From an uncultured Spirochaetaceae bacterium (GTDB lineage: Bacteria; Spirochaetota; Spirochaetia; Sphaerochaetales; Sphaerochaetaceae): a DNA stretch of 64,000 nt. The stretch is from NCBI GenBank assembly GCA_944392985.1, contig CALXYL010000004.1:1-64000 (forward strand). Reading direction: 5' to 3'. Shown piece by piece: positions 1-64,000 of the stretch; positions within the stretch are counted from its first letter, which is position 1, and each line of letters starts with the position of its first letter. The notes below the pieces were generated by a model that was given only the letters and a program-made list of their open reading frames with translations, had not been told where the DNA came from and did no database searches. Both the position numbers and the translations under genes were made by a program.

Positions 1-346
1 TCCGCATGATTATCCTTCTCCTGAGGCGCTCCGTAATCCGGTGTCCCTCGGCAGCAAACCCGGGCTTCTGCATCCTGCTGCATCTGCATCCTGGGCAGAT
101 GTACCGCTCAAGCCTGACTATGATGTAATGCAGATGCCCGACCAGCTCTATGTCCTGATACACCGATTCCCGGCTGCCGTGCACATGCATCCTCCTCCCG
201 CATCCCGGGCATTCCTTCTCCTCTTCGTTGTCTGAATGCACTCGGGTGACATATATTTCCTTGCCTCTGCTGCTGAGCCTCAGTTCTGGTTCCTTATCCA
301 CAATGAAATGTGGAAGCTCATGGCGTATTATGATACTCTCTTGCAC
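1..346 (-). CDS. ISL3-family transposase, N-terminal part (cut by window edge)
   Basis: About 115 codons are open from a GTG at 346 to the window edge, preceded by AAGGA about 10 nt upstream. The product has a CPGCG pair, an MHVHG segment, a Y-Q-D-I-E-L stretch and then RYICPGC, the order of the N-terminal zinc finger of ISL3-type transposases; the following EGHRIT segment also fits that family. The DDE catalytic part would lie outside the window, so intactness cannot be judged. I saw no inverted repeat marking the element's end before the next gene. The + strand open frames here are antisense shadows. Confidence 0.72.
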   Translation of the reverse strand, partial: MQESIIIRHELPHFIVDKEPELRLSSRGKEIYVTRVHSDNEEEKECPGCGRRMHVHGSRESVYQDIELVGHLHYIIVRLERYICPGCRCSRMQKPGFAAEGHRITERLRRRIIMR

Positions 347-492
347 GGGATGATCTTCCTTTTGATTTGTTCTTGCTTTTTTCAAATCTCAAAGGATTTC
401 ATCCCTCTTTTGTTGCGTTGCTATTCCCTTAATCCCACAACTTTCTGAACAGAGCCATTTTTTTTGCTTTTTCCTTTCCTTTCAATCGGGGA

Positions 493-498
493 TATAAT
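493..498 (+). promoter_or_regulatory. -10 element of the aldose epimerase gene
   Basis: A perfect TATAAT lies 17 nt before the ATG at 516, with GGAGG between them, so this gene has a conventional short leader. No clear -35 was found in the T-rich upstream DNA. Confidence 0.55.
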
Positions 499-515
499 CC
501 TATGTGGAGGAAAAC

Positions 516-1469
516 ATGACCGAAATAAGGAAAGTCGATGATAAGGTCTCCCAGATCACCATAAGGTCTGGCGAATACAGTGCATCAGTATTCACATATG
601 GAGCCATACTCCAGTCCTTCTGCCATAAGGATAGGGATATACTTCTTGGCTATGACAGCTATGAGCCGTACCTGACAGCCCCCGGGCATATCGCAGAGGT
701 CGTAGGTCCTTTCGCGAACAGGATACGGAACGCTGAGTTCACCATGGATGGCAAGCGCTATGTGCTTGAGAAGAACAATGGCCCGAACAATCTCCATTCC
801 GGTTCAAAGAACTTCGGATCGAAATACTGGAAGATCGACGGAAGCGATGATGTGAGCGTCAGGCTCTCCCTGGAATCGAAGGAGGCGGGAGGATTTCCTG
901 GCAATCATCATGCAGAGATCATCTATTCGCTTACGGAGGACGGGAAGCTGTCCCTCCATTACATCGTTTCAAGCGATGCGAAATGCCCCGTCAACATGAC
1001 GAATCATGCATATTTCAATCTGAATGGAAAGGGAGGCATAAAGGGCCACGTCCTGAAGATGGATGCCACTGGATACCTTGAGGTAGACGATACACTCATC
1101 CCCATCGATGCAAGAAAGACTGAGGGCACAGATTTCGATTTCCTCTCGCCCCATAGGATCGGAGAGCGTAGAGAAGGCATGTATGACCACTGCTTCATAT
1201 TCGGAGATGATCGAAGCGCGGAGCTTGTGGGTGATGATTACCGGATGCTGATGACGACGGATCTGCCTGCTGTCCAGCTGTACACAGCCAGCACGCTTTC
1301 ATCGCTTGTCCCTGGCAAGGGAGGCCGGATGCTGGAACCATTCGGAGGGGTCGCCCTTGAGACGGAACTCTTCCCGGATTTCCCCAACCGCCCTGATTTC
1401 CCAGGCGCATACACGGAGGCAGGAAAGCCTTTTGAAACAACGACTTCCTATCAGCTTCTGCCGCTCTGA
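516..1469 (+). CDS. galM: Aldose 1-epimerase (galactose mutarotase)
   Basis: 317-residue cytoplasmic enzyme that interconverts alpha and beta anomers of galactose and related sugars. Diagnostic segments are NGPNNLHSG near residue 90, NMTNHAYFNLNG with the catalytic His near 160, DHCF near 225, and the C-terminal GVALETELFPDFPN stretch carrying the catalytic Glu. The start at 516 is chosen because GGAGG lies 5 nt upstream; a start at 504 would lack a Shine-Dalgarno (SD) sequence. Length matches the family. It stands alone, divergent from the transposase fragment. Confidence 0.93.
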   Translation: MTEIRKVDDKVSQITIRSGEYSASVFTYGAILQSFCHKDRDILLGYDSYEPYLTAPGHIAEVVGPFANRIRNAEFTMDGKRYVLEKNNGPNNLHSGSKNFGSKYWKIDGSDDVSVRLSLESKEAGGFPGNHHAEIIYSLTEDGKLSLHYIVSSDAKCPVNMTNHAYFNLNGKGGIKGHVLKMDATGYLEVDDTLIPIDARKTEGTDFDFLSPHRIGERREGMYDHCFIFGDDRSAELVGDDYRMLMTTDLPAVQLYTASTLSSLVPGKGGRMLEPFGGVALETELFPDFPNRPDFPGAYTEAGKPFETTTSYQLLPL

Positions 1470-1542
1470 TGTGTATTTTAGAGGAAGAGTCGGGAACGGT
1501 ATTGCCATAGCCTCCCTTTGCTGGTAGTAATGGTCTTGTCCG

Positions 1543-2310
1543 ATGAAGAAAGCACTGATACTCATAGCAATCCTCATTCCTCTGCTGGCCGCTTCCTGTG
1601 CAACAACAGGAGCCAGTCTGCCTGTTGGCGAAAGCGATCGCACTGCTGCCCTGATAGCGGCTCTCGCGGAGAGTCCGTCAGGAGAGAGGCCGGAGGAGAG
1701 GAGGGAAGCTGTGCTTCCCACGCCTGAGACTGTGAGGGAGGCAGAGGCCGTGCCTGTGGCTGAAGAGGCTTCTGCTGCCGTGGAGGAGGTGCTTCCAGCT
1801 CCTGAGGAGGCTTATGTGGAAGTGGAGGAGCCGGTTAATGAACCTGAAGAGGAAGTGGCTCCACAGCCGGAACCTGTTGCGGTGTTCTCCGATGAACCGG
1901 AGGAGGATAGCCTCCCCGTCATAGAAGTGCCGATGGAGGCCATGGCGGAAGCAGATGGTGAAACCGTTCCTGTCTCAGGGGAGAGGGAGGAGAGCGCTCC
2001 GCTGATTTATCCTGTGGAAGAGGAGTCAAGGAGCTTCATGGACGAGCCGATGGCCCCATGGATGATCCGCCTGATGATGATTTTCATTGTTATCATCGTG
2101 CTGTTCACCGTCTCTTCGGCGATCAGGAATGCTTATTGTGCCCCTCTTTCCCGGCTGGCTTCCGCCGCAATTGCCGTGCTGCTCACGGCGCTATCATGGG
2201 TGCTTTCATATATCATTGCAGGCGCGTCAGCGTTTTATCCTGCATATCTTGTGCTTCTCCTGACATACTTCATACTGCGTTCCAAAGGGAAGGTGTCTGA
2301 TCAGCAATAG
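1543..2310 (+). CDS. Acidic Glu/Pro/Ala/Val-rich lipoprotein with C-terminal membrane segments
   Basis: 255 residues. An N-terminal lipoprotein signal ends in LLAASC (Cys19). A strongly acidic, low-complexity linker rich in E, P, A and V follows (about 30-165), then three hydrophobic segments (about 172-195, 205-222, 225-245) and a short basic tail. Such a protein would be lipid-anchored at its N-terminus and span a membrane near its C-terminus. I recognise no family. A possible promoter is TTGCCA-17 bp-TAGTAA upstream; there is no good SD. The 3' end overlaps the convergent regulator gene by 41 bp. Confidence 0.7.
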   Translation: MKKALILIAILIPLLAASCATTGASLPVGESDRTAALIAALAESPSGERPEERREAVLPTPETVREAEAVPVAEEASAAVEEVLPAPEEAYVEVEEPVNEPEEEVAPQPEPVAVFSDEPEEDSLPVIEVPMEAMAEADGETVPVSGEREESAPLIYPVEEESRSFMDEPMAPWMIRLMMIFIVIIVLFTVSSAIRNAYCAPLSRLASAAIAVLLTALSWVLSYIIAGASAFYPAYLVLLLTYFILRSKGKVSDQQ

Positions 2311-3331
2311 CCTCCAGCTTCCGCAGAAGGTCAGTATGGTAGAAGAACGCATCGAGAGCCATTATGGCTGCACCTTCACGTGCGCCTTTCTCCCCAAGGA
2401 GTGACCTGAATACAACGGCATCCCTTCCGGGTGGCAGAAGCGACGCGATGAGGTTCTGCAGATGCGCATATGCATCATCGGGAAGCTGGGACAGGTCGCC
2501 TGTGATCATCACCTTCGAGGCTGCTGTTGCCTGTATGGATTCTGCCAAGGCCATTGCAATCGGCTTCATCGCTTCCATCATGACGGACGCGTAGGAGCTG
2601 TTCCGCACAAGATCCCTTACTGAAGGGGCACCGGAGGCGGCCATCAGGGCTTTGCCTGATGCGGAGGCTTCCAGGCATCCCCTTCCACCGCAGCTGCATT
2701 CACCATCCTTCCTTACCCTGATGTGTGCAAGGGTCGGGAGGGGAATGAGGGTGTCTTTGAGAATGGCGGCATCGAAGCTGTCCGACCATGAAAGGAAGAG
2801 GGTGTTGTCCAGATTATCAGAAGCTGCTGTTTCCGCTGCTGCTTCTGCTACTGCCCTCGATATCCTCATACAGGGTTTTGGAAGCTCTGGAAGATCCGGA
2901 AGAGGCTCTGAGGATATTATGGCGCTGCCGTATAGCCTGACGTTCTCTCCCGAGCTCATCCGATTGATTGCGGCTTCAATGGTTCCTTCTTCCAGCCCAT
3001 TCCTGGGAAAGCGTTCATAGCGCAGGACGCTTCCTGAGAGATCCGATGCTGAGACAGAGATTGACCGCTGCCTTATATCCAGCACGAGCACGCGTCCGGC
3101 GGAGCGCTCTATTGAGACGATGGTCCCTGGCCTTCCTGGGGAGGATCTGTCCTTCTTCCCCTCCTTGATGATCCCCTCGCTGACCATGCCCTGTATCATG
3201 TCACCGATCGAGACCTTGTTGATGCCGAGCCTTCTGGAGAGCTCTGCCCTTGAGCATCCGCCTTTGCGCAGCTCCGAGAGGACCTTCATGCGGTTTATCA
3301 CCCTTGCGTTATCTGGCTTAGAGAAATCCAT
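2270..3331 (-). CDS. ROK-family transcriptional regulator
   Basis: 353 residues. The N-terminal winged HTH (about 10-75: ELRKGGCSRAELSRRLGINKVSIGDMIQGM) is followed by a ROK domain keeping the zinc motif CSCGGRGCLEA near 215. The ATP-binding loop expected as DxGxT reads LDIRQRS, so this is a sugar-responsive regulator (NagC/XylR-like) rather than a kinase. Its effector is unknown. The gene appears leaderless: TACAAT ends 6 nt before the ATG and no SD is present. Confidence 0.85.
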   Translation of the reverse strand: MDFSKPDNARVINRMKVLSELRKGGCSRAELSRRLGINKVSIGDMIQGMVSEGIIKEGKKDRSSPGRPGTIVSIERSAGRVLVLDIRQRSISVSASDLSGSVLRYERFPRNGLEEGTIEAAINRMSSGENVRLYGSAIISSEPLPDLPELPKPCMRISRAVAEAAAETAASDNLDNTLFLSWSDSFDAAILKDTLIPLPTLAHIRVRKDGECSCGGRGCLEASASGKALMAASGAPSVRDLVRNSSYASVMMEAMKPIAMALAESIQATAASKVMITGDLSQLPDDAYAHLQNLIASLLPPGRDAVVFRSLLGEKGAREGAAIMALDAFFYHTDLLRKLEAIADQTPSLWNAV

Positions 3332-3367
3332 ACAGGGATTGTAAACCGTCCTTCCTTATTTTGCCAT
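3329..3367 (-). promoter_or_regulatory. Leaderless promoter of the ROK regulator
   Basis: On the minus strand TACAAT (3343-3338) is followed by six bases and the ATG at 3331. A weak -35 (ATGGCA, 3367-3362) lies 18 bp upstream. The predicted +1 coincides with the start codon. Confidence 0.5.
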
Positions 3368-3425
3368 ATTGCCGATTGGCGTTTGCGGCAGTATCTTCCA
3401 AGCTGGTAACCTAGGGAGGGAAACG

Positions 3426-5303
3426 ATGTCAAATAGGAAATTCAAGACAGAGGTCGCGGATCTTCTGCACCTCATCATACACTCGCTCTATTCAAATAAG
3501 GAGATATTCCTTCGGGAACTGATCTCGAATGCATCCGATGCTATAGACAAGCTGAGGTATCTTTCTCTGACTGATGAGAAGCTGAAGGGCTATTCGTTCA
3601 GTCCTCGTATTGATATCAGCTTCACCGAGGATGGTGAGAGGAAGCTCATCATCAAGGACAATGGAATCGGCATGAATGAGACCGATCTCAATGATAACCT
3701 CGGAACGATTGCCTCGTCCGGAACAAGGAAGTTCCTTGCCTCATTGAGCGATGACCAGAAGAAGGATTCCAATCTCATCGGCCAGTTCGGTGTGGGCTTC
3801 TATTCCGCATTCATGGTCGCGAAGAAGATCACTGTGATCTCCCGGAAGGCCGGCGAGGAAGAGGCATGGAAATGGGAGTCAGACGGTGAGTCCTCATATT
3901 CGATCGAAAGCGCTGAGCGTCAGGAGCAGGGTTCTACCCTTATCCTCACCCTCAACGAGGAAGGAGAGCAGTATGCGAACCGCTGGGAGCTTGAGAACCT
4001 CATCAAGAAGTATTCCGACAACATCGCTTACCCGATCTACCTTGAATATGATCAGGTTCACTATGACAACGAGAAGAAGGATGAGAACGGCAACGCCCTG
4101 AAAACGACGGAGCATAAGGTTGAGCAGATCAACAGCGCTTCTGCACTGTGGAAGAGGCCGAAGTCATCGATCAAGGATGAGGAGTACAGGGAGTTCTACA
4201 AGAACAGCTTCTACGATTCAGAGGATCCTCTTTTCTACATCCATACCCAGGCTGAGGGAACGAATGAATACACAACCCTCTTCTACATTCCCTCAAAGGC
4301 GCCTTTCGATATGTACTATGCCGATTACAGGCCAGGCGTGAAGCTCTATGTGAAGAGGGTTTACATCACCGATGATGACAAGGATCTCCTGCCGACTTAT
4401 CTCCGCTTCGTGCGTGGAATCATCGACAGCGAGGATCTGCCGCTCAATGTATCCCGTGAGATACTCCAGGAGAACAGGGTGATGGTCTCCATAAGGAACG
4501 CTTCGGTGAAGAAGCTGCTTGGGGAATTCAGGAAGATCTCTGAGAACAATCCCGAGCTGTATTCAAAGTTCATCGCCGAGTACAACCGTCCGCTGAAGGA
4601 AGGACTCTATTCCGATTACGCCAACAGGGAGACACTATTGGATCTTGTCCGTTACAAGAGCAGCACGGAGGATGGCTATGTTTCCCTTAAGGAGTATAAG
4701 TCCAGGATGAAGGAGGATCAGAAGGCCATCTACTACATCACAGGAGGAAAGGAAGAGGTTCTCCGCACATCCCCTCTTGTGGCTGCATACCGCGAGAAGG
4801 GCTATGAGGTTCTCATAATGGGCGATGATATCGATGATATCGTGGTCGCTTCAATCGGTGAGTATGACAAGACTCCGCTGAAGGCCATCAACAAGGCCGG
4901 TGCGCTTTCCGATCTCAAGAGCGATGAGGATAAAGCGAAGGAGGAGGCGAAGAAGCCCGTTGCGGAGAAGATCAGGAAGGCTCTTGGGGACAGGGTAAAG
5001 GATGTCGTGATCTCCTCCCGCCTGACTGACACGCCAGCTGCCGTGATCCTTTCCGATGATGATCCATCGGTGCAGATGCAGCGTCTGATGAAGCAGATGG
5101 GCGGCGAGATGCCGGAAGTGAAGCCGATGCTTGAGATCAACCCGGATTCTCCAGTGATCGCGAGGATCGAGAAGAGTGATGATGAGGACTTCATCGCGGC
5201 TCTCAGCGCTGTCATCCTTGACCAGGCTCTGATACAGGAAGGCGTGATGCCCTCAGATCCCGCGTCATTCGCGGCGGCTCTCACGAAGCTCCTTTCCGAA
5301 TGA
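3426..5303 (+). CDS. htpG: Molecular chaperone HtpG (bacterial Hsp90)
   Basis: 625 residues, typical length. The GHKL ATPase motifs are complete: ELISNASDAIDKLR near 30, DNGIGM near 80, and GQFGVGFYSAF near 118. The middle domain carries the LPLNVSREILQ segment near 340. It folds and remodels client proteins in the cytoplasm in an ATP-dependent way. The start at 3426 is preceded by AGGGAGGG about 6 nt upstream, so the in-frame start at 3369 is not needed. A clear terminator follows. Confidence 0.97.
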   Translation: MSNRKFKTEVADLLHLIIHSLYSNKEIFLRELISNASDAIDKLRYLSLTDEKLKGYSFSPRIDISFTEDGERKLIIKDNGIGMNETDLNDNLGTIASSGTRKFLASLSDDQKKDSNLIGQFGVGFYSAFMVAKKITVISRKAGEEEAWKWESDGESSYSIESAERQEQGSTLILTLNEEGEQYANRWELENLIKKYSDNIAYPIYLEYDQVHYDNEKKDENGNALKTTEHKVEQINSASALWKRPKSSIKDEEYREFYKNSFYDSEDPLFYIHTQAEGTNEYTTLFYIPSKAPFDMYYADYRPGVKLYVKRVYITDDDKDLLPTYLRFVRGIIDSEDLPLNVSREILQENRVMVSIRNASVKKLLGEFRKISENNPELYSKFIAEYNRPLKEGLYSDYANRETLLDLVRYKSSTEDGYVSLKEYKSRMKEDQKAIYYITGGKEEVLRTSPLVAAYREKGYEVLIMGDDIDDIVVASIGEYDKTPLKAINKAGALSDLKSDEDKAKEEAKKPVAEKIRKALGDRVKDVVISSRLTDTPAAVILSDDDPSVQMQRLMKQMGGEMPEVKPMLEINPDSPVIARIEKSDDEDFIAALSAVILDQALIQEGVMPSDPASFAAALTKLLSE

Positions 5304-5326
5304 GATGTTAATCTGCTAGAATATGG

Positions 5327-5352
5327 GGACGGATGGATAATCCGTCCTTTTT
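5327..5352 (+). terminator. Intrinsic terminator after htpG
   Basis: 8-bp perfect stem GGACGGAT / ATCCGTCC with a 5-nt loop, followed at once by five T. Confidence 0.88.
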
Positions 5353-5375
5353 CATTGATGGTCGGAGGGGATCAT

Positions 5376-6695
5376 ATGGCAGATATCGATTTCAGTGATG
5401 GCGGCAGAAGAAAAGGCATCATCAGCAGGATCATTTCCTTTCTCTTCAAGACGTTATTGATTATCCTGCTGGTATTCCTGGCGCTTGCTCTTATTTACTT
5501 CATCCTTAATAAAGCCGGTGCATATGGGGCTGCGGATGCTATCGATTCAGCAGCCAGCTTTGTCTTTGACGGCATTGATCGTGCAACTGATGTCCTTGCG
5601 GATTTCCTTCTCACGCCCACGGGTGTGCTCGTGAGGCAGATAGTCATGACGGCTCTTGGCTGCCTTCTCTATCTCGCGATTCTATGGAAGGCTTTCGTCA
5701 GAGGCTGCTGGAAGCTGATCCTTCGGCCATACACGGTGGTTACCACGCTCTGCGGGCTTGCATTGATGGGTGTTATTGCGGAAAGCACTGGTCCCATGGG
5801 CATGTACGGGATAGGATTCTTCCGTTTCGTGTCACAGCTCTTCTTCTTCCCGATCCAGCTTGTGTCCATGGCTGCCGCTCATTTCGGCCATGGGTTCGAG
5901 ATCCCGTTCGCTGTCACATGGTATGGCTCGATCGTATTCTTCTACGGGATCATCCTCTTCCTGTTCGTCCGCTTCCGCGTGTGGCTGCAGTTCACGCGCA
6001 AGATGCATCTCCTTGGATCTTCACCTGCACTCGATCTCTGCAATGAGGTTGTAAAAGAAGCGAGGAAGCATACAAAGGGAATATCTTCGAAGATGCGCTT
6101 CTATATAGTCAATGATGATTCAGTGAATGCGTTTGCCTTCGATTACAACAAGGTTGCGCTGCATTCAGGGCTTTTGGTGAATGACCAGGAATGGATCGAT
6201 GAGGAGGTTGTCCGGGCTGTCATCGCGCATGAGCTTGGGCATATCGCCCATCATGATGTCCTCTCCAGCGCAATCGCGAATGCCAATTTCCTCGTATTCT
6301 TCTTCATCGTCCTCATACCATATTATTTCGCCGCGGGAATGATCGACGGAAAGAATGAAGGAGGAACCGGGCTCATCATCACGCTTGTTGCGCTCTTCAT
6401 CATGCTTGTGTCATGGATCATCAGGACAATGATGAATGGTGTCCATTACATCTGCTATCTCCTTGGAGGCAAGAGAGAGGAATACGGCGCTGATAAATTC
6501 GCAGTGAAGATCGGTATGGGAAAAGGGCTTCTGGCATTCATGGTCGCATATTCAGATGCGCCATCCGGTGGTTTCTCCGATCCCCATCCCAGCATGAAGA
6601 ACAGAGCGCTCCATCTTGTCAAATGGATGGGAAGGAGCCGCCATGAGGCTTATCAGGATCTGGATATCAAGCGGCTGGAGGAGATTGTCCGCTAG
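5376..6695 (+). CDS. M48-family membrane zinc metalloprotease
   Basis: 439 residues. The zinc motif HELGHIAHHD starts at His285, with the third ligand probably in REEYGAD near 370. Membrane segments lie at about 15-45, 95-110, 120-140, 170-205, 305-325 and 335-355. This matches HtpX/Ste24-like proteases that cleave membrane proteins in quality control. Start 5376 follows GGAGG with 7-nt spacing. The last 4 bp overlap the convergent rlmE gene. Placement next to htpG is suggestive of a stress function but htpG has its own terminator. Confidence 0.88.
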   Translation: MADIDFSDGGRRKGIISRIISFLFKTLLIILLVFLALALIYFILNKAGAYGAADAIDSAASFVFDGIDRATDVLADFLLTPTGVLVRQIVMTALGCLLYLAILWKAFVRGCWKLILRPYTVVTTLCGLALMGVIAESTGPMGMYGIGFFRFVSQLFFFPIQLVSMAAAHFGHGFEIPFAVTWYGSIVFFYGIILFLFVRFRVWLQFTRKMHLLGSSPALDLCNEVVKEARKHTKGISSKMRFYIVNDDSVNAFAFDYNKVALHSGLLVNDQEWIDEEVVRAVIAHELGHIAHHDVLSSAIANANFLVFFFIVLIPYYFAAGMIDGKNEGGTGLIITLVALFIMLVSWIIRTMMNGVHYICYLLGGKREEYGADKFAVKIGMGKGLLAFMVAYSDAPSGGFSDPHPSMKNRALHLVKWMGRSRHEAYQDLDIKRLEEIVR

Positions 6696-7294
6696 GCTTT
6701 CCTGTCAAGGCCGATGAGGAATATCTCGAATGAATCATCGCGTGAGGCCTTCGGTTTGAAGGCTTTTGCCTTCTGGAAGATTGTTCTCATCTTCCTGAGC
6801 ACTTCCTGTTCCCCGCCGCCCTGGAATATCTTTATGACCATGTTCCCATGCATCCGAAGCTGTTCGCTGGCAAGGAGAACTACCTGCTCAGCAAGGTATT
6901 CGGAGCGCGTTGTATCGACTATCCTGTTTCCAGTAGTCATCGGTGCCGCATCCGATATGATGGCATCATAGGGGCCTTCTTCCACCAGATGTGCCCTGAT
7001 CTCCTTTGAGAAGGCATCGCCGGTGAAGCTGATCACAGTCGGCGGAATGGGGTCGAGGGAGAGTGGATTGAGATCCACAGAAACAATCTTCCCCTTTCCC
7101 TTGATCAGCTCGCGGTGCGTGAAGAGCGTCCATGAGCCGGGAGCGGCACCGACATCCAGCACAGTGTCGCCGGGCTTTATCAGGCGATGCGCCGCGTTGA
7201 TCTCCTCCAGCTTGTAGACGGAACGGGCAGGGTATCCCTCCCTGTGCGCCCTCTGCGTATATGAATCAGCTTTGTCTCTTCTCGATGTGGCCAT
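6692..7294 (-). CDS. rlmE: 23S rRNA (uridine-2'-O)-methyltransferase RlmE (FtsJ/RrmJ)
   Basis: 200 residues. The SAM site is VLDVGAAPGSW (45-55), and the K-D-K-E tetrad is visible as K28, D115 (IISDAAP), K155 (MVIKIFQG) and E190 (SFEIFLIG). It methylates U2552-equivalent in the A loop of 23S rRNA. Expression seems leaderless from a near-consensus promoter. Confidence 0.95.
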   Translation of the reverse strand: MATSRRDKADSYTQRAHREGYPARSVYKLEEINAAHRLIKPGDTVLDVGAAPGSWTLFTHRELIKGKGKIVSVDLNPLSLDPIPPTVISFTGDAFSKEIRAHLVEEGPYDAIISDAAPMTTGNRIVDTTRSEYLAEQVVLLASEQLRMHGNMVIKIFQGGGEQEVLRKMRTIFQKAKAFKPKASRDDSFEIFLIGLDRKA

Positions 7295-7329
7295 AGGGAG
7301 AGTCTAGCCGTAACGATGGAAGGCGTCAA
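7292..7329 (-). promoter_or_regulatory. Leaderless promoter of rlmE
   Basis: TTGACG (7329-7324), 17-bp spacer, TAGACT (7306-7301), six bases, then ATG at 7294. No SD. This is one of the clearest leaderless arrangements in the window. Confidence 0.72.
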
Positions 7330-8351
7330 ACAGGCAGGGTGAGATCTCCTTCCCCGATCCATCCTTTCTTCCTCATCGGAAGGGCAATGAGCACGGTGAG
7401 CACAGCCGGAAGGATGAAGTGGACGAGGAGGACTGCCGGGATGCAGCCAGGTCCCATCTGGGCGACAGCATTGAACTGTCCGACTAGGCCGCTTGTCCCC
7501 ATTCCGGCGCCTGCAGCGTTGTTCGTCATTTTCAGAATGCATGTTGAAACAGGCCCTGTGATGGCTGATGCAAGTGTCGGCGGAATCCATATCCTCCAGT
7601 TCTTCCATATATTCGGTATTTGGAGCATCGATGTTCCCAGTCCTTGGCTTATGAGGCCGCCGAATCCATTCTCTGGGAAGCTCATGACTGCGAAGCCGAT
7701 CATCTGCGCCGCGCATCCTGCGCATGCGGCTCCCGCGGCAAGTCCGGATAATCCCAGCGATATGCAGATCGCCGCGGAGCTTATCGGAAGCGTGAGCACC
7801 ATTCCAACGACGACCGATACGAGGATACCCATAGGGAATGGATAGAGCATCGTCAGCTGGTTTATGAAGGCTCCTATAGCCCCCATCAGTGCTGCGACGG
7901 CAGGTGATACCAGAAGCCCGATGATCCCACCGGAGAGGATTGTCACGAAGGGCACAACGATGATATCGGCCTTGGTCTTTCCCGTTACCCATCTTCCTGC
8001 AAGCGCTGCCGCCAGAGCGGCGATGCAAGCGCCGAGCGGTTCCCCTGATGCAATGCTGATGGCGCCCGCTTCCGCGATGGTTATCGCGCCTCCTCCAATG
8101 GTTCCCGCGACTGCGGAGGCATAGAGCGCAAGCCCCTTTGCCCCCACTGCGTTTGCAACCCCGATTCCGATGGCGGGACATGTCAGGCACTGCGCGATCT
8201 GCCCGAAGGCGGAGAGCCAGTCCAGCCCTGCATACGTGCCGATCTGCTTTATGATGAGTCCGATGATCAGGGATGAGAAAAGTCCCTGTGCCATTCCGTT
8301 GAGCACGGAGACGATATAATCCCCGATGCGCTTCCTGTCCGTATCCGGCAT
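7326..8351 (-). CDS. PTS IIC-like membrane protein (PTS_EIIC_2 family)
   Basis: 341 residues, almost wholly hydrophobic with about 9-10 membrane segments and Gly/Ala-rich loops (GIGVANAVGAKG near 65, GGGAITIAEAG near 85). This matches the stand-alone PTS_EIIC_2 group, predicted sugar-permease components lacking fused IIA/IIB domains. No IIA/IIB gene is nearby, so the transported substrate is unknown and it may not use phosphotransfer. Start 8351 has AGGAG 7 nt upstream; a start at 8399 would add an unsupported N-terminal extension. Confidence 0.8.
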   Translation of the reverse strand: MPDTDRKRIGDYIVSVLNGMAQGLFSSLIIGLIIKQIGTYAGLDWLSAFGQIAQCLTCPAIGIGVANAVGAKGLALYASAVAGTIGGGAITIAEAGAISIASGEPLGACIAALAAALAGRWVTGKTKADIIVVPFVTILSGGIIGLLVSPAVAALMGAIGAFINQLTMLYPFPMGILVSVVVGMVLTLPISSAAICISLGLSGLAAGAACAGCAAQMIGFAVMSFPENGFGGLISQGLGTSMLQIPNIWKNWRIWIPPTLASAITGPVSTCILKMTNNAAGAGMGTSGLVGQFNAVAQMGPGCIPAVLLVHFILPAVLTVLIALPMRKKGWIGEGDLTLPV

Positions 8352-8500
8352 GTTCTTCACTCCTGGTTGATGTGTGGCTGTTCCCGGATAGCAGGACAAC
8401 GCGTTACCGTTTCAGTAGAGCGAAGGCTTCCGATGGGTGGGATTATCAGGGAAAGACGGCAGAAGGTCAACACAAATGGGAGGCCGAAGCAGAAAAAGAC

Positions 8501-8549
8501 CGCCAGGCAGCTGAATGGGGTGGGAGAGTGCTGCCTGGCGTAGTTTTTT
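8501..8549 (+). terminator. Terminator-like hairpin
   Basis: 11-bp perfect stem CGCCAGGCAGC / GCTGCCTGGCG (8501-8511, 8530-8540) with an 18-nt loop, followed by TAG and six T. It points rightward although no + strand gene lies immediately to the left, so it may end a small unannotated RNA. Confidence 0.6.
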
Positions 8550-8568
8550 CACACATTGCAAAGGAGGT

Positions 8569-8646
8569 ATGAAAAACTGTTGCTCTGTACCATTCCTGAT
8601 GCATATTCCATGCCAAGCTGCATCCAATGTGGAAATTATCGGATAA
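8569..8646 (+). CDS. Possible 25-codon peptide
   Basis: ATG at 8569 sits close behind AAAGGAGG and opens a 25-codon frame (begins MKNCCSV). The same SD/start segment recurs in altered form at about 8689-8735. This could be a leader peptide, or the decayed start of a duplicated gene. Support is only the SD and the repeat. Confidence 0.2.
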   Translation: MKNCCSVPFLMHIPCQAASNVEIIG

Positions 8647-8886
8647 AAAACAAAGACGCCCGAAAATAGACGTCTTTGAATACACTAAAAAGGAGGTTTG
8701 TTGAAAAAACTGTTTGCTCTGTCAAGTCTCTTGCAATATCCGTGCCAACTTTTTCCGTGGTCTTTTCTGACCTCTAAACACATGTTGCATGATGCTGCAG
8801 TGTGTAAAAACTACACACTGTGTAATATTTTCCACCTTCAGCTGTGCATATTGACCACACCATTTTCTCTAAGTACTTTTCGTGGA

Positions 8887-9513
8887 ATGAACAGCATCAT
8901 CAACAGGAAGTTCCGCTACACATATTCCAATGCAGCCCTGGCAATCGTGGCTGCAGATATCATCATATACCTTGTGACCTATCTGCTATATCCTGCGCTT
9001 ACATATTATCTTGCCCTTGTTCCCGGGGCAGTTGTCTACGGCCATTGCTACTGGCAGTTCGTCACATATATGTTCGTCCATGGAGGCATATGGCATCTCT
9101 TCTCCAATGTCCTTGGGATATTCATCTTCGGGACAGCTGTTGAGAGGGCTATCGGTACGCGGGAATTCCTCCTGTTCTATTTCCTTACGGGAACGCTTTC
9201 AGGAATCGCGAGCTTTGCGTCCTTCATCCTTTCCGGGACGAATGCCATCCTGCTCGGGGCATCCGGCGCGCTGTATGCGCTGATGCTGCTTTTCTCGGTA
9301 TTCTATCCGCGTGCCGTGATCCTGCTGTTCGGATTCATCCCGATCAGGGCACCGCTTCTTGTCCTCCTCTATTTCCTCATCGAGCTTTTCAGCCAGATCG
9401 GATCCTATGGAGGAGGGATTGCCCATATGACACACCTTTTCGGGCTTCTTTTCGCATTCCTCTACTGCCTGATCCGGATGCGCATCAAGCCATGGCGGGC
9501 CTGGGGACTATGA
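8887..9513 (+). CDS. Rhomboid-family intramembrane serine protease
   Basis: 208 residues, six to seven membrane segments. It has the rhomboid core: WQFVTYMFVHGGIWHLFSNVLGIFIFG near 56-82, the nucleophile in GASG (Ser126), and the His partner in AHMTHLFG (His180/His183). It cleaves membrane-anchored substrates within the bilayer. Start 8887 is supported by a promoter TTGACC (8851-8856)-17-TACTTT (8874-8879) ending 7 nt before the ATG, so the message is probably leaderless. A TTG start at 8698 with strong SD is an alternative. It overlaps add by 6 bp, tail to tail. Confidence 0.88.
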   Translation: MNSIINRKFRYTYSNAALAIVAADIIIYLVTYLLYPALTYYLALVPGAVVYGHCYWQFVTYMFVHGGIWHLFSNVLGIFIFGTAVERAIGTREFLLFYFLTGTLSGIASFASFILSGTNAILLGASGALYALMLLFSVFYPRAVILLFGFIPIRAPLLVLLYFLIELFSQIGSYGGGIAHMTHLFGLLFAFLYCLIRMRIKPWRAWGL

Positions 9514-10587
9514 GCTGATTTCCTCCCTGATCTCCCTATAGCCTTTCTTTATCGTCCCGTAGATCAGATCCAGCCTCTTCTCATGGTGGATGAATGCGCT
9601 CTTCATCGCGTTGATGGTAAGCCTCTCCAGATCATCCAGGCCGAGCCCGTATTCCCTGACGGCTATCATCATCTCCTTTGAAAGGGATGTGCCGCTCATA
9701 AGCCTGTTGTCAGTGCAGAGGCACACTCTGAAGTGGTTCCGGAAGAAGATGGGGAATGGGTGGGAGGAATAGTCAGGAACAGCGCCGGTGCCGATGTTGC
9801 TTGTCAGGCACATCTCCAGAGGTATCCTTTTGTCCTGCACGAAATGGGCAAGGGAACCCATGCTGATGATCCTTCCGTCCTTCACTGTCATATCATCGGT
9901 AAGCCTTGTCCCATGTCCGATGCGATGTGCGCCGCATATCTGGATCGCCTGCCAGATCGATTCAAGGCCGAATGCTTCTCCTGCATGTATCGTGATGCTG
10001 AAATTCTGCGCCCTGATGAAGCTGAAGGCATCAATGTGCTTCTTCGCGGGATTCCCGGCCTCGTCCCCTGCGAGGTCAAAGCCGACTGTGCCACGGTCGG
10101 AGAACGCTACGGCAAGCTCTGCCGTCCTCAGCGACTCCTCCACGCTCCTGTCACGCATCGCAGAGAGGATCAGTCCGAATTCCATCCCAGTCTCGCGACG
10201 GCCATCCTGAAGGCCATCCAGGACAGCCTGTGTCACCTCCTCCATTGTCAGGCCCTGCCGTGTATGGAGTACCGGGGCAAATCTGATCTCTGCATACACA
10301 ACCCCATCTGCTGCGAGATCCTCCACCTCTTCCCTTGCGATCCTCCTGAGGCTTTCCCTGTCCTGCATCAGGCCTGTAGTGACATCGAACGCCTTAAGGT
10401 AGAGCGGGAGTGACTTCTCATCGGATCCCCTGGAGAACCATGCCCTGAGGTCAGAGGGCGAGTCTGCAGGCAGCTTTGTCCCCTGCTTTTTGGCGAGCTC
10501 TATTATCGTTTCCGGCCGCAGAGACCCATCGAGGTGCTCGTGCAGCTCGACCTTCGGTATCCTTCGGATGATCGTATCAGTGAGCAT
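9508..10587 (-). CDS. add: Adenosine deaminase
   Basis: 359 residues. It has the metal-binding start ELHEHLDGSLRPETI (His16, His18), the HAGEA segment near 205, a SNIGTGAVP segment near 280 and TDNRLMSGTSLSKE near 305, all features of bacterial Add. It hydrolyses adenosine or deoxyadenosine to inosine in purine salvage. The ATG at 10587 has no SD but sits 6 nt after TATAAT with TTGCAT 17 bp further upstream (leaderless). Confidence 0.93.
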   Translation of the reverse strand: MLTDTIIRRIPKVELHEHLDGSLRPETIIELAKKQGTKLPADSPSDLRAWFSRGSDEKSLPLYLKAFDVTTGLMQDRESLRRIAREEVEDLAADGVVYAEIRFAPVLHTRQGLTMEEVTQAVLDGLQDGRRETGMEFGLILSAMRDRSVEESLRTAELAVAFSDRGTVGFDLAGDEAGNPAKKHIDAFSFIRAQNFSITIHAGEAFGLESIWQAIQICGAHRIGHGTRLTDDMTVKDGRIISMGSLAHFVQDKRIPLEMCLTSNIGTGAVPDYSSHPFPIFFRNHFRVCLCTDNRLMSGTSLSKEMMIAVREYGLGLDDLERLTINAMKSAFIHHEKRLDLIYGTIKKGYREIREEISS

Positions 10588-10622
10588 ATGATGATTATAT
10601 ATGCAGGCAGGCGAAGATGCAA
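10585..10622 (-). promoter_or_regulatory. Leaderless promoter of add
   Basis: TTGCAT (10622-10617), 17 bp, TATAAT (10599-10594), CATCAT, ATG at 10587. The string from the -10 through the ATG is identical to that before osmC. Confidence 0.7.
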
Positions 10623-10775
10623 AAACAGCCAAATGATCGACAATATTTTTACAATTCCCCTGTAATTTTTTGGATTTCAGGAAATTATCATTTTGAAAAC
10701 ATTGCATTCCTCTTTACAATATCCTCTTTTCTCGCCATTATCCTAAGTAACTGCTTTGGAGGATTATCGAAAAAA

Positions 10776-11288
10776 ATGGCAAAGACTTCCGAAACCATCA
10801 ACAAGAAACTTATTGCTGCTGCAATAAGCGCAACTAAGGCTAGGGATATCAAGGAGCTTCTTGAGAAAGGAGCTGATGTCAACGCACACAATGAGTGGGG
10901 CCTTACCCCTGTGATGCTCGCTGCTCAGTACAATCATTCCGTGGCTGTGCTCAAGGCTCTTATCGAGGCTGGCGCGGATATCCACGAGGCTGAGCCGAAG
11001 TACAGGTCAAATGCTCTGCATCTTGCTGCAAACAGCTCGAAGAACCCGAATGTCATCGAGGCTCTTCTTGATGCTGGTGCAGACATCGAGGCAAGGAACT
11101 ATCTGGGCGAGACCGCTCTCATCATGGCTGTCAACAGCAATGACCAGACGAAGATCGCGACTCAGCTCATCAAGTCCGGCGCAGACATCAATGCCCGTGA
11201 TTACCAGGGTCACTCCGTTCTTGATTACGCTAAGAACGCTAAGAAGACCTACATCGTCAATCTTCTCAAGGAGAAGGGCGCTGTGTGA
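10776..11288 (+). CDS. Ankyrin-repeat protein
   Basis: 170 residues built of about four ankyrin repeats (for example ELLEKGADVNAHNEWGLTPVML near 30, ALIEAGADIHEAE, ALLDAGADIEARNYLGETALIMA, QLIKSGADINARDYQGHSVLDYA). No signal peptide is present from the ATG at 10776; GGAGG lies about 13 nt upstream, which is long. An upstream in-frame start at 10617 would add a hydrophobic segment but reads as non-coding. Ankyrin proteins bind other proteins; the partner is unknown. Confidence 0.85.
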   Translation: MAKTSETINKKLIAAAISATKARDIKELLEKGADVNAHNEWGLTPVMLAAQYNHSVAVLKALIEAGADIHEAEPKYRSNALHLAANSSKNPNVIEALLDAGADIEARNYLGETALIMAVNSNDQTKIATQLIKSGADINARDYQGHSVLDYAKNAKKTYIVNLLKEKGAV

Positions 11289-11310
11289 TCATTCCCTGTC
11301 GGGAAAGATG

Positions 11311-11333
11311 GAGGCCACCGGAAGGTGGCCTTC
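11311..11333. terminator. Hairpin between convergent genes
   Basis: GAGGCCACC - GGAA - GGTGGCCTTC, a 9-bp stem between the ankyrin gene and the convergent phosphohexomutase gene. No T-run follows, so termination strength is uncertain. Confidence 0.5.
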
Positions 11334-11340
11334 ATGCATC

Positions 11341-13122
11341 TCAGGCTCGCGATGCTTCGTCAGCTCTCTCTACAAGGCTATGCTGCCATTCAAGGAGGGT
11401 GTCATGGAGCGACTTGTCGCTTCCTTTGATATCAACCATCGTCCTTATCACAGGCTCCGTTCTTGATTTGCTGAGCCAGAGATAGGCTTCCGCTTTCCCA
11501 TCGCTGTCGTAGAACTGTATCTTGAGCCCTCCGGTGGAGTCGGGGGCCCTGTATTCCGTTCCCATTCCGATGCTTTCCTCAGAGCCTTCGTACTGCCTCT
11601 CCTCCCATGATGAGAACCGCCCTTCCATCATCCTGTCGATCTCGCTGGAAAGAAGTTTCTCATACTCAGCCTTGAGCCTGTTGTAGTCTGTGCTCCTGAT
11701 ATGCATCACAGCATCTGATGAGAATGCCGACGTGGTCATGTAGGAGGGCAGGGCATCAACGAGGGAGGATAGGGATGGGGTGTCCTCCGGACGCTTGCCG
11801 AGCTTCTCCATCAGGAATGCGTAAAGCCCGTCCACAGACCATAGCTTCGCGAATGTCATCAATGAGTTGAGCGGGTCGCGGACCTTCGCGGGGTAAGTGA
11901 TGTTCCCTCCGTTGCTTCCCTCGCCGCAGACCCTGCATGTATAGCCTCTTGATCTGAGAGAGGCTGACAGAGTGACAACATTGGCTTCCCCGATGTCCGA
12001 TCGGAATACCTTCGCGCCAAGCCGTGCGGAAATATCATCGATGAGGAGGGAAGTGGGGCCGTTGATTGCAATGGCGATCCGCTTCTTCCCTTCCGCTGCA
12101 TCGTGTGCGATCTCGATTGCGGCGACAAGGGCGAACACTGTCTGCGCGCTGAGGATGCGTGCCTTGCCTTTCCTGTCGATGTAGACGAAATTTCCTCTGT
12201 CCCCATCATTGTCAGGCATGTAGCCAATGATGAACGAGGGATCCTTTCTGTGGCGTTCCTCCAGGGCTTTCCGCGCATATTCGAGGTTCTCTCCCTCTGG
12301 AACGATTGCGTGTGCAATCTGCCTTGGCTCGGAATTCATTGCCCAGAGGGCGGCATCATGGCGCCTTAGGAACGGGATATCGATCGAAGCGGCCCGCGCA
12401 GAGCCGTTGAAGTCTATGACGACTCCGAATGGCAGGGAGAATGGCTCATTCACGCGTGCCGTCCTCATCACGAAGGACTCGTAGACGGACAGCGCTTTCC
12501 GTTTTGCCCTGTCATGCTCCTTGAGCACCCTGTCCACTTCCTCCTCTGGAGCGCGTTCAACTAGTGCTCTCAGCTCTGCTGCCGCGCCTTTGTGTTCGAT
12601 GCTCTGCCGGAAAGAGGGGATGATCCCATCCATCTCCTCCTTTGGAAGCACTCCACCCAGGACTCCGAACTTGTAGCCGTTATGGCCAACGGGATTATGG
12701 GATGCTGAGATATAGAAGAAGCCGTCAAAGGAATGTGAGAATGCCATGATCTCCGGGGCTGATGAGATGTGGATATCTGTCAGGATGGCGCCCTTTGCTA
12801 TGAAAGCCCTTCTTACAGCTTCCGAAAGCAGCCTTCCTGTCGGCCTTGCATCGCAGCCCATCACTATCCTTGGCCTTTCCATGCCGAGATAATCGAAGAA
12901 AGCCGCTGCTGCCGCCGCTGCGATGAGAAGCATCTCCTCGCTTGTCTCCTCCGTACTGTCCTCCTCATCCCCGGATGCCGCCATCACGGCCCTCCATCCT
13001 GATGCAGAGAGGATGCAGCGGGAGAGGGCATTTCTGAGGCTCTCATCATCGGCTTTTCCAGAGAGCAGCTGCCTGCTGCTGTCGCTTATCAGTATTCCGG
13101 TATTGCTGTCAAAGTATCTCAT
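11341..13122 (-). CDS. Phosphohexomutase (alpha-D-phosphohexomutase superfamily)
   Basis: About 593 residues. It contains the catalytic-serine loop SASHNPVGHNGYKFG near 140, a metal loop MPDNDGDRG near 295 (DNDGDR instead of the usual DGDGDR), and GEGSNGGNITYPAKVRDP near 395 for sugar recognition. It should move phosphate between C1 and C6 of a hexose; the exact sugar cannot be told. TATAAT at 13147-13142 overlaps the first possible ATG (13143), so translation must begin at a later Met: 13131 or 13122, the latter with AAAGGA 8 nt upstream. Confidence 0.85.
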   Translation of the reverse strand: MRYFDSNTGILISDSSRQLLSGKADDESLRNALSRCILSASGWRAVMAASGDEEDSTEETSEEMLLIAAAAAAAFFDYLGMERPRIVMGCDARPTGRLLSEAVRRAFIAKGAILTDIHISSAPEIMAFSHSFDGFFYISASHNPVGHNGYKFGVLGGVLPKEEMDGIIPSFRQSIEHKGAAAELRALVERAPEEEVDRVLKEHDRAKRKALSVYESFVMRTARVNEPFSLPFGVVIDFNGSARAASIDIPFLRRHDAALWAMNSEPRQIAHAIVPEGENLEYARKALEERHRKDPSFIIGYMPDNDGDRGNFVYIDRKGKARILSAQTVFALVAAIEIAHDAAEGKKRIAIAINGPTSLLIDDISARLGAKVFRSDIGEANVVTLSASLRSRGYTCRVCGEGSNGGNITYPAKVRDPLNSLMTFAKLWSVDGLYAFLMEKLGKRPEDTPSLSSLVDALPSYMTTSAFSSDAVMHIRSTDYNRLKAEYEKLLSSEIDRMMEGRFSSWEERQYEGSEESIGMGTEYRAPDSTGGLKIQFYDSDGKAEAYLWLSKSRTEPVIRTMVDIKGSDKSLHDTLLEWQHSLVERADEASRA

Positions 13123-13177
13123 GATCATCATCCTTTCGCTCATTATAGCCCCTTACAGGGGCAGTTTGGGAAAATAA

Positions 13178-13201
13178 AAGGCTCCCATCGCTGAGAGCCT
13201 T
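13178..13201 (-). terminator. Intrinsic terminator of proS
   Basis: On the minus strand AAGGCTC / GAGCCTT, 7-bp stem, followed by TTTATTTT. It also separates proS from the downstream phosphohexomutase promoter. Confidence 0.75.
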
Positions 13202-13219
13202 GCTTCATAGTGAAGGATG

Positions 13220-14977
13220 TCAATCCAGTTCCTTTTCCACGATAGCGCTGTCGATCTTCGCCTGTTCCTTGGCAATCTCTGCCTTGATCTCCTCTGCGAG
13301 ATCGGAAATCAGGTAGCTGGTCTCCTCTCCGGTGCTTCTCAGCTTGACCTCGACCTTGCCATCCTTGAGGCTCCTGTTGCCAAGCGTGATGCGGATCGGT
13401 ATTCCGATAAGGTCCGCATCCGCGAACTTGACTCCAGCGCTTTCCTTCCTGTCGTCATAAAGGACCTCGATTCCCTTTGCAAGGAGATCGCTGTAGATGG
13501 ATTCAGCGATTGCAGTATCCTTGACGAGGGAGACAAGGTGCACCTGGTAAGGCGCAACGGAGATCGGGAGCCTGAGGCCGACTTCATCATTGTATTCCTC
13601 TGCAAGGCAGGCAAGGAGGCGTCCCACTCCGATGCCGTATGAGCCCATGACGACTGGTATCTGCTTGCCTTCCTCATCCTGATACGTCGCATTCATCGCC
13701 TCTGAATAGCGTGTGCCGAGCTGGAATATGTTACCGATCTCCACGCCCTTTGAAGCCTTGAGCGGCTTGCCGCAGTGCGGGCAGAGCGCACCTTCCCTTG
13801 CTGATGCGATATCAGCGACAGCTCCGGTGTAATCGCGTCCGAAGTTTGTATTCAGCAGGTGGTATCCTGCTTCGTTTGCACCTGCGACAAGGTTGTTGGA
13901 TTCAGCGACGGTATCATCGACTACAGTGATGAATTCACCTGTTGCGCCGATAGGAGATGCAAAGCCGGGAACCATCCCATGGGCTTCGATCTCCTCTGTG
14001 CGCGCCGGGCGGAGGGAGTTAGCCTTCACAGCATTGGTGAGCTTTGATTCCTCGACCTCAAGATCTCCCCTGACAAGCGCGACGATCAGCTTCTCCTCCT
14101 CTTCGCCATTCCTGTCATTGATGAAGGTGCCGACCATGAACACGCATTTTGCAGTCTTTCTCGGTTCGATCTTCAGATAGTCAGCAAGGGCCTCAATCGT
14201 ATGCGCATCCGGAGTTGATACCTTCTCGATCGGCTTCATCTCCTCCTTGAAGTATTCCTTCCGGGCCTTTGCGATCTGCCTGTTCGCTGTATAGCCGCAT
14301 TCAGGGCAGAGGATGATCGTATCCTCTCCGATAGGTGAGAGGTACATGTACTCGTGAGATACCTTTCCTCCCATCATTCCCGTGTCAGCTGCAACGGCAA
14401 CACAGGGAAGGGCGCAGCGTGAGTAGATCCTGAAATACGCTTTGTAGTGGGCAGCATACTGCTTCTGAAGGCCTTCATAATCCTTGTCGAAGGTGTAGGA
14501 ATCGAGCATTGTGAACTCGCGTACCCTTATAAGTCCTGCCCTTGGTCTTGGATCGTCTCTCCACTTCGTCTGGATATGGTAGACGAGGAGGGGAAGCCTC
14601 TTGTAGGAATCGATGAGATTCCTTGCAAGATCAGTAACCGCTTCCTCATGCGTCATTGCAAGGACCATATCGCGGTTATTGCGGTCCTTGAAGCGCCCCA
14701 TCTCCTTGTCAATCGAAAAGAACCTTCCGGTCTCCTTCCAGATATCAGCGGGGTTCACGACAGGCATCATCAGTTCCTCCGCTCCGATCCTGTCCATCTC
14801 CTCGCGGATGATTGTCTCTATCTTCTGCGTAGCTCTGAAGCCAAGCGGCAGCAGGGAGAAGATGCCTGCTCCCATCTGCCTGATGTATCCTGCTCTCAAC
14901 AGGTACTCATATCCTTTTGTATCCGCTCCATTAGGCGCCTCTCTCAGCGTCTTGGAAAACATCCTGGACATTCTCAT
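13220..14977 (-). CDS. proS: Prolyl-tRNA synthetase (bacterial type)
   Basis: 585 residues. Class II motifs are present: motif 1 region GFRATQKIETIIREEMDRIGAEE near 45, motif 2 WRDDPRPRAGLIRVREFTMLDSYTF near 138, motif 3 GSYGIGVGRLLACLAEEYND near 440. The insertion between motifs 2 and 3 (about 225-395) is the YbaK-like editing domain that removes Ala-tRNA(Pro). GGAG lies 9 nt before the ATG. The promoter is TTGCCC-17-TATAAT. Confidence 0.97.
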   Translation of the reverse strand: MRMSRMFSKTLREAPNGADTKGYEYLLRAGYIRQMGAGIFSLLPLGFRATQKIETIIREEMDRIGAEELMMPVVNPADIWKETGRFFSIDKEMGRFKDRNNRDMVLAMTHEEAVTDLARNLIDSYKRLPLLVYHIQTKWRDDPRPRAGLIRVREFTMLDSYTFDKDYEGLQKQYAAHYKAYFRIYSRCALPCVAVAADTGMMGGKVSHEYMYLSPIGEDTIILCPECGYTANRQIAKARKEYFKEEMKPIEKVSTPDAHTIEALADYLKIEPRKTAKCVFMVGTFINDRNGEEEEKLIVALVRGDLEVEESKLTNAVKANSLRPARTEEIEAHGMVPGFASPIGATGEFITVVDDTVAESNNLVAGANEAGYHLLNTNFGRDYTGAVADIASAREGALCPHCGKPLKASKGVEIGNIFQLGTRYSEAMNATYQDEEGKQIPVVMGSYGIGVGRLLACLAEEYNDEVGLRLPISVAPYQVHLVSLVKDTAIAESIYSDLLAKGIEVLYDDRKESAGVKFADADLIGIPIRITLGNRSLKDGKVEVKLRSTGEETSYLISDLAEEIKAEIAKEQAKIDSAIVEKELD

Positions 14978-15002
14978 TGTGATTGTCTCCTCAACAGCTC
15001 GG

Positions 15003-15031
15003 ATTATATGTTTATGCAGTCATCGGGGCAA
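15003..15031 (-). promoter_or_regulatory. Promoter of proS
   Basis: Minus strand TTGCCC (15031-15026), 17 bp, TATAAT (15008-15003), giving a leader of about 20 nt with a GGAG ribosome site. Confidence 0.6.
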
Positions 15032-15134
15032 CATGCTTCCCCTTCGCATAGGGCGGGCTCTTTGTGCTACTATAATGTAGCAGTGCGCAGTGCATGCATC
15101 ATGGCTGCGGACGGACATGATAGGAGATCAGTCT

Positions 15135-15974
15135 ATGGATGAAGCAACGCTAGGGATGCTGAAGGATAGGGCTTTTGCTGCCAGATGCAGCACCATCCGT
15201 GAGATAGCAGCGTTCGGATCTGGCCATATCGGCGGGAGCATGTCGATCATAGAGATACTTGCATACCTCTACTGGAAGGAGATGAACATCGATCCTTCAG
15301 ATCCGAAGAAGGATGATCGTGACAGGCTGGTTGTATCGAAAGGACATGCCGGCCCTGCAGTCTATGCAACTCTTGCCCTGAAGGGTTTCTTCCCTGAGGA
15401 ATGGCTGAAAACGCTCAACCAGGGAGGCACGCGCCTTCCTTCGCACTGTGACATGACAAAGACACCTGGCGTTGATTTCACCGGTGGTTCCCTTGGGCAG
15501 GGGTTCTCCGCGGCTGTCGGAATTGCGCTTGGGCAGCGGGTGAGGAAGATGGATGCCCGCACATTCGCGATCATCGGCGATGGCGAATCACAGGAAGGCC
15601 AGATATGGGAGGCTGCAGAGACGGCGGGAGCATGGAAGCTCGGGAATCTCTTTGCTTTCCTTGATCTCAATGGACAGCAGCTCGATGGCTACACGAGGGA
15701 TATAATCCCGCAGCTCCATACTGAAGGGAAATGGAAGGCTTTCTGCTGGGATGTCCATGTGATCAACGGCCATGATTTCCAGGAGATAGAGAAGGCTATC
15801 GAGGATGCGAAGGCGACTCCTGATATGCCTCACATGATCATCATGAATACGGTCAAGAGCTATGGATACATCCCTGGAGAGGGAATAAAGGGCAACCATT
15901 CAATGACGATAACGCCAGAGGGAGCCGAGGAGGCCATCAGGGCGCTTGCAGAGAGGGAGGGCAGAGCAATATGA
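15135..15974 (+). CDS. Transketolase, N-terminal subunit
   Basis: 279 residues carrying the thiamine-diphosphate-binding half: HIGGSMSIIEILAYLYW near 30, KGHAGPAVYATLA near 67, and the GDGESQEGQIWEA motif near 148. Together with the next gene it makes a full transketolase of the pentose phosphate pathway. TATAAT is at 15071-15076. Start 15135 has GGAG 9 nt upstream; 15117 is an alternative. The next gene overlaps by 4 bp (ATGA), indicating translational coupling. Confidence 0.94.
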   Translation: MDEATLGMLKDRAFAARCSTIREIAAFGSGHIGGSMSIIEILAYLYWKEMNIDPSDPKKDDRDRLVVSKGHAGPAVYATLALKGFFPEEWLKTLNQGGTRLPSHCDMTKTPGVDFTGGSLGQGFSAAVGIALGQRVRKMDARTFAIIGDGESQEGQIWEAAETAGAWKLGNLFAFLDLNGQQLDGYTRDIIPQLHTEGKWKAFCWDVHVINGHDFQEIEKAIEDAKATPDMPHMIIMNTVKSYGYIPGEGIKGNHSMTITPEGAEEAIRALAEREGRAI

Positions 15975-16918
15975 AGGATGCGCATGTTTATCCGAATTAC
16001 AGGGATGCTGTTGTCGGTGCTGTTGTCGATCTCGCTGCCGAGCATCCTGAGATCGTGTTCCTCGATGCTGATCTCTCCTCGTGCATTGGATCGACGGCTT
16101 TCCAGAAGGCTTATCCTGACCGTTTCTTCAACTGCGGTATCGCGGAGGCGAACATGGTCGGGGTTGCGGCAGGGCTTTCATCGATGGGCCTTGTCCCGTT
16201 CATCCATTCCTTCGGCTGCTTCGCGTCCCGCCGTGATTACGATCAGCTCTTCATCTCCGTCGGCTATACCCACCAGACGGTGCATGTCATCGGCTCCGAT
16301 CCCGGGATCACCGCTCAGTACAATGGCGGAACCCATATGCCATTTGAGGACATCGCGCTGATGAGGCAGATCCCTGATCTCGTGATAGTGGAGCCATCCG
16401 ACGGGCAGTCGCTCTATGAGCTGACACAGCAGGTCTACCGCAATGGCCATTCCTCGTATATCAGAACGCCTAGGAAGGGTATTTCGTTCCGGTACTCAAC
16501 GGAGGATCGGATTGAGCTTGGAAAGGGAATCGAGCTTCTTGATGGGGAGGATGTCGCAATCATAGCAACAGGTGCGCTTATGGTGGATGCGGCACTTGGA
16601 GCTGCGAGGATACTCGAAGGAAAGGGGATCAAGGCAACTGTCATAGACCTTCACACGATCCGTCCTCTTGATACCGCTATCATCGAGCGTGCGGCTTCGC
16701 GTACAGGCCACGTGCTTGTCTGTGAGAACGGCCGCTATGCAGGAGGCGTCGGTGAGATGATCGCAGCGCATCTTGCAGAGGTGTCCCCGGCAAGGATGTC
16801 ATTCGTGAATGTCGGCGACCGCTATGGCGAGGTCGGCAATCTGAAATACCTCGCTCCGGCGTTCGGATTCACAGCCGAGGATGTCGCAGCGAAGGCAGAG
16901 GAGCTTGCCAGAAAGTGA
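15971..16918 (+). CDS. Transketolase, C-terminal subunit
   Basis: 315 residues with the pyrimidine-binding domain (FNCGIAEANMVGVAAGLSSMGL near 53) and the C-terminal domain (VCENGRYAGGVGEMIAAHLAE near 255). It pairs with the preceding subunit. Split transketolase is common in spirochaetes, Firmicutes and archaea. Its stop overlaps the GTG start of the next gene, so the three genes form an operon. Confidence 0.94.
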   Translation: MKDAHVYPNYRDAVVGAVVDLAAEHPEIVFLDADLSSCIGSTAFQKAYPDRFFNCGIAEANMVGVAAGLSSMGLVPFIHSFGCFASRRDYDQLFISVGYTHQTVHVIGSDPGITAQYNGGTHMPFEDIALMRQIPDLVIVEPSDGQSLYELTQQVYRNGHSSYIRTPRKGISFRYSTEDRIELGKGIELLDGEDVAIIATGALMVDAALGAARILEGKGIKATVIDLHTIRPLDTAIIERAASRTGHVLVCENGRYAGGVGEMIAAHLAEVSPARMSFVNVGDRYGEVGNLKYLAPAFGFTAEDVAAKAEELARK

Positions 16919-17655
16919 GATTGCAGCTGCAGCTGGAGACCATTCCGGTTTGGGATGGTCTCAAGGAAGGAAGCGAATGCTTCATCTGCTCTCTGATGAA
17001 GCAGGCTGAGGCGGATGGGATCAGATACTATCTTTCATCTGCTGTAATGACGCCGGAGGTAAGGGTTGAGATGAACAGGCATGGCTTCTGTCCGCATCAT
17101 TCTGCAATGCTTGCCGAAGGCGGGAAGCCCCAGTCACTCGCTCTTGCCATGGACACATACTATGACGAGAACAAGCGTACCTTCTCTCCTTTTTTCGAAA
17201 GGATAAAGGGTGCTGGCAACGCGAGGAAGGCGGAGAAGGCGGCGGAAGCGCTCTTTGAGGCTGCCCATTCACGGGAGAAGGGCTGCCTTATCTGCTCGAG
17301 GATGGATGATAGGCTTCTCCGCTACTGCTATACGGTGGCTGCGCTCTGGCGTGATGACCAGGATTTCAGAAGCGCACTGGAGTCCTCAAAGGGATTCTGC
17401 CTCCATCATACAGAGGCTTTGCTGAAAACCGCGGGGGAAGTTCTTTCCGGGGATGATCTCCTTCATTTCCATCAATCGATGATCGCTCTTCTTGAGAAGA
17501 ATCTCGACAGGGTCCAGCATGATGACTGGTGGATGACCCAGAAATACAAGAGCGAGAACAAGGACAAGCCATGGAATGGCGCAGAGGACGCCCAGAAGAG
17601 AGCAGTCTATAAGCTCATAGGGGAGGCGAGGGTCATCGATCCGGTAGAGAAGTAG
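16915..17655 (+). CDS. Cysteine-motif protein (DUF6062-like)
   Basis: 246 residues from a GTG that overlaps the transketolase stop (GTGA). It has paired cysteine/histidine motifs repeated in two halves: CFICSLMKQ near 22 and FCPHHSAML near 58, then CLICSRMDD near 122 and FCLHHTEALL near 162. The duplicated CxxC / CxxH pattern suggests two metal or heme sites. I believe it belongs to the DUF6062 group; the function is unknown. It overlaps a convergent gene by 23 bp. Confidence 0.7.
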   Translation: MRLQLQLETIPVWDGLKEGSECFICSLMKQAEADGIRYYLSSAVMTPEVRVEMNRHGFCPHHSAMLAEGGKPQSLALAMDTYYDENKRTFSPFFERIKGAGNARKAEKAAEALFEAAHSREKGCLICSRMDDRLLRYCYTVAALWRDDQDFRSALESSKGFCLHHTEALLKTAGEVLSGDDLLHFHQSMIALLEKNLDRVQHDDWWMTQKYKSENKDKPWNGAEDAQKRAVYKLIGEARVIDPVEK

Positions 17656-18151
17656 TCTTTCTTCTTGTCCTCAGCGGCAGCAGCAGCTGTCCATCATCCT
17701 TCTTGCCCTCATCGATCGTGCACCTTCTCAGGACTTCCTCAGAGAAGGTGTCCCTGTCAAGGTAGAGGTAATCGACGAATCCGTCCTCGATCCTGTATAC
17801 CAGCATCTTCTGCCGTTCAGGGAAGAGGGAGAAGGCGAGGGTAAGCAGAGGCTTTTCCTTCTCATGGAATGAGATTGCCTTCATCCTTCGCTCCCTTGAA
17901 AGGTATGATGATGACCAGAACAGTCCGAGGATGATCTCATCCCCTTCCCATACAACGATATCTGCACCAAGGAGATCGGTGTCGATGCTGACGGAAGGAG
18001 GGAAGTAAGGGCGCAGGGCCATTGCAAGGCGTGTTGACGTGCTTGAATGCCTGGCTTTCAGCCGGTGAGGTATCACAGGCAGCGCTGAGTATGCCTCAAG
18101 TCCTTTCCTGAATGCGTCGAAGATATCCAGGATCTCTGAGCCTTTAGTCAT
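17633..18151 (-). CDS. Conserved hypothetical protein
   Basis: 172 residues, soluble, no signal peptide and no motif I recognise. It reads as an alpha/beta protein with acidic surface segments (DTDLLGADIVVWEGDEIILGLFW near 60). The ATG at 18151 overlaps the end of osmC by 8 bp, so the two are probably co-transcribed and coupled. Frames extending upstream to 18250 would run deep into osmC and are less likely. Confidence 0.6.
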   Translation of the reverse strand: MTKGSEILDIFDAFRKGLEAYSALPVIPHRLKARHSSTSTRLAMALRPYFPPSVSIDTDLLGADIVVWEGDEIILGLFWSSSYLSRERRMKAISFHEKEKPLLTLAFSLFPERQKMLVYRIEDGFVDYLYLDRDTFSEEVLRRCTIDEGKKDDGQLLLPLRTRRKTTSLPDR

Positions 18152-18533
18152 CCTTGTATGTGATTCTCCATTCCATCCTGCTGACAGCGCTGAGGGTGCA
18201 GTAGATGGAGCATGATGAAGAGGCTTTCTCCACCAGACGCTCGAATTCATCCCTGTCCTCAGCCCCTGTCACTGTGATATCAAGCAGGGTATGCTCAAGC
18301 ATCCTAGGGCTTGGGCCATCGCGCTTGATCCCAATAACCTCTATATCCACATTCTTCCATCCGCTCTTCCTCTCATAGCTGGATAGGGTTGAATAGAAGC
18401 ATCCGGCGAGAGCTCCAAGAAGGTACTCATATGGTCCTGTTGCCTGGGTGTAGTCATATTCCTTCCCCAGCGCATTCTCGAAATAACGGCGATCCCCGGT
18501 GAAATGCGCCATGACTGAACGTCTCTGTCCCAT
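18144..18533 (-). CDS. OsmC-family peroxiredoxin-like protein
   Basis: 129 residues. The two redox cysteines of the family are visible: Cys45 in GALAGCFYSTL and Cys108 in SSCSIYCTLS (with Cys112 nearby). OsmC-type proteins reduce organic hydroperoxides in the cytoplasm. The gene is apparently leaderless: TATAAT, six bases, ATG. A start at Met8 is possible but lacks an SD. Confidence 0.85.
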   Translation of the reverse strand: MGQRRSVMAHFTGDRRYFENALGKEYDYTQATGPYEYLLGALAGCFYSTLSSYERKSGWKNVDIEVIGIKRDGPSPRMLEHTLLDITVTGAEDRDEFERLVEKASSSCSIYCTLSAVSRMEWRITYKDD

Positions 18534-18567
18534 ATGATGATTATACCAGACTGCTTTCCGCTTACAA
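18531..18567 (-). promoter_or_regulatory. Leaderless promoter of osmC
   Basis: TTGTAA (18567-18562), 16 bp, TATAAT (18545-18540), CATCAT, ATG at 18533. Confidence 0.62.
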
Positions 18568-19692
18568 TCCTGAAGATCCTGAGATGCTTTCTGTGGCTAT
18601 GGCTGCTGTAGCTGCTGCCCATCCCAGGCTGTATCCTCCACAGTCCGCATCAACATCGATGATATCCCCGATGAAATAGAGGCCGCTGACGGATCTGGAT
18701 TCCATCGTATCCGCATTGATCTCCGCTGTGCTGACGCCACCGCGTGTGGACATGGCGCTTGATGCGATGGGAGAGGCAAGGAAGGGGTGACGATGCAGTT
18801 TTCCTTCTGCCTCCCTTTCCTCCGCTTTCGAGAGATTGGCGATCCTCTTCTCCCCGATGCTGCCAAGAAGAGCCGTAGCAAGGCGGGGTGGGATGTGTAT
18901 GGCGTTCTTCAGAAGGGATGCACCATGCTTTTCCCTCAGCGTGTGGATATCCTCATCGGAGAATGAGATCGTTATTCTCTCCTTCCTCCCATTGAGGAAA
19001 CGTGAGAAATCCTCAGCCACGGGCCCTGAGATACCTCGTCGGGTTATGACTGCACTGCCAGTAACAGCTGTTTTCCCCATCGCTATCGTTATATCCAGCG
19101 ACACGCCTTCAGCTTTTCCGAGAGATGGTTCCAGGGAGAGTGCGGCAAGAGCTGGAGATGGTGCGATGACTGTGTGGCCAAGCATCCGCGCCAGTGCATA
19201 GCCGCTTCCATCTGAGCCTGTATGGGGATAGGCGTTGCCTCCTGCTGCGATTATGATGCGCTCTGCCTCTATGCTTCCCTTCTCTGTTGATACAATGAAT
19301 ATGCCATCATGCTTTCCTATGGAAACAGCTCTTCCATGGATGATCGCTGGCCTATGGGACATCAGGGCATCACGTACAGAATGGGAATCCCCGGAGAGAG
19401 GGAAGATCTTCCCATTCTCATCCACCGGCTCGATTCCCAGCCTCCTGAAGTGGTCTATGTTCCTGTCTGGAGGATATGAATAAAGAACCTTCCTGATGAA
19501 AGGAAGGCTCCCGTGGTAGTGTGGCAGCAGCTCCGGGACAGCGGCATTGTGTGCGTAGTTGCATCGTCCTCCGCCTGTCAGCAGCAGCTTCCTCCCACAA
19601 TCTTCGTTCTGTTCAAGGATCGTGGCATCCGGAAGGAGGGAAGAGGCATAAAGCCCGGCTGCCCCTCCTCCGATGATGAGCGTTCCTATCAT
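18562..19692 (-). CDS. FAD-dependent oxidoreductase (HI0933/YhiN/BaiN-like)
   Basis: 376 residues. It starts with a dinucleotide-binding fingerprint IIGGGAAGLYAS, followed by the GGGRCNYAHN segment near 40 typical of the HI0933 flavoprotein family, and ends with a GDIIDVDADCGGYSLGWA FAD loop. Substrate is unknown. The start overlaps the aspS stop by 4 bp, so it is expressed with aspS. The last 33 bp are close to the osmC promoter. Confidence 0.88.
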   Translation of the reverse strand: MIGTLIIGGGAAGLYASSLLPDATILEQNEDCGRKLLLTGGGRCNYAHNAAVPELLPHYHGSLPFIRKVLYSYPPDRNIDHFRRLGIEPVDENGKIFPLSGDSHSVRDALMSHRPAIIHGRAVSIGKHDGIFIVSTEKGSIEAERIIIAAGGNAYPHTGSDGSGYALARMLGHTVIAPSPALAALSLEPSLGKAEGVSLDITIAMGKTAVTGSAVITRRGISGPVAEDFSRFLNGRKERITISFSDEDIHTLREKHGASLLKNAIHIPPRLATALLGSIGEKRIANLSKAEEREAEGKLHRHPFLASPIASSAMSTRGGVSTAEINADTMESRSVSGLYFIGDIIDVDADCGGYSLGWAAATAAIATESISGSSGL

Positions 19693-21479
19693 CTCTCTTT
19701 CTTGTCTTCGACGACCCTGAGGTGGAGTTCCTCAAGCTGCTTGTCCTCGACATATGAAGGGCTGTCGTCCATTGGGGAGAGCGCTGCTGTGTTCTTCGGG
19801 AACGCAATGACCTCCTTGATCGATGCCTCATTTGCGATGATCATGCAGAGCCTGTCGATGCCAGGAGCGATTCCTCCGTGCGGTGGCGGGCTGAAGCGGA
19901 ATGCATCGAGAAGGAATCCGAAGCGCTCCTTCGAGACCTCATCTGGAATATTGCATATCCTGAAGATCCTCTTCTGCAGCTCGACATCATGGATCCTTAT
20001 CGAGCCGGAGGCAAGTTCGTAGCCATTGAGGACCAGATCATAGAGATCTCCCTTCACTGATCCTGGATCGGACTCAAGCGTGTCGAGATATTCCGTCTGC
20101 GGCATCGAGAACATGTGGTGGGCAGCTTCCCAGTGTCCCTCGTCCTCGTTGTACTCAAAAAGCGGGAAATCGATGATCCAGCAGAACTCGAATCCAGGCT
20201 TTATGAGGCCGAGATCAGCGCCAAGGCGGGAACGCACCGCGCCCATTGATGTGCAGCACTTCTTCCAGTCCTTCTCTGCGATCATGAGAATGACATCGCC
20301 GTCCTTTGCTCCGGTTTCTGAAAGCACTTCGCCTTCCATTCCCTGGAAGAACTTCGAGACGCCTCCTGACACAGTGCCGTTCTCGCATTTCATCCATGCA
20401 AGTCCATGTGCCCCGTAGATCTTTGCGGCGTTCTCAAGCTCGGAAAGGTACTTTCTTGTGTAGTCATGTCCCTCTGTCCTAGGCGCGACGACATACTTGA
20501 CGAATCCACCTTCTGCAAGCGTGTCAGTGAATGCCTTGAACGAGGAGCGCGAGGCGAAGGATGAGGCATCCTTTATCTCCACGCCGAACCTGAGATCCGG
20601 CTTGTCGCATCCGTAGGTATTCATTGCATCGTGGTATGTGATACGGCGGAAATGGGCGGGAAGCTCAATGTTAAGGACGTTCCTGAATACATGTCCGAAA
20701 AGATCCTCCATCAACGCAAGGACATCATCACGCTTGACATAGCTCATCTCGATATCGAGCTGGGTGAATTCCAGCTGTCTGTCTCCACGGGGATCCTCAT
20801 CGCGATAGCACCTTGCGATCTGGAAGTATTTGTCGAAGCCTGAGACCATCAGCAGCTGCTTGTAGAGCTGAGGGGACTGCGGCAGCGCGAAGAACTTCCC
20901 TGGGTAGATCCTGGAAGGAACGAGGAAGTCACGTGCGCCTTCCGGCGTGCTCCTGATGAGGGTTGGTGTCTCGATCTCAAGGAAATCCGTGCCGTAGAAA
21001 TACTCCCTGATGGCGCGCACGATCTCATGGCGCATCCTTATCCTCTTCTGCATTCCGAAGCATCTGAGGTCAAGGAAGCGGTATTTGAGCCTGAGATCCT
21101 CCCTGGAATTGTTCTCCTCATCGATCATGAAGGGGAGGGTATCGCATTTTGAGAGTATCTCGATCCTCTCGGCTTTCACCTCGATCTCCCCGGTGGACAT
21201 GTCGGGATTGATCATCTCGTCCGGGCGGCGGCGTACAATGCCACGGACGGCAATGCAGTATTCCAGCTTCAGCTCATTCGCTTTCGCCTGGAGTTCCTCA
21301 GGTGCGTCATCATCGACGACGACCTGGGTGATGCCGTATCTGTCGCGGAGATTCAGGAAATGGAGAGCTCCATGATTCCTGTTCCTGTGAACCCATCCAT
21401 TGAGAATGACCGTCTTTCCTTCGTCTGCAGCCCTGAGAGCGCCGCACGTAGCGGTGCGCTGCATGAATGCTTCTTCCAT
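19689..21479 (-). CDS. aspS: Aspartyl-tRNA synthetase (bacterial type)
   Basis: 596 residues. It has the N-terminal OB-fold (VILNGWVHRNRNHGALHFLNLRDRYG near 20), motif 1/2 regions (FLEIETPTLIRSTPEGARDFLVPSR near 165; RCYRDEDPRGDRQLEFTQLDIEMS near 217), and motif 3 PPPHGGIAPGIDRL near 540. The long insertion marks the bacterial form. Start 21479 has GGAGGAG 5 nt upstream; the upstream frame to 21539 is rejected on that basis. Confidence 0.97.
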   Translation of the reverse strand: MEEAFMQRTATCGALRAADEGKTVILNGWVHRNRNHGALHFLNLRDRYGITQVVVDDDAPEELQAKANELKLEYCIAVRGIVRRRPDEMINPDMSTGEIEVKAERIEILSKCDTLPFMIDEENNSREDLRLKYRFLDLRCFGMQKRIRMRHEIVRAIREYFYGTDFLEIETPTLIRSTPEGARDFLVPSRIYPGKFFALPQSPQLYKQLLMVSGFDKYFQIARCYRDEDPRGDRQLEFTQLDIEMSYVKRDDVLALMEDLFGHVFRNVLNIELPAHFRRITYHDAMNTYGCDKPDLRFGVEIKDASSFASRSSFKAFTDTLAEGGFVKYVVAPRTEGHDYTRKYLSELENAAKIYGAHGLAWMKCENGTVSGGVSKFFQGMEGEVLSETGAKDGDVILMIAEKDWKKCCTSMGAVRSRLGADLGLIKPGFEFCWIIDFPLFEYNEDEGHWEAAHHMFSMPQTEYLDTLESDPGSVKGDLYDLVLNGYELASGSIRIHDVELQKRIFRICNIPDEVSKERFGFLLDAFRFSPPPHGGIAPGIDRLCMIIANEASIKEVIAFPKNTAALSPMDDSPSYVEDKQLEELHLRVVEDKKER

Positions 21480-21753
21480 AAAGCTCCTCCGGCTATCTGT
21501 GGATGATATCATCTCAAAGGACAAAAGAAAAGCGAGCATGAGCTGTTTGTCCGTGGGGGGATCTGAGGTTTTCTGCGTTCATGCTCGCTGACTGTAATAT
21601 CGCATTTCACGGCGTTTTTGAAAATGAAGTTAACGTGAAGATTTTAGTTGTTTTATTTGTTGTGAAATGTGGGTACCAATCCTCAGCCTCTTCTGTTTTT
21701 TCCCCTCCGGTTATGAAAAATCAGTGCTGATCGTGAGTTATTCCCATGTTGCA

Positions 21754-21791
21754 GATATTCCCCCTTCTGTATCGCAGAAAGGGGAAATATC
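21754..21791 (-). terminator. Hairpin downstream of carB
   Basis: Long inverted repeat GATATTCCCCCTTCTG / CAGAAAGGGGAAATATC with one mismatch, located just past carB. It lacks a T-run but is the only strong structure in the gap 21592-21808. The rest of the gap is A+T-rich and I see nothing else in it. Confidence 0.5.
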
Positions 21792-21808
21792 CTAGCAAAT
21801 GTTAAGCA

Positions 21809-24800
21809 TTATCCTCTTCGATCCAGCTTTGGAAGCTCCCTGACGATGAATCTGTTTTCCTGCAGGTACCGGATCGCCTCAACCGCGGCACGCGCGGCAC
21901 TGGTTGTGGTGGTGTAGGGTATGTGGGCCCTTACGGCTTCCGTGCGTATGTCATCATCGCTCTGACGTGACCGGAATCCCATCGGCGTATTGATGATGAG
22001 GTCCGCTTTCCTCTCCCTGATGTAGTCAACGATGTTCGGATGCCCATCCTGTGTCTTAAGCACAACATCAGCAAGGATCCCGGCACTGTAGAGATCGCGG
22101 GCTGTACCCTTTGTCGCGAGGATATGGAAGCCCATCTCCTCAAGGGCCTTGGCAATCGGCACGATCGTCTTGCGGTCCTTGCTGTTGACGCTGATGATGA
22201 CGCGGCCTGATGTGGGCAGCTTGTTGAATGACGCCGCCTGGCTTTTCGCATAGGCTTCTCCGAAAGTGCGGCCGTATCCGACGACTTCTCCGGTGCTCCT
22301 CATCTCTGGGCCGAGCGCTGGATCGACATGGGGGAACCTGTCGAAGGAGAATACTGCTTCCTTGATCGCCCATCCTGTGATGCAGCGCCCTTCGGCATAT
22401 GTTCCTTCCTCCTTCACAAGCCCCTGGCTGACAAGATCCTTGCCTTGCCAGACGCGCACTGCGGCATCAACGAGATCAACGCCGCTGGACTTCGATATGA
22501 AAGGAACGGTGCGGCTTGCCCTTGGATTGACCTCGATGATGTAGAGCTTTCCATCCTTCTCGGCAAACTGTATGTTCATCAGTCCCCTTACGGATAGATG
22601 GCGGGCAAGGCTCAGTGTCCATTCCTTCATCTCCTGGAGTATCTCAGGCTTGCTCTTGTAGGGAGGGAACACCGCGGCGCTGTCTCCGGAGTGTATTCCT
22701 GCTGCCTCGATGTGCTGCAGTATTCCGCCGATGTACACGGACTTCCCGTCAGAGACTGCATCGAGGTCGTACTCGAATGCATCCTCAAGGAACTGGTCGA
22801 CAAGGACGGGGGAGTCCTCTGACACAGTGACTTCGGGTTTCCTGATGAATTCCTCAAGCCCATCGTCATCATAGGCGATGAACATCGCGCGTCCACCGAG
22901 CACGAAGGATGGCCTGAGCAGCACTGGGAATCCGATCTCATGTGCTTTCTCCTTGATCTCTGCTACCGTTGCAGCGCTTCTGTTCTCAGGCTGCCTGAGC
23001 CCCAGCTTCCTTACGAGCGCGGAGAAGAGCCCTCTGTCCTCGGTCTCATCGATGCTTGAGAGCGATGTGCCGATGATGTTCGCCCCATTCCTTTCCAGAT
23101 CCGCCGCCATGTTCAGCGGTGTCTGTCCGCCAAGCTGCACCACTACGTCCTTCGTTCCTTCCTTCTCCATGATCAGCAGCACATCCTCTGCGGTAAGCGG
23201 AGCGATATAGAGCCTGTCGGATGTATTGTAGTCTGTAGAGACAGTCTCGGGATTGCTGTTGATCATCACTGTCTTCCTGCCAAGGCGCCTGAATGCCTTC
23301 GACGAGAGCGTACAGCAGGTATCGAACTCAAGACCCTGCCCGATCCTGTTCGGGCCAGAGGCGACGATGATGACGGCATCCTTTCCAAGTCCTTCGCCTT
23401 CATCCTCCTCGGAGAATGATGTGTAGCAGTATGGGGTAAGGGCCTTGAATTCCCCTGCGCAGGTGTCTACATAGTGGCGTGCGGGAACCAGGCGCACAGG
23501 TGGTCTGCATCCTGAATGCTTCTCAATATGGCCATCAGAAAGCCCAGCTTCCTTTGCCTTCCTGTAGAGAGCTTCTGTCAGATTCCCCCTTTCCAGGGCC
23601 TCATCCAGTTCCTTCTGCTCCGTAAGGAGGCTCAGGAAGTAGATATCGAAACCTGTGATCCTTGAGAGCTTCTCCAGATCCTCTTCCCCGTTCCTTATCG
23701 CGGTATAGGCAGCAAGATATCTCAGCGGATGTGCGGAGCGAAGCAGCAGATCAGCATCATAGCGCGCAGGATCGAGCGTTTCGATGCCATCCAGCTTCTG
23801 CTCGGAGGATCTGAATGCCTTGTTCATCGCTTCGAGCGCGGTGCGTCCAAGTGCAAGGGTCTCTCCTACGGATCTCATCTGTGTTCCGAGAGCTGATGCC
23901 TCCAGCGGGAATTTCTCCAGTTCAAAGCGAGGAACCTTCACGGCGACGTAGTCCAGTGCAGGTTCAAAGCATGATACCGACTCGCCTGTGATCTCATTCT
24001 CAACCTCGTCAAGCGTGTATCCGACAGCGAGCTTGGCGGAGATTCTTGCGATCGGGAAGCCTGTGGCCTTGCTGGCAAGCGCGGAGGAGCGTGAGACACG
24101 TGGATTCATCTCGATGACGATCATCCTGGAATGATCCGGCGAAAGGGCGAACTGCACGTTCGAGCCGCCACAGTCAACGCCGACAGCCCTGAGTATCTCG
24201 ATGGAGGCAGTCCTCATCCTCTGGTATTCATTGTCAGAGAGCGTCTGGATCGGAGCGATAGTGATGCTGTCACCGGTATGGACGCCCATGGGATCGACAT
24301 TCTCGATGGAGCAGACGATGATAGCATTGTCCTTCCTGTCCCTCATTACCTCCATCTCGAACTCCCTCCAGCCGATCAGGGATTCCTCGATCAGGATCTC
24401 CCCGACGGGACTCATCGCAAGGGCATGTTCACAAAGCGGTATGAAATCCTCTTCCTTCTCCGCGATCGATCCTCCCATTCCGCCAAGCGTGAATGAAGGT
24501 CGGATGATAAGCGGAAGAGGAATGGACTTCCTGATCTCGATTGCATCCTCGATGCTGTGGGCGATGCCACTTCTCGCGCTTTCGTAGCCAAGGGATGTGA
24601 CGATGTCCTTGAACTTCCCTCTGTCCTCAGCTCTTTCGATGGCTTCTGCAGAGGCTCCGATGACCTTCACCCCATACTTCTCGAGAATGCCTTCCTTCTC
24701 AAGCTCCATCGTCAGATTCAGTGCCGTCTGCCCGCCCATTGTCGACAGGATGGCGTCAGGCCCCACCTGGTCGAAGATCCTCTCGATGTATTCCTTCTTC

Positions 24801-25003
24801 AGCGGTTCGAGGAAGATATGGTCAGCGAGACCTGGAGTCGTCATGACTGTCGCGGGGTTTGGATTGATGAGGGAGACTTCGTAGCCTTCCTCCTTGAGGG
24901 CCCTGACAGCCTGGTTGCCGGAATAATCGAATTCACATGCCTGCCCGATGACGATCGGCCCCGATCCTATAACCAGAATATGATGTATATCGTCCCTTCT
25001 CAT
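21809..25003 (-). CDS. carB: Carbamoyl-phosphate synthase large subunit
   Basis: 1064 residues, the usual size. It has two ATP-grasp halves: HILVIGSGPIVIGQACEFDYSG near 10 and IIVASGPNRIGQGLEFDTCC near 535, with MNPRVSRSSALASKATG and VNPRASRTVPFISK marking the carboxyphosphate and carbamate sites. The C-terminal MGS-like allosteric domain covers about 930-1055. It makes carbamoyl phosphate for pyrimidine and arginine synthesis. Its ATG overlaps the carA stop by 4 bp. Confidence 0.97.
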   Translation of the reverse strand: MRRDDIHHILVIGSGPIVIGQACEFDYSGNQAVRALKEEGYEVSLINPNPATVMTTPGLADHIFLEPLKKEYIERIFDQVGPDAILSTMGGQTALNLTMELEKEGILEKYGVKVIGASAEAIERAEDRGKFKDIVTSLGYESARSGIAHSIEDAIEIRKSIPLPLIIRPSFTLGGMGGSIAEKEEDFIPLCEHALAMSPVGEILIEESLIGWREFEMEVMRDRKDNAIIVCSIENVDPMGVHTGDSITIAPIQTLSDNEYQRMRTASIEILRAVGVDCGGSNVQFALSPDHSRMIVIEMNPRVSRSSALASKATGFPIARISAKLAVGYTLDEVENEITGESVSCFEPALDYVAVKVPRFELEKFPLEASALGTQMRSVGETLALGRTALEAMNKAFRSSEQKLDGIETLDPARYDADLLLRSAHPLRYLAAYTAIRNGEEDLEKLSRITGFDIYFLSLLTEQKELDEALERGNLTEALYRKAKEAGLSDGHIEKHSGCRPPVRLVPARHYVDTCAGEFKALTPYCYTSFSEEDEGEGLGKDAVIIVASGPNRIGQGLEFDTCCTLSSKAFRRLGRKTVMINSNPETVSTDYNTSDRLYIAPLTAEDVLLIMEKEGTKDVVVQLGGQTPLNMAADLERNGANIIGTSLSSIDETEDRGLFSALVRKLGLRQPENRSAATVAEIKEKAHEIGFPVLLRPSFVLGGRAMFIAYDDDGLEEFIRKPEVTVSEDSPVLVDQFLEDAFEYDLDAVSDGKSVYIGGILQHIEAAGIHSGDSAAVFPPYKSKPEILQEMKEWTLSLARHLSVRGLMNIQFAEKDGKLYIIEVNPRASRTVPFISKSSGVDLVDAAVRVWQGKDLVSQGLVKEEGTYAEGRCITGWAIKEAVFSFDRFPHVDPALGPEMRSTGEVVGYGRTFGEAYAKSQAASFNKLPTSGRVIISVNSKDRKTIVPIAKALEEMGFHILATKGTARDLYSAGILADVVLKTQDGHPNIVDYIRERKADLIINTPMGFRSRQSDDDIRTEAVRAHIPYTTTTSAARAAVEAIRYLQENRFIVRELPKLDRRG

Positions 25004-26103
25004 CTTGCCTTCTCCATGAATGTGTCGAAGATAGCCTCAGCTTCCTCCGGTCCGGGGGCGGCTTCAGGGTGGAACTGCACGGAACGCACATTGAGCGTTT
25101 CATCGAAAAGTCCTTCCACTGTGCCATCATCTGCATTCTCGAACCAGATCGAAGTCGTCTCCGGAAGCGAATCCCTCACTGTCATGAATCCATGGTTCTG
25201 GGCTGTGACGAAAGTCCTCCCTGTCAGCGCTGAGCGCACCGGCTGGTTGGAGCCATGGTGTCCGAACTTCATCTTCTCCGTGCGTCCCCCGATGGCAATC
25301 GTTATGATCTGATGCCCAAGGCAGATGCCCTCGATGGGCAGCTTCCCGATAAGTGCCCTGACCATTTCAACCGCCTCTGTCAGAAGGGCGGGGTCTCCAG
25401 GGCCATTGGAAAGGAAGAGTGCGTCTGGATCGAGGGCGAGGATATCCTCCGCCTTTGCCGTGTGGGGCAGGAGCGTCACGGAAGCGCCCCTCCTGTACAG
25501 ACAGCTGATGATTGAACGCTTGATGCCGTAATCCACGACAGCGAAATGCTTCCTGGGATTCTTCGGAGCCTTCTCAAAGCCCTCTCCCAGATCAGGATCC
25601 TTCACAGCTTGCTTCACGGAGACACCATCGATGAGATCACGCTCCGTGATGAGAGGAAATGATGCGAGAAGGGCTTCTGCTTCGGTACGCTTCTCCGGAG
25701 GGAAGATCACGGCATTCTGTGAGCCATGATCGCGCAGGTGGAGCGTGATCGCCCTTGTATCGACTCCTTCGATGCCGGTGATGCCGTTTTCCCGGAGGAA
25801 AGCATCGAGTGTGATCCTTCCTTTCATCACCGGGCCTCTGTAGAGCTTCTTCACAATAAGAGCAGCGGCTTTGATTCCGCTGCTCTCGCTGTCCGTTTCC
25901 GCGATGCCGTAATTTCCGATCATCGGGCTCGTCATCATGACGATCTGTCCTGCATAGGAGGGATCTGTGAGGATTTCCTGGTATCCGGGGATACCTGTAT
26001 TGAATACAGCCTCGCCGATAGCGATAACACCCTCGGCTCCGAATGCTGTTCCGGTGAATTCCTTGCCGTCCCTTAGTCTGAGAATTGCCTGTCTTTCCAT
26101 CAT
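25000..26103 (-). CDS. carA: Carbamoyl-phosphate synthase small subunit (glutaminase)
   Basis: 367 residues from the first of two adjacent ATGs. The class I amidotransferase triad is present: GICLGHQI (Cys near 264), and VQFHPEAAPGPEE (His/Glu near 345). It supplies ammonia from glutamine to CarB. A promoter TTGAAT-18-TACTAT precedes it with a very short leader of about 4 nt and a weak GGAA site. Confidence 0.96.
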   Translation of the reverse strand: MMERQAILRLRDGKEFTGTAFGAEGVIAIGEAVFNTGIPGYQEILTDPSYAGQIVMMTSPMIGNYGIAETDSESSGIKAAALIVKKLYRGPVMKGRITLDAFLRENGITGIEGVDTRAITLHLRDHGSQNAVIFPPEKRTEAEALLASFPLITERDLIDGVSVKQAVKDPDLGEGFEKAPKNPRKHFAVVDYGIKRSIISCLYRRGASVTLLPHTAKAEDILALDPDALFLSNGPGDPALLTEAVEMVRALIGKLPIEGICLGHQIITIAIGGRTEKMKFGHHGSNQPVRSALTGRTFVTAQNHGFMTVRDSLPETTSIWFENADDGTVEGLFDETLNVRSVQFHPEAAPGPEEAEAIFDTFMEKAR

Positions 26104-26184
26104 TTTTCCGGTGAATAGTACCTTGAATCGGAAGGAATATTCAACGGATCTGCAACAAAAGCAACATAGCGCAACAGCGCTTTA

Positions 26185-26961
26185 TCATGCAGAGATGCTT
26201 ATATCGCCGCTTTCCGTCGTGACGGCAATCGATGCATTGTCCGTGCCGCCGGATGATGGCATCTCCAGCCCGAATATCCTTGCATCCCCGGAGGCTGTCT
26301 GCCAGCGCACTGCGCCGCGTGCGGAATGTATCGAGATGTTTCCTGATGCGGAGAGGGCCCTGACGGAGGACTCTTCATCCGGAACGATGTAGATATTCCC
26401 CGAGGATGTGCTTGCTGAGATCCCTCCTGAGGTGCTGATCGCCGTAATGGATCCGGACGCGCTTGAGAGCTCTGTGATTCCTGCTTCTGTCTCCGTGAGC
26501 GTTATGCTTCCCGAGGCGCTTTCCGCCTTGAGCGAATCGCTTTCCAATGACGTGATGATCATGCTGCCGCTTGAGGTTGAGATCGATATGCTTCCCGCTC
26601 TTACCGATGATAGATCGACATCACCGGAAGATGTGCTTACTGAAAGGGATGCGATTGCCTCTGCGGGAAGCTCTATCCCGAGGATTCCCATGCTTCCTGT
26701 CTCTATGGTTATCCTGTTGCCATCGTGTGTTACAAAAAGGTCATCAGCATGGCTGAGCCTTGCCTTGATATCATTGCCATTGGATGTGGATACGAATACT
26801 GATGTCTTTCCTGCGATGATCGAGAGCTCTGTGGCGGATGTGGCTGGGAACACAGCTTCTGAATTCCTTGCAGAGCGCACTGTGCTGACAGCGAGCAGGA
26901 CTGCAAGCATTATGACTGCAGTTATGAGGATGTATCTCCTGCTTCTTGGGTTGTCGTCCAT
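26185..26961 (-). CDS. DUF4097-type anchored beta-repeat protein
   Basis: 258 residues from the second of two adjacent ATGs, which overlaps the previous stop (TGATG) behind AAAGGAG. One membrane segment (about 10-30) is followed by a Ser/Thr/Gly-rich parallel beta-helix of short repeats such as SGDVDLSSVRAGSISISTSSGS, typical of DUF4097. The domain is expected outside the inner membrane. Its coupling to a PspC-domain gene is a common arrangement and hints at an envelope-stress role. Confidence 0.78.
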   Translation of the reverse strand: MDDNPRSRRYILITAVIMLAVLLAVSTVRSARNSEAVFPATSATELSIIAGKTSVFVSTSNGNDIKARLSHADDLFVTHDGNRITIETGSMGILGIELPAEAIASLSVSTSSGDVDLSSVRAGSISISTSSGSMIITSLESDSLKAESASGSITLTETEAGITELSSASGSITAISTSGGISASTSSGNIYIVPDEESSVRALSASGNISIHSARGAVRWQTASGDARIFGLEMPSSGGTDNASIAVTTESGDISISA

Positions 26962-27284
26962 CATTCTCCTTTCCTCGGCTCCCCGCTTATCTTACCATCA
27001 TCAGGCGCTTCTTCGTAGGTCACGTCAATCGGTTCATCGCTGTTTCCCCCGATTATGTCACCCTTCTGCTGAGGAGGAAGTATCAGCGCAAGAGCAAGAT
27101 AGACTGCAATCCCCGGGACCACTCCTGTGAAAAGCACGATCAGGAAAACGATCAGCCTTGTCATGCCAGGATTGAGGCCACGCCACTCGGCAAGTCCTGT
27201 TACGACACCGAAGATCATCCCACGAGGGGAGCGTGTCCATCTTCTTGTCCTTACCCAGCTGCCGCATTGGTCATTCCTGATCAT
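26961..27284 (-). CDS. PspC-domain protein
   Basis: 107 residues. It carries the PspC signature: SPRGMIFGVVTGLAEWRGLNPGMTRLIVFLIVLFTGVVPGIAVYLALALILPP at about 20-72, spanning an amphipathic and a hydrophobic segment, then a polar tail. PspC domains sense envelope stress. Start 27284 follows GGAGG by 6 nt. It is translationally coupled to the DUF4097 gene. Confidence 0.85.
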   Translation of the reverse strand: MIRNDQCGSWVRTRRWTRSPRGMIFGVVTGLAEWRGLNPGMTRLIVFLIVLFTGVVPGIAVYLALALILPPQQKGDIIGGNSDEPIDVTYEEAPDDGKISGEPRKGE

Positions 27285-27348
27285 TGGATTCCTCCGTACT
27301 GCCATCATACTGCATCCCCGATCATTTCTCCATTCATCCTGATGGAAG

Positions 27349-27386
27349 TTGAATCGGGATGCGCTGTCGGATAGAATCGCTGTATG
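27349..27386 (+). promoter_or_regulatory. Leaderless promoter of rsmI
   Basis: TTGAAT (27349-27354), 17 bp, TAGAAT (27372-27377), CGCTGT, ATG at 27384. No SD. Confidence 0.72.
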
Positions 27387-28097
27387 GACCTATACATGGT
27401 TGCGACTCCGATAGGGAATCTTGAGGATATCACATACAGGGCGGTCAGAGTGCTGGGTGAGGTTGATGTCATTGCCTGTGAGGATACCCGGCATACGATG
27501 CAGCTGCTTTCGCATTATGGCATAAAGAAGCGCCTTATCGCCTGCCATGCCCACAATGAGGCGGAAAGCGCCGAGGGGATCCTCTCCCTTCTGGATAGCG
27601 GACAGAATGTCGCATACTGCTCCGATGCCGGCACCCCTGGTGTTTCCGATCCAGGGGCGAGGCTTGTTGAGAGGATCCGCCAGGATGGAAAGCATCGTGT
27701 GATCCCGATTCCAGGGGCATCTGCGGTTGTATCCCTTGTCTCCGCCGCGGGGAACATAGGGAAGAGCTTCACGTTTGAAGGCTTCCTTTCCCCTAAGAAG
27801 GGCAGGAGGATGAAGAGGCTTGAGGCGCTTTTCGCCGCTGGCAATGCCTTCGTCATCTATGAGTCTCCCTTCAGGATAACCAAGGCACTCAATGACATAA
27901 AGGAAGCGGGGCCAGGCTGCCGTGTCGTCATAGGAAGGGAACTCACGAAGGCGCATGAGGAGATCATTTCCGGGAGTATCGATGAAGTTGAGGCCATGCT
28001 TTCCGCGAGGGAGAGGATAAAGGGGGAGTTCGCTGTGATAGTGATCCCGGGAGCTTGTGATGATAACACCGAAGAAGATACGGAGCCTGAAGCCTAG
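27384..28097 (+). CDS. rsmI: 16S rRNA 2'-O-ribose C1402 methyltransferase RsmI
   Basis: 237 residues. It begins MDLYMVATPIGNLEDITYRA, has CEDTRHTMQLLSHYGI near 35, the SAM-site segment SDAGTPGVSDPG near 80 and IPGASA near 112, as in RsmI/YraL. It methylates C1402 of 16S rRNA. Its 3' end overlaps the start of the next methylase gene by 38 bp. Confidence 0.95.
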   Translation: MDLYMVATPIGNLEDITYRAVRVLGEVDVIACEDTRHTMQLLSHYGIKKRLIACHAHNEAESAEGILSLLDSGQNVAYCSDAGTPGVSDPGARLVERIRQDGKHRVIPIPGASAVVSLVSAAGNIGKSFTFEGFLSPKKGRRMKRLEALFAAGNAFVIYESPFRITKALNDIKEAGPGCRVVIGRELTKAHEEIISGSIDEVEAMLSARERIKGEFAVIVIPGACDDNTEEDTEPEA

Positions 28098-28812
28098 GGT
28101 TCAGCTGAGGAAGGCTGCTGATGTGTTCCACGAGGCAGCCTCTTCTGAAATGGAGCCTGGCTATCTTGATGAGGTGATGGAGATAGTCCTCTCCTCTGAT
28201 CTCGTTGATCGGGAGGATGCAGAGAGGATAAAACGCTTCTATTCCAAAGGGAAGGGCATCGGGTATGAGGATATCCACTACGCGCTTCTTTCCATCCTTG
28301 GAGATAGCCCCGCTGATTGGGACAAGCGCACCGAAGAAGGGGAGATAGACTGGTCCGTAAGGAAGAAGCTCGATCATTATCTCTTTCTTGATCATCTTCG
28401 CTCTCCGTACAATGTGGGAGCCATCTTCCGCAATTCCGAGGCATTCTGCGTCAAGGAGATATACCTTGCGCCAGGTACTGCCTCCCCTGAGCACCCACGT
28501 GCTGTACGGACATCAAGGAGTACGGTTGAGGCAATCCCATGGAAGGAAGCGGAGCTGGAGGAGATCGACAGCAGCCTGCCTGTATTCGCATTGGAGCTCG
28601 GTGGCACAGACATACGCCATTTCCGTTTCCCCGAAAAGGGACTCTGCATCATCGGTTCGGAGGAAACCGGCATAACTCCACAGGCAAGACAGCTGGCGGA
28701 ATCATCACTGGGCCTTGTCTCCATTCCTCAGTTCGGAGCGAAAGGCTCCATCAATGTGGCATCCGCTGTATCTATACTGCTTTATGAATGGATGAGGCAG
28801 AGCGGAGTATAG
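28060..28812 (+). CDS. SpoU/TrmH-family RNA 2'-O-methyltransferase
   Basis: 250 residues. The SPOUT knot motifs are clear: RSPYNVGAIFRNSEAF near 112, IIGSEETGI near 205 and IPQFGAKGSINVASAVSILLYEW near 225. The N-terminal 100 residues are a separate helical domain. Target RNA unknown. The ATG at 28060 lies inside the 3' end of rsmI with GGGAG 6-8 nt upstream. Confidence 0.88.
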   Translation: MITPKKIRSLKPRVQLRKAADVFHEAASSEMEPGYLDEVMEIVLSSDLVDREDAERIKRFYSKGKGIGYEDIHYALLSILGDSPADWDKRTEEGEIDWSVRKKLDHYLFLDHLRSPYNVGAIFRNSEAFCVKEIYLAPGTASPEHPRAVRTSRSTVEAIPWKEAELEEIDSSLPVFALELGGTDIRHFRFPEKGLCIIGSEETGITPQARQLAESSLGLVSIPQFGAKGSINVASAVSILLYEWMRQSGV

Positions 28813-28915
28813 GAATAATCATAAGAGCATCCTTCCTGGAAAGGAGAAATTGCTTGACGTTTATCTACCGGGTGGGAGTAAAGTTTGAGGCATAAGAAAA
28901 CAGGGAGTCCGTTTG

Positions 28916-29806
28916 ATGTTTTTCAGAAAGAAGAAGGAATATCGGCCTGAGGGTCTGGATAGAATTGCGGCTGATATTCAGAGAAAATACAGTTCAGAGG
29001 CATATCAGAAGTATCCGGAATTTGAGAAAGATCTGAGATACCGGATTGATGACGATCTTGATTATCAACTCAGCAGAATACTGTACAGAAGTCCGCTTTA
29101 CGAGTTCTCAATCGAACCTAACACGACTATTACGCCGTCGAATTTCATTCATGATGGCTTTTATCCATACTACACAGTGCAGGATGTCAAAATACTTTTC
29201 ATAGGGCGGGAAGCCTATCAGATGGATGCAAACAACTATATTGACGTTATGTTTCCTCAGATCCAAAGCGGGGTGACGAGAAGGAATGCAAATTCGAAAG
29301 GAAAACCTATAGATGAAGATCCATTTTATGCTGCACAGATGTATATCGCTTACTCCATACTTCATGATTGCATGCCATATGAACAGGTTCCTTGGGCAGA
29401 GGATTTCTGTTCTTCCTTCGGTACAGAGAACGGCATAAGTTTTGCTTTCATGAATATGAATAAATTCTCATCTTGGAGTAATACATGGAATACGAACTGG
29501 GAATTGATGGATGCATATATTGAGACTGCTGTTAATGACAATACCAACCATATTGAGGACGAAATATGTAATCTAAAGCCTGACATCATCATCTCGATGG
29601 GGTTTGAATACGACCGCCTTGCAGCTTTGGGTGGCATTCTTACGGAGAAATTGGAAAACAGTTCTTCAATTACGAACGTCCATCATCTGACCATGTTGGG
29701 ACAGATGATCCCTGTCCTTGATACTTATCATTTCTCGAAACCTGGAAAACTCGATGCAATCTGCAAGGATGTGATTGCAAGAGCTAAAGAGGAATTAGGA
29801 CTGTGA
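28916..29806 (+). CDS. Uracil-DNA-glycosylase-like protein (tentative)
   Basis: 296 residues, no signal peptide. VKILFIGREAYQMDANNY near 100, NLKPDIIISMGFEYDRLAALG near 220 and VLDTYHFSKPGKLDAIC near 270 are laid out like the first, middle and last motifs of the uracil-DNA glycosylase superfamily, but without catalytic residues I can assign. That is an inference from pattern only. Codon use is A+T-richer than in neighbouring core genes, suggesting acquisition. The start is the ATG at 28916 behind GGGAG. It is coupled to the next gene (GTGA). Confidence 0.5.
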   Translation: MFFRKKKEYRPEGLDRIAADIQRKYSSEAYQKYPEFEKDLRYRIDDDLDYQLSRILYRSPLYEFSIEPNTTITPSNFIHDGFYPYYTVQDVKILFIGREAYQMDANNYIDVMFPQIQSGVTRRNANSKGKPIDEDPFYAAQMYIAYSILHDCMPYEQVPWAEDFCSSFGTENGISFAFMNMNKFSSWSNTWNTNWELMDAYIETAVNDNTNHIEDEICNLKPDIIISMGFEYDRLAALGGILTEKLENSSSITNVHHLTMLGQMIPVLDTYHFSKPGKLDAICKDVIARAKEELGL

Positions 29807-30162
29807 CATTCAAGCATAATTTCACATATAAGGTTATCGTGTTCGGTATTCCCATCATTCTTTTGATTGCCTCAGTAGGTACTGCAATCTTTGTAGCAGC
29901 TCCTTGGATTATAATAGGGATAATCAAGTGCTGCTATGACAGAATCTATATAGACGAGTCCGTTGTAAGTATCAAATACCTCAGCATTCGAGGCTTTATT
30001 AATGAGTCCTGGTCTCTTCGCAGAGTGAGGGAGGTAAAGAGAAGAAGCATCGGATTTGGGTTCAATGAAATCCTGATTCAGGGAACATATAATACAAGTT
30101 ACCTGATGGGATGTGTTAAACGCTCAAAACAACTCGTCAGATATTATGAAAGCCTACTTTAG
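29803..30162 (+). CDS. Small membrane protein
   Basis: 119 residues from a GTG overlapping the preceding stop. Two hydrophobic segments (about 10-28 and 30-46) are followed by a cytosolic basic domain of about 70 residues. It resembles PH-like membrane-anchored small proteins but no family is certain. It is probably co-expressed with the UDG-like gene. Confidence 0.5.
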   Translation: MTFKHNFTYKVIVFGIPIILLIASVGTAIFVAAPWIIIGIIKCCYDRIYIDESVVSIKYLSIRGFINESWSLRRVREVKRRSIGFGFNEILIQGTYNTSYLMGCVKRSKQLVRYYESLL

Positions 30163-30335
30163 AATCTTGTTGTATCTAAGTCAGAAATCACACCATCGGT
30201 CGGCAGTCAATGCTGGCTGTTTTTGCTATCTCTAGCCCTTAAGTACATCATCCCTGTCGTGAATCAAACAGCTGGTTTCTTCCTTATCATGATTGTTTTC
30301 CCCAGAGAAGTTTTCTTCCGCGGGGAAGATTTCCC

Positions 30336-30366
30336 TTGACGATTATGAACGGGGGGGGGGTACCTT
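30336..30366 (+). promoter_or_regulatory. Putative phase-variable promoter with a G10 spacer tract
   Basis: TTGACG (30336-30341) is separated from a poor -10 (TACCTT, 30361-30366) by 19 bp, of which ten are an uninterrupted G run (30351-30360). Loss of two G would give a 17-bp spacer. Tracts of this sort in promoters drive on/off switching in Neisseria porA and Treponema tpr genes. Confidence 0.6.
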
Positions 30367-30397
30367 CTGAATAGAAATTCTTTTCTGGAGGTTCACT

Positions 30398-31126
30398 ATG
30401 AAGAAGATTTTCGCAGTTCTGCTTGCTGTCATGATGCTCTTTGCATTCGTGGCATGTGAGAATGATACGCCGACGGTTGATGACGGAAAGCCAGAGAACG
30501 CGGTAGTGTATGTAACGTTCGAGAACAATGATTGGGAAGGAATCATTGTTGATCCAGACGCAGAAGAGACTTCAAGTTTTACTGTTGCTGATGGTGTTCT
30601 TTCCTTCACTGCCGGTGGTGCGTACTTCGGATACTCAGATGTTGACCCGAAGCTGCTTCCAACAGCAGAGAAGAGCTATGAGATGTCCTATCAGCTCACT
30701 GTCACAGCTCCTGAGGATGGAAAGACAACTTCCCTCAAGTTCTCCAACCCGCTTGGATCTGGTGGAGTAGGTGAGTATCTTACTCTGACACTGGCAGATG
30801 GAAAGATCTCCGCAAAGGCAACTGAAGCAAATAAGGTTGACGCGATGGCTGTAGAGCTTGGCAACGAATTCACGATCGAAGGAGATTCAGTTGTTGTTGA
30901 CGTGACTGTCCTTTATGAGTTTGTTTCCGAAGGTCAGTACAAGGTATCACTCTCAGTTGCTTATGATGGTGAAGAGGCTTGTGCACCAGTAACGGCAACA
31001 GGTGGTGCTGCTGATACCAATACGGTATCCTGGTCGTTCTATGGAGGAGCGGATGGAGCTGGTGAAATGGCAACTGCAACACTCAACTCCTTTGTTGTTC
31101 TTGAGAACGCTGTAGCAGAAGCATAA
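30398..31126 (+). CDS. Surface lipoprotein behind a poly-G promoter
   Basis: 242 residues. The signal peptide ends in a lipobox (FAFVAC, Cys20). The mature part is acidic, Ala/Thr/Gly-rich and beta-strand-like, with no motif I know; residues 40-235 resemble a concanavalin-like sandwich in strand pattern only. GGAGG lies 8 nt before the ATG. The upstream G10 tract suggests switchable expression. A convergent lipoprotein gene follows. Confidence 0.75.
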   Translation: MKKIFAVLLAVMMLFAFVACENDTPTVDDGKPENAVVYVTFENNDWEGIIVDPDAEETSSFTVADGVLSFTAGGAYFGYSDVDPKLLPTAEKSYEMSYQLTVTAPEDGKTTSLKFSNPLGSGGVGEYLTLTLADGKISAKATEANKVDAMAVELGNEFTIEGDSVVVDVTVLYEFVSEGQYKVSLSVAYDGEEACAPVTATGGAADTNTVSWSFYGGADGAGEMATATLNSFVVLENAVAEA

Positions 31127-31235
31127 GGTATTCTTCGGAGATTGGACAATTCCATCCCCGATTCATAAAGAAGGCCCGTCAGAAGTGATCAGGAATACCT
31201 GACAGCTTCATTGGCGGGCCTCATTCTGTCTGAGT

Positions 31236-32628
31236 TCACTCAGATTGTGTTGTTCCGTTCGCGGCTTCCTCAAAATCCTGCTTGAAAACTTCATGTTCCT
31301 GGATTGTTATTCCGTAGGGCCAGTACGTTGATCTGCCATAGGTATCATGCAATGCGGCATAGGTGAAGTTCGCGATGAAGTTTCCGTTGTCCAATCCGCA
31401 GTTCTCAAGATGCATCCGGATAAGCTCCTTCTGCAGTTCTTCATCTGTTTCTACCTTTGATGGAAGATTCTCGTAGAAATGACCGAATCCGGTATTGTCC
31501 CATGTTGCCTTTGTGACATCGAGGAACACGCCCTGTGTACTTCCAGGACCATCATTATAGGGATTCGTGAATGTCGCGGAGGCTGTATGGCTGTTCTTCC
31601 AGCTGTAGAGGACAGGATCCAGACTCATGCCATCGAAAATGGGTTCTTCTTTCCTCATTGCATTATCGAAGTTGAGTTCCTCCAATGAGGCATCCTTGAA
31701 TTCCTGATATGACCGATATGGTCTGTGCAGATCGTTGTTGCCATCTGCATACATGAGATTATTTGCATTCTCGTAGAATTCCCTGATAACCCCATAAATA
31801 AATCCAACACCGACACTACTTGCTTCTTCTCTGGTATCTATCAGTCTATTTCCGTTGCTATCCTTTTCGGAGATGCATTCCGCAACAATCAAACTGTAAA
31901 AATCATCAGTTCCATAGGTCATGTCAGGGCGGAACACGGATGCAAAAAGATCCTTGCTGCTGGTTCCGGAGAGGTAAGACCGGATGAATTTCACACTCCC
32001 ATTCCCGTTGAACCTTATGGTATCTGCAAATGCGTTGCACTCTGTGGCACCAGCGCGATCAAGCTGTCCGAATTCAAAGCGACCGATCTGGTTGTGGTTC
32101 CTGACAGGGATGTCATTGTATTCAAGCGAGATCAGGGAAGTTGTCTGCGGATCAATATATGTGACCATGACCATCTGGCGGTATGAGAACACCTTTTCTT
32201 CGAAGCTGTAGTAATACTGGATGAATCCGACATTATTTCCGTTCGCATATATATCGTACACCAGCGTGAAGCCATCTCTGTTCTCTGCCCAGACCGCTGT
32301 GTCGGGACTGACCTCGAAGCCAAGCACGGTGAAGGAACCCTTTTCGTTGGCGTCCTCGATGATCTCATTGAAATTATTCTTCTTGACGTTCTCGTAGCCA
32401 ATCATCACGGGAAGGGCCTGCATCACGCCGGAAGAGCGCCACTTCTCTCCATCCCATACCTCTCCGGTCGGCATGTCGATCAAGCCGCGCTGGTTCAATG
32501 CAGAGCTTTCTCTGATTTCCGAGAATACGGGAAGCGTGTAATCCTTGGGTGTGTCACTCCCCCCCCATGCTACAGGAAGAAAGGGCAAGAGCCCCTGCCA
32601 GAATAAGCATGAATGCAGTCTTTCTCAT
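31236..32628 (-). pseudogene. Phase-OFF surface lipoprotein gene (G8 tract after the lipobox)
   Basis: The ATG at 32628 (GAGG 8 nt upstream) encodes a lipoprotein signal ending LALSSC; then a run of eight G (32566-32559) leads to a TGA after 24 codons. The remaining 440-codon frame is open but offset by one base. Removing one G (or adding two) joins signal and body into a 463-residue lipoprotein. This is better read as a switched-off contingency gene than as a dead one, since the downstream frame has no other lesion. The body is a large beta-rich protein of unknown family with a HPYRSYQEFKDASLEELNFD-like helical part. Confidence 0.75.
32559..32566 (-). repeat. G8 homopolymer in the coding region
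   Basis: Eight C on the + strand, eight G on the coding strand, spanning Met-Gly-Gly codons directly behind the lipidated cysteine. Slippage here changes the reading frame of the lipoprotein gene. Confidence 0.85.
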
Positions 32629-32696
32629 ATGATTAACCTCAACTGATCAGAGGTTATCATGATGGGAGGGGCCTGTCATCTCAATGGTGTTCTTCC

Positions 32697-34583
32697 TCAG
32701 CCTTTTTCCTGGCTGTACCTGCAGAGATTACGGAGGCCATCCTCGACACGCCTGTTGAATGAAGAGAGGGGGAACTGGCCTTTCCTGTCCCTTCTGCCGC
32801 TTTTCATTCCAGTTAGAAGCTCTATGCCGTCGTCCGCTTCCGTAATGGCATAAAGATGGAAGAGCCCTTCATCGATGGCCTTCTCGATTCGGCGGGGAAG
32901 GATCAGCGAGGAGATGTTCTGGCGGGGTATCATCACGCCCTGCGTTCCGGTCAGCCCGGAGACTGAGCATGCGTTGAAGAAGCCCTGTATCTTCTCGTTG
33001 ATGCCACCTACGGGCTGTAGCGTACCCATCTGGCTGACAGATCCTGTCACTGCGATATCCTGCCTGATCGGGATCTCTGCAATCGCAGAAAGCAGTGCAT
33101 ACAGCTCTCCAAGGGAGGCGCTGTCCCCGTCGACTTCGGCATAGCTCTGCTCGAAGCATATCCCCGCATAGAGCGAGAGGGGGAAGGTCTTTGCATAGCG
33201 GTGGCGGAGGAACCCTTCGAGGATCAGGAGGCCCTTGTCGTGGATGCCTCCTGAGAGACCTGCCTCGTGCTCGATGTTCACGATTCCCTCGTTTCCGGGA
33301 GCGACTGTTGCGGAGATGACTGCAGGTGTCCCGAAGGATGATACGCCTCGGTCCATCACTGCAAGGCCGTTGACAATCCCTATCTTCGAGCCTGAGAGCT
33401 CTATGACCATGTTGCCTTTGCGGATCTCCTCGTTTATCGTCTCTTCAGAGAGGGAGGCATGCCAGCTTCGCGCCTCAAGTGCCTCTTCAACATCGTTTCT
33501 TCCGATGCTTCTGCTTTTCCTTTCCATTGCCTTGAGATTCGATTCCTCCAGGAGGTCTCCAAGAAGCGAGAGCTCCGTCGTGAGCCTGTCCCGGTCCTCC
33601 GCAATGCAGGATGAATACCTGAGGATCTCACTGTAGGCACCGTCGTCCGCAGGCAGGAAACCCTGGCCCGCCGCCTTCAGGTAGCTGACCGTGCCCCTCA
33701 TGTTCTCCTCGTTTCTCGGCATCGTGTAATCGAACTCGGGCGCTATGCGGAAGTAGCGGATGAATTTGTCATCCTTCTCGATGAGGCGGTTGTATGTATC
33801 CTCCGTGCCTGTGAGGATGATCTTCGTCAGTATGGGAATCGGTTCAGGACGCACGGCGCCGATCATCTCTCCTGTCACGGCATCTGAAGAGAGTGCACGA
33901 TGCGTCATCTCAAGGTATCTCTTAAGCGTTTTCCAGAGAGCTTCATCGCCTGTGATCTCCTCCGCGTTCATTATGAGGAATCCTCCAGCGGCCTTCTGGT
34001 ATGAACCGATGCGGATAGCGAGATGCGGAGGCATGTTCCGCTCCGTCATTCCGAAAAGTGACTGGTGCGAAGGATGGGCCTCTATGATCGTGGGACGCGC
34101 TGTGCTTCCATCATGGCTTATGACGATATTCAGGCGATAGGCATCGGGATTCTCATCATATGAAGGAAGGGCGGAGACGAACGCCTGTATCCTTGGATCA
34201 TTCCAGGATTCCAGCAGTTCTTCCTTTCCGATGCTGCCTTTCCCCAATGACAGCAGATCATTCTGGAATCTTCCTGCCATGCCGCAAGGAAAGAGCAGGA
34301 GCCTTGCGCTCTCTGTGGAGCTAGACCATGCATATGCGGCATCGCGTAGGCTGTGGCTGCTTTCCGGCATCTTCCCGATTTCACCGAGAACAGCTGTCAG
34401 CCGCCCTGATCCATCCTCTCCGGAGAGGAAGATGTTATAGCCGACCCTGTCAATCGATAATCCCAGCCGGAGCAGGCTCAATGCCTTCTCCTGTCCTGTA
34501 ATGGCGGTTCCTGCTTCCGTATCGATAAAGGATGCTATTGGCTCGCTGAGCCTGAGTTCCTCTGTCCTGAGTTCTCTGATCAC
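32697..34583 (-). CDS. Lon-like protease with degenerate ATPase domain (LonB/AAA_32 type)
   Basis: 628 residues. The C-terminal third is a Lon protease domain with the Ser in DGDSASLGE near 495 and the Lys in VGGINEKIQGF near 540. The N-terminal two thirds resembles the AAA_32 group. The P-loop reads GEDGSGRLTA near 56, with Arg in place of the usual Lys, so ATP use may be altered. The start is GTG at 34583, directly downstream of a strong promoter, with no SD. Confidence 0.85.
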   Translation of the reverse strand: MIRELRTEELRLSEPIASFIDTEAGTAITGQEKALSLLRLGLSIDRVGYNIFLSGEDGSGRLTAVLGEIGKMPESSHSLRDAAYAWSSSTESARLLLFPCGMAGRFQNDLLSLGKGSIGKEELLESWNDPRIQAFVSALPSYDENPDAYRLNIVISHDGSTARPTIIEAHPSHQSLFGMTERNMPPHLAIRIGSYQKAAGGFLIMNAEEITGDEALWKTLKRYLEMTHRALSSDAVTGEMIGAVRPEPIPILTKIILTGTEDTYNRLIEKDDKFIRYFRIAPEFDYTMPRNEENMRGTVSYLKAAGQGFLPADDGAYSEILRYSSCIAEDRDRLTTELSLLGDLLEESNLKAMERKSRSIGRNDVEEALEARSWHASLSEETINEEIRKGNMVIELSGSKIGIVNGLAVMDRGVSSFGTPAVISATVAPGNEGIVNIEHEAGLSGGIHDKGLLILEGFLRHRYAKTFPLSLYAGICFEQSYAEVDGDSASLGELYALLSAIAEIPIRQDIAVTGSVSQMGTLQPVGGINEKIQGFFNACSVSGLTGTQGVMIPRQNISSLILPRRIEKAIDEGLFHLYAITEADDGIELLTGMKSGRRDRKGQFPLSSFNRRVEDGLRNLCRYSQEKG

Positions 34584-34619
34584 AGGGGCAAGTGTATGTT
34601 GTGGATTCTTTCATGTCAA
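34581..34619 (-). promoter_or_regulatory. Leaderless promoter of the Lon-like gene
   Basis: Consensus TTGACA (34619-34614), 17 bp, TACACT (34596-34591), seven bases, GTG at 34583. It overlaps the divergent nif3-like promoter region. Confidence 0.75.
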
Positions 34620-34625
34620 ACGGAT

Positions 34626-34640
34626 TATACTTTCCATATG
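34626..34640 (+). promoter_or_regulatory. -10 of the leaderless Nif3-like gene
   Basis: TATACT (34626-34631), TTCCAT, ATG at 34638. No convincing -35; the region is shared with the divergent Lon-like promoter. Confidence 0.55.
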
Positions 34641-35396
34641 TTTGTGAAAGAGTACACAGCGGAGCTTTCAAAGCGCCTCATGCTGGATTCATTCCCTTTT
34701 GATATCTCCCTCAACGGCGTCCAGATAGGAGCGCCTGACAGGGAGCTCAGGAAGGCAGCGTTTGCTGTGGATGCCTCCTTTGATACGATAGACAAGGCCG
34801 TGGAGGCCGGTGCGGATGTACTTGTGGTGCATCATGGGCTTTTCTGGGGATCTCCGATCCCGATTGCAGATGCCCATTACAGGCGGGTGAAGCGTGCCAT
34901 TGATGGAGGTCTGACGCTCTATGCAGCGCATCTGCCTCTCGATGCCCATCCGATGTATGGGAACAATGCGCAGATGGCATTGTCTCTGGGCATGACTGAG
35001 TTCGATCCATTCGGGACATACAAGGGGACGAAGATAGGATTCTCCGGTCATCTTCCTTTCCCGATGACAATTCCCGAGATCGCGAGGCTTCTTGGATTCT
35101 CCAATGGCGATGGGATGCAGGTGCTGAAATTCGGCCCTGATATGATCGATACAGTCGGTATCATCTCAGGTGGCGCTGGAGATGATGTTGACCAGGCAAT
35201 CGAGGCTGGGCTGGATCTTTTCATCACCGGCACTGTTCCGCATGAGGTGTTCCATACCGTCAAGGAGAACGGTATGAATCTCCTTGCCGGAGGCCACTAC
35301 AGAAGCGAGGTGTTCGGCGTGAAGGCATTGATGCGGATGACGGAGAATGAAATGGGTATCGAATCATTCTTCATAGATGCGGAGACAGGTCTTTGA
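34638..35396 (+). CDS. Nif3-like dinuclear metal-centre protein (DUF34)
   Basis: 252 residues. The metal-binding motifs are HHGLFWG near 62, the DAHPMYGNNAQMALSLG segment near 96, and the C-terminal GGHYRSEVFGVKAL near 222. Nif3/YbgI proteins form toroidal hexamers with two metals per subunit; some members are linked to GTP cyclohydrolase-like activity, but the role here is unproven. The TTGA overlap with lspA indicates an operon. Confidence 0.9.
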   Translation: MFVKEYTAELSKRLMLDSFPFDISLNGVQIGAPDRELRKAAFAVDASFDTIDKAVEAGADVLVVHHGLFWGSPIPIADAHYRRVKRAIDGGLTLYAAHLPLDAHPMYGNNAQMALSLGMTEFDPFGTYKGTKIGFSGHLPFPMTIPEIARLLGFSNGDGMQVLKFGPDMIDTVGIISGGAGDDVDQAIEAGLDLFITGTVPHEVFHTVKENGMNLLAGGHYRSEVFGVKALMRMTENEMGIESFFIDAETGL

Positions 35397-35908
35397 AATC
35401 CAGACGATACCTTCCGTTCATCCTTTCCTTCTCAGTGATCGTCCTTGACCAGCTCACGAAGGCGATCATCGTACACACCATTCCGGAGAATACAGTCGGA
35501 GCCCGTCTCCTCGGCGATTTCCTCTGGATATGCCACGTGCGCAATGATGCCGTGGCGTTCTCCCTTGGCGCTTCGCTTCCTGAGTGGGTGAAGTATGTGT
35601 TTTTCGTCATCTTCCCGGTTGCCCTAATGGTCGTTCTTTCCTGGGCAATCGTTGCGAGGCGGTTCGATGATGAGCTTTCCTCAGCGGAACGATGGTGTCT
35701 TGCCGGAATCGTCGGCGGAGGAATTGGCAATCTGATCGACAGGGTGTTCCGTTCGCTGCGTGTCGTCGACTGGATCTCCACAGACAACTATGGCTGGTTC
35801 GGCATGGATCGGTTCCCAACATACAATGTGGCAGATGCCGCTGTCGTGGTTTCTGTTATATTACTGATTATATCCATCCTGTTTTCAGGCAAAAGGAGTA
35901 GAAAATGA
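35393..35908 (+). CDS. lspA: Lipoprotein signal peptidase (SPase II)
   Basis: 171 residues, four membrane segments. The conserved NLIDRV and VVDW segments near 113-127 and FPTYNVADAAV near 141-151 carry the catalytic aspartates. It removes signal peptides from lipoproteins, consistent with the many lipoproteins in this window. The TTG start overlaps the nif3-like stop (TTGA). The next gene overlaps by ATGA. Confidence 0.95.
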   Translation: MKSRRYLPFILSFSVIVLDQLTKAIIVHTIPENTVGARLLGDFLWICHVRNDAVAFSLGASLPEWVKYVFFVIFPVALMVVLSWAIVARRFDDELSSAERWCLAGIVGGGIGNLIDRVFRSLRVVDWISTDNYGWFGMDRFPTYNVADAAVVVSVILLIISILFSGKRSRK

Positions 35909-36207
35909 CAAAACGGGGCAATACAATCCTCTTCATGATCGTGGCTACGATTGTCAACATGGCATTTCTCGTATTCTTCTTCATCCTCTTCGGTGTGCTT
36001 GTGACGCTGCTCATGAACAGTTATCCAGCTCTCCAGTCCTCTGGATTCTCATTCATCGTGATCCTGCTGTGGTTCGGCCTTTCGATCTTCTGCTCATTCT
36101 TCATCTATTCCAGGCTTGTGAAGTTCGCGACGGCGAAGTTCGGCCTTGAGGACAAGCTCGATCCGATCTTCACCCCTAAGCGCTATAGGAAGAACAGGGG
36201 GGAGTGA
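35905..36207 (+). CDS. Small two-segment membrane protein
   Basis: 100 residues. Hydrophobic segments at about 8-35 and 45-68 are followed by a basic C-terminal tail. It is coupled to lspA by a 4-bp overlap. I do not recognise the family; similar small proteins follow lspA in related treponemes as far as I recall, but that cannot be checked here. Confidence 0.6.
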   Translation: MTKRGNTILFMIVATIVNMAFLVFFFILFGVLVTLLMNSYPALQSSGFSFIVILLWFGLSIFCSFFIYSRLVKFATAKFGLEDKLDPIFTPKRYRKNRGE

Positions 36208-36210
36208 GCC

Positions 36211-37179
36211 TTGCGCTTCGTTTCCCTCGATGCATTGGCTGACAACTACTGGTACTCATTCAATGATGAGCCGATAGCGGCGGGTACTCCGCTGCTCTTT
36301 CCCCGGCTCTCGGATCCATCATTTCTCCTTCCAGACGAATCTCCCGACGCGCTCTGGCATCTTTTTGCCGCATCCTGGCGAGGTGTTGAGCATTATACCT
36401 CCACATCGGGACTGGAATGGAAAGCGGAGCATCTCGTATTCTTCCGCGCCTCTTCTCCCTCCGTGTGCCGTGATGGCAGTGTCTATTGCATTCTTTTCGA
36501 GGAGCATGAGCCATCATACAGGAAGAAAGGGGAGCGAAGCGATTCCTCCCGCATAATGCTTTCGACATCCTCCGATCTCGCGCTATGGTCATCACCGAGG
36601 AAGATCCTCGATAGCGCTGATATCCCGCTTTCATCATGGCGGAAGGGCAGGAGGCGCCTATTCCGGCCACAGCTTATCCACTGGAATGGGAAATACAGGC
36701 TGTATTTCGGTGCAGGGGAAGCGGGGATGTATGACACAGGAAGAACGGCACCTGCGATGCTGATGTATGCGGAGGCGAACTATATTGAGGGGCCATATGC
36801 AGTCCATGAGGAGCCTGTCATGCGCCCCGATCCGGAGAGCGATGATATGAGCCTCGCAGTCGGTTCAGTCAAGGTAATCCCATGTTCCGATGGTATAGCC
36901 GCTGTTGCTGCCCCGCGCTTCTATGACAAGGAAGGAAAGCGCTCATCATCGCTTCTTGAGCTATGGAGGAGCACGGACGGGATCTCATTCAGCGGCAGGG
37001 AAGTGATTCACACATCCCCTGAGCGAGGCTGGGCTTCCGGCTACCTCACTTCCTGTGATATCCGCTACAAGGAGAATGAGGAGACGTGGTACTGCTACTA
37101 TTCCGCCGATGGCTGTCCTGATCCGCGTCTGCCGCTGAGACGGGAATCCCTTGGACTGCTTCTGGGGAGGAAACGATGA
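36211..37179 (+). CDS. Five-bladed beta-propeller glycosidase-like protein (GH43/GH32-like)
   Basis: 322 residues, no signal peptide. The pattern of repeated strands with RLSDPSFLLPDE near 30, RPQLIHWNGKYRLYFGAGE near 153 and GWASGYLTSCDIRYKENEETWYCYYSA near 275 resembles the GH43/GH62/GH32 propeller folds, where three acidic residues in separate blades do catalysis. D36 and E173 are candidates. Substrate unknown. The TTG start has GGGGAG upstream, within the same operon. Confidence 0.6.
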   Translation: MRFVSLDALADNYWYSFNDEPIAAGTPLLFPRLSDPSFLLPDESPDALWHLFAASWRGVEHYTSTSGLEWKAEHLVFFRASSPSVCRDGSVYCILFEEHEPSYRKKGERSDSSRIMLSTSSDLALWSSPRKILDSADIPLSSWRKGRRRLFRPQLIHWNGKYRLYFGAGEAGMYDTGRTAPAMLMYAEANYIEGPYAVHEEPVMRPDPESDDMSLAVGSVKVIPCSDGIAAVAAPRFYDKEGKRSSSLLELWRSTDGISFSGREVIHTSPERGWASGYLTSCDIRYKENEETWYCYYSADGCPDPRLPLRRESLGLLLGRKR

Positions 37180-38147
37180 TCGATCTTCATTCCGACACGA
37201 TCTATGCCCTATGGAAGGATGATGGGGATTCATCCCTTCTCCATAATGATCTCAGCATTTCAAAGGAACGTCTTGAGCGTGCGGGAGTCCGCGGCCAGTG
37301 CTTTGCGCTCTTCACTCCTATGCATGATCTTGTCCCTCGTAAGTATAGGGATAATAGCCCATGGGAAATCCTCATCTCGCTTCATGAAAGGTTTCTGAAG
37401 GAGACGGGTGCGGCATCCATTCCTATTCTCCAAAGAGCGGAAGATCTCAGGGATGGAAGCCTCCACGCTATCCTGACAACGGAGGAGGGAGGGGCTATCG
37501 AGGGGGATATCTCCAGGCTGCGTATTCTTAAGGAATGGGGCGTCAGGATCTTCGGCCTCACCTGGAACTGGGAGAATGAGCTTGGCTATCCGAATTCGAC
37601 GGACCCAGCCATCATGGGAATGGGACTGAAGGAAAAAGGAATCGAAGCTGTTGAGGAGTGCGGGGCTCTCGGGATGATCATTGATGTCTCCCATCTTTCC
37701 GACGGAGGCTTCATGGATGTCGCCAGATATGCCAAAGGGCCATTCATAGCCACTCATTCCAATGCGCGGAGCGTGACGGATGTGACGAGGAATCTCACTG
37801 ATGGGGAGCTGCGGATCCTTGCCGACAGGGGAGGAGTTGCAGGGCTGAACCTCTGCCCGGCTTTCCTCCATGATGAGAAAGCAACAGTGCCAGAGGAAGC
37901 AGTCAGCCGCATCGATGATATGGTACGCCATATAATGCACATCTACAGGACTGCAGGAGAGGATGTTCCTGCGATAGGCACTGATTTCGATGGTATTGGA
38001 GGACAGCTTGAGATCGCATCGCATTGCCAGATGCATCTTCTCTGGGATGCTCTTGGGAAAGCTGGATTGAAAGCCTCCATCATTGATAAGATAAGCTATG
38101 GAAACGCTCTGAGGGTTTTCCTTGAAGCGGAAGGGAGAAGAGTATGA
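37176..38147 (+). CDS. Membrane dipeptidase-like peptidase (M19)
   Basis: 323 residues. The M19 zinc-binding start MIDLHSDTIYALW, DVSHLSDGGFMDVAR near 168, THSNAR near 190 and GTDFDGIGG near 268 are all visible. Renal-dipeptidase-like enzymes hydrolyse dipeptides including some with D-residues. There is no signal peptide, so it is probably cytoplasmic. ATGA overlaps link it to the genes on both sides. Confidence 0.92.
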   Translation: MIDLHSDTIYALWKDDGDSSLLHNDLSISKERLERAGVRGQCFALFTPMHDLVPRKYRDNSPWEILISLHERFLKETGAASIPILQRAEDLRDGSLHAILTTEEGGAIEGDISRLRILKEWGVRIFGLTWNWENELGYPNSTDPAIMGMGLKEKGIEAVEECGALGMIIDVSHLSDGGFMDVARYAKGPFIATHSNARSVTDVTRNLTDGELRILADRGGVAGLNLCPAFLHDEKATVPEEAVSRIDDMVRHIMHIYRTAGEDVPAIGTDFDGIGGQLEIASHCQMHLLWDALGKAGLKASIIDKISYGNALRVFLEAEGRRV

Positions 38148-38632
38148 AGCGTATTCTGGCAACACTGCTTGTTCTGGCAGCTTCGGTCACGGCAGCCTTC
38201 GCCGCGGTGGATATCGATCTGGCTCTTGGTGCACAGTCCAATGGAATGCTGACGATCAACGACAACAGCACGAATTTCAAGTTCCTTATCGATGCTGAGC
38301 TTGATATGGACTTTGACAGAGGGCATGGCATGCTCGTGGGTGTTTCGCTCGAAGGAAGCAACATCAGCCTCAGTGTCGGCTATGCCTATCAGACGACAAT
38401 CAGCTCGTCCTGCGATTTCATCCTTGGCGCGGGTACGACAGTCGCCATCAAGCAGACTCCGGAGCTGAATTTCTTCATCACCGCTGATTTCGACTTCAAT
38501 GTCACGCAGGATATGTTCGTCCGCCTTGGTACCGGCGCGCTGCTGAATCTCGGCGAGCTTGGCAGGAATTACGGCCGCAACTGGGAGATCCTTGTTCCTC
38601 TTCCGGCACTTGCGATCGGCTGGCATTTCTGA
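38144..38632 (+). CDS. Small outer-membrane beta-barrel protein
   Basis: 162 residues. A Sec signal peptide (cleavage after AAFA, about residue 20) is followed by alternating strands (SLEGSNISLSVGYAYQTTI, ELNFFITADFDFNV), ending IGWHF. The terminal Phe is the usual barrel-assembly signal. It probably forms an 8-strand barrel. It is last in the nif3-lspA operon. Confidence 0.72.
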   Translation: MKRILATLLVLAASVTAAFAAVDIDLALGAQSNGMLTINDNSTNFKFLIDAELDMDFDRGHGMLVGVSLEGSNISLSVGYAYQTTISSSCDFILGAGTTVAIKQTPELNFFITADFDFNVTQDMFVRLGTGALLNLGELGRNYGRNWEILVPLPALAIGWHF

Positions 38633-38652
38633 TTCCGCTGAACCCGCTCTTG

Positions 38653-38681
38653 TTGCATTAATCCGGCATTGCTGGTATATT
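38653..38681 (+). promoter_or_regulatory. Promoter of tRNA-Ala
   Basis: TTGCAT (38653-38658), 17 bp, TATATT (38676-38681), 13 bp before the tRNA gene. Confidence 0.65.
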
Positions 38682-38694
38682 GCGATGCGTCAGC

Positions 38695-38767
38695 GGGGTC
38701 GTAGCTCATCTGGTAGAGCGTCAGGTTCGCAATCTGAAAGTGGCGAGTTCGAGTCTCGTCGACTCCA
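38695..38767 (+). tRNA. tRNA-Ala (anticodon CGC)
   Basis: A full cloverleaf can be drawn: acceptor GGGGTCG/CGACTCC, D arm with GGTAGAGC, anticodon stem TCAGG/TCTGA around loop TTCGCAA (anticodon CGC, reading GCG), T arm with GTTCGAGTC, discriminator A. CCA is not encoded. This gene marks the target of the transposon that begins 43 bp downstream. Confidence 0.95.
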
Positions 38768-38770
38768 GCT

Positions 38771-38801
38771 GAAGAACACCTCCTTCGTGGAGGTGTTCTT
38801 C
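38771..38801 (+). terminator. tRNA-Ala terminator hairpin
   Basis: 13-bp perfect stem GAAGAACACCTCC / GGAGGTGTTCTTC with a 5-nt loop. The transposon target duplication starts 4 bp after it, so the downstream T-rich part may have been displaced to the far side of the element. Confidence 0.75.
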
Positions 38802-38804
38802 ATT

Positions 38805-38809
38805 CTGTC
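38805..38809. repeat. Target-site duplication, left copy (CTGTC)
   Basis: Identical to 60240-60244 on the other side of the element; 5 bp is the Tn7 norm. Confidence 0.88.
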
Positions 38810-39065
38810 TGTAGATCGACAACTCTTCTCGTTAATCTCCAACTTTTCCCGTTATTTTTACGGGTTCGGGAGACGAGAAGAGTTCTTTTTTGCCCTTGAA
38901 ATCGACAACTCTCTCGTTATTATTCGCGAAATATACAACTTTCTCGTTATTATTTTCGATTTCATGCTCATGTTTTGAGAATCGCAAAGACAACTTTCTC
39001 GTTATTATTTTTCAATTCATGTCCGTATTCTGAATTATCGTAGCGACAACTTTCTCATTATCATT
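38810..39065. repeat. Left-end array of TnsB-type binding sites
   Basis: Six direct copies of a site close to CGACAACTTTCTCGTTATT, at about 38817, 38837, 38903, 38934, 38989 and 39044, plus one inverted copy at about 38870-38888. The first three are close together near the tip; the rest are spaced about 31-55 bp. The mirror arrangement at the right end shows they are end-recognition sites. Confidence 0.88.
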
Positions 39066-39127
39066 TGCCGATTCTGCAGATCTGATATTGGTTATATCTG
39101 CCTTGCTTCTCCTTTCGTGAAGAAAAG

Positions 39128-39147
39128 TCCCAGGGGGTACCTGGGAT
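39128..39147 (-). terminator. Hairpin after tnsC
   Basis: TCCCAGG-GGGT-ACCTGGGA, 7-8 bp stem located 19 bp past the tnsC stop; probably ends the transposition operon. No clear T-run. Confidence 0.45.
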
Positions 39148-39165
39148 CATATGGAAGTGGTTCTG

Positions 39166-40770
39166 TCACTGGCTGATGTTCTGGGCTTTGGAGAAGGCCC
39201 CGAGATCATATGCCTCTATCCTTGATTTCGGGCGCTTGTCCGATTTCTTTTTCGACAGGTATCTGATGGTCTTCTGTACCAGTTCTATGACATCGGCCTC
39301 CTGGTTCGATTTGAGTTCCATGACGTGCTTCAGCGCATCGAGTATCGTCTGGTCGTTGTATTCCTTCTGGTTCTCTATCAGGTTGTTCTTTACCCTCGTA
39401 AATACCGTTGAGGCTATGGAAGGCCGCTTTATCGAAGCGATGACCTGCTGTGTCATCGCGGACTGGGCCATGTGTCGGAGTTCCTCTGAGGAGAATCCTG
39501 CAGCCGGTGGATCCGCGGAGGATTCGGCAAGCGTCTGAAGATCTTGTGTTTCGTTGAGCATCGAATCCTCAAGGGCGTATTTTGTCACGACGGACATGAA
39601 CGGGCGTTTTTCAGCTGATATCTGCCTGATATATTGAGGAGAGAGCTCCGGCTTCTCTTTTGATGTGACGTAATCCAGCTGGATTTCAGACCAGACGGTA
39701 ATCATCCTGTCTATCACGCCGCTGGTCTCATCATACAGAGCCTTCAGTATGTCCTCTGTGATTTCCGGTGCCTTTCTGAACCAGCTGACCGACATGATGC
39801 ATCTCATCATGGTGTCGAACTGTTTCATGTTTAGGCAGTAGTTCGAGGCGTTGATTATCTCTCCGGCTCTTCTGAGTATGTACTGCTTCCTGAAAAGAAG
39901 TTTGAATGCCTCATCCGTCCCGACGATGACAAGTGCGACTTTCGTCGTGTTGATGATTGTCATGAGACTGGAGAACGAGCTTGTCTGGTTGGCGCTGTAG
40001 TCGAGATTCTGTATCTCGTCGAGTATGATTGCTCCTATCCCGAAAAGTCGTATTGCCTTCGCTATATAATCGGCTTTCATGCCTATTGATTTCTGCTTCC
40101 TGATCATCCGTTCGTGTATCGGATGCATGTTTCCGAGGGCTTCATCCAATGCCATAGCAATGGAGATGAAAAGGTCGGAAAGGTTCGCATTCACTGGTGT
40201 GACAACACGGAGCCATACTATCTGGATGAACTCTCCTGTCCCTTTCCACCTGTGCAGTATCATCTGCGGATACCGTGAAAGCATAGTCTCGATTGCCGCC
40301 GACTTGCCACAGCCTCCTATGCCCAGAAGCGACACACCTATGCCAGTATCGGCACCTCCTGCACTCCTGAAGCTTACAGCCTGGGTCAAAGTCTCGTCAT
40401 TGATCGTGATCTCATGCGGTACTTCGACCTGTGTCCGGTTCCGGGCCCTATATGAAAGATAGAGAGCATCCGAAAAGCCCTTCTCAAGCTGGGGGATGAA
40501 GGGCAGGGGGAAACGTATGTCCCTGAGCAGCTGGATTTCCGAACGCTGCACGTTCTCGTCTCCATCTATTGAGGGTTTGAAAGGAAACGGCTTGTAGTAG
40601 GAGGAGAGTATTGCGCCCTTGTCCATCGGTGAAGGGAGTGCCTCTATGAAGGGATTTCCCCTGTCCAACGGGATAATGGCAGGGGTATAGATGGCGGGTT
40701 CGACCTGCTCGCTTTCCCTGCCGTATTTGAAGATCGGGTCCGATGTTCCTGTATTGTATTCGTATGTCAT
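39166..40770 (-). CDS. tnsC: TnsC-like transposition regulator (AAA+ ATPase)
   Basis: 534 residues from the ATG at 40770, chosen because AAGGAG lies 6 nt upstream; an ATG at 40788 overlapping the tnsB stop by 1 nt would give 540. Walker A is GIGGCGKS (about 150-157) and Walker B is IILDEIQ (about 248-254), with a sensor-like IVGTDEAF near 284. TnsC bridges the target-selecting protein and the transposase and uses ATP to control insertion. The last 200 residues are helical and probably contact TnsA/TnsB. Confidence 0.9.
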   Translation of the reverse strand: MTYEYNTGTSDPIFKYGRESEQVEPAIYTPAIIPLDRGNPFIEALPSPMDKGAILSSYYKPFPFKPSIDGDENVQRSEIQLLRDIRFPLPFIPQLEKGFSDALYLSYRARNRTQVEVPHEITINDETLTQAVSFRSAGGADTGIGVSLLGIGGCGKSAAIETMLSRYPQMILHRWKGTGEFIQIVWLRVVTPVNANLSDLFISIAMALDEALGNMHPIHERMIRKQKSIGMKADYIAKAIRLFGIGAIILDEIQNLDYSANQTSSFSSLMTIINTTKVALVIVGTDEAFKLLFRKQYILRRAGEIINASNYCLNMKQFDTMMRCIMSVSWFRKAPEITEDILKALYDETSGVIDRMITVWSEIQLDYVTSKEKPELSPQYIRQISAEKRPFMSVVTKYALEDSMLNETQDLQTLAESSADPPAAGFSSEELRHMAQSAMTQQVIASIKRPSIASTVFTRVKNNLIENQKEYNDQTILDALKHVMELKSNQEADVIELVQKTIRYLSKKKSDKRPKSRIEAYDLGAFSKAQNISQ

Positions 40771-40787
40771 GGTCTTCTCCTTTTCCA

Positions 40788-42947
40788 TCAGAAATCAGCA
40801 AGCTCCGGAGGGCATTCCGGAGAGAAGAGCGAACAGTTGGCATCGGTACGAACTTCTTCCGCTCTTGTGTTCTCTTCAGTTGCAATCGTGATTTCGGGTG
40901 TAGTCGGCATCTCCTCCGGGGTGCTTGCGTCAAGCAGGGATGGAAGCCTGTTCTCTATCCTGTCATTGAAGTTCTCAAGGGCTTTTTCTGCTTTGCGTGA
41001 GATTCTGATATTGCCCGGATCGGCATACGTCGTCCTGGTAGCACCGGCCGCAACGCTTGCGACCGCATCCATGCGTTTCATTCTGTTCACGATGTTCAGT
41101 TCATAGCCTTCCTTGTCCATGGACTTCTCCTTCCTGGCGTATTCCTCATATTCGTCCCACGTCAAATCGTGGAGGTTCCCACATTTCGACGACAGAAGCT
41201 CCATGACCTGCAGCCGGCCATCCTTTAGGTAATAGATGGCGTTGATCGATCTGGGATCGAATCTTATGTCCATGGAATTGATTCGTTCTCCATTGCTGTT
41301 CCTTCGATTTGCATTCAGTCTTGCCATCTTCATTTTTGTAAGCAGGTCCTCGTCAGCCCTGTTGACATACAGGAGTCTTCGGAATGAGATTCCCTCTCTT
41401 GTTATCGAAGCGGTAGCATCCAGCATCAGGCTGAACATGCAGTTCAGCTGGTTGAATGGCGTTACGGGTTCTGGCGGTCCGAAATGGCTGATACCATAGT
41501 TCCAGATGTCTATCGGGCGTTTCCCGACGCCTTCCGTAATCATTTCCTTTGATAGCCGGAACCCTTTCGTATAGAAGGTGTTGTGGAACCTTATGAATTC
41601 CACCATGAGCTTGAACATGTCTTCTATGGTCAGACAGGCTTCCAGCTTATGATTGCTGTCATATCGCTTCTGGATGATTCCCTTGTCCTCGAGCTGGGGT
41701 TTTATGCCCTGATGGAACAGTCTGAAGCTCTGCTCGATCAGTCCCTTCATCGATCCCATCGCGCCTGTCTCAAGAGTTCTGATGATGTTCAGGTCCTGAC
41801 ACATCCTTTCGAACTGGTCGCTCGCGAAATCGCTGCCGCGGTCACACCGTATCTCGTTGGGGATGAAAGGAGATGGCCATGCGGATATGTCATATGAGAC
41901 TCCTTTCCGATCAAGAATGGCTTGGCGGTCTTCGAAGAGGTTGAGCATCAGGCTAGAGAGACCGAGAATCGAGTTGTTGTCGAATCCTACATGGAAAGCG
42001 ACGATCGCATGACTGTACATGTCGATCATCAGATACAGGATCGGCCTGCTCACGTTCCGCGTCGTATCAATCGTGGATACTATGTTTATGTCGACTTCAA
42101 GGGCATCCGCCTCCAATATGTAACCCGGTCGCATCGCCTCATCTCGCGGAGAGCCGAGAAGAAGCCTCTCGTTGTTCCTATACTCGATGTTCGAGGTCTT
42201 GATCTTTGCTTCTTCCTCCTTTGAAACCATTTTGTTCAGATAGTTCAGGAACTGACGTTCCGTTGGACGTCTGTCCGCGGGTAGCAGTCTGACTTCTCCA
42301 TCCTTCTCCTCGACGAAGAAATGACGGATTGTCTTCATATAGGCCTCGCGCTTCGTGATCAGCCGCTGACTGCAATACTGCTGGACTCCATAATCGAAAG
42401 CTTTCCTCACATCATCCGTGATGATCACTCCCTGTGTAGCAACTGGTCTTCTTCCTGTCTTCTTCGAGTAGGAATATTGTTTGCTACCGGCTGGATGAAA
42501 GAATCTCGGATCCACGAGTGAGGCATCCTGCATTCCGCTCTGGAGCCAGCGTCTCACGATTCTGTCGGCAAGGACGCGCGTAAAGCCGTATTTCCTGAAG
42601 AGATCGTTGTATTCCGGCTTGTTGTCCATGTTGCAATATGCCGCGAAAGAAGGACCGTATAATGACTTGAATTCCCTTATGAAGGACAGCTTCTGAAGAT
42701 ATCTTTCCTTTTCGGCTTCCGAGAGACGTTCCTGGTCGATGACATGGGTTTCCTGATTCTCTGCGATTCTGAAGGCCCCTTTGCTGATATCATCCATGAC
42801 ATCATGAACGGACTTCATGATGATGTTCCTGTTGCTGATATCAGTCTGGATCAGCCGGCAGAGGAAGTTCTCGATGGAGAATATCCTCCATCCGCAATCG
42901 TTGCTGCTGACGAGTTTGAGTCCCACATACAGATGCATTTCCTCCAT
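40788..42947 (-). CDS. tnsB: TnsB-like DDE transposase
   Basis: 719 residues from ATG 42947 (GGAG 6 nt upstream). The RNase H-fold core has the triad D281 (in ILEADALEVD), D369 (RCDRGSDF) and E405 (KGLIEQSF); the 88- and 36-residue spacings match Tn7 TnsB (D273-D361-E396). The N-terminal 200 residues contain helix-turn-helix regions that should bind the end repeats. It cuts and joins the 3' ends. The start lies within the last 107 bp of tnsA. Confidence 0.95.
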   Translation of the reverse strand: MEEMHLYVGLKLVSSNDCGWRIFSIENFLCRLIQTDISNRNIIMKSVHDVMDDISKGAFRIAENQETHVIDQERLSEAEKERYLQKLSFIREFKSLYGPSFAAYCNMDNKPEYNDLFRKYGFTRVLADRIVRRWLQSGMQDASLVDPRFFHPAGSKQYSYSKKTGRRPVATQGVIITDDVRKAFDYGVQQYCSQRLITKREAYMKTIRHFFVEEKDGEVRLLPADRRPTERQFLNYLNKMVSKEEEAKIKTSNIEYRNNERLLLGSPRDEAMRPGYILEADALEVDINIVSTIDTTRNVSRPILYLMIDMYSHAIVAFHVGFDNNSILGLSSLMLNLFEDRQAILDRKGVSYDISAWPSPFIPNEIRCDRGSDFASDQFERMCQDLNIIRTLETGAMGSMKGLIEQSFRLFHQGIKPQLEDKGIIQKRYDSNHKLEACLTIEDMFKLMVEFIRFHNTFYTKGFRLSKEMITEGVGKRPIDIWNYGISHFGPPEPVTPFNQLNCMFSLMLDATASITREGISFRRLLYVNRADEDLLTKMKMARLNANRRNSNGERINSMDIRFDPRSINAIYYLKDGRLQVMELLSSKCGNLHDLTWDEYEEYARKEKSMDKEGYELNIVNRMKRMDAVASVAAGATRTTYADPGNIRISRKAEKALENFNDRIENRLPSLLDASTPEEMPTTPEITIATEENTRAEEVRTDANCSLFSPECPPELADF

Positions 42948-43599
42948 CGTTATCTCCTTCCAGTCCTTCAATGATCCCTCGGTAGTCTATCGGTTTCGTC
43001 ATGTCGACTGTGATGATCTTCCTTGCGATAAGATGACGGACGAAGGAGAACTCATCCGTCACCTTCCTGATGTCATAGCAGGATACGGCATCCCTGATGT
43101 TTCTTATCTCCACGGGGTTGAGGTCTTCCTTGAACACGATCTGCCAAGCGATGCCGCAGGCTTTCCAGTATTCATACTCGATCGCCAGAAGCTCCATCTT
43201 TCTCCTGTTCTCAGCCAGACCTTTCCTTTCCGCCTTTACAGATACCGCCATTGTCCTGCCGTCATCCAGAGAGACCAGCAGATCCGTCGTCATTCGCTTC
43301 TGACCGTTTCCGGCTGGACGGAATCCGAGCTTTCTGGCTATGGAGTTCGTTGCGGCCAGGTCGATGGGGTACTGCTCCCTGATATCCGTGACCGAATCAT
43401 TCCAGCGGATCTTCAGATAGGCCCAGAGCTCAGCTTGGGAGAGAAGCTCCACCATGCGGCCATGTTTCCAGTCCGGGAATGATGATGCCGTGCCTGAGCT
43501 GTTGAGTTCCCGGATCTTGATCCATGGCTTGTATGACGCTCCGGATCCTAAACCCCTTCCTTCCTTGACTTTTCCATCTTCTGAAATTCCTTTTCCCAT
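42841..43599 (-). CDS. tnsA: TnsA-like endonuclease
   Basis: 252 residues. VKEGRGLGSGASYKPWIKI near 11 is very close to the N-terminus of Tn7 TnsA, and the restriction-enzyme-like active site is complete: E57 (LLSQAELW), D106 (MTTDLL), K122 (VSVKAE). TnsA nicks the 5' ends so that transposition is cut-and-paste. Start 43599 (AAGGGG upstream) lies inside the tniQ 3' end (52-bp overlap); upstream frames to 43659 would extend the overlap and lack homology. C-terminal residues about 215-252 are encoded in the overlap with tnsB. Confidence 0.93.
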   Translation of the reverse strand: MGKGISEDGKVKEGRGLGSGASYKPWIKIRELNSSGTASSFPDWKHGRMVELLSQAELWAYLKIRWNDSVTDIREQYPIDLAATNSIARKLGFRPAGNGQKRMTTDLLVSLDDGRTMAVSVKAERKGLAENRRKMELLAIEYEYWKACGIAWQIVFKEDLNPVEIRNIRDAVSCYDIRKVTDEFSFVRHLIARKIITVDMTKPIDYRGIIEGLEGDNDGGNASVCGTQTRQQQRLRMEDILHRELPLPADPD

Positions 43600-45683
43600 T
43601 TGGTCCCCTTGATATCGTCTTTCGTCAGGATCAGAGAATAGACCTGTTTCACCACCCATTCGGGGAAGCCTTCACTATTCCGTATGACCTTCGTGCCAGT
43701 GATGTTCATCAGCAGTGTCCAGAGCCTGAGCGTGAAATAGTCGGGTGCAAACGGGTCGAACATCTTCTCGGATTGCTTCATGCTTGCCAACAGCGAGATT
43801 GCAGGCCAGTTCTCTACCGTAATCGGTGTGTGGACATAATAGATGTCGATTTCACGATCGGCGACGGTCCGTACATCATGATGCCTTGTCGAGACACCTT
43901 CATCATATAGGACGAAAGCAGGCCTTTCCTCCCTGTGTCTGCTGTCCGGATACCTTTCGTCGCGGGCAATTTTCAGAAGTGATTCGCATACCGGGGCACC
44001 TTTCTGGTTGTTCTCGGTGATCCAATATTTTGCCCATATCACGTCATCCACATCCATCGGACTTGTGGTGTATATTCCCCTGTCGACGTTGTGGAGCAGT
44101 CCCTTTGTCGCAAGACGGTTACAGTAGTTGCGTATGATCCTCTCATCACCATACTTCTTGAGATTTGGTAGGAATATCACTGGATGAGTCAGCATGTAAT
44201 CTTGTACGACGGGTTTGATATGCTCAAGGGTCTTGAACGAGTTTGCATCCACTGGCACTCCCGCATCTTCGAGAATGGCCGTGTCTTCCACCATCCTCTT
44301 ATGATCCCTGTATGCTTTCCTCTTTGCAGGAGATATCTGTGTTTCTGGAAGCAGCTTGTCATCATAGAAAAGAAAGCGTTCCGCTGATGTCGAAATCTCT
44401 TCCTCCGTTTCTCTGCTGATGACCGAGATCATGTCATTCAGGCTCTTGAATTCAGAATCGAGATACCATCGCCCTGCGGAGGCCTTCTCGAACATCCGGA
44501 ACATGATTTCCTGATTCGACAGCTTCTTGTTGCATTCGGGACAGCCAAGTTCCGAGATGATTGCAAGCGGCGTTGTCGGGAAGGTCTTCCCACATTCCAG
44601 ACATCTTATCGTGATGAGGCTTTCCCGGTATGGTCCGATGAGCTCGAAGCGTCCATGGATTGCCTTCTCGAACTCTTCGCGGTAGCTACGGACATGAAGA
44701 TTCTCGAAGAGGTCTTCAGGGCTTTCGAAGAGGCCGGCTATCAACCCCATCGCCTCATTAGGATTGACGTAGGTTATGGGGGAGTCCGTCGTGAGCTGCA
44801 TCGATCTGGCATTCAATCCGATAGGACGATATTCATCGAGATCCTTGTCATCGAGTATCGCCATCTTGAGCCTCCATGTCTCCTTATACCGATACCTCTC
44901 TCTTAGTCGGGATGTTATCGCTTCCTGCAGGTCTTCCATCGTTCCATCCGGCTGCTCCTCCATAAAAGCTCTCCAGAACATTCCAATTCTTTCCTCCTTC
45001 CTGGAGGCATGCGTTATGGCTGTTCCTATGAAGTCCTTTTCCCTGCATTCGGCATATAGCTCACGAAGCTCCTCCAAGCCAAGGTGCATGGGGTAGAAGC
45101 TCCGACCCGTCATAAGGCTGAATGTCGGTTTTGACGTTTCCACCTCACGCTTTTCGACCGGAACAAGCATAAGTCCATGTTTCGGGCAGTACTCGATGCT
45201 GTTGATCTGGTGTTCCACATGGTAATGGAACGTTCCTTCTCCGATATCCTCCTCGAGGCATTCGGGACACGCCTGCATCGTGTTGATATCCGATATGTGG
45301 CGTGCCCAGAAGCTTGTCTTCTGCTTCCACAGGACGCTGTATGAATAAAGGTGGGAAAGCTGCCGGTACCTTGAAAGGAAAAGCGATTTCAGCCCATAGG
45401 TCGTGGCGTCGAGCCTCCAGTCGTTTGGCGTTCCGATGTCGAGGATGCGGTCGATTTCCGGATATGGGACCTCACATGAGAATCCGTACAGAAACTGGCT
45501 TTTTCTGAATGGGGAGATGTATGCCCCGATCTCCTTCATGAATGCCGTTGCATCTGCCAGTCCGTTTGCATTTGCAAGCCTGGACAGGTACGACCATATG
45601 TGCTCGCCTTCGTAGATGTCTGGTGTATTCAGGCGTATGCCTGATTCCGGGCGGATTCTTACCGGATATGTCTCTGTTGCCAT
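43548..45683 (-). CDS. tniQ: TniQ/TnsD-family target-site selector
   Basis: 711 residues, much longer than the short TniQ proteins of CRISPR-associated transposons and in the TnsD range. An N-terminal TniQ domain includes the zinc cluster C139-x2-C142...H153...C166-x2-H169. A second zinc ribbon is C361-x2-C364...C381-x2-C384. Residues about 485-545 (ERIIRNYCNRLATKGLLHNVDRGIYTT) look like a winged helix of the AbiEi/DUF6088 kind. The protein should recognise the tRNA-Ala locus and recruit TnsC. AAGGAG precedes the ATG by 4-5 nt. It is first gene of the operon. Confidence 0.9.
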   Translation of the reverse strand: MATETYPVRIRPESGIRLNTPDIYEGEHIWSYLSRLANANGLADATAFMKEIGAYISPFRKSQFLYGFSCEVPYPEIDRILDIGTPNDWRLDATTYGLKSLFLSRYRQLSHLYSYSVLWKQKTSFWARHISDINTMQACPECLEEDIGEGTFHYHVEHQINSIEYCPKHGLMLVPVEKREVETSKPTFSLMTGRSFYPMHLGLEELRELYAECREKDFIGTAITHASRKEERIGMFWRAFMEEQPDGTMEDLQEAITSRLRERYRYKETWRLKMAILDDKDLDEYRPIGLNARSMQLTTDSPITYVNPNEAMGLIAGLFESPEDLFENLHVRSYREEFEKAIHGRFELIGPYRESLITIRCLECGKTFPTTPLAIISELGCPECNKKLSNQEIMFRMFEKASAGRWYLDSEFKSLNDMISVISRETEEEISTSAERFLFYDDKLLPETQISPAKRKAYRDHKRMVEDTAILEDAGVPVDANSFKTLEHIKPVVQDYMLTHPVIFLPNLKKYGDERIIRNYCNRLATKGLLHNVDRGIYTTSPMDVDDVIWAKYWITENNQKGAPVCESLLKIARDERYPDSRHREERPAFVLYDEGVSTRHHDVRTVADREIDIYYVHTPITVENWPAISLLASMKQSEKMFDPFAPDYFTLRLWTLLMNITGTKVIRNSEGFPEWVVKQVYSLILTKDDIKGTKWEKEFQKMEKSRKEGV

Positions 45684-45779
45684 CTTGCTCCTTTTCAGAA
45701 TTGTTTCCCTGCATCTGATGCGCGGTGGAATCCATGCGTGAGGTTCTCCTTTTCCACCTTGTGCTCGGTGACTCTTCCA

Positions 45780-45912
45780 ATATCCATCGATATCATGATA
45801 ACTCTGTAAACAAGACTTGACAATATCTATCGGTATAGAAATTTCGCTGATAGCAATATTTTAATATCAATCGTTATTAAAATCAGGTATTCGCCCCGAT
45901 ATCGATTGATGT
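45780..45912. promoter_or_regulatory. Operator array and divergent promoter region of tniQ and the Xre gene
   Basis: Three direct copies of ATATCNATCGNTAT lie at 45780-45793, 45823-45836 and 45864-45877, and an inverted related copy at about 45899-45912. On the minus strand TTGTCA (45823-45818)-17-TATCAT (45800-45795) is the likely promoter of tniQ; copy 1 covers its start point and copy 2 abuts its -35. The inverted copy touches the Xre gene's -10. The divergent Xre protein is the likely ligand. Confidence 0.75.
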
Positions 45913-45927
45913 TATAATGAAGCCATG
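45913..45927 (+). promoter_or_regulatory. -10 of the leaderless Xre regulator gene
   Basis: TATAAT (45913-45918), GAAGCC, ATG at 45925; no SD. The -35 is poor, consistent with an activated or weak promoter. Confidence 0.55.
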
Positions 45928-46416
45928 GATTACACGGATCTTGTCGAGACATTCTGGAACAATGTAAGCCTGCTGAAGGAACAGCGGAAGATGACATGGA
46001 AGGATGTCGCTGCGAATACAGGGCATACTGGCGCTTCCCTTTCCGCACTGAAGAATGGACACAAGATGCCTTCGATGGGAATCGCCCGGAGTATTGCGAG
46101 GTCGCTTGGCACCACGATTGAGGCGCTGTGTTCCGATGAGGACATCCCTGACGGTGAGGATGACAGGTCTCTACGCCGCGTGCTTTATGAGGCGACTGCC
46201 AGCTTGGATGAATCGAACATACTGAATCTGATATTCTTCGCCGAGGACATGGCGGCGAACCAGACGAAGGAACCGGCGAAGGAGGATGCCCATTCAATGC
46301 TCGCCTTCGATTCGAAGATGGGTATGACGACCCTTGGCGGGATGATCGAGAGCCTTACGGAAAAATACCTTGGGCCGAAGAGGGCGGAGACGGATGGCGA
46401 AGACGACCGGAAATAG
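45925..46416 (+). CDS. Xre-family regulator of the transposition operon
   Basis: 163 residues. A Cro/C1-type HTH occupies about 8-65 (MTWKDVAANTGHTGASLSALKNGHKMPSMGIARSIARSLGTTIEAL). The C-terminal half is acidic and helical with no known domain and may dimerise or sense a signal. It faces tniQ across the operator array, so it probably represses or autoregulates. It overlaps the next gene by 23 bp. Confidence 0.82.
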   Translation: MDYTDLVETFWNNVSLLKEQRKMTWKDVAANTGHTGASLSALKNGHKMPSMGIARSIARSLGTTIEALCSDEDIPDGEDDRSLRRVLYEATASLDESNILNLIFFAEDMAANQTKEPAKEDAHSMLAFDSKMGMTTLGGMIESLTEKYLGPKRAETDGEDDRK

Positions 46417-46759
46417 CGCAGTCAGCCTCGATACGGCGGGATTCCAGTATGCCGTGAGAATCGCCCTCAGAGAAGGAGCTGCTCCTGATACGAAGGACAG
46501 GATCAGGAAATGCTTTGACAATTATCTTGGGACGGCTGAAGACCTCTCGAAGAACCCGGACGAGATGCTCTTTGCGGGAGACGAGCCGCTCTGGAACTGT
46601 CTGGGTGAGGGGATGCAGCTCATAGGAGACCACCTCGACCTCATCGATTCCCTTGCATATTGTTGGTGGATCGACCGTGACAACATGGGGGAGACCTATG
46701 ATGTCGTGGATGAGATGAGGGAATGGTATGAGAAGGACAGGGCCGATGGGTATCTGTAA
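46394..46759 (+). CDS. Hypothetical protein coupled to the Xre gene
   Basis: 121 residues from ATG 46394, with GGAG 5 nt upstream; a start at 46370 is less supported. Soluble, acidic, mostly helical, no recognised motif (YLGTAEDLSKNPDEMLFAGDEPLWNCL in the middle). It overlaps the Xre gene's end, so the pair is one unit and may share the regulatory role. Confidence 0.55.
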   Translation: MAKTTGNSAVSLDTAGFQYAVRIALREGAAPDTKDRIRKCFDNYLGTAEDLSKNPDEMLFAGDEPLWNCLGEGMQLIGDHLDLIDSLAYCWWIDRDNMGETYDVVDEMREWYEKDRADGYL

Positions 46760-47128
46760 GGCTGGTCTCAGGCCTGCCAATACTCAAGCATATCCATAGC
46801 CATGAGAGTAAGCGGGCCATTGCAGCCGGCTGGAAGGAGCTAGATTCCCTCAGCTCCCCGGATATGGTTACGAGTAGCAATCGTACTGACAGGTATCTCA
46901 GCGAAGCTCAGTCGGAGAGGCTTGCAGATGATTCCCGACCCGTTGGATTATTCGATTCCATATGGGATATATGCGTTTACTGTGATATTCAATATAACAG
47001 TTGCAACTTATTGCAATTCTTGAAATTGTTTTCCGGAAAGTATAGGAGGAGATGCCGCCAGATGGTACAATATGGGCATAGGCGGCTTGAGCCGTCATCA
47101 GCTTACTTTTCCTATAAGGAAAACAATC
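46760..47128. other. Intergenic region ahead of the LRR lipoprotein
   Basis: About 370 bp without a gene. It has a GGAGCT/AGCTCC hairpin (46835-46856 region) and a possible promoter TTCTTG-18-TATAGG near 47015-47045, giving a leader of about 80 nt before the ATG at 47129. Nothing else is recognisable. Confidence 0.4.
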
Positions 47129-49888
47129 ATGAGGAGGAGCATAGTCTCACTTTTTTCGTTCCTCGCAATCGCGCTCATCGCGCTGACGGGTTGCCAGGAA
47201 CCGCAGAACTCCATACCGGGTTCTGTCGATTCGATCTCGGTCAGGGTCATGGACTCGACCGATGCCAAGACGATCACGCCTGAGGGCAATGTCAACATCT
47301 CCCATTACGTCATCACCGTCGTCAACGAGACCGAAGGCATCAACCAGAGCTCGGGATATCTTACCAAGGGCTCGATGTTCACGGTGTCGAACGTCCCGGC
47401 TGGCACATGGTACGCCAAGGTCGACGCCTACATCGACAGGGGAGAGGATACCTATGTGAAGGTTGCTTCCGACCAGAGCGAGCCGAAGACCGTACAGGCA
47501 GGCGCAAGCACAACATTCGAGCTTGTATTGGACACTCTTGATGCAGTCGTTTCCGGGGATGTTACGGTGACGCTCAAGATGCCGGCGGCACTTTCGGCAG
47601 AGAGCACGGCTTTCTGGTATCAGTACACGATCACAGGCATGACGGATGAGGAGTTCACACTCACTTCCGAGGTGCTCAGCGGAACCACAGGAGCGGACGG
47701 TCTTGCAACCATCACCATTGATGCGGATGCAATCGGTCTTATGCAGGGTGCCTATCGCTTTGCTATCACAGTCCAGGATGCCGAGACAAGCCCGTCGCTC
47801 ACAAGGAAGGGTATGGATGTCATGAGGCTTGTGAATGGGCTTGAGGCCAAGGGAACGATCGACCTTACGACATATGAAGCCAACCAATCGTTCAATGTGA
47901 CGATCACGGACAAGATCGGCGATATCCTCACTCCTGCACTGGAAGACGGCAAGGAGGTCTACAACCTGGACGGTCAGGATGGAAGCGCTTCCCTTACGGT
48001 TACACTCGCCGAACCTCTGAAGGCAAATGAGACTATCGAGTGGTATGTAGATGGTGAACTGGATGAGACAGTCAACGCTGATGAGGCGGCAAGTGGAAAG
48101 TATACGCTCACCTTCACACCGGGAAGCCATATCGTCACGGCCATTGTCAGGGATACGGATACGCTTATGGCTGTCGGTTCCATCGATGAGTTCAAGGTCA
48201 TGATAGTTGCTGAGTTCGCAGAACAGATGTTCACTTTCATCCTGAACGGCGATGGGGAATCGTATACGGTAACTGGGCTTGCGGCTCCAATTGGCGAGTT
48301 TGAAATGCCTGAAAGTGGCGTACTGGAGATTCCCGCAAGTTATAAAGGAAAGCCCGTGACAGCACTTGGTGAATCCGCGTTTAAGGACAGGACTGATATC
48401 ATTGGTTCTGTAGTAATTCCGGATAGCGTAACGGAGATTGGGGAAGCGGCATTCAAAAACTGTTCTTCCCTTGAAAGCATTGACCTGCCAGACAATATGA
48501 CTTCAATAGCACAGGAAACCTTTTACGGATGTACCGGCATGAAACAATTGCCAGATTTGGATGGAATCGTTTCGATAGAAAGGCAAGCATTTGGGGGATG
48601 TATAAGTCTTTCTGGTGATCTGATTTTGCCAGATAGTGTCAAAAAATTGGGAACTGTGTCCAATTCTACAAGTTCCTCCATTTATGGCCCTTTCATGGGT
48701 TGCTCGGGATTTGATGGAACGCTTGATTTGGGAAGTGTCGAAGAAGTCGGAGACCACAGCTTTAGTGGCACCAATTTCAATCAGATAATATTCCCATCCA
48801 GCCTGAAAAAGATAGGGAACTACGCTTTTTCCGGTTGTGGCATCACCAGTCTGAATCTCCCTGAATCTCTTGAATGGATAGGCGGAGGTGCTTTCCAAGG
48901 TTGTGATCTGGAAGGAGTTCTTGAAATTCCTGGAAGCGTAAAGCGGATAGGCCGCAGAGCATTTTCTGGTGTGGGCGGAATGAAAGAGCCTTTGCAACTT
49001 GTTCTTCATGAGGGATTGGAATATATCGAAGAATATGCATTCGGTGAGGCAGATTTCACCGGAGACTTGATTATTCCTGATTCCGTAAGATTCATTGGAG
49101 ACGCAGCCTTCAGATATACGGATTTCGGAGGGATACTCGATCTTGGCAATGGTGTCGAGACAATAGAAGGAGCTGCATTCAACAGGGTAAGAGCAAAAAA
49201 TGAAGTACTCGTCATTCCAAGGAGTGTTACAACCCTTGAAGGGTATGGCTTGATAAACGGTTGGTCATGTGAACCGACCTTTGGTGATAACGATTTCAAA
49301 AGCATCGAATTCGAAGAAGGGAGCACATTGACCACCATCCCATCGCGTCTTTATGCGGCTGGACTCGAATATATCAAAGTGCCGGATTGGATTGAAAAGA
49401 TGGAGTCGGCGGCAGTATCCAGCTATGCTGGCTCGGAAGGACTTATCTATATCCCTGAAAGCGTCAAGACAATGGAGTCTGGAGCCAAACTCGGGAGTTC
49501 CATTTACAATTTTACAATCAATATTGGTACAATTTATTGCGAGACTTCATCCAAGCCTGATGGTTGGGCAGAAGACTGGGCACATGAAAACGTCAATGAC
49601 ATCTTCTGGGGTGTTCCTGAAGGAGATTTCGACTCCATCATGAACAACGACAGCGTTCCGTACACTGTTCCCGACCCAGCCATATCAGTTGACGCCGGCA
49701 ATGCCACTATCACATGTGATAAGGCTTTCGCCCACATCTACTACACGACCGATGGCACAGATCCCAGCAAGGACAGCGGAACCCTTTATGAGGCCCCGTT
49801 TGCGGTTGAGTCCAGTCAGACCGTCAAGGCCGTCGCATATGTCGGTAACGACATCTATAGCGAAGTTGCTGAATACGCCGTTCAGTAA
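47129..49888 (+). CDS. BspA-type leucine-rich-repeat lipoprotein
   Basis: 919 residues. The lipobox ends LTGC (Cys22). Ig/FN3-like beta domains cover about 30-370. A run of BspA-type LRR_5 repeats (for example SAFKDRTDIIGSVVIPDSVTEIGEAAFKNCSSL and DLIIPDSVRFIGDAAF) covers about 390-770, and a chitobiase-type C-terminal module (IYYTTDGTDPSKDSGTLY) ends the protein. Such proteins bind host or bacterial surfaces. AAGGA lies 9 nt before ATG 47129. It is the largest cargo gene. Confidence 0.9.
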   Translation: MRRSIVSLFSFLAIALIALTGCQEPQNSIPGSVDSISVRVMDSTDAKTITPEGNVNISHYVITVVNETEGINQSSGYLTKGSMFTVSNVPAGTWYAKVDAYIDRGEDTYVKVASDQSEPKTVQAGASTTFELVLDTLDAVVSGDVTVTLKMPAALSAESTAFWYQYTITGMTDEEFTLTSEVLSGTTGADGLATITIDADAIGLMQGAYRFAITVQDAETSPSLTRKGMDVMRLVNGLEAKGTIDLTTYEANQSFNVTITDKIGDILTPALEDGKEVYNLDGQDGSASLTVTLAEPLKANETIEWYVDGELDETVNADEAASGKYTLTFTPGSHIVTAIVRDTDTLMAVGSIDEFKVMIVAEFAEQMFTFILNGDGESYTVTGLAAPIGEFEMPESGVLEIPASYKGKPVTALGESAFKDRTDIIGSVVIPDSVTEIGEAAFKNCSSLESIDLPDNMTSIAQETFYGCTGMKQLPDLDGIVSIERQAFGGCISLSGDLILPDSVKKLGTVSNSTSSSIYGPFMGCSGFDGTLDLGSVEEVGDHSFSGTNFNQIIFPSSLKKIGNYAFSGCGITSLNLPESLEWIGGGAFQGCDLEGVLEIPGSVKRIGRRAFSGVGGMKEPLQLVLHEGLEYIEEYAFGEADFTGDLIIPDSVRFIGDAAFRYTDFGGILDLGNGVETIEGAAFNRVRAKNEVLVIPRSVTTLEGYGLINGWSCEPTFGDNDFKSIEFEEGSTLTTIPSRLYAAGLEYIKVPDWIEKMESAAVSSYAGSEGLIYIPESVKTMESGAKLGSSIYNFTINIGTIYCETSSKPDGWAEDWAHENVNDIFWGVPEGDFDSIMNNDSVPYTVPDPAISVDAGNATITCDKAFAHIYYTTDGTDPSKDSGTLYEAPFAVESSQTVKAVAYVGNDIYSEVAEYAVQ

Positions 49889-49909
49889 TCTGTCCCAATA
49901 GGACTTTAT

Positions 49910-49938
49910 GGCACCCAAAGGCAATTTCTGCGGGTGCC
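49910..49938 (+). terminator. Terminator-like hairpin after the LRR gene
   Basis: GGCACCC / GGGTGCC with a 15-nt loop, 21 bp after the stop. A near-identical stem occurs at 51364-51398. Confidence 0.55.
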
Positions 49939-49956
49939 TCACTTCAAGGACAATCG

Positions 49957-50673
49957 ATGAAAAGAACAAAGATATTGGTAGTGCTGCTGTTGCTTCTGGT
50001 GGCAGCGGCATATGCCTCAGATATGAAAACTGAGATCTGTCCGATATGCCTCTTTCCGCATGAGAGTGGACTTCATCAGACTGCAATTCCTGAAGCTCCG
50101 ACGATGTATTCACCTGTGGCGGTTCCATATGCTGTCCAGGCAACACCGGAAACAGTTCATGATGCGGATATCGACCTGACGTTCTCCGTAGGAGCAACAT
50201 CCGGAATGTTCTTATGGTCGTGGTGGCTTGACTGCATGGCTCCGACGGGTCTCGAGAAGGACTCATGGATCGTCGATGCGAAGGCAGGGCTCTCATTCAG
50301 GAAGACGGATCTGTTCTCCTTCGGATTCGAGGCGGGAGCGTTGCTCCATCTTGATGGGAAGGGGAGTGTGGATGCCTATGACATCCCTCTGATGCTGAAG
50401 ATGGCCCTTGTGCCTGAAGCCGGCATCATCGGATTCCCGATAAGGCTCGGAATCGGCATCTTCACGGGCTTCTCGCCGATTACCCGTGAAGTTTCATTCG
50501 GAACGGCAGTAGACGCGTCCGTGGGCCTTCTCGTGCGTCTGGGAGAATATCTCTCGCTGGGTGTCGATACGAAGGTCGAGGCGCTCATGAGGCTTGATGT
50601 GGAGAACGGGTACGATTCGACGTTTGAGCTGATGTGGATACCTGCCGTGGTCACACTCGGCATCAGATTCTAG
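49957..50673 (+). CDS. Outer-membrane beta-barrel protein (cargo)
   Basis: 238 residues. The signal peptide is cleaved after AAAYA (about 20). An unusual CPICLFPHESG segment near 29, perhaps a metal-binding turn, precedes a barrel-like region (VGATSGMFLWSWWLD, FGFEAGALLHLD, VGLLVRLGEYLSLGVDTKVEAL) ending LGIRF with a terminal Phe. Family unknown. Followed 10 bp later by a lipoprotein gene. Confidence 0.68.
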   Translation: MKRTKILVVLLLLLVAAAYASDMKTEICPICLFPHESGLHQTAIPEAPTMYSPVAVPYAVQATPETVHDADIDLTFSVGATSGMFLWSWWLDCMAPTGLEKDSWIVDAKAGLSFRKTDLFSFGFEAGALLHLDGKGSVDAYDIPLMLKMALVPEAGIIGFPIRLGIGIFTGFSPITREVSFGTAVDASVGLLVRLGEYLSLGVDTKVEALMRLDVENGYDSTFELMWIPAVVTLGIRF

Positions 50674-50683
50674 GAGGTGAGGA

Positions 50684-51142
50684 ATGAGAAAAGGAATCGT
50701 CCTGTTTTCAGCCTGTTTCCTGACTGTCCTTCTGTCCTCCTGCGACCCGTGTCCGTATCACAGCCATGACAGGGTGGAGATAGTCGATGAAGGATTCTCC
50801 GTGTCCACGATCGACAGCATAGGAGACCTCCTGACGCTTCAGGATGCCGAATGGGTTGCCGAGAACGGGCAGTTCGTGCTTTCCGTCGATTATGGCATCG
50901 TGAACCGTGACGTCCTGGTTTCAGTCTATGTTGATGGGATTGAGATAGGGACCATTGGAACGGACATCACGTTCAGCATGGCTGATACGGAAAAGGGAAG
51001 GAATTTCACATTCATTGGAATGCCGGAAGGACGCCATGTCATCGTGATAACGGTCCACGATACGGATACATCCATGGGAGCGGGTTCATTGGAACTCGAA
51101 GTGGAGGTCCCATATACGATCATCTTCGAAGGGAAGGAATGA
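50684..51142 (+). CDS. Small lipoprotein (cargo)
   Basis: 152 residues; lipobox LLSSC (Cys20) then a CPYHSHD segment. The rest is an Ig-like beta sandwich (VSVYVDGIEIGTIGTDITFSM; VIVITVHDTDTSMGAGSLELEVEV), which resembles the Ig-like parts of the LRR lipoprotein upstream. It overlaps the next gene by 4 bp. Probably an exported unit with its neighbours. Confidence 0.7.
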   Translation: MRKGIVLFSACFLTVLLSSCDPCPYHSHDRVEIVDEGFSVSTIDSIGDLLTLQDAEWVAENGQFVLSVDYGIVNRDVLVSVYVDGIEIGTIGTDITFSMADTEKGRNFTFIGMPEGRHVIVITVHDTDTSMGAGSLELEVEVPYTIIFEGKE

Positions 51143-51360
51143 GAAGGATTCTTCTGGTCATGGCAATGCTTCTGGTGTGTGCCATGTGCTTTGCCAAGAC
51201 ATATGGGCTTACGCTCCATCTCCATTCATACGCCCCTCCGAGGGCTGAGATTGCATGGAACGGGGAAGAACCTGTCGTCGTCTCGAATTTCAGCGGATCA
51301 GCGACGACTGCGATTGATGAGCGGGAAGGATATCAGGTAGTGACATTTACAGCGGCATGA
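51139..51360 (+). CDS. Small secreted protein
   Basis: 73 residues, Sec signal peptide (cleavage after MCFA, about 18), mature part 55 residues of unknown type. ATGA overlap with the preceding lipoprotein gene. Confidence 0.6.
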   Translation: MRRILLVMAMLLVCAMCFAKTYGLTLHLHSYAPPRAEIAWNGEEPVVVSNFSGSATTAIDEREGYQVVTFTAA

Positions 51361-51363
51361 ATG

Positions 51364-51398
51364 AAGGCACCCGACGGAACGATCCTGAGGGTGCCTTT
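51364..51398. terminator. Hairpin between convergent cargo genes
   Basis: AAGGCACCC / GGGTGCCTT, 9-bp stem, at the junction of the secreted-protein gene and the convergent HNH gene. Confidence 0.6.
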
Positions 51399-51403
51399 CC
51401 ATG

Positions 51404-52468
51404 TCAGCAGAAGTCGTCGAAAACCTCGCCTCCAGTCCACTCTTCGCCTTTTGCGATGGTGAAATACTTCTCCTGGCCATCCTCATGGAAATAGCTATGT
51501 CCTTCATGGATGAACCAGCCGTCCTCCATCGTTATCGTCATGACACCGTACTGCTTCGCTCCGCTTTCCGACAGCGTCTTCAGACAGATTGTCTTTCCAT
51601 CTCTTCTCATGGCCTTCTCGGTGGCGAAAAACGAATAGCCTTTTCCTATCGCGACCTCTTCTCCGATCTCTATGGCCTCGAAGTAAGACTTCAGGTCTCC
51701 TCCCTGCTGAGGACAGAAGGGGAACTCATACGGCGCTCTCCAGCTCCTTTCGAGGGCATTCGGTGTAAGGGATCTGATGCATCCAGCTGGAAGCCCTTCA
51801 TCCTCATCAGCCACAGGCTCTCTTGTGGTGTGTTCCATCTCATATGGGGTAGGACGGAGAGGGGAGATGTTCCTTGCCGGAATAGGGCGCAGCACTTTCC
51901 CCCTTGGTTCATAGGGAGTCTTCGGAATCTCATATGGCTTCTTGGCCCATTCCCTGATGTTCCTCAGGGTTCGTTCCGCCTCTTCTTTGGAGACGGCTCC
52001 CATCCACTGGTGTTTCTTTGGAAGGTTATACTTCTTCAGGATACTCATGTCCTTCAGAATCTCCTCGATGGGCATACCGGTCATAAGTTCCAGCTTTTTC
52101 CGTGTTGCAGGGTTCAGGGCATTACCCAGCCTGGTTGTCCATCTGAGGTTCTCCGGCCTGTTGTTCTCTCCATTGGTGTCTATATGGTCGACGACATCGG
52201 TTTCTGCTTCGGGTTCGCCATGGAAAGCTGTCGCGACGATTCTGTGGACCTGATGGGAGCCGATGAAGAGATATTGATTCTCCGTGTGATGGGTTCCGAA
52301 TGTCCATTCATTGTCGCCTTTTCGAGGCTTTTCCGGATCCTTGGGTAGCCTCAGAACCGAGCCGTTGTCACGGACACGGTAATGTCGGTCCCTGTAGTCG
52401 CATTCACGTTCTTCGGTATAGGTGTCCAGAAGCTTCTCCTGCTTCCTGAGCCTTTCGAGATCATCCAT
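51404..52468 (-). CDS. HNH-endonuclease-like protein
   Basis: 354 residues. The N-terminal 110 form a phage-type HNH module: QVHRIVATAF (His75), VVDHIDTNGENNRPENLRW (His95, Asn103, Asn107), preceded by a NUMOD4-like stretch. The C-terminal 150 residues are an SH3/WYL-like region of unknown role. Such modules occur in homing endonucleases and phage proteins. GGAG lies 8 nt before the ATG. Whether it nicks DNA or is a former mobile gene captured as cargo cannot be said. Confidence 0.75.
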   Translation of the reverse strand: MDDLERLRKQEKLLDTYTEERECDYRDRHYRVRDNGSVLRLPKDPEKPRKGDNEWTFGTHHTENQYLFIGSHQVHRIVATAFHGEPEAETDVVDHIDTNGENNRPENLRWTTRLGNALNPATRKKLELMTGMPIEEILKDMSILKKYNLPKKHQWMGAVSKEEAERTLRNIREWAKKPYEIPKTPYEPRGKVLRPIPARNISPLRPTPYEMEHTTREPVADEDEGLPAGCIRSLTPNALERSWRAPYEFPFCPQQGGDLKSYFEAIEIGEEVAIGKGYSFFATEKAMRRDGKTICLKTLSESGAKQYGVMTITMEDGWFIHEGHSYFHEDGQEKYFTIAKGEEWTGGEVFDDFC

Positions 52469-52481
52469 GTTGCCGGCTCCT

Positions 52482-53219
52482 TCAGTCGATATAGAGGGTG
52501 GTGATATCCGACGTCAGTCCGTACCTTGTGCTGTGAGCGAAGGCTTTGACGGTGTCTCCATGTCCTGCTATGGTCCCGCTGACAATCAGATTCCCTGGAA
52601 GCACATGTGTCGTCTTCTGGTTTTCATAGATCATGCTTTCCGTAGTAGGTGTGGAACCGTCTCTCGTGAAGTAGATGGTCGCCGCCGAATCGTTCGTCTG
52701 CATCGAGATTACGACGAGGTCTCCGTCTTCTCCCCGTATGAATATCGTCGGAGGGTCGAGGGTGGGTTCAGAGGGGACCTGGAACGATACCACCTCCGAA
52801 TATCGGCCAGCCTTGAATGTCACGGCCTTGACCGTGCAGCCGGCAGAGACGGGGACTCCTTTGCAGATCAGGCTTCCGCAGTGAAGCGTCCTCTTGTTCC
52901 AGTTGTATTCGGTCCCGTTGTCCTCGGAAGGCGTAGAGCCATCTGTCGTGTAATAGATTTCGGCGTTGGGCTCCGATGTCGACATCGTCACAGCGGCGGT
53001 AGACAACCCGGGATTCACGAAGTCTATGAATGAGATGTACGGCCGGCTGAGGGGAGCCTGTTCAGGCTCCTCTGGCCCAGCAGGCGTCTCCGGTTCAGCT
53101 GGATTCGTTGGCTGATCGAGGCCTGGATTGTCCGTATCGCCAGGATTGCTTCCAGACATGCTGCAGGAGGCGAGCAGGCACATCAGGATGAGCGATATCG
53201 AAAGGAAGACTCTTTTCAT
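52482..53219 (-). CDS. Lipoprotein with two chitobiase C-terminal-like modules
   Basis: 245 residues. Lipobox LLASC (Cys19), then a Pro/Glu-rich linker (about 25-55), then two copies of the CHB_HEX_C-type module marked by IYYTTDGSTPSEDNGTEYN and IYFTRDGSTPTTESMIYEN. The same module ends the LRR lipoprotein in this element, pointing to shared surface architecture. The start at 53219 is the signal-peptide Met; the frame continues upstream without a signal. Confidence 0.8.
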   Translation of the reverse strand: MKRVFLSISLILMCLLASCSMSGSNPGDTDNPGLDQPTNPAEPETPAGPEEPEQAPLSRPYISFIDFVNPGLSTAAVTMSTSEPNAEIYYTTDGSTPSEDNGTEYNWNKRTLHCGSLICKGVPVSAGCTVKAVTFKAGRYSEVVSFQVPSEPTLDPPTIFIRGEDGDLVVISMQTNDSAATIYFTRDGSTPTTESMIYENQKTTHVLPGNLIVSGTIAGHGDTVKAFAHSTRYGLTSDITTLYID

Positions 53220-53244
53220 GGTTCCACGCCTTTCCTTAGAAGCC

Positions 53245-53826
53245 TCAAAGGACTGAAGCTGCAGAACTGTTGAATTTCGCTTCGACAGCGTCATAGTCCC
53301 AAGAGTTGTATTCAATGTAAACGACCGCTTCATTTTCATCATTCGGTATCACTCCAAGGTATATATCTGCTGCTCCATCTTCTTCATAAGGAGGAAACCA
53401 AGCTGCCGCCAGCGTCCTGTCACCATATAGTATCGACCTTATGAAGTTCTCGGATCCATCCCAATCGCTGTTCCAGGAAATTTCATCAATCTCTTCGGGA
53501 TCCCCATAGACGGATGTGAGCTGACTCTTCAGCATGTCATATGAAGTCCTTATAGAATATTCGGAATAGTAGTTATCTGATAACGCCCGGATCAGATATA
53601 TGCCATATTCATCATCGATGAACACAGCATAAAAAGATAGATTAGGATGGGGCTGAGGAGGCTCTACACGGTATCCTTTGATGTTCTGCTGTGTATTATT
53701 GTATTCAACGTAAGCCCCAGAATTTTCAAGCTCTTCCAGTGTCCAGCCGAATTCTATCCCAAACGGTCCCGCGAACAGCAGTGCCGGTATCATCATGAGC
53801 AGAGCGATAAGCAATGTCTTCTTCAT
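53245..53826 (-). CDS. Exported hypothetical protein
   Basis: 193 residues with a Sec signal (cleavage after LLFA, about 19). The mature part contains repeated Tyr/Asp-rich strands (NNTQQNIKGYRVEPP; YGDPEEIDEISW). The beginning FGIEFGWTLEELENSG is similar to periplasmic proteins that follow this signal type, but no function is known. AGGGG upstream of the ATG. The promoter side has a short direct repeat of atcatggt. Confidence 0.65.
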   Translation of the reverse strand: MKKTLLIALLMMIPALLFAGPFGIEFGWTLEELENSGAYVEYNNTQQNIKGYRVEPPQPHPNLSFYAVFIDDEYGIYLIRALSDNYYSEYSIRTSYDMLKSQLTSVYGDPEEIDEISWNSDWDGSENFIRSILYGDRTLAAAWFPPYEEDGAADIYLGVIPNDENEAVVYIEYNSWDYDAVEAKFNSSAASVL

Positions 53827-53939
53827 GTCAATTCCCCTTTACATCATGGTATCATGGTATCATCTCGTTGTGGAGGCAGTATATGGATCTGGATGCCATC
53901 ATGAGAAAAGGCAGCCCATGGTGAATCGTTGTAAGCGAA

Positions 53940-54227
53940 TCAGTCGATGTTTATGGCGAGCTTCTCGATGGGCTTGTCGATGGCACATTCCGCACCACCA
54001 TACTCATCCGATTCCTGCCAGATTGTCACGAGCCTATCCTTGAAATGCCAGGAAGAGGTAAGGGGAATACCTTCATAGGCGCCTGTCCCTTCGAGGGTGA
54101 TCTCCTCTCCCTGTTCAATCCGTTTCCATGTGTCGAGCGGCATGTCGAGATAAGTCTCGAGGTCGCCACCGTTTCCATCGTAGCTCACGATACTCACCCA
54201 ACCAGTTTCTTTGTTGTCTTTGCTCAT
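53940..54227 (-). CDS. Small cytosolic hypothetical protein
   Basis: 95 residues from ATG 54227. Acidic, beta-rich (VSIVSYDGNGGDLETYLDMPLDTWKRIEQGEEI), no signal peptide, no family recognised. Monocistronic between the exported gene and the restriction-modification locus. Confidence 0.5.
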   Translation of the reverse strand: MSKDNKETGWVSIVSYDGNGGDLETYLDMPLDTWKRIEQGEEITLEGTGAYEGIPLTSSWHFKDRLVTIWQESDEYGGAECAIDKPIEKLAINID

Positions 54228-54341
54228 CGTTGAAATCAATCCTTTGAAGCTATTTTAATCCGTCGTTTTAACAGATAGAGGTATTTCCTGGCTTGTTTTG
54301 CATGAAAATCAAATTGGGAATCCGAGTACATCGTCTTGTGG

Positions 54342-54381
54342 TTGAGAATATTCGCTTTATTGTGCTACAATGTAGTTACAT
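54342..54381 (+). promoter_or_regulatory. Promoter and palindrome of the methyltransferase operon
   Basis: TTGAGA (54342-54347), 18 bp, TACAAT (54366-54371). A perfect inverted repeat ATGTA-GT-TACAT (54370-54381) overlaps the -10/+1, a likely operator for the RelB-like domain of the first gene or for the controller-like HTH protein. Confidence 0.65.
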
Positions 54382-54395
54382 AAATAAGGAAAGCA

Positions 54396-55634
54396 ATGCC
54401 GAACAAACCGACCACGACAATTCGTATAGACCTTGATGACAAAGACAAGGCCAATAAGGTCTTCAAGGAGATTGGTGTCAATCTTTCATCAGCTGTTAAT
54501 GCCTTTCTGAAGGTTGTTATAAGGGAAGGGGGTATCCCGTTTCCCTTGGAAGTATCTAGCGAGGGGAAAGAGCATGTATCCAAGAATAGAACTTTGAATC
54601 GTGCTTTTATGAACAGGAAGGATGAGTTCTATACCATGTATGAAGATGTCGAGAAAGAAATGGTCCTACATGCAGATCAATTTGTTGGCAAAACCGTCTT
54701 ATGCAATTGTGACGACCCTTTCGAATCTGCTTTCTTCCGCTTCTTCGTCATCAATTTCAATAAACTGGGACTAGGCAGGTTGATATCCACATGCTATAGT
54801 CATTCGTCTTTTTCGAAATCTATAGGGACCTATCGCAATGCATACATAGCGGAAATAACCAGTGTGCCGAAAGAGTTTGATGCCGGCTGTGATGGGGCCT
54901 TGGACTTGAACGTATTATTCAATGTTGAAGGCAACAATCTCCGTTTTTTAGCAGGGGATGGAGACTTTCGTTCTTCGGAATGTCTTGAAATCCTTAAACG
55001 TGCGGATATTGTCTGTACCAATCCTCCCTTCAGCCTTTTCAGGGAATATATCAGCCTCCTGATTGAATACGGCAAATCCTTCATCATACTTGGCAATATG
55101 AATGCCGTGACCTGCAAGGAAGTATTTCCATTGTTCAGGGACAACAAGGTGTGGTATGGAGATTCTATCTCTTCTGGAGATAGAAAGTTTTTTGTGCCTG
55201 ACGACTATCCACTGGAAGCCTCAGGTTGCGGAATAGATGCTGCAGGTCGGCGATATATTCGAGTAAAGGGGGTGAGGTGGTTCACAAACCTAGAGACACC
55301 TGGCAGGCGTGTCCCACTCACCTTGACAAATACATATAATCCTGAGGAATATCCGAGCTACAGTAACTATAATGCTATCGAAGTCAGGAAGACTATGATG
55401 ATTCCAAAAGATTATACGGGGATTATGGGAGTGCCAATTACATTCCTTGATAAATATTGTCCGAGCCAGTTCCGGATATTGATGCTTGCAAATGGAAATG
55501 CTAGGACGAACAATTCGAGAGACATCCTTGATTCCGTGGGATATGTGCAGGATAAGTCTGACAGCGGTGGTGTATGCATGCTGGATGGGAAAATGACATA
55601 CGCAAGAATCCTGATCCAGAGGATAGACAAATGA
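54396..55634 (+). CDS. RelB/DinJ-like domain fused to EcoRI-type adenine methyltransferase
   Basis: 412 residues. Residues 1-55 (TTTIRIDLDDKDKANKVFKEIGVNLSSAVNAFLK) are a ribbon-helix-helix RelB/DinJ antitoxin-type domain. Residues about 65-412 match the EcoRI methylase family: VCTNPPFSLFREYI near 205 holds the catalytic NPPF, and GNMNAVTCKEVFPLF near 233 is diagnostic. It should methylate adenine, possibly in GAATTC-like sites. No RelE-type toxin gene is adjacent. ATGA overlap with the next gene. Confidence 0.85.
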   Translation: MPNKPTTTIRIDLDDKDKANKVFKEIGVNLSSAVNAFLKVVIREGGIPFPLEVSSEGKEHVSKNRTLNRAFMNRKDEFYTMYEDVEKEMVLHADQFVGKTVLCNCDDPFESAFFRFFVINFNKLGLGRLISTCYSHSSFSKSIGTYRNAYIAEITSVPKEFDAGCDGALDLNVLFNVEGNNLRFLAGDGDFRSSECLEILKRADIVCTNPPFSLFREYISLLIEYGKSFIILGNMNAVTCKEVFPLFRDNKVWYGDSISSGDRKFFVPDDYPLEASGCGIDAAGRRYIRVKGVRWFTNLETPGRRVPLTLTNTYNPEEYPSYSNYNAIEVRKTMMIPKDYTGIMGVPITFLDKYCPSQFRILMLANGNARTNNSRDILDSVGYVQDKSDSGGVCMLDGKMTYARILIQRIDK

Positions 55635-56473
55635 CTGGAAGCAAGTTGAGGGTTCCATGTACCTACCAGGGAGGGAAACAGAGGCTGGCCGGAGCTATTG
55701 TGGATGTTTTCTTTGCTGAAAACAAGATAGGGGCTGACACAAGGTTCTATGACTTGTGTTGTGGCTCTGGCGCAATCTCCATAGAGCTGGTCAATAGAGG
55801 GATTTCGCCCCAGAACATTTCGATGCTTGATATTAGTTCTTGGGGAGCCTTCTGGGCTGCTGTAGGCCATGGCACATTTGACATGGAGTTCTTCGACAGC
55901 ATACTCTCAGGTCTTCCGGATGATAAGCGTGAATACAAAAAACATCTTGAAGGGCTTGTGTCCAGTTCTTCATTGGTGCATGAAGCCGAGTTGTACCCGA
56001 TTCTGCAGGCAAACTCGTTTGGAGGAAAGCAGATTACCACCAAGAACGGGGAGTGGGATAATGCCTGTTTCAGGGATTACTGGGAACCGACGGCAAATAG
56101 CGTTCGAAGAAGCCCCGCAAACCCGATGCAGCCATCTCCAACGGAATTGAAAAGACGTGTTACTGCCATCGTCAGGGACATGGTTGGAGCCAACGGCATA
56201 AGGGGAGACATCATGTCCTTCTTCTCGTTTAATGTTGCTCCAGATTCAATAGTATATGTGGATCCTCCATATATGAATACCACGGGGTATTCCTATATGT
56301 TTAATATCAAAGATTTCATACAGGAATACAAAGCTGCTTTCCAGGCTCCTTTGTACATTTCGGAGAACGTGGCATTGGGACACAATGCCACCAAGCTTCA
56401 ACTTCATGGCGCAAATGGCGGTATCACGGGATCAAGAAAGAGCAAGCATGAAGAATGGCTCAGTCGTTTTTGA
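55631..56473 (+). CDS. D12-class adenine-specific DNA methyltransferase
   Basis: 280 residues from ATG 55631. The SAM-binding TYQGGKQRLAG near 11 and the catalytic VYVDPPYMNTTGYSY near 198 define the Dam/D12 group. FYDLCCGSGAISIEL near 40 is motif I. It is coupled to the EcoRI-type enzyme (ATGA). Two adenine methyltransferases in one locus suggest an asymmetric or two-strand target. The end overlaps the nuclease gene by 14 bp, tail to tail. Confidence 0.9.
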   Translation: MTGSKLRVPCTYQGGKQRLAGAIVDVFFAENKIGADTRFYDLCCGSGAISIELVNRGISPQNISMLDISSWGAFWAAVGHGTFDMEFFDSILSGLPDDKREYKKHLEGLVSSSSLVHEAELYPILQANSFGGKQITTKNGEWDNACFRDYWEPTANSVRRSPANPMQPSPTELKRRVTAIVRDMVGANGIRGDIMSFFSFNVAPDSIVYVDPPYMNTTGYSYMFNIKDFIQEYKAAFQAPLYISENVALGHNATKLQLHGANGGITGSRKSKHEEWLSRF

Positions 56474-57686
56474 TCAGGCCCATTATTTTTGCTGTGGTTG
56501 ATTGTCCATTATATGCCAGAATACTGGAAGCAGCCATGAAGTCGTCAAGCCTGGATGGATCGTAAACAGAAAGATAATAGTAGTTGTCGTCGACCCTACT
56601 GAAAGCCAGTATCTTTTGGACTAGAAACGGTGTGGATCCTGGGCATAGCTCTCTGAAAGTGGATGTTATCTCCTTGCCATCCTCATCAACACCTTTTATC
56701 TGAATTCGCCATGTGCCGTTTGCTTTTTCACCTTCGGGATACAGGATTGTGTTCCCCCTATAATCGACTCCTCGAAAATTCAGGGTTATATCCTTTCTTT
56801 GTGACTCGTCCATTGGGTCGAGCCCGAAGAATTCCACCGCCCCACGGATGAACTTGTTATCATTCATATCGAATACGGTTCCTGCCGGATTCCCTTTTTC
56901 CAGCAAAGATTTCTTTGAAAGATCAAGAATATTCCTTGAGCCGCCCGTCATCGCCCGCGATTCAATCCAGAATGTTTGCAGATTGTTTAAGGGGAGACTG
57001 ATATTAGGACTTGTTATCTTAACCATATTTGGTCGACTTGCCCTCTGATTGCCGACAGGATTGATGGCAGGTACATCTTTACCGAAGAGTTTAGGAGTTG
57101 ATGTACCCTCGTTTTTGCGTCTCAATACGATATCAAGCTCTCTGGAAACATAATTCTTGTTGAGAAGATCATCTATCTGCTCTTGATCGTTGATTGAAAG
57201 ACAAGAAGCCCCCAGTGAATTCAGTTGCCTGATATAATCAGTAAAGGCCTTGTCGAGATTGGAGACATCTATGTTCTGCTTGTCACCTTCTATCAATACG
57301 GAACTTTCGATGTTTGTCCAAAGCCCTCCTCCTGTAAGGTTGTTGGATCCGATTATGAAAACAATCCTGTCATTTCCCTTTAGACGATACAATTTAGGAT
57401 GGAAAGTCTGACGACCCTCTAAATGTACTACATGCAATGTATCAGTTGAATTGAAAAGGTTGGTCAACGCTTCATAGGATGTCCCATTAAGATCGACCCC
57501 AACATAGGCATTGATTACACCATGATTCGACCTGAAATCGTCAAGAACTTGCTTGAGATGCAGAACTCCACTGTTTTTCGCGAATGCAACAATGAAATCG
57601 AACGTATTGAAATCACCAGATTCCAATAACCCAATAAGCTTATCCCCTATATTCTTATTTCCAAAAGGCTGGTTTATTAGTTCCAT
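56460..57686 (-). CDS. PLD-family restriction endonuclease (NgoFVII-like)
   Basis: 408 residues. The phospholipase-D-type catalytic motif HPKLYRL...GSNNLTGGG (about 95-120) is present once, as in BfiI/NgoFVII-type enzymes that dimerise to form one active site. The C-terminal half (about 230-408) is a probable B3-like DNA-binding domain. Convergent placement with the two methyltransferase genes makes it the restriction partner. Its promoter is TTTACA-17-TACTAT. Confidence 0.85.
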   Translation of the reverse strand: MELINQPFGNKNIGDKLIGLLESGDFNTFDFIVAFAKNSGVLHLKQVLDDFRSNHGVINAYVGVDLNGTSYEALTNLFNSTDTLHVVHLEGRQTFHPKLYRLKGNDRIVFIIGSNNLTGGGLWTNIESSVLIEGDKQNIDVSNLDKAFTDYIRQLNSLGASCLSINDQEQIDDLLNKNYVSRELDIVLRRKNEGTSTPKLFGKDVPAINPVGNQRASRPNMVKITSPNISLPLNNLQTFWIESRAMTGGSRNILDLSKKSLLEKGNPAGTVFDMNDNKFIRGAVEFFGLDPMDESQRKDITLNFRGVDYRGNTILYPEGEKANGTWRIQIKGVDEDGKEITSTFRELCPGSTPFLVQKILAFSRVDDNYYYLSVYDPSRLDDFMAASSILAYNGQSTTAKIMGLIKND

Positions 57687-57708
57687 ACATCTGCCACCGG
57701 CTATTTCT

Positions 57709-57737
57709 ATAGTACAAGAGCGTATGGATATTGTAAA
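57709..57737 (-). promoter_or_regulatory. Promoter of the restriction nuclease gene
   Basis: TTTACA (57737-57732), 17 bp, TACTAT (57714-57709), located between the controller-like gene and the nuclease gene; the leader is about 22 nt with a weak SD. Confidence 0.6.
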
Positions 57738-57738
57738 T

Positions 57739-57942
57739 TCAGCTTTTCAGCTCCATGATGTCCCCGATATCGCAGCCCAGAACACGGCAGATCCTCTCTA
57801 GGATTTCCGTCGTAACGGTCTCGCCCTTTGTCAGCTTCGCAATGGTCGCCGAACTCAGGCCGGCCTTTTCTTCCAGATCCTTCTTCTTCATGTCTTTTTC
57901 CATGAGAAGCATCCAGAGCTTCTTGTAGTCGAAAGGCATCAT
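57739..57942 (-). CDS. Controller-type HTH protein (Xre family)
   Basis: 67 residues, almost only a Cro/C1-type HTH (MEKDMKKKDLEEKAGLSSATIAKLTKGETVTTEILERICRVLGCDIGDIM). It matches the size of restriction-modification C proteins. It sits just upstream of the nuclease gene on the same strand. AAGGAG precedes two adjacent ATGs (57942, 57939). Confidence 0.82.
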   Translation of the reverse strand: MMPFDYKKLWMLLMEKDMKKKDLEEKAGLSSATIAKLTKGETVTTEILERICRVLGCDIGDIMELKS

Positions 57943-58028
57943 ATCACTCCTTATTGAATATTACCCTATATGTATATCAGTCGCAATGAAGGTCTCTGAA
58001 AATAAATGAAAACTTTGCGTAAATAAAG

Positions 58029-58057
58029 TTTGACTTTGCGAACGTAAAGATTTATTA
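58029..58057 (+). promoter_or_regulatory. Promoter of the DIP1984 operon
   Basis: TTGACT (58029-58034), 17 bp, TATTAT (58052-58057), with the repeated string CTTTGCG(T/A)A around it (about 58013 and 58033). Confidence 0.68.
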
Positions 58058-58059
58058 TG

Positions 58060-58222
58060 CTGTTGAGGATGGATTTGATCCTCTATCCCAGGCCGGCTGG
58101 AGAAAAGCGTGCTGGGCAGGAGATTCGGAAAAGCCTCCTGCCGCACAACCTGGATGCTTCCGAAAGGAAGAGTCTTATCGACCGGATCCCATCGGGACCC
58201 GTGCAGAGCTCTCACAGGAGGC
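58060..58222 (+). ncRNA. Structured 5' leader (candidate riboregulator)
   Basis: About 165 nt between the promoter and the SD of the next gene can fold into a chain of stems: GAGGAT/ATCCTC; a long GTGC..GGCAGGAG / CTCCTGCC..GCAC stem (58109-58146); CTTCC-GAAA-GGAAG (58157-58170); and TCCC-ATC-GGGA (58187-58197 region). No protein frame uses it on the + strand. I match it to no known riboswitch or RNase P/SRP/6S RNA. It could sense a ligand or be an independent RNA. Confidence 0.5.
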
Positions 58223-58225
58223 TGG

Positions 58226-58477
58226 ATGCCTAACGGAATGGAAATGGTCAGGAATGAGAAGCTGATAAGGGAGGAAGCCCTTTGGATTGCCGACAAGCTG
58301 GATTGGGAGGTCCGGCAGGGGACGATGACCCAGGATGAAGCCGCGGTCATCATAAATGCCGTCGAGCCGCCCCTCTTCAGGGTGATAGCCAGATGGCAGA
58401 AGAACGTGATCTCCGACATGGAAGCCGTCGGCAGGATCAGGGAGATAAGAAAGGCGATCGACGTGCTCGCAAGGTAG
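58226..58477 (+). CDS. Small helical protein upstream of DIP1984 gene
   Basis: 83 residues from ATG 58226, with AGGAGG 5 nt upstream. Charged, helical (ALWIADKLDWEVRQGTMTQDEAAVIINAV). No family recognised. It ends 32 bp before the next gene and is in one operon with it. Confidence 0.6.
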   Translation: MPNGMEMVRNEKLIREEALWIADKLDWEVRQGTMTQDEAAVIINAVEPPLFRVIARWQKNVISDMEAVGRIREIRKAIDVLAR

Positions 58478-58509
58478 GAAGCGGGTATGGAATCAAGAAG
58501 GAGTGGCAG

Positions 58510-58965
58510 ATGAAACTTGCTGAGGCACTGCAGGAACGCGCGGATCTCAACCGGAAGATCGAACAGCTCAAGGTCCGGTTCAATGCGAATGCGCTTGTAC
58601 AGGAAGGCGAACAGCCGGCTGAGGATCCGGAGCAGCTCAAGGCTGAACTGGATGAAGCGATCGACAGGCTTGAATATTACATCGAGCGCATCAACATGAC
58701 GAACGCTGTCACGATGATCGATGGAAAGAGCGTGACAAGCCTCATCGCCCGCAGGGATGCGCTCTCGCTCAAGATCGAGGCATACAGGGAGATCGTCAGG
58801 GCTGCGAGCCAGACGACCACCAGAATGAGAGTCTCTGAGATCAGGATCAGGCCATCGATTCCTGTCCGCGAGTGGCAGAAGCAGATAGACCATCTGTCAA
58901 GGGTCCTTCGTGTGATAGACAACACCCTCCAGGAGAACAACTGGAAGACAGAGCTTATCATGTGA
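58510..58965 (+). CDS. DIP1984-family protein
   Basis: 151 residues, highly helical, starting MKLAEALQERADLNRKIEQLKVRF with the conserved pattern DIP1984 family proteins show; later segments include AITMTNAV and REWQKQIDHLSR-like helices. Coiled-coil propensity is high. Function unknown in the family. AAGGAG lies 6 nt before the ATG. Confidence 0.8.
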   Translation: MKLAEALQERADLNRKIEQLKVRFNANALVQEGEQPAEDPEQLKAELDEAIDRLEYYIERINMTNAVTMIDGKSVTSLIARRDALSLKIEAYREIVRAASQTTTRMRVSEIRIRPSIPVREWQKQIDHLSRVLRVIDNTLQENNWKTELIM

Positions 58966-59036
58966 TTTTTCTGAAAACGTAAGGTAGTGGGAAGCAGGGC
59001 GAGTATCGAGGTTTTTGGTATCCCTAAACCATCTCC

Positions 59037-59097
59037 GCACGATTCTGGGCAACACAGAAGGGCCTGTGTCTCCTTTATCGTAAAGCCCCGATCGTGC
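59037..59097 (+). ncRNA. Candidate three-way-junction RNA ahead of a small cargo gene
   Basis: GCACGAT..GGGC pairs with GCCC..ATCGTGC (59037-59050 with 59085-59097); inside, ACACAG/CTGTGT (59052-59069) and TTTA/TAAA (59074-59084) make two further stems. It lies in the 274-bp gap before the gene at 59240. Prediction by eye only. Confidence 0.38.
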
Positions 59098-59239
59098 ACA
59101 TGAGCATCGTAACTGATAATCGTCAACACCGGATACTGACTGCAAACACGAGGGAGGGCAAGGGGAATTTCAATATTTTTCGTCCAGAAGCTGTCCGAAA
59201 CCGGGACCTGGAGCGTATAGAATATAGGAGGTATCTCTT

Positions 59240-59596
59240 ATGTCAGAAAAATACGCAATCCCGGATCACATCCGCATCGTCAAAGCGGTATGTGTCGAAT
59301 TCGGCAACAACGACAACACATGGGTATGGTGCTATCTGGACGTGAAGGAGGCGCTCGCCAAGGCAAAGGAGCTTCTGATGAAGCTGGAGCCTGACGAGCG
59401 TCTTGTCGTCGGCACAGCCTACTGCGGTCAGTTCAGGAAGTCAGGCAAACTCTTCGAGCTCGTTCCTTCGGAGGACGATTTCGAGATCGGTGGAGTGAGG
59501 TACGGCGATTACAAGGAGGAACTTCTGAGGATTGAACCTGCAGACTTCTCCTGCTGGCCTGACGGTACGCCGGAACACATCTTCGGAGACATCTGA
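59240..59596 (+). CDS. Hypothetical cargo protein with duplicated tail
   Basis: 118 residues, soluble, no motif I recognise. An alpha-beta pattern with DVKEALAKAKELLMKLEPDERLVVG in the middle. TAGGAGG lies just upstream. Its last 15 or so codons and the following terminator reappear degenerated about 330 bp downstream. Confidence 0.6.
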   Translation: MSEKYAIPDHIRIVKAVCVEFGNNDNTWVWCYLDVKEALAKAKELLMKLEPDERLVVGTAYCGQFRKSGKLFELVPSEDDFEIGGVRYGDYKEELLRIEPADFSCWPDGTPEHIFGDI

Positions 59597-59610
59597 TGAT
59601 CCTATGAAGA

Positions 59611-59639
59611 AGGCCTGTCTCCATGATGGGGACGGGCCT
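59611..59639 (+). terminator. Terminator-like hairpin after the cargo gene
   Basis: AGGCCTGTCTCC / GGGGACGGGCCT, 12 pairs with two G-U, 5-nt loop. No T-run. A second, degenerate copy lies in the 59889-59980 repeat. Confidence 0.5.
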
Positions 59640-60011
59640 CCGTACGTCTGCGCCTGCCGATTGCGGAAGCCATCCGTATGCGAATCCGGTCCGCTTGTGG
59701 ATGCTCCAGAACAGCGGCTGAAATGGACTCAGATCAAGGCGGCTCTCTTCCAGCTGGGGTTTCTCGATGCCCGTCTCCATCTCGGCAATGAACTCGTCCA
59801 AGTACGGAGATTTCAAGTCGTACTTGGAATCTCCGTACTTAAATGCCATATCACATGTGATAAGACATCGAACCTGTGAGCTTTTCTAGCTTGACTGACG
59901 GCACACCCGAACACATCTTCGGTGGCATCTGATGATCTCATGGAGAAAGCCCACCTCCGGGATGGGGACAGGCCTTCGTAAGTAGAGAGGAGCTTCATGT
60001 TAGGAGGGATT
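59640..60011. other. Gene-free stretch between cargo and right end
   Basis: Apart from the duplicated tail (59889-59980) and a 13-bp inverted repeat AAGTACGGAGATT/AATCTCCGTACTT (59800-59812, 59828-59840), I see no gene. A minus-strand frame from 59849 has no SD and its second half is antisense to the cargo gene. Confidence 0.5.
59889..59980 (+). repeat. Degenerate duplicate of the cargo gene's 3' end and terminator
   Basis: Bases here match about 59555-59645: the same CTGACGG..CACACCNGAACACATCTTCGG..CATCTGATGAT string and a second hairpin with GATGGGGACAGGCC. It implies a tandem duplication with loss of the middle. Confidence 0.7.
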
Positions 60012-60016
60012 CCTTA

Positions 60017-60239
60017 AATAATAACGAGAAAGTTGTTTATGTGGGACATTCCTGTTTATCCAGTTTCCTTGAATGATAACGACAAAGTTGTCGATATACC
60101 CTCAGCTCAGGAATAACGACAAAGTTGTAGATGGCTGGAGACTCATTTACACGCTGAATAATGAGAAGAGTTGTAGATTTGAGATTCGGAAGTGGGGTAA
60201 ATAGTGCGAAATCATAACGACATGAGTTGTCGATTAGCA
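60017..60239. repeat. Right-end array of TnsB-type binding sites
   Basis: Five copies of AATAACGA(G/C)AAAGTTGT-type sites in the orientation opposite to the left-end copies, at about 60017, 60072, 60112, 60157 and 60212, the last ending at the terminus TTAGCA. Confidence 0.88.
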
Positions 60240-60244
60240 CTGTC
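60240..60244. repeat. Target-site duplication, right copy (CTGTC)
   Basis: Identical to 38805-38809. Confidence 0.88.
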
Positions 60245-60274
60245 ATCCTTCTTTGATTCCGGCCGAGCATCAGA

Positions 60275-60475
60275 TCATATGGAAAAACCCTGATCCACTG
60301 TTCCCTTGGTAAGGAAATCCGGTATGTATACATTCCGGATGCCGTCACGGGAGAAATCATGCCGGTCCATCGAGAGTATGTACTTGGGGAAATTATCCTT
60401 CACCGTTTCCAGTGCATGGAATTCCCTTTTCCTTGTATTCTCGTCCATCAGTGATGCAGTGACAAAGAAAATTGC
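60275..60475 (-). pseudogene. 3' remnant of a DUF4143 ATPase gene
   Basis: About 66 codons reading ...FFVTASLMDENTRKREF, HALETVKDNFPKYILSMDRHDFS, RDGIRNVYIPDFL match the C-terminus of AAA/DUF4143 ATP-binding proteins, ending at a TGA (60277-60275). A stop lies just upstream in frame and the rest of the gene is absent. The remnant starts at the darA terminator, so it was truncated before or independently of the transposon insertion. Confidence 0.72.
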
Positions 60476-60507
60476 GAAGTGAGCAATAAAACATGCTTAC
60501 TTCGCAA
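60472..60507 (-). terminator. Intrinsic terminator of the DarA-like gene
   Basis: TTGCGAAGTAAGCA-type 14-bp stem (one G-U pair) with an 8-nt loop; on the minus strand followed by TTTTCTTTG. Confidence 0.75.
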
Positions 60508-60548
60508 AATTCCTTACAAGTATCCTTGTTTGCGTTCTCCTGGGATTC

Positions 60549-60878
60549 TCAGAACTTCTGTGCCTTGTCTATATCGAGCACGAATACGACACAGCCGCCT
60601 GCAGGCACTTCCACCATGTTCGCTCCTGCGGGGTTGAACATCCTCATATCCGCGCCTGAGACAGGGCTGAGCTGCATCCTGTGGCCGGCATGCTTTTTGA
60701 GGACATCGAACACGGCATCGACTTTCTCGTCATCCGTGCCGATCAGCAGCGTTGTGTTCTTCGCTTTCAGGAATCCGCCCGTCGTTGAGAGTTTCGTGAC
60801 GAAGAAACCGCTCCTGTTGAGTTCCTGTACGGTATCTGTCTCGTCAGCAGTCTGTATGATCGCAAGAATGAGTTTCAT
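60549..60878 (-). CDS. darA: Cyclic-di-AMP receptor DarA/PstA-like (PII-like)
   Basis: 109 residues. MKLILAIIQTADETDTVQELNRSGFFVTKLSTTGGFLKAKNTTLLIGTDDEKVD carries the residues of the c-di-AMP-binding PII-like family (DUF970), with the GGFL and NTTLLIG segments lining the ligand site. It forms trimers that bind c-di-AMP; the output is unknown. Start 60878 has AAGGAG 7 nt upstream; an earlier Met at 60914 does not. Confidence 0.92.
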   Translation of the reverse strand: MKLILAIIQTADETDTVQELNRSGFFVTKLSTTGGFLKAKNTTLLIGTDDEKVDAVFDVLKKHAGHRMQLSPVSGADMRMFNPAGANMVEVPAGGCVVFVLDIDKAQKF

Positions 60879-60997
60879 TGGCGTCTCCTTTTCATATGAT
60901 GATACCACGCGCAATCAGGGGAAAGCAATATTTGGCGTGTTTTGGCTGCAGTATGCTATCTCTCCCGCTTTTCCATCCCTCGTGCGACGATTCTTCC

Positions 60998-61429
60998 ATG
61001 GAAAGGAAAACCATTGCAATGAGACTGTCCGCGGCCATCGTTATCTCAGCATTCCTCGTCACGCTGCTGACGCTCTTCTTCATAAGGCTCTCGGAAGCAG
61101 GAAGCGGCATCATTGAGGATATCTGGGATATGGCTATCGTCCTTGATGGCACGGAATGGGATACGGATAGGGAAGGGCGGAAGGTCTTTTCAGGAATCTT
61201 CGGAAGGGAGCTGGATGGGACGATGCATATTGAACGTACCGGTGACAGCACGATTCTCATCTCATTCCCATCAGCCGCTGCTTCAGCATTTCCCGGCGAT
61301 GGCTGCTTCTCAGCCTCCTTGGGAGGTGTTCGCTTCTCCATCAGCGCAAGCCGTGACCACAGCGGCGCGGCGACAGCCCTCTACATCATCTCAGGTGATG
61401 ATGTCATCACATTCTTCCCTTCTGTGTAA
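60998..61429 (+). CDS. Single-pass membrane hypothetical protein
   Basis: 143 residues. One membrane segment (about 11-30) and a Ser/Gly/Asp-rich outer domain (GTEWDTDREGRKVFSGIFGRELDG). No family recognised. A start at 61019 with AGGA further upstream is equally possible. Confidence 0.55.
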   Translation: MERKTIAMRLSAAIVISAFLVTLLTLFFIRLSEAGSGIIEDIWDMAIVLDGTEWDTDREGRKVFSGIFGRELDGTMHIERTGDSTILISFPSAAASAFPGDGCFSASLGGVRFSISASRDHSGAATALYIISGDDVITFFPSV

Positions 61430-61431
61430 GG

Positions 61432-61471
61432 TTGTTGCCCCTCCCGTTTCTGAGTAAACTACCTTCCTATG
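61432..61471 (+). promoter_or_regulatory. Promoter of the MATE gene (possibly leaderless)
   Basis: TTGTTG (61432-61437), 17 bp, TAAACT (61455-61460), eight bases, ATG at 61469. No SD. Confidence 0.5.
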
Positions 61472-62830
61472 AAGGTGCATCAGGCGGATTTCTCCAGAGG
61501 CAAGGTCTCATCCCTCATCATGAGGGTCTCCATGCCGCTTATCGTGGCGGAACTCGTGAACCTTCTGTACAACATGGTGGACAGGATCTATATCGGTCAC
61601 CTCGCCGACAACGGATCCGTGGCCCTGACAGGTCTTGGCCTGTGCTTTCCCGTGATCTCCCTGATAAGCGCATTCGCGAAGCTCTTCGGCCCCAATGGCG
61701 GTGCACCGCTGTGCGCGATGGAGCGGGGAAGGGGAAACATGCGGGAGGCTTCGCTGATAATGGGAAATTCCTTCGCCCTCTCCGTCATTACAGGATTCAT
61801 CCTCATGCTTGCGGTGCTGGTATTCAATCGCCCGATACTCTACGCATTCGGTGCAAGCGATACGACCTATCCATATGCCAGGGATTACCTTCTGATCTAT
61901 GCCATTGGCACCATACCGGTGCTTGTTACCCTCAGCATGAACGCATTCATAAACAGTCAGGGCTTTGCGACTGTCGGAATGGTTACCGTGCTGATCGGGG
62001 CAGTGCTGAATATAGCGCTCGATCCCATTCTGATCTTCGTCCTCGGCCTTGGCGTCAAGGGTGCCGCGATCGCGACTGTGTTCAGCCAGACGGTGTCATG
62101 CGTGTTTGCTATCGGCTTTCTGTGCAGCAGGAATGTCCCGCTCCGTCTCCGCTTTCCAGACATGCGCCTTGGCCGCAGGCGCACATGGAAGATCATAGCC
62201 CTCGGTACCAGCGGATTCACTATGGGGGCGACGAATTCCATCGTGCAGCTTGTATGCAACAAGTGTGCCTTCATCTGGGGCGGTGACCTCTATGTAGGAG
62301 TGATGACGATCCTCAACTCAGTCAGGGAGATATACAGCACTGTCATGAATGGCATCGGCAGTGGTGCAAGCCCTGTGATGAGCTTCAATTATGGGGCGAG
62401 GAATGGCCAGAGAACGATAAAGGCAAGCAATTTCACCCTTGTGTGCACTTTCACGTACGCGATGATCGCCTGGATCATCATCATCCTCTTTCCACATGCG
62501 ATGGCAATGCTCTTCACGCAGGATGCCGCGATGATAGAGGCTTCCGCTTCCGCCTTGAGGATCTATTTCTTCGGATTCTTCTTCATGGCATTCCAGACAG
62601 CCGGACAGCAGACATTTGTCGCTCTCGGCAAGGCAAGGCAGGCTGTGTTCTTCTCCCTTTTCAGGAAGGTGATCATAGTGGTTCCGCTGACAATCGCCCT
62701 GCCATATGCCTTCGGTATAAATGGTGTCATGCTTGCCGAGCCGATCAGCAATGTCATAGGAGGTCTTGCCGCCTATCTTTCAATGAGGCATATGGTGATG
62801 CCCGAGCTTCGGGCCATGGAGAAAAGCTGA
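61469..62830 (+). CDS. MATE-family efflux transporter
   Basis: 453 residues with 12 membrane segments in two pseudo-repeats. The MATE pattern PLIVAELVNLLYNMVDRIYIGHLADNGSVALTGLGL near 22 and GIGSGASPVMSFNYGARN near 292 are typical of the NorM/DinF branch, which exports cationic drugs or other solutes using Na+ or H+ gradients. Substrate unknown. A strong bidirectional terminator follows. Confidence 0.93.
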   Translation: MKVHQADFSRGKVSSLIMRVSMPLIVAELVNLLYNMVDRIYIGHLADNGSVALTGLGLCFPVISLISAFAKLFGPNGGAPLCAMERGRGNMREASLIMGNSFALSVITGFILMLAVLVFNRPILYAFGASDTTYPYARDYLLIYAIGTIPVLVTLSMNAFINSQGFATVGMVTVLIGAVLNIALDPILIFVLGLGVKGAAIATVFSQTVSCVFAIGFLCSRNVPLRLRFPDMRLGRRRTWKIIALGTSGFTMGATNSIVQLVCNKCAFIWGGDLYVGVMTILNSVREIYSTVMNGIGSGASPVMSFNYGARNGQRTIKASNFTLVCTFTYAMIAWIIIILFPHAMAMLFTQDAAMIEASASALRIYFFGFFFMAFQTAGQQTFVALGKARQAVFFSLFRKVIIVVPLTIALPYAFGINGVMLAEPISNVIGGLAAYLSMRHMVMPELRAMEKS

Positions 62831-62850
62831 GGTACTCTGCTGTAAAGGAG

Positions 62851-62877
62851 ATGCAGGCCCTCCGCCGGGGCCTGCAT
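62851..62877. terminator. Bidirectional terminator hairpin
   Basis: ATGCAGGCCC / GGGCCTGCAT, 10-bp perfect stem, 7-nt loop, between convergent MATE and phosphosugar mutase genes. Confidence 0.65.
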
Positions 62878-62887
62878 TGGCGTTTCC

Positions 62888-64000
62888 TCAGATTCCGAGG
62901 AATGATTCCATCTCGGCTCTGAGCTCCTTCTCTGTCTCAGATGCCTTTGCCTTGTCATTGGCTCTGATGGAGAAGTAGATCTTCAGCTTCGGCTCTGTTC
63001 CGGAGGGCCTTACGACCACGGAGATGCCGCTTTCCGTGATGAATTTCATCACATCGGAAACAGGGAGATCGATCCTCGTCTCCTTGCCGCCCTTGTCTGT
63101 TGATATCGAATTCAGGTAGTCGTTCCTGATGATGACACCGCTTCCGGCAAATGATGCAGGAGGCTCTGTCCTGAGCTTCTTCGTCATTGCCTTCATCTTC
63201 TCGAAGCCGGCTTCTCCCTCGAACTCATAGCTGTGGAGCGTGTTATAGAAGTAGCCGTATTCGGCATAGAGCTCTGCAAGGACATCAAGGAGGCTCTTTC
63301 CCCTCTTCCTGTAGTAAGCAGTCATGTCAGCGATCATCAGCGCGCCATCGACTGCGTCCTTGTCGCGGACATAGCTACCGGTGAGATAACCATAGCTTTC
63401 CTCGAAGCCGAAGATGTATCTGCTCTCCTCTCCGTCCTTCTCCAGAAGCCCGATCTGCTCACCGATGTACTTGAATCCAGTGAGGACCTCCCTCATCTCG
63501 ATCCCATAGCTCTCCGCGATCCTCGATGCCATGTCAGTGGTTACGATTGTCTTGACGGCTACGGGCCTTTCAGGCATCAGGCCAAGCTCCTTCCTCCTTG
63601 TGGCAATCCAGTTGAGAAGGAGGACACCGGTTTCGTTCCCTGTGAGGAGGGTATAGTCGCCTTCCTTGTTCGGTACCGCGATTCCCACCCTGTCGGAATC
63701 AGGATCGGTTGCGATGAGTATGTCGCTTCCAGTGGCTTTCACATCCCTCAGTCCAAGTTCAAGCGCCTCCCTGATCTCCGGGTTGGGGTAGGGGCATGTC
63801 GGGAAGTTCCCGTCAGGATTCTCCTGCTCCTTGACGACGTGGATGTTCGTGTATCCATTTTTCTTCAGACATGAAGTGACGCACTTCAGGCCAGCGCCAT
63901 TGAGCGGTGTGTAGACAATCGAGAGATTCTTGTCGCCATCGTTGTCCTTCAGAAGCGACTGGTCAGAGACTGCATCGATGAATGCGTTGACGGTCTCTTC
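62888..64000 (-). CDS. Phosphoglucomutase/phosphomannomutase, C-terminal part (cut by window end)
   Basis: The frame is open from the window end (64000) through 371 codons to the stop at 62888. It carries the sugar-binding TPLNGAG segment, the metal loop ATDPDSDRVGI, the GFEESYGYLTG segment and the C-terminal phosphate site VVRPSGTEPKLKIYF. These define the PGM/PMM family of about 570 residues (domains 2-4 here). The active-site serine of domain 1 would be outside the window. The apparent start at 63742 is an internal valine, not a start. Confidence 0.93.
   Translation of the reverse strand, partial: EETVNAFIDAVSDQSLLKDNDGDKNLSIVYTPLNGAGLKCVTSCLKKNGYTNIHVVKEQENPDGNFPTCPYPNPEIREALELGLRDVKATGSDILIATDPDSDRVGIAVPNKEGDYTLLTGNETGVLLLNWIATRRKELGLMPERPVAVKTIVTTDMASRIAESYGIEMREVLTGFKYIGEQIGLLEKDGEESRYIFGFEESYGYLTGSYVRDKDAVDGALMIADMTAYYRKRGKSLLDVLAELYAEYGYFYNTLHSYEFEGEAGFEKMKAMTKKLRTEPPASFAGSGVIIRNDYLNSISTDKGGKETRIDLPVSDVMKFITESGISVVVRPSGTEPKLKIYFSIRANDKAKASETEKELRAEMESFLGI

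What the first reader, a model, noticed from the sequence alone, without database searches (positions are those of the whole stretch)
30336..30400. G10 tract in a promoter spacer upstream of a lipoprotein gene
TTGACG and the candidate -10 are 19 bp apart, ten of which are G. Changing the tract by two bases would restore 17 bp. The same design makes Neisseria porA and several Treponema tpr genes switch by slipped-strand mispairing.
Basis: partly seen in the sequence, partly recalled or inferred. Interest (0 to 1): 0.72.

Follow-up and report, generated by a model that had tools for sequence, protein, structure and literature searches.

The report
Slippable G-tract switch on gut-spirochaete lipoproteins
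A run of ten Gs between the two halves of a promoter turns out to be one of about a dozen near-copies in this gut spirochaete, repeated across its genus and almost always in front of a lipoprotein gene, so these bacteria probably flip such proteins on and off by miscopying the G run.

Summary
Confirmed, and much larger than reported. The G10 (30351-30360) sits between TTGACG and TACCTT, 19 bp apart, ahead of a lipoprotein gene. The genome has 11 TTGAC-N-G6+-TA sites, none for the reversed pattern; 40 genomes of the genus (inferred Ca. Ornithospirochaeta) have 229 against 5. Of 84 sites with a readable gene, 81 precede a strict lipobox, against 15 of 336 background ORFs. T at -10 position 6, outside the search pattern, occurs in 89/90. 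Near-identical promoters within a genome differ in tract length as often as unrelated ones (12/17 vs 64%) although their flanks differ by only 4-6%: indirect evidence of slippage. The conserved unit is a ~130-bp cassette, -35 to lipobox, often fused to unrelated mature proteins. A neighbouring lipoprotein (32628-31236, minus) carries a coding G8 that leaves it out of frame; both lie in an island absent from four relatives. Closest known: T. pallidum TP0126, Neisseria porA, M. hyorhinis Vlp. Switching was not observed directly, and the modal spacer of 19 (16 in some other genera) does not fit a simple '17 = ON' rule. New variant of a known kind.

The parts
30336..30341 (+). -35 hexamer TTGACG
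   Evidence: TTGAC also present in most promoters of homologues found by protein search, blind to promoter
30351..30360 (+). G10 tract filling the 3' part of the 19-bp spacer (30342-30360)
   Evidence: length varies between near-identical sister cassettes in related genomes
30361..30366 (+). -10 hexamer TACCTT, abutting the tract
   Evidence: T at position 6 in 89/90 aligned sites, although position 6 was not in the search pattern
30373..30373 (+). predicted transcription start (A)
   Evidence: A at the 13th base after the tract in 66/90 sites; inference, not mapped
30387..30391 (+). ribosome-binding site GGAGG
   Evidence: sequence
30398..31126 (+). lipoprotein gene lipoA, 242 aa, signal peptide ending at Cys20; mature part predicted lectin-like beta-sandwich (low to moderate confidence)
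30336..30457 (+). conserved promoter-leader cassette, -35 to lipobox Cys codon
   Evidence: identity profile with sharp edges in sister cassettes of related genomes
30197..30221 (+). terminator-like hairpin after the upstream gene
   Evidence: consensus match only
31236..32628 (-). second lipoprotein gene lipoB: ATG at 32628, frame closed at 32554 after 24 codons, remainder open in another frame
32559..32566 (-). G8 tract just after lipoB's lipobox; as assembled, out of frame
28813..32696 (.). 3.9-kb accessory island between the SpoU-family and LonB-like genes, holding both lipoproteins
   Evidence: absent from four relatives in which these genes lie next to each other; GC 45.8% in the 28-32 kb block against 53-54% on either side

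Best explanation
The G10 tract is a simple-sequence contingency switch in a sigma70-type promoter. Slipped-strand mispairing adds or removes Gs, changing the -35/-10 spacer and hence transcription of the lipoprotein gene. It is one member of a set of about a dozen independently slipping promoters per genome, each carried on a shared ~130-bp cassette (-35, G tract, -10, 5' UTR, RBS, lipoprotein signal peptide) that fronts different mature proteins. Independent slippage would give each cell a different combination of lipoproteins. A second class of tract, inside coding sequence just after the signal peptide (lipoB G8), would switch by frameshift. Shown: anatomy, recurrence, lipoprotein association, promoter conservation, length differences between near-identical promoters, cassette mosaicism. 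Inferred: slippage within a population, effect of length on transcription, which lengths are ON, surface exposure, the benefit to the cell.
For:: 11 sites in the genome (0 control), 229 vs 5 across 40 genomes of the genus; strict lipobox 81/84 vs 15/336, P=8e-67.: -10 T6 in 89/90 and start-site A in 66/90, both outside the search pattern; 17 of 19 homologues found by protein alone have a G7 or longer tract upstream; near-identical promoters differ in tract length in 12/17 (11/16) pairs, as often as unrelated pairs (64%); two pairs have wholly identical flanks and tracts of 8/9 and 9/10; cassette identity 0.93/0.85/0.83 falls to background on both sides; homologues of lipoB carry tracts at other places (coding G9, promoter G9, upstream C10).
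Against: No reads, second isolate of the species, or expression data. Modal spacer 19 here and 16 elsewhere, neither the canonical 17. Tract length stays near 9 whatever the rest of the spacer, except between N9 and N10 sites, where it compensates, so spacing is not tuned across the board. MutS and MutL are present, so the genome is not an obvious mismatch-repair mutator. Assemblies are metagenome-derived, where homopolymer length is a consensus. Surface location not tested.
Confidence: 0.8

Rival explanations
1. The G tract is a fixed structural element or a protein-binding site of a lipoprotein regulon, co-regulating these genes without switching.
For: Strong conservation of tract, preceding AC and spacer mode 19; compensation between N9/G10 and N10/G9; shared leader peptides suggest a common regulon.
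Against: Tract length ranges from 7 to 12 in the genus and differs between promoters with identical flanks; the same design with N7+G9 (spacer 16) or G12-G17 occurs in other genera; coding tracts in the same kind of gene cannot be explained by a promoter-binding protein.
Confidence: 0.1
2. The tracts are slippery but function as a slow evolutionary tuning knob of promoter strength rather than as an on/off switch.
For: Lengths cluster at 9-10 with spacers of 18-19; porA in the literature shows high to no expression with tract length (PMC7864442), so graded responses are possible.
Against: A coding tract out of frame (lipoB G8) is all-or-none; length memory is lost in promoters otherwise only about 4% diverged.
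Confidence: 0.08
3. Chance or assembly artefact.
For: Metagenome-derived assemblies; a dinucleotide shuffle of the window alone gives similar numbers of G8 words.
Against: Bimodal run-length distribution, 229:5 enrichment over the reversed pattern, lipoprotein association at P=8e-67.
Confidence: 0.02

Closest known systems
Treponema pallidum TP0126 (OmpW homologue) promoter
   Same: Poly-G between -35 and -10 in a spirochaete; length alters transcription, with an optimum reported at a 17-nt spacer (PMC7864442).
   Different: There a single OmpW-type protein; here about a dozen lipoprotein promoters on a shared cassette, modal spacer 19, different genus.
Neisseria meningitidis porA promoter
   Same: Poly-G in the -35/-10 spacer controls transcription (PMC7864442).
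   Different: One porin gene, not a repeated promoter-leader cassette.
Mycoplasma hyorhinis Vlp lipoprotein family
   Same: Several lipoprotein genes, each switched by a homopolymer in its promoter region (PMC10502178); conserved 5' region with divergent mature parts (from memory).
   Different: Poly-A, not poly-G; Mollicute; vlp genes form a cluster (from memory), whereas here they are scattered over contigs, with bodies of unrelated sequence.
T. pallidum tprE/G/J/L
   Same: Poly-G upstream of outer-membrane protein genes, variable in vivo (tprL 7-11 G, mostly 9; PMC7864442).
   Different: The tprL tract overlaps the -10 rather than lying in the spacer; putative porins, not lipoproteins.

Membership tests
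Homopolymer-spacer phase-variable promoter (porA/TP0126 type) | Homopolymer lies between -35 and -10 | tested here: met
Homopolymer-spacer phase-variable promoter (porA/TP0126 type) | Tract length differs between otherwise near-identical copies | tested here: met
   paralogous promoters within related genomes; not tested within one locus of one population
Homopolymer-spacer phase-variable promoter (porA/TP0126 type) | Tract length varies between cells of one clone at one locus | not testable with these tools
   no reads or sister isolates available
Homopolymer-spacer phase-variable promoter (porA/TP0126 type) | Transcription depends on tract length | not testable with these tools
   needs reporter assay or RNA
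Homopolymer-spacer phase-variable promoter (porA/TP0126 type) | Spacers scatter around the 17-bp optimum | tested here: inconclusive
   15 of 171 sites at 17 and 38 at 18, but the mode is 19 (81)
Vlp-type multigene lipoprotein switching system | Several lipoprotein genes in one genome, each with its own homopolymer promoter | tested here: met
Vlp-type multigene lipoprotein switching system | Conserved 5' region, divergent mature parts | tested here: met
Vlp-type multigene lipoprotein switching system | Poly-A tract, clustered genes, Mollicute host | tested here: not met
   poly-G, spread over contigs C1, C2, C3, C4, C6, C7, C18, spirochaete; so it works like Vlp but is not a member

The most novel reading that the evidence does not exclude
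A transferable switch module: a ~130-bp promoter-plus-signal-peptide cassette carrying the slippable G tract recombines onto unrelated secreted proteins, so any protein that lands behind it becomes a lipoprotein with stochastic on/off expression; a genus of gut spirochaetes assembles its surface repertoire this way.
Probability: 0.45. Interest if true: 0.8.

Novelty: new variant of a known kind. Interest (0 to 1): 0.68.

Why it matters
It would extend slipped-strand surface switching, known in spirochaetes mainly from the syphilis agent, to a genus of uncultured gut spirochaetes, using one standardised promoter-leader part. Strains could be typed for lipoprotein ON/OFF states directly from metagenomic reads. 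It offers a natural series of G-tract promoters with spacers from 14 to 22 bp for asking how RNA polymerase reads G-rich spacers, and why lineages settle at 16 or 19 rather than 17. No paper in the open-access library searched mentions both Sphaerochaeta and phase variation.

Tried and rejected
Dinucleotide-shuffle significance in the window alone: inconclusive. Generic sigma70 scan missed the promoter because it allows only 16-18 nt spacers. Pfam found no domain in lipoA, lipoB or most sister lipoproteins (one clear beta-helix, two weak pectate-lyase-like adhesive hits). Compensation between tract and remaining spacer as proof of spacing selection: present only between N9 and N10 (P<0.001), absent over N7-N11, so not used as proof. 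RNA structure of the leader: nothing unusual (z -1.0). Mismatch-repair loss as the cause of unstable tracts: rejected, MutS and MutL present.

Full report
WHAT IS THERE. The window is contig C4:1-64000 of a 1.96-Mb, 39-contig, 96%-complete spirochaete assembly. Its genus was inferred, not told: the window's LonB-like protease is 77% identical to that of Candidatus Ornithospirochaeta stercoravium, more than to two members of its own genus group (64% and 54%). At 30336 stands TTGACG, then 19 bp ending in ten Gs (30351-30360), then TACCTT, a GGAGG and the ATG of a 242-aa lipoprotein.

IS IT MORE THAN CHANCE? In the window alone a dinucleotide shuffle gives comparable numbers of G8 words. In 449 kb of the genome, however, G/C runs fall to one at length 7 and then rebound: 9 runs of 9 or more against 0.5 expected (sample partly chosen for tracts). 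The whole genome has 18 runs of 9-10 Gs. Ten or eleven lie in the same kind of promoter before a lipoprotein gene; most of the others lie in or just before the early part of genes for exported proteins.

A FAMILY OF PROMOTERS. TTGAC-N9-17-G6-TA occurs 11 times in this genome and never for the reversed pattern. In 40 genomes of the genus the totals are 229 and 5 (my sums). In 394 genomes of the class a stricter pattern occurs in 94, densest in this genus, with others in the same family and in other families. I fetched about 80 sites from nine relatives rich in sites plus the eleven here. Of 84 with a readable gene, 81 encode a strict lipoprotein signal, against 15 of 336 background ORFs. The search pattern fixed only TTGAC, the Gs and TA. 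Outside it, T is found at -10 position 6 in 89 of 90 sites and A at the 13th base in 66 of 90, where transcription should start. A check that did not use the promoter at all: of 19 homologues of the window's lipoprotein found by protein search, 17 have a G7 or longer tract upstream.

DOES THE TRACT SLIP? No reads or second isolate could be reached. Indirect evidence: within-genome promoter pairs with at least 90% identical flanks differ in tract length in 12 of 17 cases, as often as pairs with 50-70% identity (64%). By a second criterion it is 11 of 16, with 0.039 substitutions per bp in the flanks and any other indel in only 4 pairs. Two pairs have identical flanks and tracts of 8 vs 9 and 9 vs 10. 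Tract length is therefore forgotten faster than the surrounding sequence changes.

WHICH LENGTH IS ON? Unknown. Spacers in the genus: 16 (10), 17 (15), 18 (38), 19 (81), 20 (11) of 171. In several other genera the mode is 16, with N7+G9; in one genome of another family tracts reach 12-17 Gs with spacers of 17-21. The tract is about 9 Gs whatever the rest of the spacer. Between N9 and N10 sites it compensates to hold 19 (within-genome permutation P<0.001), but not over the wider range. A first-base G-to-C change in a ten-base slot would give the same pattern.

A SHARED CASSETTE. In 42 within-genome pairs with similar 5' regions, DNA identity is 0.93 from -35 to the tract, 0.85 from -10 to ATG and 0.83 over the signal peptide, then 0.64 and 0.59 in the mature part and 0.6 further upstream, which is background. 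Of 25 pairs with a 5' module at least 80% identical, 19 have mature parts without significant similarity. One pair (L259/L266) is 99% alike up to the lipobox, differs in tract length (9/10) and encodes unrelated bodies. Recombination of a promoter-leader cassette onto different bodies explains this best; very fast divergence of the body alone is harder to reconcile with nearly identical UTRs. Several sites lie near contig ends, as expected for repeats.

THE NEIGHBOUR. Next to it, on the minus strand, a second lipoprotein (ATG 32628) has G8 right after its lipobox (32559-32566); as assembled the frame closes after 24 codons while the remaining 430 or so codons are open in another frame. Whether it is in frame depends on tract length modulo three. 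Homologues in relatives carry tracts at other places: coding G9, also out of frame, in L345; promoter G9 behind TTGACA in L346; an upstream C10 in L344. Both lipoproteins lie in a 3.9-kb island (28813-32696) of lower GC, missing from four relatives where the flanking genes are adjacent.

WHAT THE PROTEINS MAY BE. LipoA has no Pfam domain. A model from eight relatives (pLDDT 63, pTM 0.66) resembles concanavalin-like beta-sandwiches such as legume lectins and family-7 alginate lyases. Confidence is limited, and the fold alone does not give a function. Sister lipoproteins include a beta-helix and two weak adhesive pectate-lyase-like hits.

KNOWN RELATIVES. Poly-G between -35 and -10 controlling transcription is known for porA and T. 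pallidum TP0126; 76% of 17 T. pallidum poly-G tracts tested were clearly variable (PMC7864442). Vlp of M. hyorhinis switches several lipoprotein genes by promoter poly-A (PMC10502178). I found no paper joining Sphaerochaeta and phase variation, and the three papers naming Ornithospirochaeta appear to be surveys or name lists, judged from titles and abstracts only. The mechanism is a known kind; the standardised, genus-wide promoter-leader cassette is the new variant.

LIMITS. The fetched relatives were chosen for richness in sites, sites within a genome are related to each other, and assembled tract lengths are consensus values.

Noticed in passing
L014 and L015 (G000 C7 near 5391 and 7660): Two near-identical exported proteins, each with an in-frame G9 just after the signal peptide: a duplicated coding contingency locus.
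   Followed up: partly
L001 (G000 C1:14061): Lipoprotein with an in-frame G9 right after the lipobox (CSDPMGGG), the in-frame counterpart of lipoB.
   Followed up: no
L022 (C29:6350) and L012 (C6:3505): G9 at the end of the signal peptide of an exported protein of at least 523 aa, and G9 within a 592-aa exported protein.
   Followed up: no
G389 (another family), e.g. L329, L339, L372: Same promoter design with much longer tracts (G12-G17), mostly with TATAAT or similar -10, several before lipoproteins.
   Followed up: partly
   Followed up: partly
L044, L221, L223, L288: Interrupted tracts (for example GAGGGGGGG) that may be locked or decaying switches.
   Followed up: no
window 28913-30162: Two genes (297 and 119 aa) without a Pfam match at the start of the accessory island.
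   Followed up: no

What the first reader, a model, noticed from the sequence alone, without database searches (positions are those of the whole stretch)
31236..32628. Lipoprotein gene switched OFF by a G8 tract immediately after the lipobox
Signal and 440-codon body are in different frames solely because of one G in the eight-G run; with seven G the whole is a normal 463-residue lipoprotein. The body frame is otherwise undamaged, which argues for recent, reversible switching. It lies convergent to the G10-promoter lipoprotein, so this island holds two contingency loci that could vary independently.
Basis: partly seen in the sequence, partly recalled or inferred. Interest (0 to 1): 0.8.

Follow-up and report, generated by a model that had tools for sequence, protein, structure and literature searches.

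The report
Lipoprotein gene with poly-G switch (OFF)
In an uncultured gut spirochaete, a surface-lipoprotein gene is put out of frame by a run of eight Gs just after its membrane-anchor signal; comparison with 47 sister species shows this is one of about twenty slippery on/off switches in its genome, which act almost entirely on surface proteins.

Summary
On the minus strand a 24-codon lipoprotein signal (MRKTAFMLILAGALALSSC-SMGGE*) runs into G8 (32559-32566) and stops; the remaining 440 codons are open in another frame. A 57%-identical homologue in a sister species has signal and body in one frame, so the two halves are one gene.

G8 is not chance background. The 1.96-Mb genome has 4 G7, 4 G8, 13 G9 and 5 G10 runs (about 1.6 runs of 8 or more expected). 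Of these 22 tracts, 21 lie on the coding strand of a gene, and 19 near the 5' end of a gene for an exported protein: 12 in promoters (10 as TTGACN-N9/10-Gn-TANNNT, including the neighbouring G10 lipoprotein) and 7 at the end of a signal peptide. All 48 species of the genus (Candidatus Ornithospirochaeta-like) have such tracts. Identical promoter cores with n=8 or 9 occur within one genome. Homologues of this gene carry a tract in the promoter in some species and in the N-terminal coding region in others.

Best explanation: a slipped-strand contingency locus, OFF in the assembled consensus. The kind is known (Treponema pallidum, Neisseria, Campylobacter); I found no report for this family. No reads were available, so switching is inferred.

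The parts
31236..32628 (-). Phase-variable lipoprotein gene (signal plus body), out of frame in the assembled sequence
   Evidence: homologue L002 with signal and body in one frame
32554..32628 (-). Signal ORF as assembled: 24 aa plus stop, MRKTAFMLILAGALALSSCSMGGE*
32572..32574 (-). Lipobox cysteine codon (LSSC)
   Evidence: sequence; lipobox definition as in PMC5472700
32559..32566 (-). G8 tract, starting 5 nt after the lipobox Cys codon
31236..32558 (-). Body: 440 codons plus stop, open, in a frame different from the signal
   Evidence: substitutions by codon position against L002 are 148/102/269
30398..31126 (+). Convergent lipoprotein gene (242 aa, MKKIFAVLLAVMMLFAFVAC) under a poly-G promoter
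30336..30366 (+). Poly-G spacer promoter TTGACG-N9-G10-TACCTT (spacer 19) of the convergent lipoprotein
28813..32696 (.). About 3.9-kb island holding both contingency loci, between an rRNA-methyltransferase-like gene (28057-28812, +) and a LonB-type protease gene (32697-34583, -). In sister species the sequence just after the protease gene matches the end of that methyltransferase-like gene by eye.

Best explanation
The gene is a translational contingency (phase-variation) locus. The poly-G tract sits in the linker directly after the lipidated cysteine. Slipped-strand mispairing during replication would lengthen or shorten it by a base, so that daughter cells either read signal and body in one frame (a 463-residue lipoprotein, ON) or stop three codons after the lipobox Cys region (a 24-residue peptide, OFF). 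The assembled genome shows an OFF length. It belongs to a genome-wide set of 22 poly-G tracts with two designs: spacer-length promoters and frame switches at the end of signal peptides, nearly all on surface or exported proteins. Shown here: the frame break, the intact body, unity of signal and body in a homologue, the genome-wide and genus-wide association, and tract-length differences between otherwise matching copies within genomes. Inferred: the slippage itself, its rate and reversibility, surface location, and the benefit (variation of exposed antigens or receptors in the gut). The molecular function of the lipoprotein is unknown.
For: (1) Run-length spectrum: 4 G7, 4 G8, 13 G9, 5 G10 in 1.96 Mb against about 1.6 runs of 8 or more by extrapolation. 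(2) 21 of 22 tracts are on the coding strand of a linked gene and 19 of 22 lie from about 90 nt before to about 77 nt after a start codon of a gene with an export signal (rough binomial p about 3e-18, assuming some 1,800 genes). (3) Ten own-genome promoters, and promoters in 34 of 48 species of the genus, show TTGAC-N10/11-Gn-TANNNT; the reversed-pattern control gives 0 in all 48 genomes. (4) Length variation within genomes: in G047 the core TTGACAAATCGATACC-Gn-TAGGCT occurs with n=8 and n=9 upstream of nearly identical leaders; homologous OMPs in the own genome have G9 (in frame, two copies) and G8 (out of frame, one copy) at the same place. (5) Homologues of this lipoprotein: tract in the promoter region in G040 (C10), G007 (G9) and G002 (G9), in the N-terminal coding region and out of frame in G017 (G9), and at the 5' end in G018 and G054. 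Six of 13 loci against about 0.2% expected each, P about 3e-13. (6) The same post-lipobox position recurs: own C1 lipoprotein (G9, in frame, SCSDPMGGG) and G040 C13 (G8, in frame, PACTGGGN).
Against: No reads and no second strain of this species were available, so no length polymorphism was seen at this tract itself. G8 is at the short end of the range, where slippage is slower. A one-base consensus error in a homopolymer of a draft assembly would look the same. The promoter -10/-35 assignments are consensus matches only. The enrichment p-values rest on rough background rates.
Confidence: 0.86

Rival explanations
1. Assembly or consensus error: the true tract length is the in-frame one and the gene is ordinary and constitutively in frame.
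For: Draft assembly (39 contigs); homopolymer lengths are the classic place for one-base errors; 7 of 9 coding tracts in this genome are in frame, so an out-of-frame one is the minority state.
Against: Even if true, a G7 directly after a lipobox in a genome with a strongly two-peaked run spectrum would still be a short contingency tract. G9 and G10 tracts elsewhere in the same assembly are in frame, so there is no sign of general undercounting or overcounting. G017's homologue is also out of frame at its own tract, in an independent assembly.
Confidence: 0.08
2. Recent pseudogene: a chance frameshift that is on its way to decay, without programmed switching.
For: The assembled gene cannot make the full product; the family is patchy across the genus (11 of 48 genomes), and decayed copies exist (a split copy without a tract in G015, a fragment in G010).
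Against: No other damage in 440 codons; the frame break falls exactly at a G8 tract at the kind of place (end of the signal peptide) where the genome has six other tracts; homologues in other species carry tracts at different 5' sites.
Confidence: 0.04
3. The full protein is made despite the frame break, by transcriptional slippage or ribosomal frameshifting on the G run, or the body is made as an unlipidated protein from an internal start (for example TTG at 32588).
For: G runs can be slippery for polymerases and ribosomes; an open body frame begins at a TTG at 32588.
Against: No conserved slippery or stimulatory element: homologues place the tract at different sites, including promoters, which a recoding device could not do. 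The RNA around the start is not unusually structured (z -0.28). An internally started protein would lack the export signal that all intact homologues have.
Confidence: 0.02

Closest known systems
Treponema pallidum poly-G loci (tp0126, tprL, tprE/G/J and coding-region tracts); PMC7864442
   Same: A spirochaete; G tracts of 7-11, mostly 9; in tp0126 the tract lies between -35 and -10 and expression is best at a 17-nt spacing; other tracts lie within ORFs (for example +56 from the annotated start); targets are outer-membrane proteins; length variation measured in vivo.
   Different: A different lineage (Sphaerochaetaceae-like gut genus); targets here are mostly lipoproteins; promoters share one stereotyped register across many genes; the tract of this finding is a coding one directly after a lipobox. 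No protein homology was tested or claimed.
Neisseria meningitidis nalP and ausI (coding poly-C) and porA (poly-G between -35 and -10); PMC5472700, PMC7864442
   Same: Homopolymer slippage: coding tracts that toggle surface proteins, and spacer tracts that tune a promoter.
   Different: C rather than G in the coding tract; autotransporters and porins, unrelated to this lipoprotein.
Campylobacter poly-G phasome; PMC6321876
   Same: Genus-wide set of poly-G/C tracts with the same length peak (9: 53%, 10: 26% there; 9: 13 of 22, 10: 5 of 22 here), mostly G on the coding strand.
   Different: In Campylobacter most tracts (77%) are inside ORFs; here 12 of 22 are in promoters.

Membership tests
Simple-sequence-repeat contingency (phase-variation) locus | Homopolymeric tract of a length shown to be hypermutable (7 or more G/C in PMC6321876) | tested here: met
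   G8 at 32559-32566
Simple-sequence-repeat contingency (phase-variation) locus | Tract placed so that a length change switches translation or transcription | tested here: met
   Tract is inside the ORF, 62 nt after the start codon; signal and body frames differ
Simple-sequence-repeat contingency (phase-variation) locus | Length polymorphism at this tract within a population or between strains | not testable with these tools
   No reads and no second genome of the species. Proxy only: matching tracts of different length in other genes
Simple-sequence-repeat contingency (phase-variation) locus | Expression follows tract length, reversibly | not testable with these tools
   Needs a reporter or immunoblot
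Bacterial lipoprotein | N-terminal n-region, hydrophobic core and lipobox [LVI][ASTVI][GAS]C | tested here: met
   MRKTAFMLILAGALALSSC: the last four letters, L-S-S-C, fit the motif as given in PMC5472700
Known Pfam domain family for the body | Match to a Pfam-A model | tested here: not met
   No family at E 0.1; AlphaFold model (pLDDT 69, pTM 0.75) has no PDB match at E 0.001
Poly-G spacer promoter (porA / tp0126 type), for the convergent G10 lipoprotein | G tract between -35-like and -10-like hexamers upstream of the gene | tested here: met
   TTGACG-N9-G10-TACCTT, start codon 38 nt after the tract; promoter activity itself not tested

The most novel reading that the evidence does not exclude
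In this uncultured gut spirochaete genus, switching of surface lipoproteins is itself under selection and is spread modularly. A unit of poly-G promoter, ribosome-binding site and signal peptide up to the lipobox is copied onto unrelated mature proteins, and one lipoprotein family has acquired G or C tracts several times at different 5' sites (promoter spacer, post-lipobox linker, later linker), giving two interchangeable designs of switch.
Probability: 0.5. Interest if true: 0.65.

Novelty: new member of a known kind. Interest (0 to 1): 0.5.

Why it matters
It extends large-scale poly-G phase variation, within spirochaetes best known from the syphilis agent, to a genus of uncultured gut commensals, with a ready list of switch loci per genome. 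Because the tracts are short and dozens of species have assemblies, metagenomic reads could show directly how often such switches flip in a gut and whether the ON/OFF pattern follows host or gut site. The movement of the tract between promoter and coding positions in one gene family is a natural experiment on how contingency loci arise.

Tried and rejected
Dinucleotide-shuffle significance of G7 in the window: not significant, so replaced by the genome run-length spectrum. Single-protein scan of genome contigs for homologues: none confirmed. Synteny: none of the 80 fetched protease-gene loci encodes a homologue of either lipoprotein, so the island is not conserved at this site. Pfam on the lipoprotein: nothing. 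AlphaFold and Foldseek against PDB: a beta-rich core with a helical C-terminal part, no match at E 0.001. Own second post-lipobox lipoprotein (C1) searched in the genus for orthologues with other tract lengths: found only in this genome. RNA structure around the start codon: an inverted repeat (AACCTC...GAGGTT) overlaps a possible ribosome-binding site, but the fold is no better than shuffles, so not pursued. Consensus promoter scan upstream of the gene: only a weak match (TTGAGA-17-CATGAT), no tract in it. A re-check of a C9 tract after a lipobox in G018 (L139) with a wrongly chosen frame gave nothing usable; that example rests only and is not used as evidence.

Full report
What is there. The minus strand from 32628 to 31236 carries a lipoprotein gene in two frames. 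The first frame reads MRKTAFMLILAGALALSSCSMGGE and stops. The second, which includes everything after the G8 at 32559-32566, is open for 440 codons. The tract begins five bases after the lipobox cysteine codon. Between this body and the closest homogue's (L002, G040, 57% identity), differences fall 148/102/269 at codon positions 1/2/3 over 428 aligned codons, and 134 of 241 codons with the same amino acid differ silently. That is the pattern of a protein kept by selection along the two lineages; it does not date the frame break.

Are signal and body one gene? Yes in relatives. L002 reads MKKLSTLLAVSFLLIAIFTSCESGIPKDYVMPVF... in a single frame and aligns with SCSMGG...DTPKDYTLPVF here. Six further homologues also show a signal ahead of the body in one frame (L004, L006, L007, L011, L012, L013).

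Which organism? The window is contig C4 of a 1.96-Mb draft genome, 95.9% complete. The adjacent LonB-type protease gene finds named relatives that include Candidatus Ornithospirochaeta species and many uncultured Spirochaetaceae/Spirochaetales MAGs. The genus label is therefore an inference from the protease gene, not a stated taxonomy of the window.

The island. In several sister species the sequence directly after the protease gene appears to be the end of the rRNA-methyltransferase-like gene that lies at 28057-28812 in the window (read by eye). Here about 3.9 kb, holding two unknown ORFs and both lipoprotein genes, lies between them. None of the 80 fetched protease-gene loci encodes a homologue of either lipoprotein. 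The two genes therefore look like an insertion.

The genome-wide picture. The genome has 22 G runs of 8 or more (45 overlapping hits; lengths 8 x4, 9 x13, 10 x5) and only four runs of exactly 7. Extrapolation from short runs predicts about 1.6 runs of 8 or more. Contexts were read one by one. Twelve lie upstream of genes for exported proteins, mostly lipoproteins. Ten of these twelve show TTGACN, 9 or 10 bases, the tract, then TANNNT, giving spacers of 17 (one), 18 (one), 19 (seven) and 20 (one). Nine lie inside ORFs: a lipoprotein with the tract just after the lipobox (C1, in frame), the gene of this finding (out of frame), a solute-binding protein, three related outer-membrane-type proteins, two Wzi-like proteins (one with only a sub-threshold Pfam match, the other assigned by sequence likeness at the N-terminus), and an acyltransferase. 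Seven of these nine are in frame. One tract (C34) has no clear gene. In the tract-to-gene links that could be made, G is always on the coding strand.

The genus. All 48 genomes have tracts of 8 or more. The promoter pattern occurs in 34 of 48 genomes, and the same pattern read backwards occurs in none. Fifty-odd tracts from three sister species were read in context: in G018 and G042 most lie 25-100 bases before a lipoprotein start; in G040 the picture is more mixed. Other spirochaete families also hold many G8+ runs, which I did not analyse, so I do not claim that the tracts are unique to this genus.

Evidence that tract length varies. In G047 nine lipoprotein promoters share a nearly identical stretch from the -35 box through the ribosome-binding site into the signal peptide, while upstream flanks and mature proteins differ. 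The identical core TTGACAAATCGATACC...TAGGCT has n=9 in four copies and n=8 in two; the sister core TTGACAAATTGATACC has n=8 and n=11. In the own genome two outer-membrane proteins have G9 in frame at the signal-peptide end, and a homologue (36% identity over 100 residues) has G8 out of frame at the corresponding place.

The gene family. A profile search finds the family in 11 of 48 genomes. [quoted passage not shown] N-terminal coding region and out of frame in G017; directly before the body in G018 and G054, where the N-terminal part is missing or cut by the contig end. One more (G007 C135) has a G6 between TTGACT and TATCCT, possibly a shortened switch. With tracts at about 17 per 2.1 Mb, a 300-base stretch would hold one in about 0.2% of cases, so six of 13 is far from chance (P about 3e-13; the 13 loci are not all independent).

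How it most likely works. Shown: a frame break at a tract, intact flanks, unity of the gene in a homologue, and the company the tract keeps. Inferred: replication slippage adds or removes a base; ON cells make the lipoprotein and OFF cells a short peptide. The post-lipobox linker is a sensible place because extra Gly residues there should be harmless to export and lipidation. The convergent G10 lipoprotein would vary separately through promoter spacing; its 19-nt spacer is longer than the 17 nt reported as best for tp0126 (PMC7864442), so it may be weakly expressed in the assembled state.

Comparison with the known. The mechanism class is well established: T. pallidum (spacer tracts and coding tracts, lengths 7-11; PMC7864442), N. 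meningitidis nalP/ausI (coding poly-C) and porA (spacer; PMC5472700, PMC7864442), Campylobacter (genus-wide poly-G, peak at 9; PMC6321876). Full-text searches found no paper with Sphaerochaeta and phase variation together, and three papers naming Ornithospirochaeta, none with phase variation in view from its title or abstract. The library holds open-licence papers only, so a report elsewhere cannot be excluded.

Limits. No reads, one genome per species, consensus promoters only, rough backgrounds for p-values, and no function for the body (no Pfam family, no PDB fold match).

Noticed in passing
L175-L183 (G047 contigs C15, C51, C54, C66, C68, C86, C90, C98, C101): A stretch from the -35 box through the poly-G tract, ribosome-binding site and signal peptide is nearly identical in nine lipoprotein genes whose upstream flanks and mature parts differ, as if a switch-plus-signal unit were copied or gene-converted.
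   Followed up: partly
G004 C31, C35, C49; G019 C6, C48; G012 C15, C19, C42; G036 C38, C44: Contig ends lie within about 20-200 bases of poly-G promoters in several sister species, consistent with repeated leaders breaking the assembly; rearrangement at these sites is possible.
   Followed up: no
L140:2557 (G018 C1:24555): The homologue's body starts right at a G9 tract that directly follows a terminator-like hairpin after a livF-like gene; its signal part is missing. Either a deletion or a chimeric assembly join at the tract.
   Followed up: no
L023:3392 and L023:5661 (G000 C7), L027:3658 (G000 C20): Outer-membrane-type paralogues with a tract at the signal-peptide end: two with G9 (in frame, near-identical 5' regions) and one with G8 (out of frame).
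   Followed up: yes
L016:3272 (G000 C2:16771) and L025:3529 (G000 C8:22528): G8 in a sugar-type solute-binding protein just after the signal peptide, and G9 at codon 268 of an acyltransferase: possible switches of transport and of lipid modification.
   Followed up: no
L010/L014 (G015 C8:18612-19936): A homologue of this lipoprotein is split into two frames without any G tract, so it is either a decayed copy or an assembly error.
   Followed up: no
window 28913-30162: Two ORFs (297 and 119 aa) in the same island; the 119-aa one and the 297-aa one have no Pfam match.
   Followed up: no
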